Source: Candidatus Chisholmbacteria bacterium
GTDB lineage: Bacteria; Patescibacteriota; Microgenomatia; UBA1400; JACOWY01
Length of the DNA stretch: 42,933 bases
Direction of reading: 5' to 3'
Assembly (NCBI GenBank): GCA_016176555.1
Contig: JACOWY010000005.1
Coordinates: forward strand, 1 to 42,933
Both the position numbers and the translations under genes were made by a program. This document shows positions 1 to 42,933 of the stretch, piece by piece. How positions within the stretch are numbered: the stretch's first letter is position 1; the number at the start of each line of letters is the position of its first letter. The notes under the pieces are model-generated. The model made no database searches and was not told where the DNA came from. It saw only the letters and a list, made by a program, of their open reading frames with translations.

Positions 1-100
1 CGTCCATCCATGGACGGGGATGAGGCGCCGCTCCCGCCGACTCGGCGGGAGTAGGGCAGCCCCGGAGGACGGAATCCCCGGCCTTCCACGGCCGGGGAGG
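1..100. repeat. Array of three different perfect hairpins inside the GT-C reading frame
   Basis: CGTCCAT-CC-ATGGACG (1-16), CTCCCGCCGA-C-TCGGCGGGAG (31-51), CCCCGGCC-TTCCAC-GGCCGGGG (76-97). Confidence 0.85.
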
Positions 101-882
101 ACGTCAATCACCATCGTCAGAAGACTGATCCCCAAAAGCACCGCCACCACCACCGCCACAAACTTTTGCTGTGGCACGCCATCGTCACCAGCCGTCACTC
201 TGATAAAAAACTCCCAATGAGTTTGCGAAGTTATCGGCGCAATCCAATAGTTCCCCGCCACCGAACCTACTTGCGAGAGTAAGGTCGGTATCCATGGCAC
301 CTGTCCCGCTAACATCAGGAGGTAGGTAACCACCACTCTCTTAAATTGCTGCCGCGAGAAAGCCAGCCAATACACGCCATGAGCCGCAAAAATAAACCAC
401 AAATAATAGTGGGTATACATCCCCGCCATCCCCAAAAGAATATACAGCCCCCACCATCGCCACCGTCTTGTCTTTAAAGCTAGCCAAAACAATAAAGTCG
501 ACGCTGTCGAAATCAACGCCACCAGCGCATACGCCCGCGCCTCAAAGGCATACGTCACCAAAATCGGGCTCGTCAAAGTTAAAATCGCCAAAAGCGTCGC
601 CTCTCCGCGACCGACAAACTCCCGCGCTAGAAAATACACCGCCACTACCGTGAGAAGGAAGAATAGAGTCGACACCGCCCGAATCCACTCACTCGCCCCA
701 AAAACGACAATAAAAAAGTGCACTAAAAAATAATACAGCGGCGGATGAAAATCTTCTCCCGTAATCCGCAAAATATCCGGCAAAGAAAACTGAGAAATCA
801 GCGCCGTCCACGCTTCATCCCCCCAAAACCCCCGGGTTAAATAATTTTGTGTCAGGAAGCTCACCCATCCACAATATCGCAA
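1..882 (-). CDS. GT-C / PMT-like (GT39/ArnT-type) membrane glycosyltransferase, 3' end cut by window edge; start uncertain (TTG ~882 or GTG ~864)
   Basis: Minus-strand translation, open to the window edge, reads ...FLTQNYLTRGFWGDEAWTALISQFSLPDILRITGEDFHPPLYYFLVHFFIVVFG..., with the DE and HPPLYY motifs typical of GT-C enzymes. Confidence 0.75.
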   Translation of the reverse strand, partial: MRYCGWVSFLTQNYLTRGFWGDEAWTALISQFSLPDILRITGEDFHPPLYYFLVHFFIVVFGASEWIRAVSTLFFLLTVVAVYFLAREFVGRGEATLLAILTLTSPILVTYAFEARAYALVALISTASTLLFWLALKTRRWRWWGLYILLGMAGMYTHYYLWFIFAAHGVYWLAFSRQQFKRVVVTYLLMLAGQVPWIPTLLSQVGSVAGNYWIAPITSQTHWEFFIRVTAGDDGVPQQKFVAVVVAVLLGISLLTMVIDVLPGRGRPGIPSSGAALLPPSRRERRLIPVHGWT

Positions 883-970
883 AACCCAGATCCGTACCAG
901 CGCTACACCCTTGAAGGGAACTTAATCCTATAACATTGACTCTGGCTAGTTTTGGTGTAAAATCCACCTC

Positions 971-1438
971 ATGCCTTCTGGAGAAATACCTACACCATTG
1001 GAATACGGACAAGAATTGACGTTTGAGAAAGCGAAAGCCAGGCTTGCGGAAATCTCAGGTATTGTTGATGGAGTCAGAGGTAAATATGCTCTACCCACTG
1101 GTGATTCGACCGCTTTGACTACAACAGATGTTCAGAGAGTAAATCCAGAAGACCAAGAGCTGCTAACTAGATGTATAGGGGTACTACTTCCCATGACAAT
1201 GCTTGACGTCGTCCAAGAAGAAGCCCGCAACGCATCAGGAGAAAACGCAGAAACTACCATGATAGCAGAGATTAGTAGGCTGCAGATGGATATATTTGTC
1301 TGGCTGTCCGGTTTTGAAAACACAGGTGTCCAGCTCCTTTCTGCCGGAAGCTTCTTTTCAAACCCACCACAAAGTGAGGAACCAAAAGATGAAACAGAAT
1401 CAGGATTGTGGGGATGGCTGAAGCGATTGCGTGGCTAA
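971..1438 (+). CDS. Hypothetical protein, 155 aa
   Basis: Intact ORF, divergent from the GT-C gene, with C-terminal WGWLKRLRG. Confidence 0.6.
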   Translation: MPSGEIPTPLEYGQELTFEKAKARLAEISGIVDGVRGKYALPTGDSTALTTTDVQRVNPEDQELLTRCIGVLLPMTMLDVVQEEARNASGENAETTMIAEISRLQMDIFVWLSGFENTGVQLLSAGSFFSNPPQSEEPKDETESGLWGWLKRLRG

Positions 1439-1935
1439 TTAGGCGTATACCGAAACGACCGCGCCATCTGGTCTAGGTCATTGTACAAGTCGGGGGAATC
1501 GGTAAAGATAAAGTAAACCCTTCCATTTGCATAAATAAGATATTCTTTTCTATCTCCAATAAATCCTGAAACTGCCTCTAGGTTATTGATAGATACCTCC
1601 TCTCTATCTTCTAGTCTAGTTTCCAAATTATTTTTGCTATTTAAAATATAGGTGTCCAAGTCATTTAGTTCTGTAAAAACCTGATCGATATATATTGCTC
1701 CTTTGGAGCCAGAGAAACTTACCCTTGAAGATTTTTCTGTAATTTCGAATACAGACGGCACCTCAATCGCAAAATCCATTACTTGATTAGATCTAAATGT
1801 TTTTATCGAAGAATTAGATGTCGGTATAGTTTCGCTTGAACCTACCTGCCGCCACGCCAAGAATGCCAGCAATACAACGCCTACAATTACGGCCACCCAG
1901 TATTGACTAAAAATATTGCCCTTTTTTCTCGCCAT
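1435..1935 (-). CDS. Hypothetical protein with N-terminal membrane anchor, 166 aa
   Basis: TM helix near the N-terminus (YWVAVIVGVVLLAFLAW); 4 nt downstream of the M23 gene. Confidence 0.65.
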   Translation of the reverse strand: MARKKGNIFSQYWVAVIVGVVLLAFLAWRQVGSSETIPTSNSSIKTFRSNQVMDFAIEVPSVFEITEKSSRVSFSGSKGAIYIDQVFTELNDLDTYILNSKNNLETRLEDREEVSINNLEAVSGFIGDRKEYLIYANGRVYFIFTDSPDLYNDLDQMARSFRYTPN

Positions 1936-1939
1936 AAAG

Positions 1940-4237
1940 TTAATAGCTATATTCCAGACTACCTTCGTTGGTCTTCACTTGCAACAATCGCATACCTGAA
2001 AGCGTTTCTTGCACCCGGGTTCCATCTGCCAAACGGATATAGACCTGAGTTTCATCTTTCTTCAGCGAATAAATCAGCGTGACTACGTCACCATCTTTCA
2101 CCCAGAAAACCTGCACCAAAGAGAGTAACTCTTTCGAACGCTTATCAGGAATCCAAGCCGCACTTAAAGTCGCCTGCGGCAAATCCACAACAGCTTCATC
2201 ACCATAAGCTAAGGTCTCAAAACCTAAGCTTTGCCCCCACCGCCCTCCCGCCTCTTTCACCACCACTTCAGTGGTCGTTCCTCCCAATATTGTAGCAATA
2301 ATCTTTTTCTTCTTTTTACCCAAACTTTCTTCTGTTATCGTTGCCCCCGCGTCAGCCGCAGTCGCCTCGATTGACAGCAAGTCAGGATTAAATCCAAACA
2401 TCAACTCAGTTGGCTCCGGCGCCAGTTGCAGCGAAAACATGGCCTGCTTAGCCTCCTCTATGTTTTCCTCCAAATCTGCCGAGTAATACTCCAAGATATA
2501 ATTTCCTGCCTCGGTAGCCTCCAGCGGCGCTTCATACGTTTGCCATTCCCCTTCGCCCAGGCGGTACAAAGTGTAATCAACCCCCGAAGCATCATCACTC
2601 GCCGGCAAATCGCTTGCCTCCAAAGCTACAGTCACCGGCAACACATAAACACCTGCCTCAAGTTCTAGGCCATCGATCACTGCTTCTGTTACCGGCGCCT
2701 CGATGTCTTTAAGCTCTCCCAGCAAAGCAAACAAGCTCATGTGGTCGGCGCTGGCTGTGGCGAGTTTAGCGCTCAAATCCACCTCGGTTTCCTCAATCTG
2801 CCAACTAGTGCCGTCTTCGCTTGAGTAAACCGATAATGTCCCCGGCTTAAACCTGGAGACGTCTTCATCTGAAAAATCAACCGTCACCGTCCACACCGCT
2901 TGGAAACTCGAAATAATCGTCCCAAATAAATTCTTCACCGTAATCTCAAAAGCTTTACCCACCGCTCCCAAAGTTTCAGAAATAGTTTGTATCGGTGAAG
3001 GGGTGATATCTACAGTCACATCTTCCGCCACCAGCCCCGCCGGGAATTGGAGCTTTAGATTCTGAAACTGGAAAAAACCACCATTGCTATCAAGGCTGGC
3101 GCTTAAATTGGGGATAGGCTGCAGCCACAGATAATGGCTATCATTACCTTCTCTATCCACACCCAAGTAGTTAAAGGTATACTCCGCCCACGGATCAGCC
3201 TCCAAGCTCTGCCAGCCAAATGGATCAGTCAGCCCGTCGGGGATATTATCATCAAAGTCCCCATCTTTATTTTTATCCTCCACCACCATGAAATGAATGT
3301 GGGCCCCGTTGCTGTTGCCCGTTGCTCCCACTTTGCCAATCACTTGGCCTTGAGTCACTGCAACGCATTGATCTTGAGAGGTAGTAATCAAGTCGTCAGG
3401 CTGTAAGTGGTAGTATCTGGTTTGATAATAGTTACCATGATCAATATAAATCGCATTGCCACAAGCTCCACATACTTGAGGTGACCGATAGAGAGCACAA
3501 CCATCACTAGCTGCCAGCACATCTTCTCCCACGCTAGCACCTGCGCCCCGTCCCCAGTCATAACCATCGTGGGAAGAATAATCTATCTCAGAGTTAGGTA
3601 TTCCCTCGTAAGAAACAACATCACTAGCAGCTTCTGCAGGTTCGCCTAGACTGCTACTGAGAAGAGGATACTCGTGGTCAAAATACGAATTTATCGAAAG
3701 TCCCGCCTCATCAAAACTCAACCCCTTCCCTTCATAATCCCATGGCAGCTCCAAAAAAGGCGGCGGTGGGGGAGGTGGGGGAACATAATTGCGAATCACC
3801 TGAATATTCCACCCCCCTGATCCAGTCAACGGCGGTTGGTGGTTAATCCCCAAGTACAACCTACCTCGCTGCAACGCAGTCAAGTTCAACAGTTCGCCAA
3901 CATAAAAAGGTTGTCCTACCCCAATCCGGGCGACCAGCGCCCAGCATTTAATTCCCGGTAAAGTATATCCAGGTCCAGCTGTACAACCCGGATCTCCAGT
4001 AGGCAGCACCCACGATCCGGTCATTCCCGGTACGAAAATTACTCCTGTACCTTGCCTTCTGATTTGCAAGTTATCGCCAAAAAACACATCAATTCCGGTA
4101 TCAATATAAGGGATAGTCGGCCGCAAGGTAAAATTCTGAATTTGTGTTGCTGCTTTTACTGTTTGCGGAAACAATAACCCGCTTACACCCAAAGCAAGCA
4201 GAAAGAGAAGGTTAATCAACCAGGCAGGCAATTTCAC
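1940..4237 (-). CDS. Secreted M23-family metallopeptidase domain protein, 765 aa
   Basis: Signal peptide; SSHDGYDWG ... GNSNGAHIHFMVVED (HxxxD and HxH of M23/LytM); Pro-rich linker PPPPPPPP. Confidence 0.85.
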   Translation of the reverse strand: MKLPAWLINLLFLLALGVSGLLFPQTVKAATQIQNFTLRPTIPYIDTGIDVFFGDNLQIRRQGTGVIFVPGMTGSWVLPTGDPGCTAGPGYTLPGIKCWALVARIGVGQPFYVGELLNLTALQRGRLYLGINHQPPLTGSGGWNIQVIRNYVPPPPPPPPFLELPWDYEGKGLSFDEAGLSINSYFDHEYPLLSSSLGEPAEAASDVVSYEGIPNSEIDYSSHDGYDWGRGAGASVGEDVLAASDGCALYRSPQVCGACGNAIYIDHGNYYQTRYYHLQPDDLITTSQDQCVAVTQGQVIGKVGATGNSNGAHIHFMVVEDKNKDGDFDDNIPDGLTDPFGWQSLEADPWAEYTFNYLGVDREGNDSHYLWLQPIPNLSASLDSNGGFFQFQNLKLQFPAGLVAEDVTVDITPSPIQTISETLGAVGKAFEITVKNLFGTIISSFQAVWTVTVDFSDEDVSRFKPGTLSVYSSEDGTSWQIEETEVDLSAKLATASADHMSLFALLGELKDIEAPVTEAVIDGLELEAGVYVLPVTVALEASDLPASDDASGVDYTLYRLGEGEWQTYEAPLEATEAGNYILEYYSADLEENIEEAKQAMFSLQLAPEPTELMFGFNPDLLSIEATAADAGATITEESLGKKKKKIIATILGGTTTEVVVKEAGGRWGQSLGFETLAYGDEAVVDLPQATLSAAWIPDKRSKELLSLVQVFWVKDGDVVTLIYSLKKDETQVYIRLADGTRVQETLSGMRLLQVKTNEGSLEYSY

Positions 4238-4310
4238 GTTAACGATCTAACCTCGTTAGCTCTCAGTTTAGATCAATTAAGTCAGCAAGATCAATGCACA
4301 TCTCTTAGAT

Positions 4311-4336
4311 CTTCTCCGTCACCCGGTATTCGATAT
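4311..4336 (-). repeat. Duplicate of the 3' coding end of the downstream-listed GT2 gene (IEYRVTEK)
   Basis: CTTCTCCGTCACCCGGTATTCGATAT is identical to 5098-5123. Confidence 0.95.
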
Positions 4337-4345
4337 GTGTCTACA

Positions 4346-5068
4346 TTAGAATGAAATACCACGTGGTGAGAAACCGAATGGTTTTGGTAATTCCAGAAGT
4401 TGAGTGTCATCAATAGCAAACCTAAAATTAGGCGTCTGGGTAGATCGAACATAGCTGTCAGTGAATGGGCCATGTGCAATCCAAGATTGGGAAAAATGTT
4501 GATGCCTAAGAAAATTCCCTAGAACCCTATCCGGGTCATCTTCCAGCGCAGCAACGAATCGAGCACCAACTTCGGAAGAGTCAAATTGGATACCAATAAC
4601 GGTAGGTGAGTTAGCCCGAGGGTTAGGGCCTTTAGGTAAGTCAAGAGGAGAGAGAATACCTGATTCCCAGCTGATATTGCCTCCCATTAACAGGGTAGTC
4701 GTGTTAGTTTTGACATCATGGTGAAACACACCTAAAAGAATATAAGGCTGATCCTTCTGGCCTAGTCTAGCCCTGAGTTTTTCTACTAGCGTAAGGGGCA
4801 AAACGTGAGAAATTTGCCGAGATTTTCCCAAGAGGTGTCGCGTTTTATAGTCACCAGTTGTGGCCGCAAAAGTATCATGAAAAATATCTTCTCCAAACTG
4901 AAGGCATTCTCCCTGAAATGCTCCATAAATAAAAGAGGTAGTATACCTTACAGCTTCTTCAACTACTTCTGCTTTTTCTTCCTGAGTCGATAGTTGTAGG
5001 TCAGGAGGTTGCGACGAGACTGGTTGGTTTCCTGCTCCCTCACCCCGATCAGTTGTTTCATTAAGCAT
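4346..5068 (-). CDS. Orphan protein, 240 aa, unknown function
   Basis: ORF MLNETTDRGEG...FSPRGISF; the longer 312-aa ORF start runs into the GT2 gene in another frame and is unlikely. Confidence 0.65.
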   Translation of the reverse strand: MLNETTDRGEGAGNQPVSSQPPDLQLSTQEEKAEVVEEAVRYTTSFIYGAFQGECLQFGEDIFHDTFAATTGDYKTRHLLGKSRQISHVLPLTLVEKLRARLGQKDQPYILLGVFHHDVKTNTTTLLMGGNISWESGILSPLDLPKGPNPRANSPTVIGIQFDSSEVGARFVAALEDDPDRVLGNFLRHQHFSQSWIAHGPFTDSYVRSTQTPNFRFAIDDTQLLELPKPFGFSPRGISF

Positions 5069-5091
5069 GGTTAAGATTTGTAAGAGAAATC

Positions 5092-6591
5092 TTACACCTT
5101 CTCCGTCACCCGGTATTCGATATATCTCCCCAGCATCAGCCGCGTGTGGGCATCCAGCCCGGGAAGCGCACTGAAGAAAAATCCCAAAACTGGCAAGAGC
5201 AGGAGCTCCACCGGTGTGAGAAGTTGCCGTAAAACCGACATTTCGCCTGCGGCTTTGGGTCGCTGCCTCACGTGCACTATCCACACTGCCACGAGCGACA
5301 CCAGCGAAATCGTCAAAATCGCCGACGACACTTGGGGCAAAGTCTTCCCTAACGTCGTCCGGGCAAACACGGGATTAAGTAACGGCGGGAAAAACGCCCC
5401 CACGGTGATGGCAAACCAATTCACCGGCCACAAAAAGTGCGTCTGCACAAACTGCCATAAATACACCGTCTTTTTCCAAAAAGGCACTTCAGGCACCGTC
5501 AAAAACCGCACCACAATATAAGGGTTATCCACCACTCCCCACGCCCACCGTTTTACTTGCTCATATTGGTTAATCAAAGTTCTAAAGTAACTCGTTGACT
5601 GCGGCGCATCTTGTTTCACCGGCAGAAAAATCGGCTCAACTTCTAAATCGCCTTTAAAGTGGAAAAAGCTTTTGAAAAATAACCGAAAATCCTCGGGGAT
5701 CACATCCGTATCCCAAAAGCCAATGTCGATAATCATCTGCATACTCGTCGAATAGGTGGAAAAATTAATCAGCACTCCCTGGCGCATCAGCACATACAAA
5801 TGCACCACACTCCACACACTCGCCAAGACCCGTATCGGCGCCGGCACTTTCCAAATGTTGTTGTAAAAAACCACTGCCGGTTGCCAAATCCGTCGATACC
5901 GATTGGGGTGATCTAAAAACTGATACGTCAAAGCCGCTAAGTAGCTGGGGTGCAAAATTGAATCCGCATCCGCGTTAGTCACCGTCATAAACTTAGGGTC
6001 TAAACCTCGCTCATCGACGAGTTTCAATTTGGCAAATCTTGCTGCCCAGCTGGTGTTAGCCGACTTGCCTTTCACTTCCCCCGCAATATCCGGATGCATC
6101 GTCGTCAAAAAACTGCCGAAAGATTTGCCAAACTGCCGCGTCAACGTCTTTCTTTTTTCCTCTGCCGCTTCTCCTTCTCTCTCTTCAAACGACATCACCA
6201 CATGAATGTTCTGCAGCGGAAATGTTTGTTCTTCAATGGCAGAAAGGAGCCTCACGAGTGTCGTCACCGGCTCTTTGTACGTGGGCACCAAAATCACGTG
6301 TTTAACCTTCTTCCACCCAGGAAAGGTCTTCACATCTCCCAGCCAATCAAACCGCTCCGCCGCCCGCAACCGAAAGTGACCAATCACCGCCAATACTGCC
6401 ACCGAAGCCGATCGATAAAACCAATACACCGCAAACGCAATAATGTAGTAAGCCACGATGGTCGGCACCAAAAGTGATCCCCAAATCGGGAAGAGGATGA
6501 GAGACCACGACACAAACCCAGGCAAAATCTCCAAAAATCGCCGCGTCTTAATTGGGTACCGATAGGCCCAGCGGGCCAATATGTTTTGCAC
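5092..6591 (-). CDS. Family 2 membrane glycosyltransferase, 499 aa
   Basis: VILVPTYKEP, NADADSILHP, EDFRLFFK, QVKRWAWG motifs plus TM segments. Confidence 0.85.
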   Translation of the reverse strand: MQNILARWAYRYPIKTRRFLEILPGFVSWSLILFPIWGSLLVPTIVAYYIIAFAVYWFYRSASVAVLAVIGHFRLRAAERFDWLGDVKTFPGWKKVKHVILVPTYKEPVTTLVRLLSAIEEQTFPLQNIHVVMSFEEREGEAAEEKRKTLTRQFGKSFGSFLTTMHPDIAGEVKGKSANTSWAARFAKLKLVDERGLDPKFMTVTNADADSILHPSYLAALTYQFLDHPNRYRRIWQPAVVFYNNIWKVPAPIRVLASVWSVVHLYVLMRQGVLINFSTYSTSMQMIIDIGFWDTDVIPEDFRLFFKSFFHFKGDLEVEPIFLPVKQDAPQSTSYFRTLINQYEQVKRWAWGVVDNPYIVVRFLTVPEVPFWKKTVYLWQFVQTHFLWPVNWFAITVGAFFPPLLNPVFARTTLGKTLPQVSSAILTISLVSLVAVWIVHVRQRPKAAGEMSVLRQLLTPVELLLLPVLGFFFSALPGLDAHTRLMLGRYIEYRVTEKV

Positions 6592-6594
6592 CAG

Positions 6595-7596
6595 CTATGT
6601 TCCAAGTTTGAATAATTTGTTTGTGTTTTTAGTCGTCGCTGCCTCAATTGTAGCTGTCTCTACTCCTCGCTGCTCCGCATGAAACGCCGCGAGTATCGCC
6701 ACGTCCTTCGGCTCAGATCTGTCACTCCGGTCACCTCGGACGGTGGCAGGCTGAGCCTGCGAAGCCATGACTCCTCCGAGGTGGAGGTTTTTAGGTTTCA
6801 TAAACGGACAATCAGTTTCTAAAAGCAATCTGTCCAACGGCACTTCCAAGGCTACTGCCGCGCGGTCGGCCACGTAGGTTACTTGACCGGTAAAGCTGAC
6901 GTAAAAACCCGCCACCAGTATTTGCTCCAGATAACTCTTAGAACCATCAAAGCAATGCCAAACTCCTTTAGGCACCACTCCATCCTTCTTAGAAAAATGT
7001 TCAACTACATCCAACACATCTCGGCCCGCTTCGCGGCTATGAAGTATGAGCGGTAAATCAAGCTCTTTGGCCAACTCTACTTGCATCCCCAAAAGTTGTT
7101 TTTGTAAGTTTTTTAACCCGATATCATTTTTGATCTTTGATTTTTGATTTTGAGCTTGCGAAAAAGAGCGGCCAATCTGGCGTCCTGCCGGAGAGGCGTA
7201 GCTATATTTGCTTTTCCTATATAGGTGGTAATCCAACCCCACTTCCCCCACCGCCACTACTTTTGGATTCCTTGCCAGCTTTTTTAGTTCATTTGACACG
7301 ACTGCTAAACTCTTCAGAGCAGTAGTGTCATCCTGAGCAGATCTGGAACTTTGTGAAGTTCCAGACCGTCGAAGGATCTCCTCCATTAGCCCCCGAACAT
7401 GGTGTGGGTGGACGCCAACAGTTGCATACAAAGCAGGATTCTCAGCCGCCATCTTTACCGCTTTCTCACTCGACTCAATATCAACGCCCACCACAATCAT
7501 TTTTTCTACCCCTGCTTCTTTCGCCCGCTTCACCACTTCTTCCCAGTCATTCTCAAATGACTGGAAATTCAAATGCGTATGCGTATCGATCAGCAT
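6595..7596 (-). CDS. tatD: TatD-family metal-dependent hydrolase with three inserted repeat-derived peptides
   Basis: MLIDTHTHLNFQSF, VGEVGLDYH, LILHSREAG, HCFDGS, LLLETDCPFM. Confidence 0.93.
   Translation of the reverse strand: MLIDTHTHLNFQSFENDWEEVVKRAKEAGVEKMIVVGVDIESSEKAVKMAAENPALYATVGVHPHHVRGLMEEILRRSGTSQSSRSAQDDTTALKSLAVVSNELKKLARNPKVVAVGEVGLDYHLYRKSKYSYASPAGRQIGRSFSQAQNQKSKIKNDIGLKNLQKQLLGMQVELAKELDLPLILHSREAGRDVLDVVEHFSKKDGVVPKGVWHCFDGSKSYLEQILVAGFYVSFTGQVTYVADRAAVALEVPLDRLLLETDCPFMKPKNLHLGGVMASQAQPATVRGDRSDRSEPKDVAILAAFHAEQRGVETATIEAATTKNTNKLFKLGT
6732..6783. repeat. Palindromic element in frame within tatD (third insertion)
   Basis: Outer CACCTCGGA (6732-6740) / TCCGAGGTG (6775-6783); inner GCAGGC-TGA-GCCTGC (6746-6760). 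Confidence 0.8.
7127..7216. repeat. AT-rich plus GC hairpin mosaic element in frame within tatD (second insertion)
   Basis: GATCTTTGATTTTTGATTTTGAGCTTGCG...GGAGAGGCGTAGC; encodes SPAGRQIGRSFSQAQNQKSKIKND, absent from usual TatD loops. Confidence 0.7.
7327..7380. repeat. GTCATCCTGAGC...GAAGGATCTC repeat in frame within tatD (first insertion)
   Basis: Inner perfect hairpin TCTGGAACTT-TGTG-AAGTTCCAGA (7342-7365); related copies at 11087 and 26003. Confidence 0.85.
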
Positions 7597-7629
7597 AGGG
7601 GAGTCGTAATGGTTAGGAAGTTTTAAAAA

Positions 7630-9054
7630 CTAGCTCACTCTAGGGAACAGTGGCTTTCCTGCCTTAATCTTCGGTCCTCGAAATTGCTCTAAGATTTTCT
7701 CTGCTGTTTCCGGCATAAATGGCGTCAGCTCAAAACCAATCTGCCGCAAGTGAGCGACCAGCTCTGTCAGCGTTACTCGAAGCTTAGTCCCAGAAAGTTC
7801 CCAAGGTTTAGCCTCCTCAATTTTTTTGTCCACCTCTCGTATTCGCTGCCAAATCTCAAAAAGTGCCAAGTCAAAGCGGTACTGTTGCAACTGCTTTTCT
7901 ACCGCTGGTCTCAATACTGTCGGATCGTCTTGAGCAAAAGTGAAATCACTTTGTTCAGCCAGCTTTGCCACTCGCGCTACCACGTTACCCAAACCATTAG
8001 CTAAATCAGCCGTATACGAATTATTCAGTTTTTCCCAAGTGACATCCATATCGGTATGCACCGGTCCTAGTCCCATTAGAAGGTAACGCGATCCATCAAC
8101 CCCAAAACGGCCCACCAGATCTTTAGGCGCAATTACATTTCCCAAACTTTTACTCATTTTCTGCCCCGCCACGCTAATAAAACCATTGATCAGAATCTGT
8201 TTTGAATTGGGTAACCCCGCCGAGAAGAGCATTGCTTGCCACATCGCTGATTGTTGCCGTAAATTATCCTTACCCGCAATCTGCACCCCCGGCCAAAATG
8301 CTTTAAAATTCTTCTCGTCTTCAGGCCACCCGAGAGTTGAAATGTAATTAATTAAGGCGTCAAACCACACGAACATTACTTGGTCTTTATCACCAGGTAC
8401 AGGCACTCCCCAAGGCAGCTTTGATTTAAGCCTCGAAATGCTGAAATCTTTCAGTCCCCCTTTAACCAATGCCACGATCTCTTTGTATTTACCCTCAGGT
8501 TTGACGAAATCGGGATTATCTCGATAAAGCTTCAACAGCCTCTCTTGGTACCGGGAAAATCTAAAAAAGTAGTTTTCCTCGTCGAATACCTCCAGTGGCT
8601 TATTCGGGTGTAGGGGACACCGACCCCCCTCCAACTCCGAATCTGTTTTCTCTAGCTCACAGCCGACACAATACTTAATCTTGTATGTAGCTTTGTATAT
8701 ATCACCGTTAGCATCGCATCGACGCCAAAATTCTTGGGCCGCCCGTTTGTGAGCGGGATTTGTAGTCCGGATAAAGTTAGTAAAGCTTAAGTTGAGTAAA
8801 TCCTTAAGTTTCCTAAATTTAATCGAGTTTTTATCCACAAACTCTTTAGGCTCAAGCCCTTCTTCTTGGGCTTGGCGGTAAATTTTTAGTCCGTGTTCAT
8901 CCGTGCCGGTATTAAACCGGACTTCTTTGCCGAGCATCCGTTGGTAGCGAGAAATCACATCCGCCGTCACGATCTCCAGAGCAAAGCCGATATGGGGATC
9001 GGCATTCACATATGGCGTCGTCGTGGTGATGTAGAAGTAATTTTTCCTGCTCAT
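7630..9054 (-). CDS. metG: Methionyl-tRNA synthetase
   Basis: TTTTPYVNADPHIGFAL (HIGH) and AGQKMSKSLGN (KMSKS); CVGCELEK ... GGRCPLH zinc region. Confidence 0.96.
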   Translation of the reverse strand: MSRKNYFYITTTTPYVNADPHIGFALEIVTADVISRYQRMLGKEVRFNTGTDEHGLKIYRQAQEEGLEPKEFVDKNSIKFRKLKDLLNLSFTNFIRTTNPAHKRAAQEFWRRCDANGDIYKATYKIKYCVGCELEKTDSELEGGRCPLHPNKPLEVFDEENYFFRFSRYQERLLKLYRDNPDFVKPEGKYKEIVALVKGGLKDFSISRLKSKLPWGVPVPGDKDQVMFVWFDALINYISTLGWPEDEKNFKAFWPGVQIAGKDNLRQQSAMWQAMLFSAGLPNSKQILINGFISVAGQKMSKSLGNVIAPKDLVGRFGVDGSRYLLMGLGPVHTDMDVTWEKLNNSYTADLANGLGNVVARVAKLAEQSDFTFAQDDPTVLRPAVEKQLQQYRFDLALFEIWQRIREVDKKIEEAKPWELSGTKLRVTLTELVAHLRQIGFELTPFMPETAEKILEQFRGPKIKAGKPLFPRVS

Positions 9055-9078
9055 TGTTTCCTTATTGTACCTTGTCGC

Positions 9079-9843
9079 CTAATCTTCTAGTCGTTCAACC
9101 GACAAAACATCTCCTGTTTTGACTTGGAATTTCTCCACCGCCGAACCAAGGCGTTGGGCAACCTCCAAAGTTTGATGACTTCCTTCATAAATTAGTAGCT
9201 CCCCTGGACCAACATCTTCAAAAGTTTTGCAAAATGGTATAACCGCTTCAAAAACTGAACTTCCAACTAATACCCTATCTCCCGCACTAAAATTTGTCGC
9301 TTCTGAGCTTAATTTAATATTCCCATAGGGATCAACGTGTACCACTTGGTAGGGAGAAAACTCCAGTGGAATAATTTCCGTTGTCTCCAGTGGCACGCAA
9401 AATTCTTCCAGCCTCACTCCTCGCGTTAATAACCCTGCTGCCCGAGCAAAAACATCTCTGCCATGGAAAGTGTTTGATCTAATCGGAGCAATCCTGTCTT
9501 CTTCTAGTCGATAGGCTTGAATAATGCCATCGTCTCTCGCCGCCGGGTACAACAACCCATTATTCGGTCCAATAAACCAGTGATTTCTTGATCGAATTAA
9601 TAATCCAGACCTTTCCGAACCGACTCCAGGATCCACCACTCCTAAGTGTATTGACCCAGGTGGAGCCAATCTATAAACCTTAGACAGTACAAACGCCCCT
9701 TCAATAACTGAAAACGGGGAAACCGTATTTGAAACGTTAACAATCCGCGCTTCTCCGTTTAAGGCAGCAATAACTAGCTCTAGCTGTGCTAAAGCAAAGG
9801 CATCACCGAAATCAGTTGTGACCGTTATTACTTCTTTAGGCAT
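9079..9843 (-). CDS. SAM hydroxide adenosyltransferase / S-adenosylmethionine hydrolase family protein (DUF62)
   Basis: VTTDFGD, HLGVVDPGVGSER, GPNNGLL, NTFHGRDVFARAAG, VDPYGNIKLS. Confidence 0.9.
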   Translation of the reverse strand: MPKEVITVTTDFGDAFALAQLELVIAALNGEARIVNVSNTVSPFSVIEGAFVLSKVYRLAPPGSIHLGVVDPGVGSERSGLLIRSRNHWFIGPNNGLLYPAARDDGIIQAYRLEEDRIAPIRSNTFHGRDVFARAAGLLTRGVRLEEFCVPLETTEIIPLEFSPYQVVHVDPYGNIKLSSEATNFSAGDRVLVGSSVFEAVIPFCKTFEDVGPGELLIYEGSHQTLEVAQRLGSAVEKFQVKTGDVLSVERLED

Positions 9844-9847
9844 AAAA

Positions 9848-9868
9848 AACCTCCTGGGAAAGGAGGTT
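9848..9868 (-). promoter_or_regulatory. SD-sequestering / terminator-like hairpin before the SAM-hydrolase gene
   Basis: Minus strand AACCTCCT-TTCCC-AGGAGGTT then T-tract and ATG; AGGAGG is the SD, 6 nt from the ATG. Confidence 0.75.
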
Positions 9869-9893
9869 AACTTTTGATCTTAAAATTTTAACT

Positions 9894-9980
9894 TTAAATC
9901 TCTTCCACTACCTCCTCTCGCCCATAATTTAATGCGCTCATCATCATTTCCATCATGGCGGAACGAGGCTGAATAATCAT
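9894..9980 (-). CDS. Putative Met-rich leader peptide, 28 aa: MIIQPRSAMMEMMMSALNYGREEVVEEI
   Basis: Short ORF starting about 7 nt after TATAAT; 6 Met in 28 codons including MM-E-MMM; below the ORF-track length cutoff. Confidence 0.55.
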   Translation of the reverse strand: MIIQPRSAMMEMMMSALNYGREEVVEEI

Positions 9981-9986
9981 AGGGCT

Positions 9987-9995
9987 ATTATAACA
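9987..9995 (-). promoter_or_regulatory. Extended -10 promoter TGTTATAAT for the leader / SAM hydrolase / metG operon
   Basis: TG-N-TATAAT on the minus strand; predicted start site falls on or next to the leader ATG (9980). Confidence 0.65.
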
Positions 9996-10036
9996 CAACC
10001 TTACACAAGCTTTACTACCAAACACACTCTTTGTAT

Positions 10037-10405
10037 CTATCCTTTACCCACCATTGACTTAAACAAGTTGGCAATCTTATGTGACCACTTTTCCGCCCAG
10101 ACTTCTGCCTTCACTTTGCGCAATGCCGCTTGTATCCCTGGGTTTCCCATTTGCTCCTGCACCGTGGCCACCGTCGCCGAAGATACTTTCAAAGTTTCTT
10201 TGATATTTTCATACGATCTCCCTTTATCGAGAAACGCCACAATTGCCAGTTTTTTCGCCAAAGCGATGTGTTGCGTCTCGCCCAAAAGGTCTTTCAAAAT
10301 CAACCCCACCTCATCCGGATCTGTCGCATCCGCCAACATTTGGTGTAGCACCCAAAAAAGCTGTTTTTCAATATGCAGATTCAGTCTTCGCGTCGAAGCT
10401 TGCAT
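10037..10405 (-). CDS. YerC/TrpR-like (trp repressor family) transcriptional regulator
   Basis: VGLILKDLLGETQHIALAKKLAIVAFLDKGRSYENIKETLKVSSATVATV is a TrpR/YerC helix-turn-helix pattern. Confidence 0.85.
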   Translation of the reverse strand: MQASTRRLNLHIEKQLFWVLHQMLADATDPDEVGLILKDLLGETQHIALAKKLAIVAFLDKGRSYENIKETLKVSSATVATVQEQMGNPGIQAALRKVKAEVWAEKWSHKIANLFKSMVGKG

Positions 10406-10441
10406 GGGAAAATGACACTTTAATTAATTAAAGTAAAGCCT

Positions 10442-10559
10442 CTCCGACCTACTAGGTCGGAGCCTCTTTAAGTTTACAGACTGAAACTACGTACCGAAAG
10501 CCCCAAAACAAAACTCCTCAAGTACCAACCCGTATCACGGGCTTTCTGGTACCGTAGTC
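10442..10559. repeat. Composite hairpins between a small membrane gene and the yerC-like gene
   Basis: CTCCGACCTA-C-TAGGTCGGAG (10442-10462); ACTACGTACCGAAAGCCC (from ~10486) pairs with GGGCTTTCTGGTACCGTAGT (to ~10558). Confidence 0.8.
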
Positions 10560-10563
10560 CACC

Positions 10564-10911
10564 TTAGCGGCTCTGAAAATAAAAATCAATTGCTACCGTC
10601 AAAGCCAACAAGAGTGCCACGTTCACCACATTCCCGAGCCGCACCAACCGCAAGATTAAAATTACCGTCAAAACCAAAGCGTAGAGAAGCCCTCGCCGAC
10701 TGTTGTTTAAAACTAGTGTGATTAAAAAAAACCAGGCTAAAAAAAAGACCCCAAAAAAAGGCACATAAACCCCAGCCCAAATAAAATCTCTCACCACTAA
10801 GGGATCAACCTGCCACAGCAAAAACCCCAAGCCCCCGAAACTCAGACAGGTTAACACCAAAAGGGGCAACGTCGTTTTTTTCTCTCGTCTCCTCATCTTT
10901 CCAAGTATCAA
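10564..10911 (-). CDS. Small membrane protein, 115 aa
   Basis: Three to four hydrophobic segments. Confidence 0.6.
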   Translation of the reverse strand: MILGKMRRREKKTTLPLLVLTCLSFGGLGFLLWQVDPLVVRDFIWAGVYVPFFGVFFLAWFFLITLVLNNSRRGLLYALVLTVILILRLVRLGNVVNVALLLALTVAIDFYFQSR

Positions 10912-10941
10912 TTCTAGAAGCCAGGATGTTAAAATGCCAGC

Positions 10942-11061
10942 ATGGCCGAAACCGAACCCAAAGACACCGCTACTCGCATCAAAGAAATCGCTTGGACTGC
11001 CTTAAAAGCCCTTATCGCTGCTGTCGGCGCTCTTACTCTCGTCAACTGGTTCGCTCAATAA
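10942..11061 (+). CDS. 39-aa single-TM microprotein MAETEPKDTATRIKEIAWTALKALIAAVGALTLVNWFAQ
   Basis: Short ORF missing from the supplied track; amphipathic start plus hydrophobic helix. Confidence 0.4.
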   Translation: MAETEPKDTATRIKEIAWTALKALIAAVGALTLVNWFAQ

Positions 11062-11069
11062 AATGAACC

Positions 11070-11181
11070 TATTTCAAAAGTCACATTGTCATCCTGCCTG
11101 CCCGCCTCTGGAGGGAGCAGAGCGAAGGATCTCAACAGATTCTTCTCCCACCTTGGCGGGATCAGAATGACAGTTTTGAAA
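11070..11181. repeat. GTCATCCTG...GAATGAC palindromic intergenic repeat
   Basis: Outer TTTCAAAA...TTTTGAAA, then GTCATCCTG...CAGAATGAC, inner GAAGGATCTC core. Confidence 0.75.
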
Positions 11182-11201
11182 CTTATTCAATATCTTTACC
11201 T

Positions 11202-12234
11202 ATGATCCCCGAGCTCTATTTAATCTCTGCCCTTGTCATCATCGGTTTTGCCCTGCTGGCTTGGTATCTCAATCGTCGCCTGAAAGATCTAAAGGATAGC
11301 AACAAAATGGATACCGCCCTCACCGAATGGTTAAAAAGTATGCAAGCCTCGATTGAAACGGCCTCCAAAACCATCAACCAATCACTCCATGCATCTAATA
11401 AAAATGTCACCGACAGCCTGATGAAATCGTCTCGCGATCTCAACGTCAGGCTTGATAAAGCCGCCGAAGTCATCGGCAAACTCCAAAAAGAAGCCGGCCA
11501 ATTCTCCTCTGTTTCCGAATCCATGCGCGATCTCCAAGCCTTTCTCAAAAGCCCCAAGCTCCGCGGCAACATCGGCGAGCAAGTTCTCCAAGATCTCATC
11601 TCGCAAATTTTCCCCAAAAATTCTTTTCACCTCCAATACAGCTTCAAAGGTGGCGCCAAAGTCGACGCCGCCATCAAAACCGACGCCGGCATTTTGCCCA
11701 TCGACTCCAAACTTCCCATGGAAAACTTTCAACTCTTAATGTCCGTCACCGATAAGACTGAAAAAAAAGCTCGCCCAACGTGCCTTTGTTCACGACGTCA
11801 AAAAACACATCGACGACATCGCTAGAAAATACATTCTTCCCGAAGAAGGCACCATGGATTTCGCCCTCATGTACCTTCCCTCCGAGCCGGTCTACTACGA
11901 AGTCGTTTCTGACACCGAGCTGACTGACTACGCTCGCCGCCGCCGCGTCTACCCCGTTTCTCCCACCACCCTCTACGCGCACTTGCAGATGATCCTCCTC
12001 ACCTTTGAGGGTAAAAAAATCGAATCCACCAGTCGCGAAATCCTTAACTTAATGCGGGGGGTGCGCAAAGACTATGAAAAAGTCGAAGTCCATCTCACTA
12101 CCCTCGGTTCCCACATCGGCAACGCCTACAACAAGTTCTCCGAAGTCGACCGCTCTTTTACCCTCATGGGTCAAAAACTCTCTTCGTCCACCCAACTCGA
12201 AGCCAAGGAAAAACAGCTCAAACTGGAGGAGTAG
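11202..12234 (+). CDS. rmuC: RmuC-family protein, split by a +1 frameshift at an A8 run
   Basis: SPKLRGNIGEQVLQDLISQIFP ... PIDSKLPMENFQLL then, in another frame, KLAQRAFVHDVKKHIDDIARKYILPEEGTMDFALMYLPSEPVYYEV. Confidence 0.88.
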
Positions 12235-12237
12235 TCA

Positions 12238-12780
12238 ATGGTTCAAAGTTTCACTTCTAAGTCAGGTCGACACATCAATCTCCGGCCGCCGAAGGCAAGC
12301 GACGTTATGATTCTCCAAAACTACATCAACGCTCTCGTCGCCGAAGACGCGCCAATTTTGATTAATAGACAACAAACCATCTCCCAAGAAAAAGAACACG
12401 TTGCCAATATCATGAAGGCCATCAAAGCAGGGGAAAGAGTTCAGCTCCTCGCCTTTCACGGCCCAAAGTTAATCGCCAACGCCCAAGTTGTCAAAGGCAA
12501 ATACCGTATGTCCCACGTCGGCACCTTTGGCATTTCTGTGGCCAAAGACTATCGAGATGATGGTATCGGTAAAAAGCTCGCCGCAGCCATCATTAAGCTC
12601 GCTATTAACAATCTAAAAACTAAACTATTCGAGTTAACCGTTCATGATGACAACCCTCGCGCCCTTCATCTCTATGAGAAATTAGGTTTTAAAAAAATCG
12701 GTGTCTTACCCAAAGCCACTCAGTATAAACAAGATCTCGTCGACTTAGTTTACATGTACCGTTGGATAGGGAAGTCCTAA
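12238..12780 (+). CDS. GNAT-family N-acetyltransferase
   Basis: VAKDYRDDGIGKKLAAAIIKLA ... VHDDNPRALHLYEKLGFKKIG. Confidence 0.9.
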   Translation: MVQSFTSKSGRHINLRPPKASDVMILQNYINALVAEDAPILINRQQTISQEKEHVANIMKAIKAGERVQLLAFHGPKLIANAQVVKGKYRMSHVGTFGISVAKDYRDDGIGKKLAAAIIKLAINNLKTKLFELTVHDDNPRALHLYEKLGFKKIGVLPKATQYKQDLVDLVYMYRWIGKS

Positions 12781-15668
12781 TGGTTCGCTCAGTTTCTCCG
12801 AATTTCCAACAGTTAAAAGCCATCAAGCACCCTAAAGGCGCGCTGCTCATCGTTGCCGGTGCCGGTACCGGCAAAACCACGGTTATCACCGAGCGCATCA
12901 AGTTCCTCATCCATAAAAAAAACATTGCTTCCCATAACATCCTCGCCGTCACCTTCACCGACAAAGCCGCCGCCGAAATGCTCGAGCGCCTCGACGTCGT
13001 CATGCCCTTAGGTTACGAAGAACCGTGGTTATCAACGTTCCAAAGCTTCTGCGATCGCCTCCTCAAGGTCGAAGGGCTAGAGATTGGCCTCGATCCCAAC
13101 TATCGGATTCTTTCCCCCCCCGAGCAATGGATTCTCATCCGCAAAAACCTCTTTGATTTCCAGCTTTCCTACTACCGCCCCCTCGGTAACCCCACTAAAT
13201 TTATCTCCGCTCTGCTCACCTTTTTCTCCCGCGCCCAAGACGAAGATGTTAGTCCAGAAAAACTTATCAAATATGCAAAAAACCTTTCAGTGCCCTCAGC
13301 CAAACTCAGTGCCCTCAGTGGCTCAAAAACCCATTCGGAGGGTAAAAAAATCTTTCGAGAAGAAAAGGCCAAGCTTCTCGAAGTCGCCCAAGCCTACCAA
13401 ACCTACACCGACCTCAAACGAAAAGAATCTCTCCTCGACTTTGGCGATCTCATTACTGGCACCATCGAACTGTTTAAAAAAAGGCAAAACGTCTTAAGCA
13501 AATATCAACAACAGTTTAAGCATATCCTCGTCGACGAATTCCAAGATACCAACTACGCCCAATACGAGCTCCTCAAACTCCTCGCTCCCGCCACAACCAA
13601 TCCCAATCTCATCGTCGTCGGCGACGACGATCAATCAATTTACAAATTCAGGGGCGCCGCCATCAGCAATATTCTAGAGTTTAAATCCGATTACCCCAAA
13701 GCCAAAACTGTTGTCCTCACCCAAAACTACCGTTCCACCCAACCCATCCTCACTGCCGCCCATAGCCTCATCCAAAACAATAACCCCGACCGGCTGGAAA
13801 TCAAACTCAAGCTCAACAAAAAACTCGAGCCCACCAGAAAATCCAGAGCCACAGAAAAACCCCACATCATCTCTCTCTCCACCGAAGAAGAAGAAACCGA
13901 ATGGGTCACCCAAAAAATCCTCGAACTCACCGCCCGTGAGCCATATACTTACAAAGACTTTGCCATTTTGGCTCGCTCTAATAACCAACTCGATCCGTTT
14001 GTCAGCGTCTTCCGCCGCCACGGCCTTCCCTACCAACTAGTCGGCAATCGTGGCCTGTTTGATCGCGCAGAAATAAACTTCCTCATCCACTTTCTCAAAG
14101 TCGTCGTCGACCCCACCGATTCCACCTCCCTCTTTCATTTACTTTCGCACCCTAGCCTCAAGTTTAATGCCGCCGATATTCTTGATCTCTTAAGAGAATC
14201 ACGCCGCCACCGCACCTCCTTGTGGCACCGGTTGCGGCAAAAATCAGCTGCCAAAAATCAGAAAGTTGTCGATCTCATTGAGGGTTTCAGCCGCCAAGTC
14301 TCCTCTACCTCTCCCACCAAAATCCTCTACAGTTTCCTCCAGAGAACCGACCTTTTAAAAGAGTTAACCCAAATCCCAACTTTAGAAAACGAGCTCCAGA
14401 TCAAAAACATCAATCTCTTTCTCTCCCTTGCCAAAAAGTTTGAAGCCGAAAATCCCGCTCCCACCGTCATCGAATTTGTCGATTACCTCGAGCTTCTTCT
14501 CGAAGCCGGCGACAACCCCGCCCAAGCCGAAATTGAAGACGTCGACACCGTCAGACTCATCACCATCCATTCTGCCAAAGGCTTAGAATTTCCTGTCGTC
14601 TTTATTCCCGGCCTCATTACCGGCCGCTTTCCCTCTGTTTCCCGTCGTGACCCCATCGAGTTTCCTGAGAGACTCATTAAAGAAACGTTGCCGAAAGGTG
14701 ACGAGCACCTCCAAGAAGAACGTCGCCTTCTTTACGTCGGCCTCACTCGAGCGCGGGATTACCTCTATCTCACCTGGGCCAAAGACGTCGGCGGAGTCAG
14801 AAAAAGATATCCTTCCGGTTTTCTCCATGAAACTCAACTACCTTCAATTACCCCCGAAACTTCTCCCCAAAAATCACTCTTGGCCATTGCCCCCAAAACC
14901 CCACTTCGCATTACTCGCCTCGCTCGTGGTCGAATTGATCTCAAATTCGTCAGCTACTCCCAAATCGACACTTTTAAAACCTGCCCCCTCAAATACAAAT
15001 ACCGCTACGTCCTTCAGGTGCCCGCCAAACCGCACCACGCCCTGACTTTCGGCCAAAGCCTCCACGACACCCTCCGCCATTTTCATCAATTCGAACTAAA
15101 GGGCCAAAAGCTCGGTCTTCAAGATCTTCTCTCCATCTATAAACACTACTTCCGTTCCGATGGTTATGAGTCAGAAACCCACAAGAAAGCCCGCTTTCTC
15201 GCCGGCCGAAAAGCTCTTAGACAGTACTTCAAGGTCTATCAAAAAAAACTCGGCCAACCCATTGAACTAGAAAAAAGCTTTCGCCTCAAAATCGCCGGCA
15301 TTCCCCTCATTGGCCGCATCGACCGCATCGACAAAATTGCTGGCGAGCATGAAATTGTCGACTACAAAACCGGCGCCAGCCAAGACAAGAAAAAAGTCGA
15401 CGTCGACGAACAATTAAGCATTTACGCCTTAGCTGCCAGAGAATCTCTGCATCTTAGCCTCAAAAGCTTAAGCCTCTATTTTCTCGATTCCAACGAAAAA
15501 GTCTCTACTACCCGATCCAATCAGGATATGGATAGTACCCTCACTCGTCTTCAAACCACCATTAAGGCTATGAAAAACTCAGATTTTCCCCCCAAACCCG
15601 GCTACCCCTTCCCTTGCGGCTTTTGCGAATACAACCGTATTTGCCCCTTTGCGGCCAAGCGAAAATAA
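12780..15668 (+). CDS. UvrD/PcrA/AddA-type helicase with C-terminal PD-(D/E)XK nuclease and Cys cluster
   Basis: VAGAGTGKTTVI, TFTDKAAAEM, LVDEFQDTNYAQ, VVGDDDQSIYKFRGA, TIHSAKGLEFPVVF; nuclease EIVDYKTGA; CGFCEYNRICPF. Confidence 0.93.
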   Translation: MVRSVSPNFQQLKAIKHPKGALLIVAGAGTGKTTVITERIKFLIHKKNIASHNILAVTFTDKAAAEMLERLDVVMPLGYEEPWLSTFQSFCDRLLKVEGLEIGLDPNYRILSPPEQWILIRKNLFDFQLSYYRPLGNPTKFISALLTFFSRAQDEDVSPEKLIKYAKNLSVPSAKLSALSGSKTHSEGKKIFREEKAKLLEVAQAYQTYTDLKRKESLLDFGDLITGTIELFKKRQNVLSKYQQQFKHILVDEFQDTNYAQYELLKLLAPATTNPNLIVVGDDDQSIYKFRGAAISNILEFKSDYPKAKTVVLTQNYRSTQPILTAAHSLIQNNNPDRLEIKLKLNKKLEPTRKSRATEKPHIISLSTEEEETEWVTQKILELTAREPYTYKDFAILARSNNQLDPFVSVFRRHGLPYQLVGNRGLFDRAEINFLIHFLKVVVDPTDSTSLFHLLSHPSLKFNAADILDLLRESRRHRTSLWHRLRQKSAAKNQKVVDLIEGFSRQVSSTSPTKILYSFLQRTDLLKELTQIPTLENELQIKNINLFLSLAKKFEAENPAPTVIEFVDYLELLLEAGDNPAQAEIEDVDTVRLITIHSAKGLEFPVVFIPGLITGRFPSVSRRDPIEFPERLIKETLPKGDEHLQEERRLLYVGLTRARDYLYLTWAKDVGGVRKRYPSGFLHETQLPSITPETSPQKSLLAIAPKTPLRITRLARGRIDLKFVSYSQIDTFKTCPLKYKYRYVLQVPAKPHHALTFGQSLHDTLRHFHQFELKGQKLGLQDLLSIYKHYFRSDGYESETHKKARFLAGRKALRQYFKVYQKKLGQPIELEKSFRLKIAGIPLIGRIDRIDKIAGEHEIVDYKTGASQDKKKVDVDEQLSIYALAARESLHLSLKSLSLYFLDSNEKVSTTRSNQDMDSTLTRLQTTIKAMKNSDFPPKPGYPFPCGFCEYNRICPFAAKRK

Positions 15669-15671
15669 TTC

Positions 15672-15737
15672 CTACAACCGCATCTGTTTACCCTGTAGCG
15701 AATCTTTACGGGCCCCTTCGCTGTCAAGAAAAGGTAA
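15672..15737 (+). pseudogene. Relic copy of the helicase 3' end with small ACCC...GGG hairpin inserted
   Basis: TACAACCGCATCTG + TTTACCCTGTAGCGAATCTTTACGGG + CCCCTTCGCTGTCAAGAAAAGGTAA, compare ...TACAACCGTATTTGCCCCTTTGCGGCCAAGCGAAAATAA. Confidence 0.75.
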
Positions 15738-15748
15738 TACTCTTGACA
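15722..15748. promoter_or_regulatory. Inverted repeat TGTCAAGA-N11-TCTTGACA, possible operator overlapping a -35 TTGACA
   Basis: Perfect 8-bp arms upstream of the 50-aa ORF. Confidence 0.5.
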
Positions 15749-15778
15749 ACAAGTAACAGTGATAAACTGATAAATCAT

Positions 15779-15931
15779 ATGAAGCAAAACAAATCCGCAT
15801 CAAAACCCGACTTCTTTTCTTTCCGGGGCTCTCTTAAGGACAAAAAACTTCCTTCTGAGAAAACTATAGACAAAATCTCTCAACAATTTGCTGTTAAGCG
15901 CTACTTAAGAAGCCTCAAATATTCTCAATGA
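15779..15931 (+). CDS. Small ORF, possible VapB-like antitoxin (50 aa)
   Basis: MKQNKSASKPDFFSFRGSLKDKKLPSEKTIDKISQQFAVKRYLRSLKYSQ; stop overlaps the next start as ATGA. Confidence 0.4.
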   Translation: MKQNKSASKPDFFSFRGSLKDKKLPSEKTIDKISQQFAVKRYLRSLKYSQ

Positions 15932-15966
15932 CTAGTTTCATCGATACCAAAATAGAGTTAAGGATA
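15928..15966 (+). pseudogene. Possible truncated PIN/VapC toxin start (MTSFIDTKIELRIS...)
   Basis: Resembles the PIN start M..FIDTNILLR; runs into the relic helicase tail at ~15970. Confidence 0.35.
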
Positions 15967-15974
15967 TCACCCGC

Positions 15975-16126
15975 CGCAAACCCTAACCCTGGCTTCTCTT
16001 CCCCTGCAGCTTCTACGAATCAACCGCATCTGTTTACCCCGTTGAATTTCCGAATATGAATCCGGCACAGCCGGAGAATAAGTCGAAAATTCTCTACGGG
16101 GTCCTTTCGCGGCCAAGAAAAAGTAA
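15975..16126 (+). pseudogene. Second relic copy of the helicase 3' end carrying a three-tier nested hairpin (16033-16102)
   Basis: GGCTTCTCTTCCCCTGCAGCTTCTACGAATCAACCGCATCTG + hairpin + TCCTTTCGCGGCCAAGAAAAAGTAA aligned to 15600-15668. Confidence 0.8.
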
Positions 16127-16169
16127 GTCTTGCTGTTAATTGTTACCAAATTCTATTGGTAGACGAATA

Positions 16170-16592
16170 CTACTCATTAGAAAGTTTTCTAAATTCCCTT
16201 ATTTTTTTATAATTTCCGGCCGAAAGCCTTAACCTATCAGCTCCCACAGATATCCCTACAGGAGGGATAAACATTCCTGTAACAAGCACAACACTATCGA
16301 TAAATAGTTGGTTATAACCATGCAGATCTTTTGATGTAGACTTTTGAGGTAATGTGGGATTCAGTTCTGTAGCGCCTAAATTCAAGCCCACTTCAGTTAT
16401 TTTTATATCAGCCAACGTACCTAAGATATAAATTCCTGCTGAAACAGCTGCCGATTCCATCACAAACTCAGGTCCTATCAGATATAGTCCCCCAAACCAT
16501 ATTGCAAAGGAACCAATACCCACCGCAGTCAACAACCCAATTCTACTTCGAAAATTAGCAAAATATTCCGCCCTTCTGTCCAACTCATTCAT
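16170..16592 (-). CDS. Hypothetical membrane protein, 140 aa
   Basis: Two or three TM segments (IGLLTAVGIGSFAIWFGGLYLIG, FIDSVVLVTGMFIPPVGISVG). Confidence 0.6.
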   Translation of the reverse strand: MNELDRRAEYFANFRSRIGLLTAVGIGSFAIWFGGLYLIGPEFVMESAAVSAGIYILGTLADIKITEVGLNLGATELNPTLPQKSTSKDLHGYNQLFIDSVVLVTGMFIPPVGISVGADRLRLSAGNYKKIREFRKLSNE

Positions 16593-16700
16593 AACCTATA
16601 GTATACATTATTAGGAAAAACTTTATTTGGTCATCAGATGATTAGATTCCATCTCTTGTGGTTTCACGCTTATCATTTCGTCACACTAAGAAAAATAACA

Positions 16701-17645
16701 TTACAGAAAACGCCAAACAGCAAATTGAGGAGAGAACACTACTTTCTTTCCCCCAAACCCCTCTTTAAATCGACTAAATCCCTTCCATCGTTTCAGCTCC
16801 CGACTCCCATCGTCAACCCCATCAAAATCAAAAACCTTTAAACGCCTTCGCCTTGCTTCTCGAATCCCTTCCCACGCACACAACGTCGGCGCCATCAGTT
16901 TTCGCCCGAGATCGGTCGAACCATTATGCGAATAAAAACAAGCATTCTCACTCGTCATAAAAAAATTCCCCGCCACCAGGTGATTAATCCCGGGATTAAA
17001 TTTGAAATCCCGGGATTTATGGTCGGTAGAATAAGCCAGCACCACAAAACACTTTTTCCCAAACTCAGCCAATTGCGCCTCATACCACTTCCGCGGCATG
17101 GCAAAAATCCCCAGTCGCCGCGCATTCTGCCGCAACAATCCATAAAAGTCATCTCCAAGGGCCGAACCTTTAAGGACTAACCTTTTAAGAGTGTCCCCAT
17201 CTATTACTTTAATCTTTATACCTCTTCTCTGCGCCAGCCCAATGTTATACCGCGTCTTCGGCTTCATCGCCGCCAGCAGTTGCCTTTCGCTCTTTTTAAG
17301 ATCCAGCCAAATGGTTTTCCGCGGCAAATAGGAAGTCTTCGTTGGAGAAAACCCCCTCAGCTGCAGTTGCCTGACAAGCGAAGCTGTCGTCGGTTCAACA
17401 TACAACCGCACCACTCGATGTTTTCGACACACCTTGTCTAAACGAGCAAACATGGCTTGCCCCGTTCTACGGGGTCGCTGCAACTTCGCAATCGCCCAAG
17501 GGGTAAGGGGAATTTTCTTAATGTATAAGTAATTTTTAATCTTTGATTTTTGATTCTTGATTTGCTCAGTTTCCCAACCAATCGATTGCAAATACGCCGC
17601 CCACTCACCAGCTTGCCTCAGATCTATAAACGTCGTCCGTCTCAT
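16701..17645 (-). CDS. FemAB-like peptidyltransferase (GNAT fold), with three inserted repeats
   Basis: WLDLKKSERQLLAAMKPKTRYNIGLAQRRGIKIK ... KVFDFDGVDDGSRELKRWKGFSRFKEGFGGK. Confidence 0.85.
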   Translation of the reverse strand: MRRTTFIDLRQAGEWAAYLQSIGWETEQIKNQKSKIKNYLYIKKIPLTPWAIAKLQRPRRTGQAMFARLDKVCRKHRVVRLYVEPTTASLVRQLQLRGFSPTKTSYLPRKTIWLDLKKSERQLLAAMKPKTRYNIGLAQRRGIKIKVIDGDTLKRLVLKGSALGDDFYGLLRQNARRLGIFAMPRKWYEAQLAEFGKKCFVVLAYSTDHKSRDFKFNPGINHLVAGNFFMTSENACFYSHNGSTDLGRKLMAPTLCAWEGIREARRRRLKVFDFDGVDDGSRELKRWKGFSRFKEGFGGKKVVFSPQFAVWRFL

Positions 17646-18715
17646 CGTTTACCCTGAGCTTTGTCGAAGGGCCCGATCACCCGGCGCAAAAAAGCTTGCG
17701 CTCGCAACGCCTTCCACCGCAAATCATCTGCCACTCGATAAAGAGGGTACAGCCTCGGCTCCAACACCAAATCATACGAGCCGACAAATTCAACCAACCT
17801 CCCCCCATACCCCTCTTTAAACCGATGAAAGCCATACCACGGGTCTTTGGTATCGGGGTTAGGCCCGAGCGCTCCCCACATATCAAACGTGGTACAGCCT
17901 TGGGTTTTGCCATAGCGCATCACTTCCCACATCATCAAGTTCGAGGCCATCATCTCCCGTTTCTCGTTGCTGCTCGCGCCATACGGATAGTAAAGCCAGT
18001 TGTTAAACACAAACACCACCCAGGCCACGAGTAACGTCTTCTCATGCCCCGCGGTCAAAAGCCGCGCCACGCCCGCTTTATGCAGCTCCCGCCACATTTT
18101 TCGGTGATAGTCTTCTCCATGAGCAAAAAACTCTTGCCGCTGTGTCGTCTCCTTAAGGAGTTTCAAGTACCCCTCAAACGCTTCCACCGAGTTGTCTTCC
18201 TTCACTACCACGCCACTGCGTTGAGCCACACGCACGTTATACCGCGTCTTCGGTTTCATCTGCGCCAAAAGATTCTCTTCAGAACTCCTCAAATCAAGCT
18301 GGAAACTATAGCGCGTAAATAGCGGCCGACCTTCTTGGCAACCATTACCCAAAAGAAACTGTTTCACTTGCGCAAACTCCGTCGTCGGTGTTTCCACTGG
18401 TTTATACACACATGGCTCGAGTTTAATAAATAGGGCCTGGTGTTTTTGACCCAGTTCCCTCAGCGCCTGAAGCTGGGTTAAATCAGGCTTTGCTCCTTTA
18501 GGAAAATACCCCACCGTATAACTCGTTTTAGGAATCGGATGAAAAGTTACCTGAATGCCTTGGTGAAGTGTGCTGCCCGCAAATACTCCCACCCGTTCTA
18601 CTGCCACCCCCGTTTTTTTGCGGAATTCTCCCCACGCCACACTCTGCAGCGGGTGGGGCGCCACTGCGTCAAAACTCGCATAATCAGCCGGCGTAATCGC
18701 TCGAATTAACATCAA
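17642..18715 (-). CDS. FemAB-like peptidyltransferase, 357 aa
   Basis: LDLRSSEENLLAQMKPKTRYNVRVAQRSGV ... TFDMWGALGPNPDTKDPWYGFHRFKEGYGG; repeat-derived tail GPFDKAQGKR. Confidence 0.88.
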   Translation of the reverse strand: MMLIRAITPADYASFDAVAPHPLQSVAWGEFRKKTGVAVERVGVFAGSTLHQGIQVTFHPIPKTSYTVGYFPKGAKPDLTQLQALRELGQKHQALFIKLEPCVYKPVETPTTEFAQVKQFLLGNGCQEGRPLFTRYSFQLDLRSSEENLLAQMKPKTRYNVRVAQRSGVVVKEDNSVEAFEGYLKLLKETTQRQEFFAHGEDYHRKMWRELHKAGVARLLTAGHEKTLLVAWVVFVFNNWLYYPYGASSNEKREMMASNLMMWEVMRYGKTQGCTTFDMWGALGPNPDTKDPWYGFHRFKEGYGGRLVEFVGSYDLVLEPRLYPLYRVADDLRWKALRAQAFLRRVIGPFDKAQGKR

Positions 18716-18724
18716 AAACTATCC

Positions 18725-18857
18725 CCACGTAATAATTATGCGTCGTCCCGCCTTTGGCGGTACTTCCAATAATCTCATCAGCTTTACTATTTCGATTATA
18801 CTTAAACATAATTAAACGTGGTTGGAACGTTGAATTGTGTAGCAATTCTTACGTTCC
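18725..18857. repeat. Composite intergenic palindromes
   Basis: CCACGTAATAATTATG (18725-18740) / CATAATTAAACGTGG (18807-18821); GGAACGTTGAATTG / CAATTCTTACGTTCC (18824-18857). Confidence 0.8.
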
Positions 18858-18880
18858 TAACACAAGCCTGGAACACTTAG

Positions 18881-19423
18881 TTACTCAGCCAAAACATACA
18901 CATCCACATATCGCGCGCTCCATTGCCCCTCGAGCTTGTCGTAGCCAAGATCAATTATCTTGCCCTTAACTGCCCCGCCCACATCTCCCGCCACTCCAAT
19001 CCCATATCCTGGCACATAGACGCGGGTGTATAAAGGAATCACTTTGGGGTCGACGGCAACTACTCCATAACCTTGTCGCATCCCCGTCGCCGTCGTGGCG
19101 TTGCACCCCAAACAGGATGAATCGTAGCTCACTGCCCAAACGTCTTTGAGAATCTTAGTGTAGGTAATCGGGCCGTAAGGAGTATCCATCGTCGCCGGAA
19201 TCACTACCTCTTCCACCAATGGCAAAGGCGTCGCCGTCGCCGATGGCGTTGCCGTCGGCGTCGCTGTAGGAGCAGATGTCGCCGCTCCTAACACAACTTT
19301 AGCTTCAGCAACTACCAAGGGTCGATCATACTGAGCTGGAGTAAAGTACGTTGGCGAAGCCACAAACAGCGCCGCCCCGATGAGATTCAAAGTCACAACC
19401 AGTTGAGGCAAAGAAGCAAACAT
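18881..19423 (-). CDS. 3D-domain (YabE/MltA-like beta-barrel) secreted protein with TP/AT-rich linker
   Basis: SSCLGCNATTATGMRQGYGVVAVDPKVIPLYTRVYVPGYGIGVAGDVGGAVKGKIIDL. Confidence 0.85.
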   Translation of the reverse strand: MFASLPQLVVTLNLIGAALFVASPTYFTPAQYDRPLVVAEAKVVLGAATSAPTATPTATPSATATPLPLVEEVVIPATMDTPYGPITYTKILKDVWAVSYDSSCLGCNATTATGMRQGYGVVAVDPKVIPLYTRVYVPGYGIGVAGDVGGAVKGKIIDLGYDKLEGQWSARYVDVYVLAE

Positions 19424-19447
19424 AGAAGGGCGAGTCGAAATTGTATC

Positions 19448-21246
19448 CTAGAAATCCAAAAGATCAAACCGCCTCTCCGCAAATTCTATCAATTCCTCAG
19501 GTATTTCCCCCACAAATCTGGATACCAAATTGCGATTACGCGACCCAAAGTACAGCCGCTGCTGCGCATAGGTCAAATACAACCGCTCCTTCACCCGCGT
19601 CATGCCTACATAAGCGAGCCGCCTCTCTTCCTCGAGCTCTTCTTTATCGAGCATTGCCCTCGAATGGGGGAAAAGTCCTTCTTCCATGCCGATTAAAAAT
19701 ACTACCGGAAACTCTAAGCCCTTGGCCGCGTGCATCGTCATCAGCGTCACTCTGTTATCGTCATCACCAGCTTTATCCCTAGCATCGCGCAACCGATCGT
19801 TTTCCACCAAGGCCACGTTTTCCAAAAACAACACTAGATCAGGGAATTCCTTCGCCACCGACGCTAATTCTTTAATGTTCTCTATCCTCATCGCATCTTC
19901 TTCATCCTCCTCATCATAAAGCTCCAAGTATTTGGTGATTTCCAATATCCGCTCTAACAGCACCACGGTCGCTTTTTTCCTCAAAGACTCACCTAAGTTC
20001 TTCTGCCATTCGAGAAACTTCTCCAGTCGCCTCGCCCCTACCTTCAAAGCCCGCTCTTGGCTCACCGCATCCTCTGGGTTAACTACCAATCTTAAATAGG
20101 CCAAAAGATCCTTAATTTCTTTGCGCTGATAAAATCGCGTTCCGCCCACCAGTTGATAGGGGATACCCTCTCGCACCAACGCCTCCTCAATCGGCCGGGA
20201 TTGGGCATTAGTCCGATACAAAATCGCAAAGTCTTTATATTGCCGTGACCCTCCGCCATTAACGCCTTCTTTAATCGTAGCCACCACAAATCTGCTCTCA
20301 TCCCGCTCGTTCATCGCTTCAAATACCTGTACCTTGCCCCCTTTTCCTTGGCTCGTCCATAGCTTTAAAACAGGATGAGTTGTGTTCCGCGCGATCAGAC
20401 TACTCGCCGCATCTAAAATCGTCTGCGTCGAACGGTAATTCTGCTCCAGGTGATACACCGTCAATTCCGGAAACGCCTGTTCTAGCCGTTTTAAATTGCG
20501 AAAATCCGCCCCTCTCCATTTGTAAATACTCTGCGCTCCTTTGCTAGCAGGGTGGTCAAGGTAAATTGAGCCTGGTTGGTATCTTGATACTCATCGACCA
20601 GAACATACTGCCATTGTCTCTGATACCGTGCCAAAATATCCGGGTGTTTTTGCCATAGCCTCACTACCTGGAATAGCAAGTCATCAAAATCCAGGGCTTG
20701 GGCGGCACGCAAGATATTTTGGTACCGCGCATACACATTGGCTACCATTTTTTGCCATTCACCGCGCGCCAGCTCCGAAAACTGACTTACTCCGATGAGC
20801 TCGTTTTTGGCTGACGATATGGTTGAGAGCACCGCCCGCGCCTTTTTAACCTCACCCCCATAACCCAAATCACTTAAAGCTTTTTTCACTGCCTCCACTT
20901 GATCATCCTCATCATAAATTACAAAGCTCGGTGCCATGCCTATTGCCTGGCCCGCTTGCCGCAATATCCTCGCGCATAAACTATGGAACGTCCCCGCAAA
21001 AGCCGGCGCTTTCCCTACCAGTTTTTCTACCCGCTGCCGCATCTCCCCAGCAGCTTTGTTGGTGAAGGTCAAAAGCAAAACCTCTTCCGGCCTTGCCGTC
21101 TGAGTCTGGATCAGCTGTGCCACACGGTAGGTAATGCATCGAGTCTTGCCGCTCCCCGCCCCCGCCAAAACCAACAGTGGGCCGTTGAGGTGTGTGACCA
21201 CCGCTTGTTGTTGCGTGTTCAAGTCTTTGAGTAAGTCCTGCCCCAT
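19448..21246 (-). pseudogene. pcrA: PcrA/UvrD helicase split by an out-of-frame deletion in the VVGDD region
   Basis: N-part ...LVDEYQDTNQAQFTLTTLLAKERR; C-part frame resumes at QSIYKWRGADFRNLKRLEQAFPELTVYHLEQNYRSTQ. Confidence 0.85.
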
Positions 21247-21249
21247 GCT

Positions 21250-21440
21250 AGAATTAAATCCTAAATCCAGGAAAATTCTAAACTCTAATTTCTAAATCTT
21301 AGACAATCATAAAATTCAAAGATCAAATTTCAAAACGGTTTTAAATTTTGGATTTTTAATCTTAAGAATTTGTTTAGAATTTAGGATTTAGTGCTTGGGA
21401 TTTGTTTAGAAATTAGAAATTAGGAATTAGAAATTTACGG
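21250..21440. repeat. AT-rich imperfect palindromic repeat (AAATCCTAAAT / ATTTAGGATTT family)
   Basis: Repeated AAATTCTAAAC, TTTAGAATTTAGGATTTAG; same family as 35400-35531 and 39003-39130. Confidence 0.75.
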
Positions 21441-21457
21441 ACTCCATCTTCTCAAAA

Positions 21458-22186
21458 ATGACTCCATCTTTAAAGCACCATCTCACTTACCTCATCGCTA
21501 ATTGGAAAGCCAACAAAACACCTCAAGAAGCCCAACATTGGCTGAAGACAGTTTCAGCCCTTCTGCCGTCACCTTCCTCTCACCTCAAACTCATCCTTCT
21601 CGCCCCATTCATCCACCTAGGCTCGCTCGCTAGAACCCTTCCTCGCCATCTCCTCGGCGTCCAAAACCTCTCTCCGTTTCCCGACGGCGCCTACACCGGC
21701 GAAATTTCCGCCCGCATGGTCGCCCCCCTCGCCAGTTTCGCCCTCTTGGGCCATTCTGAACGCCGCCATTATTTCCACGAAACCTCTGCTGAGATTGGCC
21801 GTAAAGTCACCTTAGCTCTAGAAGAAGGCATCACCCCTATCCTCGCCGTGAGCCACACTACCTGGCGTGAGCAACTCAACCAACTCTCAGAAGCTGAAAA
21901 ACAATCCACCATTATCATGTACGAACCCCCAGAAGCCATTAGTCGTCAAGTCGGCCCCATCGGCCAAGGTAGCGCCGCCCCCCTCGACGAAGTCATTACC
22001 ATGATTAAAGAAATTAAAAAATCGACTCCCCAAAGCCCAGTGCTTTATGGTGGTAGCGTCAAACATACCAATCTCGCTGACTTTCTCAAATCTAAGGTAA
22101 TCGACGGGGTGGTCTCGGGTTCGGCCAGCCTAAATGCCGAGGAGTGGCTCAAACTAATCGAAATTACCCAAAGGTTTCGTGGCTAA
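21458..22186 (+). CDS. tpiA: Triosephosphate isomerase
   Basis: LIANWKANKT, GAYTGEISARM, LLGHSERRHYF, YEPPEAIS, LYGGSV, GSASL. Confidence 0.93.
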   Translation: MTPSLKHHLTYLIANWKANKTPQEAQHWLKTVSALLPSPSSHLKLILLAPFIHLGSLARTLPRHLLGVQNLSPFPDGAYTGEISARMVAPLASFALLGHSERRHYFHETSAEIGRKVTLALEEGITPILAVSHTTWREQLNQLSEAEKQSTIIMYEPPEAISRQVGPIGQGSAAPLDEVITMIKEIKKSTPQSPVLYGGSVKHTNLADFLKSKVIDGVVSGSASLNAEEWLKLIEITQRFRG

Positions 22187-23252
22187 ATCACACCACTTTT
22201 TCACCAAAGTCAAACGAAAAGTGGCAGTCTATCTGCCCTTCTTAAGTCGGGCAGCCCTCGTTGTCATTGGCCTTATCGCGGTCGCCCTCGTCGCTCTGCT
22301 GCTGCTTCGGCTCTTGGGTTATATTCAAAGCCCCACCAAAACCGCCTTATCTCTTTTCCAAAGCCCAAAATCAGTACTCAAATCTACCCTCGGTCGCACC
22401 AACGTCCTCATTCTCGGCAAAGGCGGTGCCGGTCACGAAGCTCCGGATCTCACCGATACCATCATCTTCCTTTCCTATAACCACGAGACAGGCACCGCCC
22501 TCATGCTTTCCCTTCCCCGCGATATTTGGGTTGACTCCCTCCAAGCCAAAATCAACACCGCCTATTACTATGGCGAAGAGCGCCAACCTGGGGGTGGGGG
22601 CCTCATTTTAGCTAAATCTGCTGTCTCCGAAATCGTGGGTCAACCAGTGCACTATGCCGTGGCCCTCGATTTTACTGGCTTTACTCGCCTCATCGATGCC
22701 TTAGGTGGCGTGGACATCGACGTTCCAAGATCCTTCAATGATTTGAAGTACCCCATTCCCGGCAAAGAAAACGTCCTCCCCGAATCAGATCGCTACGAAA
22801 AGCTTCACTTTGATTCTGGCCTCCAAACCATGTCCGGCGAACGCGCCCTCAAGTATGTTCGCTCCCGCAATAGCGAGGGAGAAGAGGGGACCGACTACGC
22901 CCGCGCCGTTCGCCAACAACAAGCACTCTTAAGCCTCCAAGACAAGCTGTTATCATCAAAAGTCCTGCTCAATCCTAGAAAAGTCAGTGAACTCATGGGT
23001 TTGGTCTCTACGAGCATCACTACCGATATCAGAAACGGCGAATACACCGGTTTCCTCAAAATCGCTCTCGGGTTTGATCGCGCCAAACTCCGCAGTGAAA
23101 CTATTGATCAAGGGGACAAAGCAGCCAACCGCCCCGGTTTATTAACTAACCCCCCTCCAGCAGATTTTCAAGGTCAATGGGTCTTAGTCGGGGAGAATAA
23201 TTCCTGGGACAAGGTTCAAGAGCACGTCACCTCTTTACTTGATGCTCAGTAA
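22179..23252 (+). CDS. LytR-CpsA-Psr (LCP) family protein
   Basis: TDTIIFLSYN, LMLSLPRDIWV, LDFTGFTRLIDALGGVDIDVP, GLQTMSGERALKYVRSR. Confidence 0.93.
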   Translation: MAKSHHFFTKVKRKVAVYLPFLSRAALVVIGLIAVALVALLLLRLLGYIQSPTKTALSLFQSPKSVLKSTLGRTNVLILGKGGAGHEAPDLTDTIIFLSYNHETGTALMLSLPRDIWVDSLQAKINTAYYYGEERQPGGGGLILAKSAVSEIVGQPVHYAVALDFTGFTRLIDALGGVDIDVPRSFNDLKYPIPGKENVLPESDRYEKLHFDSGLQTMSGERALKYVRSRNSEGEEGTDYARAVRQQQALLSLQDKLLSSKVLLNPRKVSELMGLVSTSITTDIRNGEYTGFLKIALGFDRAKLRSETIDQGDKAANRPGLLTNPPPADFQGQWVLVGENNSWDKVQEHVTSLLDAQ

Positions 23253-23265
23253 CAAGATAAAAGAA

Positions 23266-23286
23266 CCACTCCTATTATCGGAGTGG
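23266..23286. terminator. Hairpin after the LCP gene
   Basis: CCACTCC-TATTATC-GGAGTGG; no strong T-tract. Confidence 0.4.
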
Positions 23287-23362
23287 ATGAATCCTTAAAA
23301 TTTTCGGCGCCAGCCGAAAAGCGTTACCTCGCCTGAGCGAAGCGAAGGGTAGAGATAATTTC

Positions 23363-25966
23363 ATGGCCAAAAGTAAGTTGTCACTTTTTCCTGCCACTGA
23401 ATCCAAATCCTTGTGGCTTATCCTCGCCGCGGGCCTAGTCCTCCGTATCATCCTTACCCCGTATCTTACCTATTTTCTCGATCTTTACACCTACATCGCC
23501 TGGAGCGATAGCCTAAGAGACGTCGGCTTCAGGGAGTTTCTTACTTCCAATTGGGTCGACTACCTCCCTGGCTACCCCTACATCCTCTTTCTTCTCGCCC
23601 ATATAAAGCAGACATTCGCCTTGACCACCGACCCCGCTCTGCGCCTTGTCTATAAGTTTCCCTCTATCCTCGCCGACATAGGTACCGCCTCCGTCATTTA
23701 TAAGTTAGTTTGGCACTTTACCAAGAAAAAACTCTCAATTTTCCCCGTAAAGCTTCGCCACGGGGCAAGTAATTTTCAATTTTCAACTGCCTTTATTGCC
23801 ACTGCTCTGTATCTCTTTAACCCCGCCATCTTTGCCAACTCCACTCTTTGGGGCCAGACAGACAGCTTCACCGCGCTCGCTGCCACCTTTGGGCTTTACG
23901 CCGTGTGGGTACTGTCATCGCCCATCGTCGCCGGCTTGAGCCTCGGCTTAGGCGCTCTCGTCAAACTCAATACCCTCCTCATCGTTCCGCTCCTGGTAGT
24001 GGGCTGGCTTAAAACCAAAAACTTCAAAAAAATTATCATCTTTGCCGTTACCACGGGCATAATTTTCGTCGCCGGCTTCATCCCCTTTAATAACCAACCC
24101 GAGCTTCTGCCGTTTATCGTCGATCGCATTGCCATCACCGCTAATCAATATCAATACACGTCGTTAAATGCCCTCAACTTTTGGTTTCTCCTCCACGGCT
24201 CCTGGCAAAAAGACACCCCCACCTTTGTCGGCCTCGAGCTTCACACCTGGGGTAATCTCCTTTTTCTCTTCGTCAGCGGGGTAGTCTTGTCTGCTTTGCT
24301 GCGTCGTCGCCTTACCCTCGAATCAGTCACCCAGACGGGAGCCTTAATTTTTCTTGCCGCCTTCCTCTTTCTCACCCGCATGCACGAACGTCATCTTTTA
24401 GCCGCTCTCCCATTTTTTCTTCTCACGGGAACGCTCACCACAAAATGGCGCTGGTATGTCAGTATTAGTCTTATTTATCTCGTTAACCTCATCTTTGGCT
24501 TTCAGCAAGGTCCCGGCAATCCTCATATCTTAAATCTTCCCAGCTGGCTGCCTCGGCTGACCAGCCTCGCCTCTCTCGGGCTATTTTTTGTTTTGTTGTC
24601 TAAGTTCGTTAAAGACATCGCCTGGCCCAAACTTCATCTGGATCTGCCCCGCCTTCCCACCTCTCCAAAAACACGCCTAATTATCATCATTCTTGTTCTC
24701 TCCCTCACCATTCGTCTCATTCGTCTCGGAATTCCGGCCACTTTCTATTTCGACGAAGTCTATCACGCCTTCACCGCCCAAGAAATGCTCAAAGGTAACC
24801 CCAAAGCTTGGGAATGGTGGCACACGCCTCCAGAAGGTGTTGCCTACGAGTGGACCCACCCGCCGCTCGCCAAGCAGTTTATGGTTTTGGGCATGACCAT
24901 TTTTGGCCCCACCGCCTTTGGTTGGCGCCTCTTTAGCACCCTCTTCGGCACCGCCAACATATTTTTGGTCTACTTGTTAACTAAAGAATTATTTTCTGCT
25001 AAAAGCTATAAGCTAAAAGCTATAAGCTCATTGCCGCTCCTAGCGGCCACTCTCTACTCTGTAGAGAGCTTGTCCTTTGTCCAAAGCCGCATCGGGATGA
25101 ATGACACCTACATGCTCTTTTTTGTCCTCCTCAACGTCCTGCTAACTTTAAAGCACAAATATCCTGCTGCGGCCTTAAGCCTCGGTTTGGCTCTCGCTAC
25201 CAAATGGTCAGCCATCTACATTCTGCCAGTATCGGCTCTAATATTTATCCAAAGCCACAAACCAAACTTCAAAAAGTATTTAGCCTTTGGCATTTGGCAT
25301 TTGCTCATTCCGGGAGTCATCTACTTAGTTGCCTATCTTCCATTCTTTCTCAATCACTCTTGGTCAACCTTTATCGAGCTGCAAAAACAAATGTACTGGT
25401 ATCACACGAGATTAGTCGCCACCCACGACTATAGTTCGCCTTGGTGGTCGTGGCCGCTGCTCCTTCGCCCAGTCTGGTACTACGTCGATTACGCTGAAAA
25501 TCAAATTGCCAATATCTACGCTCTCGGCAATCCCATTATTTTTTGGGGCGGCCTGGTAGCGGTCCTCTACGTTCTTGCAACACTGTTGAAAGGGATTCTC
25601 ATTAAAAGGAAATTTTCAATTTTCAATTTTGAGCTGGCGAAAAACGGCGGCCGAGGAGAACCGAGGCGTAGCCATTTTCAATTTTCAATTTTACTAGCTG
25701 GCTATCTTGCTTTCTTATTGCCCTGGGCTCTCTCGCCCCGCATTATGTTTCTCTACCACTATCTCCCCTCTATCCCATTCATGGTCATTCTTCTCTCTTG
25801 GTCGCTCACCCAACTCTGGCACTCGGGTGTGCTCGGTAAACGCTTAACTATTGGCTATTGGCTATTGGCTATTGGCATCTTTATCTTCTTCTATCCTCAC
25901 CTTACCGGTTTACCCGTGAATACCTCTTGGGCTCAAAACTTTTTCTGGCTCAAAAGTTGGAAGTAG
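23363..25966 (+). CDS. Double GT-C protein: N-terminal mannosyltransferase-like module plus C-terminal PMT (GT39) module, 867 aa
   Basis: First module FLDLYTYIAWSDSLRDVG; second module FYFDEVYHAFTAQEML and EWTHPPLAKQFMVLGMTIFG. Confidence 0.8.
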   Translation: MAKSKLSLFPATESKSLWLILAAGLVLRIILTPYLTYFLDLYTYIAWSDSLRDVGFREFLTSNWVDYLPGYPYILFLLAHIKQTFALTTDPALRLVYKFPSILADIGTASVIYKLVWHFTKKKLSIFPVKLRHGASNFQFSTAFIATALYLFNPAIFANSTLWGQTDSFTALAATFGLYAVWVLSSPIVAGLSLGLGALVKLNTLLIVPLLVVGWLKTKNFKKIIIFAVTTGIIFVAGFIPFNNQPELLPFIVDRIAITANQYQYTSLNALNFWFLLHGSWQKDTPTFVGLELHTWGNLLFLFVSGVVLSALLRRRLTLESVTQTGALIFLAAFLFLTRMHERHLLAALPFFLLTGTLTTKWRWYVSISLIYLVNLIFGFQQGPGNPHILNLPSWLPRLTSLASLGLFFVLLSKFVKDIAWPKLHLDLPRLPTSPKTRLIIIILVLSLTIRLIRLGIPATFYFDEVYHAFTAQEMLKGNPKAWEWWHTPPEGVAYEWTHPPLAKQFMVLGMTIFGPTAFGWRLFSTLFGTANIFLVYLLTKELFSAKSYKLKAISSLPLLAATLYSVESLSFVQSRIGMNDTYMLFFVLLNVLLTLKHKYPAAALSLGLALATKWSAIYILPVSALIFIQSHKPNFKKYLAFGIWHLLIPGVIYLVAYLPFFLNHSWSTFIELQKQMYWYHTRLVATHDYSSPWWSWPLLLRPVWYYVDYAENQIANIYALGNPIIFWGGLVAVLYVLATLLKGILIKRKFSIFNFELAKNGGRGEPRRSHFQFSILLAGYLAFLLPWALSPRIMFLYHYLPSIPFMVILLSWSLTQLWHSGVLGKRLTIGYWLLAIGIFIFFYPHLTGLPVNTSWAQNFFWLKSWK

Positions 25967-26002
25967 ATTGTTCTGAATGACAAAATCAACCTATGGTAAT
26001 CG

Positions 26003-26090
26003 GTCATCCTGAGCGTTAGCGAAGGATCTCTTAATAACCTTATGTAGTCTTGTAGAGATCCTTCGGTCGTACCTCCCTCAGGATGACACC
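26003..26090. repeat. GTCATCCTGAGC...GAGATCCTTCGG...CTCAGGATGACA inverted repeat
   Basis: Long imperfect inverted repeat downstream of the PMT gene. Confidence 0.85.
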
Positions 26091-26134
26091 ACCGAAACAA
26101 GAAGTAAGTAATTTTGTAACTCGAGTCAGACAAA

Positions 26135-27043
26135 CTAGAGTAGAAGCACTAAAACTCCCAAAAGCACAGTCACGATTCCTGCTCCCAAAAGCCCCACCGT
26201 CGGTCCACTCACCCCAGCTTCAGGCAAATTATCTCCACTCGTTGGCTGCGACACTCTTGGGGCAGCAGAAGGCGTTGGTGTCGGCGATGCGCCACCAAGA
26301 TCACACGTGCAGTCCCCATCGTTGGGGCACAGCGAATTGACACACGAACCACTGACACACACCAGCGCCCCTACGCAATCGTTATCTACCGTGCAACTCC
26401 CTTGACACGCCGTGGCCGTCGGCGACGGTGATGGCGATGGCGAAGCCGTTGGACTTGGCGACGGTGAAGGGCTGGGGGAAGCAGAAGGTGAAGGTGAAGC
26501 GCAGCTTAATAAGGACTCTTCAATCGAAGCTACCAACTCATTTTTCTTCTTCTCTTTCTCAAAAACCCTGATTCTCACCTTTTTTACTCCAGCAGGAGGC
26601 AGAGGTTGATAAGTAAAAGTAAACGTGCCCTTTTCTTCGTCTGGGTGATCAAAATTTTGCTCATTATCCCAACCACTACTTGTCTCAGAAAAATCGGCAG
26701 TTACCGTAAAACTCTCCCGCTCCGGCACAGTCACTGTAAACCCATTACAAATTTGGGCTATTGGCCAAGGTTCTTCTTTCGCCGGAGCCGGAGCAGGTGC
26801 CGTCGGCGCCACCGGCTCTGGCCCAATTTCTTGAAGTCTTAACGCCGTGATAATCGCCACCGTCCCCAATAACAATACTGCCAACACCACGCCCACAATC
26901 AGGAGCGTCCGCCGTTTTTTCCCGCCGCCATTGCCCACATCACTCGAAGTAAAAGACGTTCCTGCCGTCGCTTCCGGGATTGGGCTGGGAGGAGGTGGTG
27001 GACTAGAAGGTAATGGTGGTGGAGCAATAGGTGGAGTACTCAT
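26135..27043 (-). CDS. Membrane-anchored surface protein: TM, Ig-like segment, Ser-Pro linker, Cys-rich module, LPEAG-TM end
   Basis: CQGSCTVDNDCVGALVCVSGSCVNSLCPNDGDCTC; ends NLPEAGVSGPTVGLLGAGIVTVLLGVLVLLL. Confidence 0.75.
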   Translation of the reverse strand: MSTPPIAPPPLPSSPPPPPSPIPEATAGTSFTSSDVGNGGGKKRRTLLIVGVVLAVLLLGTVAIITALRLQEIGPEPVAPTAPAPAPAKEEPWPIAQICNGFTVTVPERESFTVTADFSETSSGWDNEQNFDHPDEEKGTFTFTYQPLPPAGVKKVRIRVFEKEKKKNELVASIEESLLSCASPSPSASPSPSPSPSPTASPSPSPSPTATACQGSCTVDNDCVGALVCVSGSCVNSLCPNDGDCTCDLGGASPTPTPSAAPRVSQPTSGDNLPEAGVSGPTVGLLGAGIVTVLLGVLVLLL

Positions 27044-27086
27044 AGGTAAAAGGTGCCATGTCTATCACGGCTACTTTCTAAAAAAT

Positions 27087-27671
27087 CTACAACAGCAGTA
27101 CCAATATTCCGAGTAACACCGTTGTCAACCCTGCACTCAAAAGCCCCAAAGTCGGCAAACTCACTCCCGCTTCAGGCAGCTCCACCGTTTCCACCGTCTC
27201 CGGCGTCGGCTGAGGCCCACCCACCGCACAAGTGCAATCTCGCTCGCTCGGGCAGCTAGCATTCACACATACTCCGTTTGAGCAGATGAGGCTGCCAGCG
27301 CAGTCGGCATCCACTACACAATTGTTGTAGCAACCAGTGGGCGGAGAAGGCGAAGGAGTCGGAGTCGGCGTTGGTGAAGCCGATGGCGAAGGTGACGGAG
27401 ACGGAGAAGGAGACGGCGAAGGCGAGGCGGATGGGCTAGGTGATGGTGACGGTTTTGCCGATGGCGAAGGCGAAGGTGACGGAGACGGGCTCGCCTCAAC
27501 CGTAAACACCAACGTACAGACTGATTCCTTTGCCGGCGCCGGCGCCGGCGCAGTCGGCGCCACCGGTTCTGGCCCAATTTGTTGCAGCCTCAATGCCGTC
27601 ACCACCGCCACCACTGCCAATACCAGTGTAGCGATCGACAGTAAAACAACTAGCGCTGTTTTATTTTTCAT
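27087..27671 (-). CDS. Paralogous surface protein with SP linker, Cys-rich module and LPEAG-TM end
   Basis: CYNNCVVDADCAGSLICSNGVCVNASCPSERDCTC; ends LPEAGVSLPTLGLLSAGLTTVLLGILVLLL. Confidence 0.75.
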   Translation of the reverse strand: MKNKTALVVLLSIATLVLAVVAVVTALRLQQIGPEPVAPTAPAPAPAKESVCTLVFTVEASPSPSPSPSPSAKPSPSPSPSASPSPSPSPSPSPSPSASPTPTPTPSPSPPTGCYNNCVVDADCAGSLICSNGVCVNASCPSERDCTCAVGGPQPTPETVETVELPEAGVSLPTLGLLSAGLTTVLLGILVLLL

Positions 27672-27679
27672 GAAAGTTT

Positions 27680-28666
27680 CTAATCACTTTTACCCCACTC
27701 AGTACAACGTGACTTTGAACTATCAGTGCACACCCGACACTGCACTTGCCAGCCTCCTGCCTTATCAATCATTATTTTTGCCGTGGCTTTCGCCTTGTTG
27801 TCGCTCCGCGTGCCCGCTACTTTGGTGTAAGCACCACTACCCACTTTGTAGCGGAACTCATACGCTGGATCAGCCGCCGAAAATTCTGCCTCACACGTAA
27901 ACGTCACTTCCTGGTTAAGTTTAGGGTGATCGACATTTTTACCCAAGCCCTCGCACTCCAGCTTCTCTTTTTTCTTTTTCTCACCTGGCTTATCAGTTTC
28001 AGTTACTTCCCGGTTACCCCCCGGCCCGCTACACGATGGGTCACACAAGCTCACCGCCTGCCACCCACCATTTTTATCTGTCGACCGTCTTCTATCCACT
28101 TGGGCGCAGGGGCTACTACTCGTACCGAAGGAAAAACTCGGACTTTCACCTACCCCGGACTCACATTTTCTGTCTGCACTGCAGCGGTCGCAACTAAAGA
28201 AGATATAATCCCAGCCGCTCTCTTGAATAATATTGTTCTTATCCACTTCGTCCCCGCCTGCTTTCTGTTTTTCCTCCCAAGAGTGCGAAGCATCCGCCGT
28301 CGGCACTACCTTACCTTCCTCATTCACAAACACCGCTAGGCCATCCCCCTTTGCATCGGTAATGGGTGCGTCTTTATATTCTTCTGTCTTTTTTAATTCT
28401 TTATTCCGGTCTTTTATACTGTCTTGCTCTTTGTCCCAATTTTTATCACTTCTTGTTGTCTGGTTTTCACCTGGCTTGGGCGGCGCATCCGGGTGATGCC
28501 CTCCCGGAATTTTGGCACACCAGGACTTTAGATGATCGTCAGGTTCGTTGACGCACTCCATCGCCCAAGCTTTAGTGGCCAAGATACCGAAAGCGACACT
28601 CATCGCCACTACACTCAAAACCGCCATACCCTTCCTGATGATTGCTAGAGAGAAATGTTCTTGCAT
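27680..28666 (-). CDS. Secreted Cys-containing protein with Ig-like C-terminus, 328 aa
   Basis: N-terminal hydrophobic signal; several Cys pairs; charged linker. Confidence 0.6.
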   Translation of the reverse strand: MQEHFSLAIIRKGMAVLSVVAMSVAFGILATKAWAMECVNEPDDHLKSWCAKIPGGHHPDAPPKPGENQTTRSDKNWDKEQDSIKDRNKELKKTEEYKDAPITDAKGDGLAVFVNEEGKVVPTADASHSWEEKQKAGGDEVDKNNIIQESGWDYIFFSCDRCSADRKCESGVGESPSFSFGTSSSPCAQVDRRRSTDKNGGWQAVSLCDPSCSGPGGNREVTETDKPGEKKKKEKLECEGLGKNVDHPKLNQEVTFTCEAEFSAADPAYEFRYKVGSGAYTKVAGTRSDNKAKATAKIMIDKAGGWQVQCRVCTDSSKSRCTEWGKSD

Positions 28667-28674
28667 AACACCAC

Positions 28675-29637
28675 TTATTCGCTCGTCAGAGTAGTGCTCA
28701 CCTTAACCACAATTGACTGCGGCATATCTTCCTCCTCGGGCGAGTCATAGGAAATAATTAGCCAATCAAATGCCATGATAGTGGGATCGTCATAGTAAGC
28801 TGTGAAATAACTCACGGTACCTTCTGGCTCACTCGTCAGCGCCATCTCGCCCAACAATATATATTCACTCTCTCCTAATAATTTGTACTCGCTCCCCCTT
28901 TGGATCCATAACTTCGGCACCGTCTCGCTCTCACTAGTCAACCCGGTGACTCGCGAGAATACAAAAACGAGTCCTTCTTCCGGATCGTACTTGAAGTAAG
29001 CCGAGCCCGAGACACCACTGTCTGGTTCAGCCATAGTCACTGCTTTAATAGACAAATCCACTGGTGCAGTCGGATCTTGAGATACGTACTTTTGCACTAA
29101 GTATTGGTACATATCGGGCATAATCTCCTTATTGTCAATCACCCCACTGGCTTGGAGTGCCGGAGCCCGCGTTTCTGTTGTCTCTTGTGGTGAACTCAAC
29201 CTCGTCACCCCCACTCCTATCCCTCCCCCGATCACCAACATTAAAGCCACTAAACCGACGACTTTCAGTGCTTTCGAGCCTTTTTTAACATGCTCTTGTG
29301 GTGCTTGAGGTGCCTCTACTTCAGGAGGGACCTGAGCCTCATCTTTGCTATCACTAGGGTCAGGCCCACTCGCCATTAACGTCGTTTTTGTCTCCGCTGG
29401 TTTGGCTGCTTTTGCCGGCTCTTCTTCCTTTAGTAAAGCCTCAGCTTTAGCCTTGGCCGCTTCCAGTTCCGAAGGTGTGGGTGCCTGAGTAGAATAGGGA
29501 GACGTCGTAGTTTGAGGTTCACTCGGAATTTCTGTCTGGGGGGTAGCCGAAGATTCTTGTGGGGAAGAACCGGCAGTAGTCGCAGGTGATTTTTGGGTAT
29601 CTGTTGAAGTAGGCGAGTCGGTCATGGGCAACACCAA
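28675..29637 (-). CDS. Membrane-anchored hypothetical protein, 320 aa
   Basis: Ser/Thr/Pro-rich N-terminus, one TM (ALKVVGLVALMLVIGGGIGVGV), extracellular domain. Confidence 0.6.
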   Translation of the reverse strand: MVLPMTDSPTSTDTQKSPATTAGSSPQESSATPQTEIPSEPQTTTSPYSTQAPTPSELEAAKAKAEALLKEEEPAKAAKPAETKTTLMASGPDPSDSKDEAQVPPEVEAPQAPQEHVKKGSKALKVVGLVALMLVIGGGIGVGVTRLSSPQETTETRAPALQASGVIDNKEIMPDMYQYLVQKYVSQDPTAPVDLSIKAVTMAEPDSGVSGSAYFKYDPEEGLVFVFSRVTGLTSESETVPKLWIQRGSEYKLLGESEYILLGEMALTSEPEGTVSYFTAYYDDPTIMAFDWLIISYDSPEEEDMPQSIVVKVSTTLTSE

Positions 29638-29662
29638 TAATTCGGACCATCATCTGAGTGTT

Positions 29663-31069
29663 TTAAACTTTGAGTCTCAATTGCCAAAACACTCCCGCAC
29701 CAAAGAGGCCCAGACCCAGTATGAAGAGGGCTAAGGTTGGTGTCAAGTTTCCCGCCACCGGCACCCCGCTCGCCGTTGAAGGTTGCGACACTCGTGCTGA
29801 ATCAGTCGCCGTCGGCGCAGGTGAAGGCGAGGGGCTGGCCGTCGCCGATGGCGTTGCTTCAAATGCCGGCAAACTCGAATTCCCCTCTGCCGCCAGCACT
29901 ACAAAAGACCGCGACAATCTTTGCAAAATCCCGTTCTCGTCAGTATAGGACACCGTCACCGTATGCTCTCCCGCAGTCAGGTCCGCTGGCGGCGACCATT
30001 GCCAAAAACCATCATTTCCCACTTCAATGGTATCCGTGTATGGCGTCGGCGACTCCACCGTAATCGTCAAGGTGACGTTTTTGGGGCTGGTGCCAAATAT
30101 TTCTGGCCTGGTAGTCGCTACTTGTTCGCCTTCCGCCTCAGGATTAACTATGCCTAGCTCATAAGACGAACTAGCTTCTTGAGCTGGCCCCAAAGACTGC
30201 AACGAAAACTTACTTTGCTCCAAAGTAGCCTCCGCAGTCTCACTGGTATCACCATCCAGTTCCGCTCCAGGGGGCACGCTAGTTTCCTCCTGATCTCCAC
30301 CCCCGCTTGAGCCGCGGAAATCCAAGGTTTGTCCCATAGTTATCGGCGGCACCGGCGCATCGTTAGCCGTGGTCGTCACCGCCGTCGCTGTTTGCCCTTG
30401 GCCATCTTGCACAAACAATTCCACCAAAGTTGCTTGGCGGTCGTAGTCAACATATTGAGCTAAATCTCGTGTTCTCGCCGTCGACAATGACACCGCCCAG
30501 TTGCCTTCAGCCTTAGCCAGAGCCGACAGCGGAGTTGAATTAGGCAAAGTCACATACACTAGCGCCCCCGAAGCTGGGCCACCTTGAGAAGTTTGGATCG
30601 TGCCGTAGACAGTATCAGCTGGCGGCGGCGTCCCCAACACCGCTGGCGTTTGCACCGAATAAGCTTGGCCGCCATTATCGAACAACACTCGTTGTGCCCC
30701 CGACCCTAGCTTAAAGTAATAGGTCGTCTCCGGCTTAAGCCGAGTCATAGTCACGTGATGCGTCAGATACGAGCCCACCGATCCCGACAACTGATCTCGA
30801 TCATCACTCACCGTTTGATCTAAGCTTCCCGCCGCCGTCCCATAACGCACAAAGCCCACCGTGACTTGGTCAGTAATCCAAGACACCGAAAACGAATTTT
30901 CCGAAATATTGGTAATTTTTATTTCTTTGGGTGTTTCCTCCGCTGCCGCCCGGGGAATGAGCGTCGCCCGTCCCACCAAAAATAAACCCGTCCCCAAGCC
31001 CGCAATCAAAAGCAGTAAGCCCAACAACGTGGGTATTCGTTTAGATAGAAGGTTGCTAAATACTGCCAC
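29663..31069 (-). CDS. Fibronectin-III-like (purple acid phosphatase N-terminal-like) surface protein with C-terminal TM
   Basis: KITNISENSFSVSWITDQVTVGFVRYG ... LKPETTYYFKLGSG; GVPVAGNLTPTLALFILGLGLFGAGVFWQLRLKV; GTG start at 31069 overlaps the upstream ORF by 14 nt. Confidence 0.7.
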   Translation of the reverse strand: MAVFSNLLSKRIPTLLGLLLLIAGLGTGLFLVGRATLIPRAAAEETPKEIKITNISENSFSVSWITDQVTVGFVRYGTAAGSLDQTVSDDRDQLSGSVGSYLTHHVTMTRLKPETTYYFKLGSGAQRVLFDNGGQAYSVQTPAVLGTPPPADTVYGTIQTSQGGPASGALVYVTLPNSTPLSALAKAEGNWAVSLSTARTRDLAQYVDYDRQATLVELFVQDGQGQTATAVTTTANDAPVPPITMGQTLDFRGSSGGGDQEETSVPPGAELDGDTSETAEATLEQSKFSLQSLGPAQEASSSYELGIVNPEAEGEQVATTRPEIFGTSPKNVTLTITVESPTPYTDTIEVGNDGFWQWSPPADLTAGEHTVTVSYTDENGILQRLSRSFVVLAAEGNSSLPAFEATPSATASPSPSPAPTATDSARVSQPSTASGVPVAGNLTPTLALFILGLGLFGAGVFWQLRLKV

Positions 31070-31403
31070 TGGTGGTTGCCTCCTCCGTGTCAGAAGTTGT
31101 ATCGATAGTAACACTTCCGCTTGCCTCAGGAGCCTCAACAGGCGCCAGCTCAATCGGCGTTACCTCTAGCGCATTAAGTTCAGCTGACTCAATGTGCAGT
31201 CGCCCCCGAATGAGCTCTAGCGCCTCTTGGTCCAAGCTTTCTTTTATGGGCTCCTGTTCCTCAGCTGATACCTCAATCTCCGCAGGTCTGGCCAAACTCC
31301 GAAACACTTCAAAACCTACCCATGCCAACACCGTGATCGTCGTAAATATCGCCAGGTAAAGATAAGAAACGGACAAATGATCAACATCAAGAGGCTGCTT
31401 CAT
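31056..31403 (-). CDS. Small single-TM protein in a PilN/PilO neighbourhood
   Basis: TM YLAIFTTITVLAWVGFEV; start overlaps the pilO-like stop. Confidence 0.5.
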   Translation of the reverse strand: MKQPLDVDHLSVSYLYLAIFTTITVLAWVGFEVFRSLARPAEIEVSAEEQEPIKESLDQEALELIRGRLHIESAELNALEVTPIELAPVEAPEASGSVTIDTTSDTEEATTSGSI

Positions 31404-32170
31404 CTGGAACCTCCTCCATTCGAGCCTGGCAGGGTACCATGGGCTTTAGCCCCATGGAGGAATGCCAGGCAGAACGAACTCCGACAGGCGAAGCCCGAGG
31501 ATACCACGGGCGTTAGCCCGTGGTTGTTCATAATCTCTGAGGCTGGCAACATCAGCGCCGCCCCTGTCAGCTCTGCTATTATAGGAAACCCCTGCCGCGA
31601 CACACCCTGGCTACTCGAAAGTAGCATCACTTCGTCAAGGATAATAATTCGATCCAGTCGCTCGATTGTCTCCAAAAACGCTTTGACATCAGCAAAATTT
31701 CCCCCCACCGTCAAAGACACCGGTACCCCTACTACCTCTTGTTCCCCCAAACTTTGTCGTCCCTCTTCTCCCTCAGGATCAATATCCGTGGCCACCAGAG
31801 TGACATTATTTTGCGCTGCCAGATATTCAAATGTCAAAAGCAATCGATCTGCTGCGGCATCGGCTGGCAGGACATTCTCCACCAAAACTAGCTCTTCCGA
31901 GAGATTCCCGAGCTCACCTTGGAGTACATTCAAGGCCGCAATCTTGGTATCCAACGCCGCATCGACTTTACGTTTATCTTCTATCTCCCGCACCAAAAGC
32001 CCAATCGTAGTCAACGTCGGTCGAATCGCCAAAAGAGAAAAAAAGGTCACCGTCATAAATGACAACAACACAAAAAACGACACTTTTACGATCGGTCGCT
32101 CGTAAATTTTCCGCAAATTCCCGTAGTATTGTCGATAGCGGTAATATTCCCGCCGATAATCAAAGACCAT
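31400..32170 (-). CDS. PilO-like pilus assembly protein
   Basis: TM plus coiled coil; LVLVENVLPADAAADRLLLTFEYLAAQNNV; position next to PilN-like gene. Confidence 0.65.
   Translation of the reverse strand: MVFDYRREYYRYRQYYGNLRKIYERPIVKVSFFVLLSFMTVTFFSLLAIRPTLTTIGLLVREIEDKRKVDAALDTKIAALNVLQGELGNLSEELVLVENVLPADAAADRLLLTFEYLAAQNNVTLVATDIDPEGEEGRQSLGEQEVVGVPVSLTVGGNFADVKAFLETIERLDRIIILDEVMLLSSSQGVSRQGFPIIAELTGAALMLPASEIMNNHGLTPVVSSGFACRSSFCLAFLHGAKAHGTLPGSNGGGSR
31424..31523. repeat. Hairpin pair inside the 3' end of the pilO-like gene
   Basis: GCCTGGCA (31424-31431) / TGCCAGGC (31463-31470) enclosing CATGGGCTTTAGCCCCATG; CCACGGGC-GTTA-GCCCGTGG (31504-31523). Confidence 0.85.
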
Positions 32171-32768
32171 CGTTTCCTTCCGCCGCTTGTTGTCGCGGTA
32201 CCTCTTGGCTTTGCGCCGTCTTCGCTCCTGACCTTTGCGCCTCAATCTCAAAATCAAGCCCATTGCCCTGGCTCCCGGCGCTACTGATTCGTTTGACCGT
32301 CACCTTGGAGAATCCTTTTTCTGCCCGCATCGTGGAAAGGAGCGTCTGTAAACCCGCTTCAGAAAAAGCTATTCCTTGGAATGTCACCGCCTCGGGGGTA
32401 TAAGTTAAACTGGTATACACGAGATCTATCGGCGTTAACCGCGCCGTCGTGGTCATTAAAGTGGCCATACCTAACTGCTCCGAAGTCAATTCTTTGACTA
32501 AATCAAGCCTCGCTTGTAGCACCCGCACCCTAGACTCTATCGTCGCATAGGAAGCGAGGACATTCTGTTTTGCCGCCATGGCTTCATTAAGATCCGTCAT
32601 TTGCCGATCCAAAGAAAACCGCGCTAAAAATGAGCTAATCACCACGAGCTCCGTGCCGATGACAATGTACCTTCCCACCGTCAACGCCCATTTGAGAAAC
32701 TTGCCTAAAAAGCTTCGCTCAAATTCGTCTTTAGGGAGTAGATTAATGGTCAATGTCTGGGCAGTCAT
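32160..32768 (-). CDS. PilN-like pilus assembly protein
   Basis: TINLLPKDEFERSF ... single TM ... VTFQGIAFSEAGLQTLLSTM. Confidence 0.7.
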   Translation of the reverse strand: MTAQTLTINLLPKDEFERSFLGKFLKWALTVGRYIVIGTELVVISSFLARFSLDRQMTDLNEAMAAKQNVLASYATIESRVRVLQARLDLVKELTSEQLGMATLMTTTARLTPIDLVYTSLTYTPEAVTFQGIAFSEAGLQTLLSTMRAEKGFSKVTVKRISSAGSQGNGLDFEIEAQRSGAKTAQSQEVPRQQAAEGNDGL

Positions 32769-32948
32769 AGCAAGATATTCCTTTAAAAATCTAAATCAGC
32801 GCTTCCTCGGCCCCGCTTAGCGAGGCGTAGAGATGCACAACCAACCTCTCTCTATTCGAAAAGAGGTCCTTAACTCCCAGTATAACAAGAGATCCTTATC
32901 AGCGCGATACTAACTGAATTCTAAAAGCAAAAGAGGCAATGCTGATCT

Positions 32949-33272
32949 CTAAGCAATTTTCTTCTTCGCCCGACCCGATTTTGTTTTTTTACTTACAGTT
33001 TTCTTTGCCGCAGCAGTTGACGTGGCCGCCTTGCCCATTTTCCGCGCTGCTTTTATCAATCGAGACTTAAGTCGCGCCGCCGTGTTGGGGTGAAGCACTT
33101 TCTTTTTGGCCGCTCTATCCAGCGTTGCCTGGGCTTTTTTCAAGCTATCCGAAGTTGGTCGCCATCGAGCCTGCTTTACCGCCAGACTCACTTGCTCCCG
33201 AATGCGCCGCTTAAATACCGTTCTCCTGATATCACGTCTTAAAGCTTTTCTCGCTGAAGTAGTTATTGGCAC
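32949..33272 (-). CDS. rpsT: 30S ribosomal protein S20 (GTG start likely)
   Basis: VPITTSARKALRRDIRRTVFKRRIREQV ... VLHPNTAARLKSRLIKA. Confidence 0.9.
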   Translation of the reverse strand: MPITTSARKALRRDIRRTVFKRRIREQVSLAVKQARWRPTSDSLKKAQATLDRAAKKKVLHPNTAARLKSRLIKAARKMGKAATSTAAAKKTVSKKTKSGRAKKKIA

Positions 33273-33332
33273 GGCGCTAATTTTAACAAAAACCTCTGGC
33301 AAAAACAATTCTTCTGGGGTACACTAGTCTAA

Positions 33333-35204
33333 ATGGTCAGCCATCTATTACAAGACAGCCGAATACCGTCCCGCTTAGCGGGGCGGATGAACCTGCCTGC
33401 CGGCAGGCAGGGGCGATCTAAAAGGAATGATCCGGCGAAGCCGGAGAATTCAAAGCGGCCCGTCAAACGGGCCAGCCACGTTCGACTGTGGCGTAACAAA
33501 CTGTTTTCTCTACAGAGAGAAAACCCCGGCCTATTAGGCCGGGGAAGTTTATTTCGTAATGGTTCTCGTTTGTTCTCCAGGGAACAAACCAATATTCTTT
33601 CTGCCGCCACGGTCATCACCGGGGCGGTATTTCTCGCGGCCATTGTCGGGGTTATTAGAAACAGGCTTTTAAACGCCTATTTTTATACCCCCGAGTTGTT
33701 GCCCCAACTTGACGCCTATTGGGCTGCCTTCCGTATCCCCGATACCATCTTCCAACTTCTCGTCATTGGCGCTCTCTCTGCTGCCTTTATCCCCGTTTTT
33801 AGCAAATATATTAACGCAGACAAAAATGAGGCGTATCACGTTGCCTCTGCCACCGTCACCGTCATAGTCTTCATTTTTGCCCTGGTCGCTACCCTCATTG
33901 CCATTTTTGCTCATCCCCTTTCCTCTTTCATCACTCACGGATTTTCCCCTAACCAAATCGACACCATGGCCAACCTCACCCGCATCATGATTTTTGCTCA
34001 GGTATTTTTTGCTGTTTCCAACTTCCTCACCGGCATCATTCAAGCCCAAAAACGCTTTCTCGTTCCCGCTCTCGCCCCCATTATGTACAACGTCGGCATC
34101 ATTTTAGGCACCGTGCTGTTGAGCCGCAGCATCGGCATCTATGGTCCAGCAGTTGGTGTCGTCCTCGGCGCCTTTCTCCACTTCGCCGTCCAGTTACCCT
34201 TAAGTCGAGAACTGGGTTTCCGGCTTCATTTCGTCTGGGATCCGTTACACCAAGGGGTCAAGCAAATCGCCCGCCTAATGGGACCCCGAACACTTGCTCT
34301 CTCTATCACCCAACTCGAACTTACCGTCATGGTGTATATCGCTTCCGCGCTCACTGCCGGCAGCCTTACCATTTTTTATCTCGCCCAACAACTCATGAAT
34401 CTCCCTGTTCGCTTAGTCGGTCTGCCCATCGGCCAAGCTTCATTCCCGTTTTTGGCTAAAGAAACTGCCGCCGAGGAAAAAAAAGAATTTACTCAAACCT
34501 TAACCCACTCCCTCCTCCAAATTCTCTACGTTGCCCTCCCTCTAAGTGCCATCCTCATCGTCTTGCGCATTCCTCTCGTTCGTCTTGCCTACGGAGTCAA
34601 AAACTTTCCTTGGGCTGCCACTCTCCTTACTGGTAAAGTTGTCGCCATTCTGGTTCTCTCCACCTTTGCCCAAGCTATTGCCCAAATTCTCGTCCGCGCC
34701 TACTATGCCAGACACGATACCAAAACACCACTCATTATCGGCATCGTCAGCGCGGCCGTTAATATCACCGCTGCCTTCCTCTTTGTCTTCCAGTTTAATC
34801 TGGGCATTATTGGCTTGGCCTTTGCCTTAACGCTCGGCAACATTGTTCATGGCGTCGGCCTATTAGTAGTCATGTATCAAAGACTTGGCAGCATCACCCA
34901 TCGGCAACTTACTGTCCCCATCGCCAAAATGGCCCTTTCCACTTTCCTCACCGGCATTTCGCTTTGGATTCCCCTCCGTCTTTTGGATCAACTTGTCTTC
35001 GACACCACCCGCACCCTCCCTCTGGTTGCCTTAACCGGCACCGTTGCTATCATCGGCACCGGCTTCTATCTGCTCTTTTCAAAACTTTTACGTATTAAAG
35101 AGCTCGATACATTCAAGGAGCTCATTCACCGAGTCGGTAACTGGCGCCACCTGTTAAGTCAATCCCAAGAAACCATCGGTCCCGTCCCCCAATCCCAGGA
35201 GTAA
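33333..35204 (+). CDS. murJ: MurJ/MviN lipid II flippase
   Basis: REQTNILSAATVITGAVFLAAIVGVIRNRLLNAYF ... GALSAAFIPVFSKY; 14-TM pattern. Confidence 0.9.
   Translation: MVSHLLQDSRIPSRLAGRMNLPAGRQGRSKRNDPAKPENSKRPVKRASHVRLWRNKLFSLQRENPGLLGRGSLFRNGSRLFSREQTNILSAATVITGAVFLAAIVGVIRNRLLNAYFYTPELLPQLDAYWAAFRIPDTIFQLLVIGALSAAFIPVFSKYINADKNEAYHVASATVTVIVFIFALVATLIAIFAHPLSSFITHGFSPNQIDTMANLTRIMIFAQVFFAVSNFLTGIIQAQKRFLVPALAPIMYNVGIILGTVLLSRSIGIYGPAVGVVLGAFLHFAVQLPLSRELGFRLHFVWDPLHQGVKQIARLMGPRTLALSITQLELTVMVYIASALTAGSLTIFYLAQQLMNLPVRLVGLPIGQASFPFLAKETAAEEKKEFTQTLTHSLLQILYVALPLSAILIVLRIPLVRLAYGVKNFPWAATLLTGKVVAILVLSTFAQAIAQILVRAYYARHDTKTPLIIGIVSAAVNITAAFLFVFQFNLGIIGLAFALTLGNIVHGVGLLVVMYQRLGSITHRQLTVPIAKMALSTFLTGISLWIPLRLLDQLVFDTTRTLPLVALTGTVAIIGTGFYLLFSKLLRIKELDTFKELIHRVGNWRHLLSQSQETIGPVPQSQE
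33366..33589. repeat. Array of eight different hairpins in the murJ N-terminal reading frame
   Basis: 33366-33386, 33392-33411, 33431-33445, 33457-33473, 33475-33492, 33503-33524, 33524-33544, 33568-33589; each an inverted repeat of different sequence. Confidence 0.92.
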
Positions 35205-35207
35205 ATT

Positions 35208-37088
35208 ATGGCTGTCCCCATCAGGAACTTTGCCATCATCTCTCACATAGATCATGGCAAGACTACTCTCACCGACCGCCTTTTGGAACTCACTCATAGC
35301 CTTAATTCGCGCCACCGCACCGACCGCCTTCTCGACTCCAACCCCATCGAACGCGAAAGGGGCATCACCATCAAACTCGCCCCCGTCCGCATGATATATC
35401 ATGCGCAAATTCCAAATTTTAAGCACCAAATTCTAAATAAATCTCAAATTAAAAATTCAAATAATCAAAACAGGTTAGGATTTAGAAATTTGGATTTAGG
35501 ATTTGCAGATTCAGAATACATTCTGAATCTGATAGATACTCCCGGTCATGCCGACTTTAGTTATGAAGTCGAACGCACCCTAGCTGCTTGCGAGGGTGCC
35601 ATTTTGCTCGTTGACGCCACTCAAGGCATCCAGGCTCAAACCCTCGCCACCGCCCAACGCGCCCTCGACCACAATCTAGTTCTCATTCCCGTCGTCAATA
35701 AAATCGACGTTGCTTCTGCGGAGCCCGAAAAAGTAGCCGAACAAATGCAGCTCACTCTTGGTTTCACAAAAAAAGAAATCATTCCCATCTCTGCCAAAGT
35801 CGGCACTAACGTTGAGAAGCTCCTCGCCGCCATCGTCGAGAGACTCCCAGGGCCGAAAGGCGAGAGCCGTAAACCACTTCAAAGTCTGGTGTTTAACTCT
35901 CATTTCGACGAGCATCAAGGGGTTATCGTCAGTGTGCGGGTTTTCGAGGGCCTCTGTAAACCAGGGGACACGCTCAAGTTTTTTGCCACCAACACCTCGT
36001 TCCGAGCCCTGGAGGTTGGCGTCCATACCCCGAGCCGCGAATCCAAACCACAATTGTCAGCGGGAGAAGTTGGCTACATTGCCACCGGCCTCAAAGACGT
36101 CAATCTGGCTCGGGTAGGGGATACGATCGTCCACCATCCTTCCGAAACCCAACCCTTGCCCGGCTATCGCGAACCCAAACCTGTTGTCTTTACCGAACTC
36201 TATCCCTTAGATAGCGGCGACTTCCCGAGGCTCAAAGAAGCTCTCGCCAAACTCAAACTCAACGACGCCGCCCTCAAATTCGAAGCCTCGAGTTCCAAAG
36301 CCTTAGGCCACGGTATTCGCGTGGGCTTTTTAGGTCTTCTCCACGCCGAAATTGTTCAGGAACGCCTCGAGCGAGAATACGACCTCGACCTCATTGCTAC
36401 AACCCCCATTGTCAACTACGAAATTACTCTCCAAAGCGGTGAAATAAAACCCATTCGCTCCGCCACCGATTTTCCCTCAGTTGATCAAATCCACACCATT
36501 AAAGAACCGTATGTCACCGCTACCATTTTAAGCCCGGCTACCTACATTGGCAGCCTCCTCTCTCTCGCCCAAAAACACCGGGCCACCTTAACCGACCAAA
36601 AATATCTGGGATCTCAAATCCAATATATCTACGAACTCCCATTAAGCGAGCTTTTGAGTGGCTTTTATGACGAGCTCAAATCCGCTACTTCCGGCTTTGC
36701 CAGCCTCGACTACGACCTCTCAGACTATCAACCAGTCGATGCCACCAAGGTTGATATCATCATCAACCACGAACCAATTCCTCCGCTCTCGACAATAATC
36801 GTCAAAGACCAAGCCGAAGCTGTCGGTCGCCGTCTCGTCGAAAAACTCAAAGATATTCTCCCGCGGCAGCAATTTGAAATCCCCATTCAAGCAGCTATCA
36901 GTGGCAAAATTGTCGCTCGGGCTACCGTCAAGGCCTTCCGTAAAGACGTCACCGCCAAGCTCTATGGCGGCGATCAAACCCGTAAAGACAAACTTCTCAA
37001 AAAACAAAAAAAAGGCAAGAAACGCCTCAAAGCTTTTGGAAAAGTGGCGATACCCCAAGAGGCATTTTTAGCAGTTCTGAAAAGTTAG
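35208..37088 (+). CDS. lepA: Elongation factor 4 (LepA)
   Basis: NFAIISHIDHGKTTLTDRLLE, ERGITIKLAPVRMIY, LNLIDTPGHADFSYEV, PVVNKIDVASA; upstream AGGAG SD. Confidence 0.96.
   Translation: MAVPIRNFAIISHIDHGKTTLTDRLLELTHSLNSRHRTDRLLDSNPIERERGITIKLAPVRMIYHAQIPNFKHQILNKSQIKNSNNQNRLGFRNLDLGFADSEYILNLIDTPGHADFSYEVERTLAACEGAILLVDATQGIQAQTLATAQRALDHNLVLIPVVNKIDVASAEPEKVAEQMQLTLGFTKKEIIPISAKVGTNVEKLLAAIVERLPGPKGESRKPLQSLVFNSHFDEHQGVIVSVRVFEGLCKPGDTLKFFATNTSFRALEVGVHTPSRESKPQLSAGEVGYIATGLKDVNLARVGDTIVHHPSETQPLPGYREPKPVVFTELYPLDSGDFPRLKEALAKLKLNDAALKFEASSSKALGHGIRVGFLGLLHAEIVQERLEREYDLDLIATTPIVNYEITLQSGEIKPIRSATDFPSVDQIHTIKEPYVTATILSPATYIGSLLSLAQKHRATLTDQKYLGSQIQYIYELPLSELLSGFYDELKSATSGFASLDYDLSDYQPVDATKVDIIINHEPIPPLSTIIVKDQAEAVGRRLVEKLKDILPRQQFEIPIQAAISGKIVARATVKAFRKDVTAKLYGGDQTRKDKLLKKQKKGKKRLKAFGKVAIPQEAFLAVLKS
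35400..35531. repeat. AT-rich palindromic element carried in frame in the lepA GTPase domain
   Basis: CAAATTCCAAATTTTAAGCACCAAATTCTAAAT / ATTTAGAAATTTGGATTTAGGATTTG; perfect CAGATTCAGAAT-AC-ATTCTGAATCTG (35506-35531). Confidence 0.88.
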
Positions 37089-37093
37089 CATCC

Positions 37094-37157
37094 TTTACCC
37101 CGTTAGTTTTCCGAATGTGAAGGCGCAGCCGAACAAGTCGAAAAACTTTTACGGGGC
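37094..37157. repeat. Nested ACCCCGT...ACGGGG hairpin element
   Basis: Outer ACCCCGT/ACGGGG(C), middle AGTTTTCCGA/TCGAAAAACT, inner GGC-GCA-GCC. Confidence 0.9.
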
Positions 37158-37191
37158 TCAGGAGGCTTTTACAGCTGTGTTGCGCAGGTAA
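37156..37191 (+). pseudogene. Relic copy of lepA 3' end (AQEAFTAVLRR*)
   Basis: GCTCAGGAGGCTTTTACAGCTGTGTTGCGCAGGTAA versus lepA ...PQEAFLAVLKS*. Confidence 0.8.
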
Positions 37192-37202
37192 ATTAAAAGA
37201 GG

Positions 37203-37262
37203 TTTACCCCGTTAGAAACATGAAAGCGAACGAAGTGAGCGCTTCAAGTTTTTGTACGGGGC
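37203..37262. repeat. Second nested ACCCCGT...ACGGGG hairpin element
   Basis: Outer TTTACCCCGTTAG ... GTACGGGGC, inner AGCGAACGAAGTGAGCGCT region. Confidence 0.85.
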
Positions 37263-37287
37263 TTTTACCGCTGTTCTCCGCCGCTAA
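37261..37287 (+). pseudogene. Second relic copy of lepA 3' end (AFTAVLRR*)
   Basis: GCTTTTACCGCTGTTCTCCGCCGCTAA. Confidence 0.75.
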
Positions 37288-37292
37288 AGAGG

Positions 37293-37447
37293 CTGTTTGG
37301 AAAGTATGTTTTGTGACGAAATTTCAGCAGTTCGTGCGAAGCCAGGAGCGACGACGAAACTGTATCAGGCGAAACGATACAGTGAGGAGGAGCAACGCAG
37401 CTGCAGCCGAACTGATAAATTGTAGTCAAAAGAGGCTTTCCAAGCAG
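37293..37447. repeat. Long imperfect stem-loop between convergent lepA and the GH39-like gene
   Basis: CTGTTTGGAAAG / CTTTCCAAGCAG; AAATTTCAGCAGTTCG / CGAACTGATAAATT; CTGTATC...GATACAG. Confidence 0.75.
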
Positions 37448-37450
37448 GCT

Positions 37451-38854
37451 CTAGGGACTAGGCGAAAGCACCAACCGCACCATACTATTCACGGGCATAA
37501 ACACGTCATACCGTAATTCCGCTGCCGTCGTCGCCACCGCAGTTACTTTAGTCTGACCCCTCAAAAATGCTTCAGTCACTTCAAACTGTTGCTCCTGAAG
37601 ATTAGTAAACGTCACCGGCACTGTCTCTGTGTGCTGGGCCCTGGGATCGAAGTTAACCAAGAGTACCTGCACCTCGCCTCCCTTTTCTCCAGCCATTGCC
37701 TTCACCCACGTGCCCTTTCCCGTCAAAGACAAACGATTATCAGGTACCGTATTGAGCCAATTCAAAGCCTGATACCGCGGCTTGGCCACTACCCCTTGAT
37801 TTTCGTGAGTTAAAAGTCCCCACCGTCCCCAAAACTGTTTACCCGAAGGATCAGCCCCGTCTTGCACCTCAAACACAAACCCTCGATCAATCCGGTTGAC
37901 CATTTCCATTGCCACCGCCATCGTGTGCGCTGCCCCATACATGCCGTCATAACCACCGTCATTTTCGCTGTTATGCCCCCATTCAGACACGATAAATTCC
38001 AAGTCCAGTTGCCGTTGGGGAAAAGCTTGAGCCCATGCCCGCGCATCTTCCACATCTTGCCAAAAAACTCCCGGATCCGTGCTGTAGCGATGCCACGAAA
38101 AAAAGTCGAGGCGAATGTTGTTCTGGCTGGTGTATTCCAAAAGTTTGTCAAACCAATTTTTATAAAGCCCGGTCGTTGCTGGCCCCCCAATTTTAAATGG
38201 CTGCACCTTGCTTACACCTTCTGCTCCTGAAACCGCCGCTGCATATAAGGAAATATAGTTTCGGTCCCCATACGTCCGCCAGCCGCCGAAAAGGTCCGGC
38301 TCATTCCACACCTCGTAATACACATTGGGAATGTTCCGGCCCCCTGTGCCACTAAAGTGGCTCACTGTTCGGCTGACGACTACACTCCACTCTGAATAAT
38401 CTTTCGGCGGCGCCACCGTATCACCCGAAGATAAGACCGCCGGCATGTAAGACAAAGACAAAAATGGCGTCGCTCCCGCCGCCAAAATATCGCTCACCAC
38501 CGGGTCCAATCGCGACCAATCAAAAGTCAGTGCCCCGCTCTCATCTCTGCCCACCACTTGATAAAAATCATACACATGATCAATCCGCACATATTCAGGC
38601 TCTAAGGCTCGCATCTGTGGCACCACGTCTTGGAGCATCCGCCTTGCCTCTTCCCCTCCTTGGGCCAGGTTTTTCCACGGAGTCGGCAATGTGCCCAAAA
38701 CTCCTTGGGTATCTACTACGATGTTAGCCGGCACACCCCCCGCCCTAGGAAAAAGTAACTGCACCACGTCAATGTTGAACACCACCACCACTATCGCCAA
38801 GAGGAGCACACCCAAACCAAAAATTTGCCACCATTGTCGCGAGCGAAGTCTCAT
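37451..38854 (-). CDS. Membrane-anchored GH39-like glycoside hydrolase
   Basis: VYYEVWNEPDLFGGW (acid/base) and FIVSEWGHNS (nucleophile); N-terminal TM. Confidence 0.8.
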   Translation of the reverse strand: MRLRSRQWWQIFGLGVLLLAIVVVVFNIDVVQLLFPRAGGVPANIVVDTQGVLGTLPTPWKNLAQGGEEARRMLQDVVPQMRALEPEYVRIDHVYDFYQVVGRDESGALTFDWSRLDPVVSDILAAGATPFLSLSYMPAVLSSGDTVAPPKDYSEWSVVVSRTVSHFSGTGGRNIPNVYYEVWNEPDLFGGWRTYGDRNYISLYAAAVSGAEGVSKVQPFKIGGPATTGLYKNWFDKLLEYTSQNNIRLDFFSWHRYSTDPGVFWQDVEDARAWAQAFPQRQLDLEFIVSEWGHNSENDGGYDGMYGAAHTMAVAMEMVNRIDRGFVFEVQDGADPSGKQFWGRWGLLTHENQGVVAKPRYQALNWLNTVPDNRLSLTGKGTWVKAMAGEKGGEVQVLLVNFDPRAQHTETVPVTFTNLQEQQFEVTEAFLRGQTKVTAVATTAAELRYDVFMPVNSMVRLVLSPSP

Positions 38855-38942
38855 CCCTTCACTCTAGCAAGAATATTGCTTTCAGACAATTTCGCAGCCC
38901 CCACGCGCCAGGCACGTGATCTGCCCGAACAAAAAGGACGGG

Positions 38943-38979
38943 TTGACACTCGTTAGCACTCATGATATCTTACTGCTAA
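38943..38979 (+). promoter_or_regulatory. Promoter overlapped by a degenerate CIRCE (HrcA operator)
   Basis: -35 TTGACA (38943-38948), 17-nt spacer, -10 TATCTT; TTAGCACTC-N9-tAcTGCTAA (38953-38979). Confidence 0.75.
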
Positions 38980-39002
38980 CACCCGCTTTAGGCGGGAAGC
39001 AC

Positions 39003-39130
39003 GAAATTCCAATATCTAAATCCCTGCCTACCGGCAGGCAGGCTAAACGAATCCAAATATTCAAAAAGTTTTGAAATTAAATATTTGAATTTTAATATTG
39101 TTTGAGATTTAGTACTTGGAATTTAGAATT
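39003..39130. repeat. Palindromic mosaic element in the hrcA 5' leader
   Basis: AAATTCCAATATCTAAATC / GATTTAGTACTTGGAATTT; inner CCTGCCTACCGGCAGGCAGG; CAAATATT/AATATTTG. Confidence 0.85.
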
Positions 39131-39140
39131 TTTTATCTGT

Positions 39141-39863
39141 ATGGATCTCACTGACCGTCAAATTCAAATCATCAAATGTATTGTCGAAGAATACTCGGAA
39201 ACCGCCGAACCAGTTGGCTCTGATACTCTCGACAAAAAATACTCTCTCGGCATCTCTCCGGCTACCATCCGCAACGAAATGGCCGAGCTCACGAGCATGG
39301 GTTACTTGGCCCAACCTCACACCTCAGCCGGTCGCATCCCCACCCCCGTAGCCATCCGCTTTTATGTCGATCAGCTTCTCAAAGAGCGTGAGCTTTCAGT
39401 TGCCGAAGAAGTCGCCGTCAAAGAGCGAGTCTGGGATTGCCGCCAAGAGCTCAATCGGCTCTTGACCGAAGCGACTAGGGTCCTCTCCGAGCGCACCGGT
39501 CTCCTTTCCCTCGCTACTACCGACGACGAGCGCCTCTACCACGCCGGATACGCTCGCATCCTGAGTCTCCCCGAATTTTTCGACATCGACGTTACCCGTC
39601 AAGTCCTAAGTTTAGTTGAAGAAATTAGAGAGCTATCCGCTCTCTTCAACCGTGCCCAAGGCAATGAACCCGTTCACATTTTAATTGGCGACGACTTGGG
39701 CCTTGAGCTCTATCGACCCATTAGCCTTGTTTTTGCCGATTTCAAGGTGGGCAACCGCTTTGGCCGCATTGCCGTCATCGGCCCCTCGAGGCTTGATTAC
39801 TCTCATACCATTCCTATGCTGCGCTATGTCTCAAACCTCATTAGTGAAATCGGCCAAGCCTAA
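39141..39863 (+). CDS. hrcA: Heat-inducible transcription repressor HrcA
   Basis: LTDRQIQIIKCIVEEYSETAEPVGSDTLDKKYSLGISPATIRNEMAELTSMGYLAQPHTSAGRIPT. Confidence 0.95.
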   Translation: MDLTDRQIQIIKCIVEEYSETAEPVGSDTLDKKYSLGISPATIRNEMAELTSMGYLAQPHTSAGRIPTPVAIRFYVDQLLKERELSVAEEVAVKERVWDCRQELNRLLTEATRVLSERTGLLSLATTDDERLYHAGYARILSLPEFFDIDVTRQVLSLVEEIRELSALFNRAQGNEPVHILIGDDLGLELYRPISLVFADFKVGNRFGRIAVIGPSRLDYSHTIPMLRYVSNLISEIGQA

Positions 39864-39868
39864 AATCT

Positions 39869-40327
39869 ATGCCAGCCAAAAAAACTGTCCCTCCATCCAA
39901 ACCTGACGCCAAAACCGAAACCACCATGGACCAGCTAGAAGCTAAATGGAAACGGGCGCTCGCTGATTATCAAAATCTGGAAAAACGCACCGCCAAGGAA
40001 AAACATGAATTCGTCCAATTCGCTACCGCCAGCCTTGTCAGTAAACTTTTGGGCGTCCTCGACGATCTCGACAGAGCCCAAACTCATAGCCAAGATCCCG
40101 GCCTCAAACTTATCCACAACCAACTCCAAACCATTCTCAAAGAAGAGGGTCTTGAAGAAATCGAAGCCCAAGACCTTACGTTTAACCCCGAAACCATGGA
40201 AGCCATCGATCGCGTCAAAGGGAAGCCAAACCAAGTTATACAAGTCCTCAGCAAAGGTTATACACTGAATAGTAAGGTAGTTAAGCCGGCCAAAGTTAAT
40301 GTTGGCAGTGACAATCAATCAAGTTAA
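39869..40327 (+). CDS. grpE: GrpE nucleotide exchange factor (short)
   Basis: WKRALADYQNLEKRTAKEKHEFVQFATASLVSKLLGVLDDLDRA; FNPETMEAIDRVKG. Confidence 0.92.
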   Translation: MPAKKTVPPSKPDAKTETTMDQLEAKWKRALADYQNLEKRTAKEKHEFVQFATASLVSKLLGVLDDLDRAQTHSQDPGLKLIHNQLQTILKEEGLEEIEAQDLTFNPETMEAIDRVKGKPNQVIQVLSKGYTLNSKVVKPAKVNVGSDNQSS

Positions 40328-40370
40328 GTAGACAAAGACTATTTACTGTTAATAGGCCTAAATAAAGAAT

Positions 40371-40469
40371 GAAAGGAGGGCAACACTGAAACACAGAAAC
40401 TACTGAAACACTGAAAACTCAGTGGACTCAGGTAATTTCAGCTTTCTCAGTGTTGCAAAAATTATATCT
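40371..40469 (+). promoter_or_regulatory. dnaK leader with strong SD separated from ATG by a hairpin
   Basis: AAAGGAGG (40372-40379), then GCAACACTGA (40380-40389) / TCAGTGTTGC (40447-40456), then 13 nt to ATG (40470). Confidence 0.7.
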
Positions 40470-42405
40470 ATGTCTAAAATTATCGGCATTGATCTCGGTA
40501 CCACCAATTCCGCCGTCGCCGTCATGGAAGGCGGCAAGCCTAAAGTTATTCCCACCGCCGAAGGCAGAAACCTGATTCCCTCAGTCGTCGAACCCCTCAA
40601 AAATCTCGTCGGCGACGTCGCCAAACGCCAATTGATCTTAAATCCCAAAAATACTATTTATAGCGTCAAGCGGTTGATGGGAAGACGTGCCAATGACAAA
40701 CTGGTCGAAGCCACCAAAAGGCATGTTGGCTACGACATCGTTGAGGGCAAAAACGGCGCGGCCGCCGTCAAAGCCGAAAACAAAGTCTTCACCCCCGAGG
40801 AAATCTCCGCCAAAATCCTCGCCAAAGCCAAAGCCGACGCCGAAGCCTACCTCGGTGAAAAAGTCCAAAAAGCCGTCATCACCGTGCCCGCTTACTTTGA
40901 CGACGCCCAGCGCCAAGCTACCAAACAAGCCGGAGAAATCGCCGGGCTAACTGTCGAGCGCATCATCAACGAACCCACCGCTGCTTCCTTGGCCTATGGC
41001 CTAGATAAAAAATCCAACGAAACCATCGCCGTCTACGATCTTGGCGGCGGCACTTTTGACATTTCTATTCTCGAAATCGGCGACGGTGTTTTTGAAGTCA
41101 AAGCCACCAACGGCGACACTTTCTTAGGTGGCGACGACTTTGATCAAGCCCTTATTGAGTTTATTGTCTCCGAATTTAAAAAGGACCATGGCGTCGACCT
41201 GTCTTCGGACAAACAAGCCATGCAACGCATCCGCGACGCCGCTGAAAAAGCCAAAATCGAACTCTCCTCCAGCCAGGAAAGCGAAATTAATCAGCCCTTC
41301 ATCACCCAAGGCAAAGACGGTAACCCTCTTCACTTGACGATGAAATTGACCCGGGCCAAACTCGAAGAACTCACCGACGGGTTAGTGGAAAGAACCATGG
41401 GCCCAGTCAAAGCCTGCCTTAAAGACGCCAAGCTCGAAGCCAAAGACATCGATGAGATCGTCCTCGTTGGTGGCCAAACCCGCATGCCCAAAATCCAAAA
41501 AATCGTCAAAGACTTCTTTGGCAAAGAGCCGCACAAAGGCGTTAATCCCGACGAAGTCGTCGCCGTCGGCGCCGCCATTCAAGGGGGAGTGCTGGCTGGC
41601 GACGTCAAAGACGTCCTGCTTTTGGACGTCACCCCGCTCACCTTGGGGCTCGAAACGTTAGGCGGCGTCAGAACTCCGCTGATCGAGCGCAACACCACCA
41701 TCCCCACCAGCAAGTCCCAAATCTTTTCGACGGCGAGCGACAATCAACCCCAAGTCGAAATCCACGTCCTTCAAGGCGAGCGCGCCATGGCCGCCGACAA
41801 TAAAACTCTCGGCCGCTTCATCCTCGATGGCATCCCCCCTGCGCCTCGTGGCCTGCCCCAAATCGAAGTCACCTTCGACATCGACGCCAATGGCATCTTA
41901 AACGTCAAGGCTGTAGACAAAGGCACCGGCAAGGAACAAAAAATTACCATCAAAAATGCCACTAACCTCACCGAGGAGGAAATCGAGAAAATGCGCTCAG
42001 AAGCCGAAAAGCACGAAGAGGAGGACAAAAAGAAGAAAGAACTCGCCGACGCCCGTAACCAAGCCTCCACAGCTGCCTTTGAAATCGACAAACAGCTCAA
42101 AGAACACGGCGATAAATTAGATGCTGCCGAAAAAGCCAAAATTGAGGAGAACGTCACCAAACTCAAAGAGCTGGCTGAAAAAGAGGAAGCTTCAGCCGAT
42201 GAACTCAAGAAGGCTACCGAAGAAACACTCACCAGCGCTCAAAAAATCGGCGAAATCATGTATAAAGAGCAGCAAGCTGGAGCCGCCGCAAGCGGCGAAG
42301 GTCCCAAGCCCGCCGAAGGAAAAAACGACGAGGCAGGCAAAGAAGATAAAGACAAAAAAGACGCCTCTTCCGATAAAGGCGCAGCCGAAGAAGGAGAGGT
42401 AGTCG

Positions 42406-42422
<17 letters not shown>
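40470..42422 (+). CDS. dnaK: Chaperone DnaK (Hsp70)
   Basis: [64 protein letters not shown]; acidic tail. Confidence 0.98.

Positions 42423-42933
<511 letters not shown>

Follow-up and report, generated by a model that had tools for sequence, protein, structure and literature searches.

A probable methionine-codon transcription attenuator upstream of SAM hydrolase and metG genes in Candidatus Chisholmbacteria and related bacteria

Transcription attenuators that read a run of cognate codons are textbook cases of regulation for Trp, His, Leu, Ile/Val, Thr, and Phe, and one that reads Cys codons has also been described. Attenuators of this kind have been described in front of aminoacyl-tRNA synthetase genes, such as trpS and leuS in Streptomyces (PMC1262725) and hisS/hisZ in bacilli (PMC2965389). 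In mycobacteria, according to the account of Canestrari et al. (2020) given in PMC9031893, short leaderless ORFs with poly-Cys runs serve as attenuators; these have no obvious conserved terminator hairpins (PMC1262725). The usual RNA control of Met genes in other phyla is by SAM riboswitches and T-boxes (PMC2965389), and PMC1262725 reports none for the Met operons of Actinobacteria. The initial annotation of the DNA studied here knew of no Met-codon attenuator of this architecture, and no Met-codon attenuator was found in the literature searched, which did not cover most subscription papers and is thus not proof of absence.

The window, i.e., the entire 42,933-nt stretch of Candidatus Chisholmbacteria DNA that was analyzed, contains on its minus strand a region that, judging from its sequence and that of its relatives, is very likely a transcription attenuator that works in the classical way, through a ribosome on a leader peptide ORF, and whose regulatory amino acid is methionine. 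Similarly to the trp-, his-, leu-, thr-, and phe-type attenuators of Proteobacteria and Actinobacteria, it combines a short ORF carrying a cognate codon run with helices 1:2, 2:3, and 3:4 and a U-tract terminator, and the controlled genes serve the same amino acid as the codon run. In contrast to those attenuators, it relies on Met codons, belongs to an uncultured phylum with small genomes, is probably leaderless, and often has a SAM hydrolase gene in its operon. The mycobacterial poly-Cys ORFs are likewise short, leaderless, and located upstream of an operon, with a run of a single codon that senses amino acid supply; however, they act on Cys, whereas the present system has Met codons, an intrinsic terminator, and a conserved antiterminator. 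T-boxes and SAM riboswitches of metG and other Met genes share with it the biological purpose and the position before synthetase or Met genes, but here there is no Rfam match and no tRNA- or ligand-binding fold, and the proposed sensor is the translating ribosome. The attenuator type is therefore known for other amino acids, and it is Met as the regulatory codon that appears to be new.

All the elements listed in the initial annotation were recovered base by base (all coordinates in this and the next paragraph refer to the minus strand). An extended -10 element, TGTTATAAT (9987 to 9995), is separated by 6 nt from the leader ATG at 9980, and transcription is expected to start at or next to that ATG; a good -35 element is absent upstream. 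The ATG, which at the same time lies in frame within a longer ORF of 43 codons that begins with GTG, opens a 28-codon ORF (9894 to 9980) for the Met-rich peptide MIIQPRSAMMEMMMSALNYGREEVVEEI, with the conserved regulatory codons ATG ATG GAA ATG ATG ATG at 9939 to 9956 as the proposed stall site. Segment 1, CAGCCTCGTTCCGCC (about 9957 to 9971), immediately precedes the first Met codon and would thus be covered by a ribosome stalled there. As indicated by the minimum free energy (MFE) fold and by the duplex and species-swap tests, it pairs with segment 2 (9903 to 9922), in which the full stretch from 9922 to 9903 faces segment 1 and the part from 9919 to 9910, GAGAGGAGGT, pairs with segment 3 as the antiterminator. 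Segment 3, AACCTCCTTTC (9858 to 9868), is both the partner of segment 2 and the 5' arm of the predicted intrinsic terminator, the 3' arm of which is segment 4 with its T-tract, AGGAGGTTTTTT (9844 to 9855). The resulting hairpin, AACCTCCT-TTCCC-AGGAGGTT (9868 to 9848), is followed by TTTT directly before the ATG at 9843. The AGGAGG within segment 4 (9855 to 9850), 6 nt before that ATG, is the apparent Shine-Dalgarno sequence of the first gene, and a second AGGAGGT (9916 to 9910) is located near the end of the leader ORF. The initial annotation had proposed a 1:2 versus 2:3 switch between these two elements; the alternative pairing was borne out, but there are three alternative helices, the arm then called segment 1 corresponds to segment 2 in the classical numbering, and the true segment 1 had been missed. 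Its extended -10 is present, and the apparently leaderless arrangement that goes with it was overlooked. The whole leader, about 135 nt long, is mostly accounted for by the ORF and the hairpins. The 1.0-Mb genome contains a single instance of the motif ACCTCCT-N3-12-AGGAGGT. Given an unremarkable single-sequence folding z-score of -1.3, the support for an attenuator is comparative rather than thermodynamic.

The first gene under the proposed control (9079 to 9843) encodes a predicted SAM hydroxide adenosyltransferase (SAM hydrolase), with both domains above the curated cut-offs: PF01887 (E value 4.5e-43; 146.9 versus 26.3 bits) and PF20257 (8.1e-17; 61.8 versus 25.5 bits). It is followed by metG for methionyl-tRNA synthetase (7630 to 9054; PF09334, 4.5e-94), and control by Met-tRNA charging, as first suggested, is coherent with this pair of genes. 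After a 33-nt gap comes a tatD nuclease gene (6595 to 7596; PF01026, 2.2e-65), which, to judge from that spacing, is probably the last gene of the operon. The tatD frame carries low-complexity or repeat-like insertions, RRSGTSQSSRSAQDDTT and SFSQAQNQKSKIKN, which look like in-frame intergenic repeats. Directly upstream of the attenuator lies yerC, a gene for a TrpR-family (YerC-like) regulator (10037 to 10405; PF01371); three distant genomes, represented by the window and loci L018 and L267, have a gene of this family immediately 5' of the attenuator.

The proposed mechanism can be described as follows. RNA polymerase would start at or beside the leader ATG, and the ribosome would initiate directly on this 5' ATG. 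With charged elongator Met-tRNA in ample supply, the ribosome would reach the stop codon and cover segment 2, so that the 3:4 terminator forms and transcription ends before the SAM hydrolase-metG(-tatD) genes. When charged Met-tRNA is scarce, the ribosome would stall on the ATG run and cover segment 1, allowing segments 2 and 3 to pair and the polymerase to read through into the genes. Because segment 4 of the window doubles as the Shine-Dalgarno sequence, freeing it could open translation as well. The metG product would then raise Met-tRNA charging, and the hydrolase may release Met from SAM. The core idea of an attenuator that senses Met-tRNA charging is strongly supported.

Met-rich ORFs that appear to be counterparts of the window leader were identified in another 22 genomes of the phylum, 21 of which belong to the same class, upstream of SAM hydrolase-metG, of metG alone, or of other genes with metG, in line with the Met-codon leader first put forward for the window. 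Comparison of the leaders showed that the Met run is conserved and that both pairings of the shared CCTCC arm covary. Segments 2, 3, and 4 of the 23 leaders change as triples, nearly all of which keep both pairings: counted from the loop, position 2 (offset 1) is G-C-G in 19 leaders and C-G-C in 3, and position 3 (offset 2) is A-U-A in 15, G-C-G in 5, and C-G-C in 2. In a species-swap test, which keeps composition but ignores shared ancestry, native duplex energies were compared with those of 5,000 between-species swaps. None of the swaps was as good as the native pairing for helix 2:3 (-15.7 native versus -12.9 swapped) or helix 3:4 (-11.2 versus -7.8), and only 4 were for helix 1:2 (-13.1 versus -11.4), which is weak in G187, G246, G119, and G098; the control pairing 1:3 (-1.2 versus -1.3) was equaled in 3,220 swaps.

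Ribosome positions were represented in a partition-function model by folding the RNA with the covered stretch removed. With the ribosome on the Met codons of the window leader, segment 3 was paired upstream with a probability of 0.88 and with segment 4 with a probability of 0.00, in line with the earlier expectation that stalling frees the downstream genes; with the ribosome at the stop codon, the terminator reached 0.94. The respective full-length means for all 23 leaders were 0.70 upstream and 0.25 terminator when stalled and 0.01 and 0.94 at the stop codon. The locus shows the sequence features of an attenuator: a cognate codon run, mutually exclusive 2:3 and 3:4 helices, a 1:2 helix whose segment 1 would be covered by the stalled ribosome, and a predicted U-tract terminator before the first gene. 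Ribosome-free RNA favored the terminator in the window (0.81) and read-through in about 40% of the leaders. Since Met-tRNA also starts the leader peptide, no ribosome would be present on the leader under severe Met starvation, and, if so, the response in the window would be on only at intermediate starvation, as its ribosome-free RNA favors the terminator.

The ORFs of the relatives have 13 to 22 codons and are usually predicted to be leaderless. ATG accounts for 80 of the 325 non-start codons across the 23 leaders, a figure that is only descriptive because many leaders were recognized partly by their Met run. Run patterns such as MMxMM, MMMxM, and MxMMM are kept, and beyond them the peptides share little sequence and vary in length and C terminus. 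In about 22 of the 23 leaders, a TATAAT-like -10 element matching at 4 to 6 of the 6 positions precedes the start codon by 6 to 10 nt, the one in G219 having no good -10 element; this short distance suggests that the Met leader ORFs are probably leaderless. In most of the leaders, the end of segment 1 coincides with the first Met codon or is no more than a few nucleotides away from it. Segment 2 starts within a few nucleotides of the stop codon in 21 of the 23 and lies inside the ORF in the other two (the window and G507), and the terminator begins 19 to 29 nt past the stop codon in all but G257, where the distance is 42 nt. The window copy is atypical both in this placement of segment 2 and in having the longest leader.

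Close homologs of the SAM hydrolase (38 to 48% identity) were found in eight genomes of the class, and in all eight, including locus L015, a short Met-rich ORF sits just 5' of the gene, encoding the peptides MSKLIQTSMMMVMRAG, MTIQSSVMMDMMLAS, MKQTLKTSTMAMVAV, MDKNVVAMGMMMTC, MISQTSVMMDMMNAS, VNVNIVAMSMMMTC, MNKFVTMMQMTSV, and MKLGVYMMAMDSA; in six of them, the following genes lead to metG. A member of another class of the phylum (L124) has the leader MKLLLSLLMQMMMHLVRGYCRV before a more distant SAM hydrolase. Met leaders also precede metG where this SAM hydrolase is missing (L127, L140, L178, L254, L255, L309, and L310). The target originally named was the SAM hydrolase-metG pair; metG is the gene common to nearly all the attenuated operons, and the SAM hydrolase is optional. 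The reverse strand of L254 carries two attenuators in tandem, MTITISMMMAMTAD and then MNHLLRQLVSMMQPP. Their leaders end at positions 955 and 1137, counted on the reversed locus; a separate terminator comes after each leader, and a 93-aa gene and metG lie downstream of both. The Met leader of G187 (L267, reverse strand, 687 to 1482) is followed first by what looks like a strongly divergent SAM hydrolase gene and then by metG. Among the 88 genomes of the window's own order, no other close SAM hydrolase homolog was found, only weak divergent matches, so the device cannot be traced in near relatives. A protein search of genomic and viral contig collections returned no close relatives of this enzyme, and an alignment search yielded proteins from archaea and other phyla, at whose loci a leader of this kind was looked for and not found.

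The position of the terminator in these relatives bears on whether the switch acts on transcription or, as the initial annotation had it, mainly by masking the Shine-Dalgarno sequence. In a purely translational attenuator, the 3:4 hairpin would mask the Shine-Dalgarno sequence of the SAM hydrolase gene until a ribosome on the leader unmasked it, which agrees with the AGGAGG in segment 4 of the window and with a similar arrangement of segment 4 and the Shine-Dalgarno sequence, GGAGGTTTTTTTATG, at L267. However, the terminator directly abuts the next start codon only in these two cases (the window and L267 of G187). In most relatives, it stands apart from the ribosome-binding site; at L013, L014, L140, and L254, for example, the hairpin and T-tract lie tens to hundreds of nucleotides 5' of the next start codon, and a T-tract follows the hairpin in all 23 leaders. 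A purely translational mode is therefore unlikely: the step shared by the leaders appears to be termination, and masking of the ribosome-binding site would be a local addition in the window and perhaps at L267.

Less biased tests of gene specificity came from an intergenic pattern scan, a strand control upstream of metG, and a codon-blind scan. The pattern TATAWT-N6-9-ATG-N9-36-ATGATGNNNATG, run over 374 genomes of the class without gene information, returned 17 distinct sites. All eight intergenic ones precede metG or SAM hydrolase-metG operons, and the other nine, as far as they were inspected, fall mostly within unrelated ORFs. In two genomes with intergenic sites and without this SAM hydrolase, the leader precedes metG directly or via a gene for a tRNA-binding domain. 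When 142 metG upstream regions from about 140 genomes were scanned on both strands for a short ORF with a terminator, Met-run ORFs were found in 10 cases on the sense strand and in no case on the antisense strand; a further three regions had shorter Met runs. The corresponding sense and antisense counts for other amino acids, 10 and 3 for Leu and 8 and 3 for Ser, are read as largely background plus Ser and Leu codons around the Met runs. A recognizable copy is present at only a minority of the metG genes of the class, roughly 13 of the 142 regions, with two included as already known.

These counts also weigh on the possibility that the hairpin does no more than terminate transcription of the upstream yerC gene, the Met-rich ORF being a coincidence. 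This gene ends at 10037 on the same strand, no other terminator was reported between it and the hairpin, and a yerC-like gene is also upstream at L018 and L267. Nevertheless, Met runs recur at the corresponding site across 23 genomes whose upstream genes differ, the strand control gave 10 versus 0, and there is covariation between segments 2 and 3, for which a terminator alone has no need. A plain terminator was accordingly rejected on the recurrence of the Met run and on covariation, and this reading is very improbable.

The codon-blind scan used only the 2-3-4 arrangement (GGAGG-N-CCTCC-NNNN-GGAGG-N-TTTT) and produced about 29 sites, comprising, among others, 12 Met leaders, most of which are followed by metG or SAM hydrolase, as well as five Thr leaders and one leader with a Phe run before pheS. 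Four of the five Thr leaders precede a threonyl-tRNA synthetase-like gene (two of them checked with Pfam), and one lies at a contig end. The Thr leaders, such as MKLIVNCTTTTSS and MKMIFNRTTTTIS, are found at about position 1500 of L303, L304, L305, L307, and L315, the contig of L305 ending before its downstream gene; the candidate Phe leader MKQVAASNQFFFN, with attenuator hairpins, is at L294 (1440 to 1560, plus strand). No Thr leader was seen at thrS of the window's own genome. It is conceivable, if still somewhat doubtful, that the phylum uses leaderless leader-peptide attenuation in general for several aminoacyl-tRNA synthetases, with the cognate runs Met-metG, Thr-thrS, and Phe-pheS, and including the paradox that Met is also the initiating amino acid. 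At L295 and L296 (about positions 1500 and 1096), MFS transporter genes are preceded by short ORFs with a similar hairpin arrangement. In addition, four apparently leaderless ORFs from the window's order (L298, L299, L300, and L301, each at about position 1500), with TATAAT near the start, are followed by a terminator and a GNAT acetyltransferase gene; instead of a codon run they have a partly conserved C-terminal region (Gly-Val/Ala...Phe/Cys...Glu-Ala) and possibly represent an arrest-peptide or drug-sensing attenuator.

A functional Met-rich micropeptide with secondary hairpins, for example one that binds metal, might also be considered, given that Met-rich peptides can bind copper. However, outside the Met run the leader peptides share little sequence and vary in length and C terminus, and the codon runs of the parallel Thr and Phe leaders fit the synthetase gene that follows (thrS and pheS, respectively) rather than a metal; on this divergence the micropeptide was rejected, and its likelihood is minimal. 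Just as implausible is a riboswitch or T-box that binds SAM, Met, or uncharged tRNA next to an incidental ORF: although Met genes elsewhere are usually under this form of RNA control, both were rejected because no covariance model matched, with no Rfam family at the gathering score in the window or ten leader loci, best subthreshold hits to unrelated families (e.g., Phe_leader, 20 bits versus a cut-off of 55), and little of the leader left to explain.

The Met-codon attenuator would add methionine, and an entire uncultured phylum with few known mechanisms of gene regulation, to the range of codon-run attenuation. It makes testable an attenuator whose regulatory amino acid starts every protein, and the leaders offer an easy way to study, by computation, how synthetases are regulated in organisms beyond the reach of culture. 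The pairing of metG with the SAM hydrolase gene, in a genome that also has metK, suggests that SAM may be drawn on as a Met reserve when Met-tRNA is in short supply.
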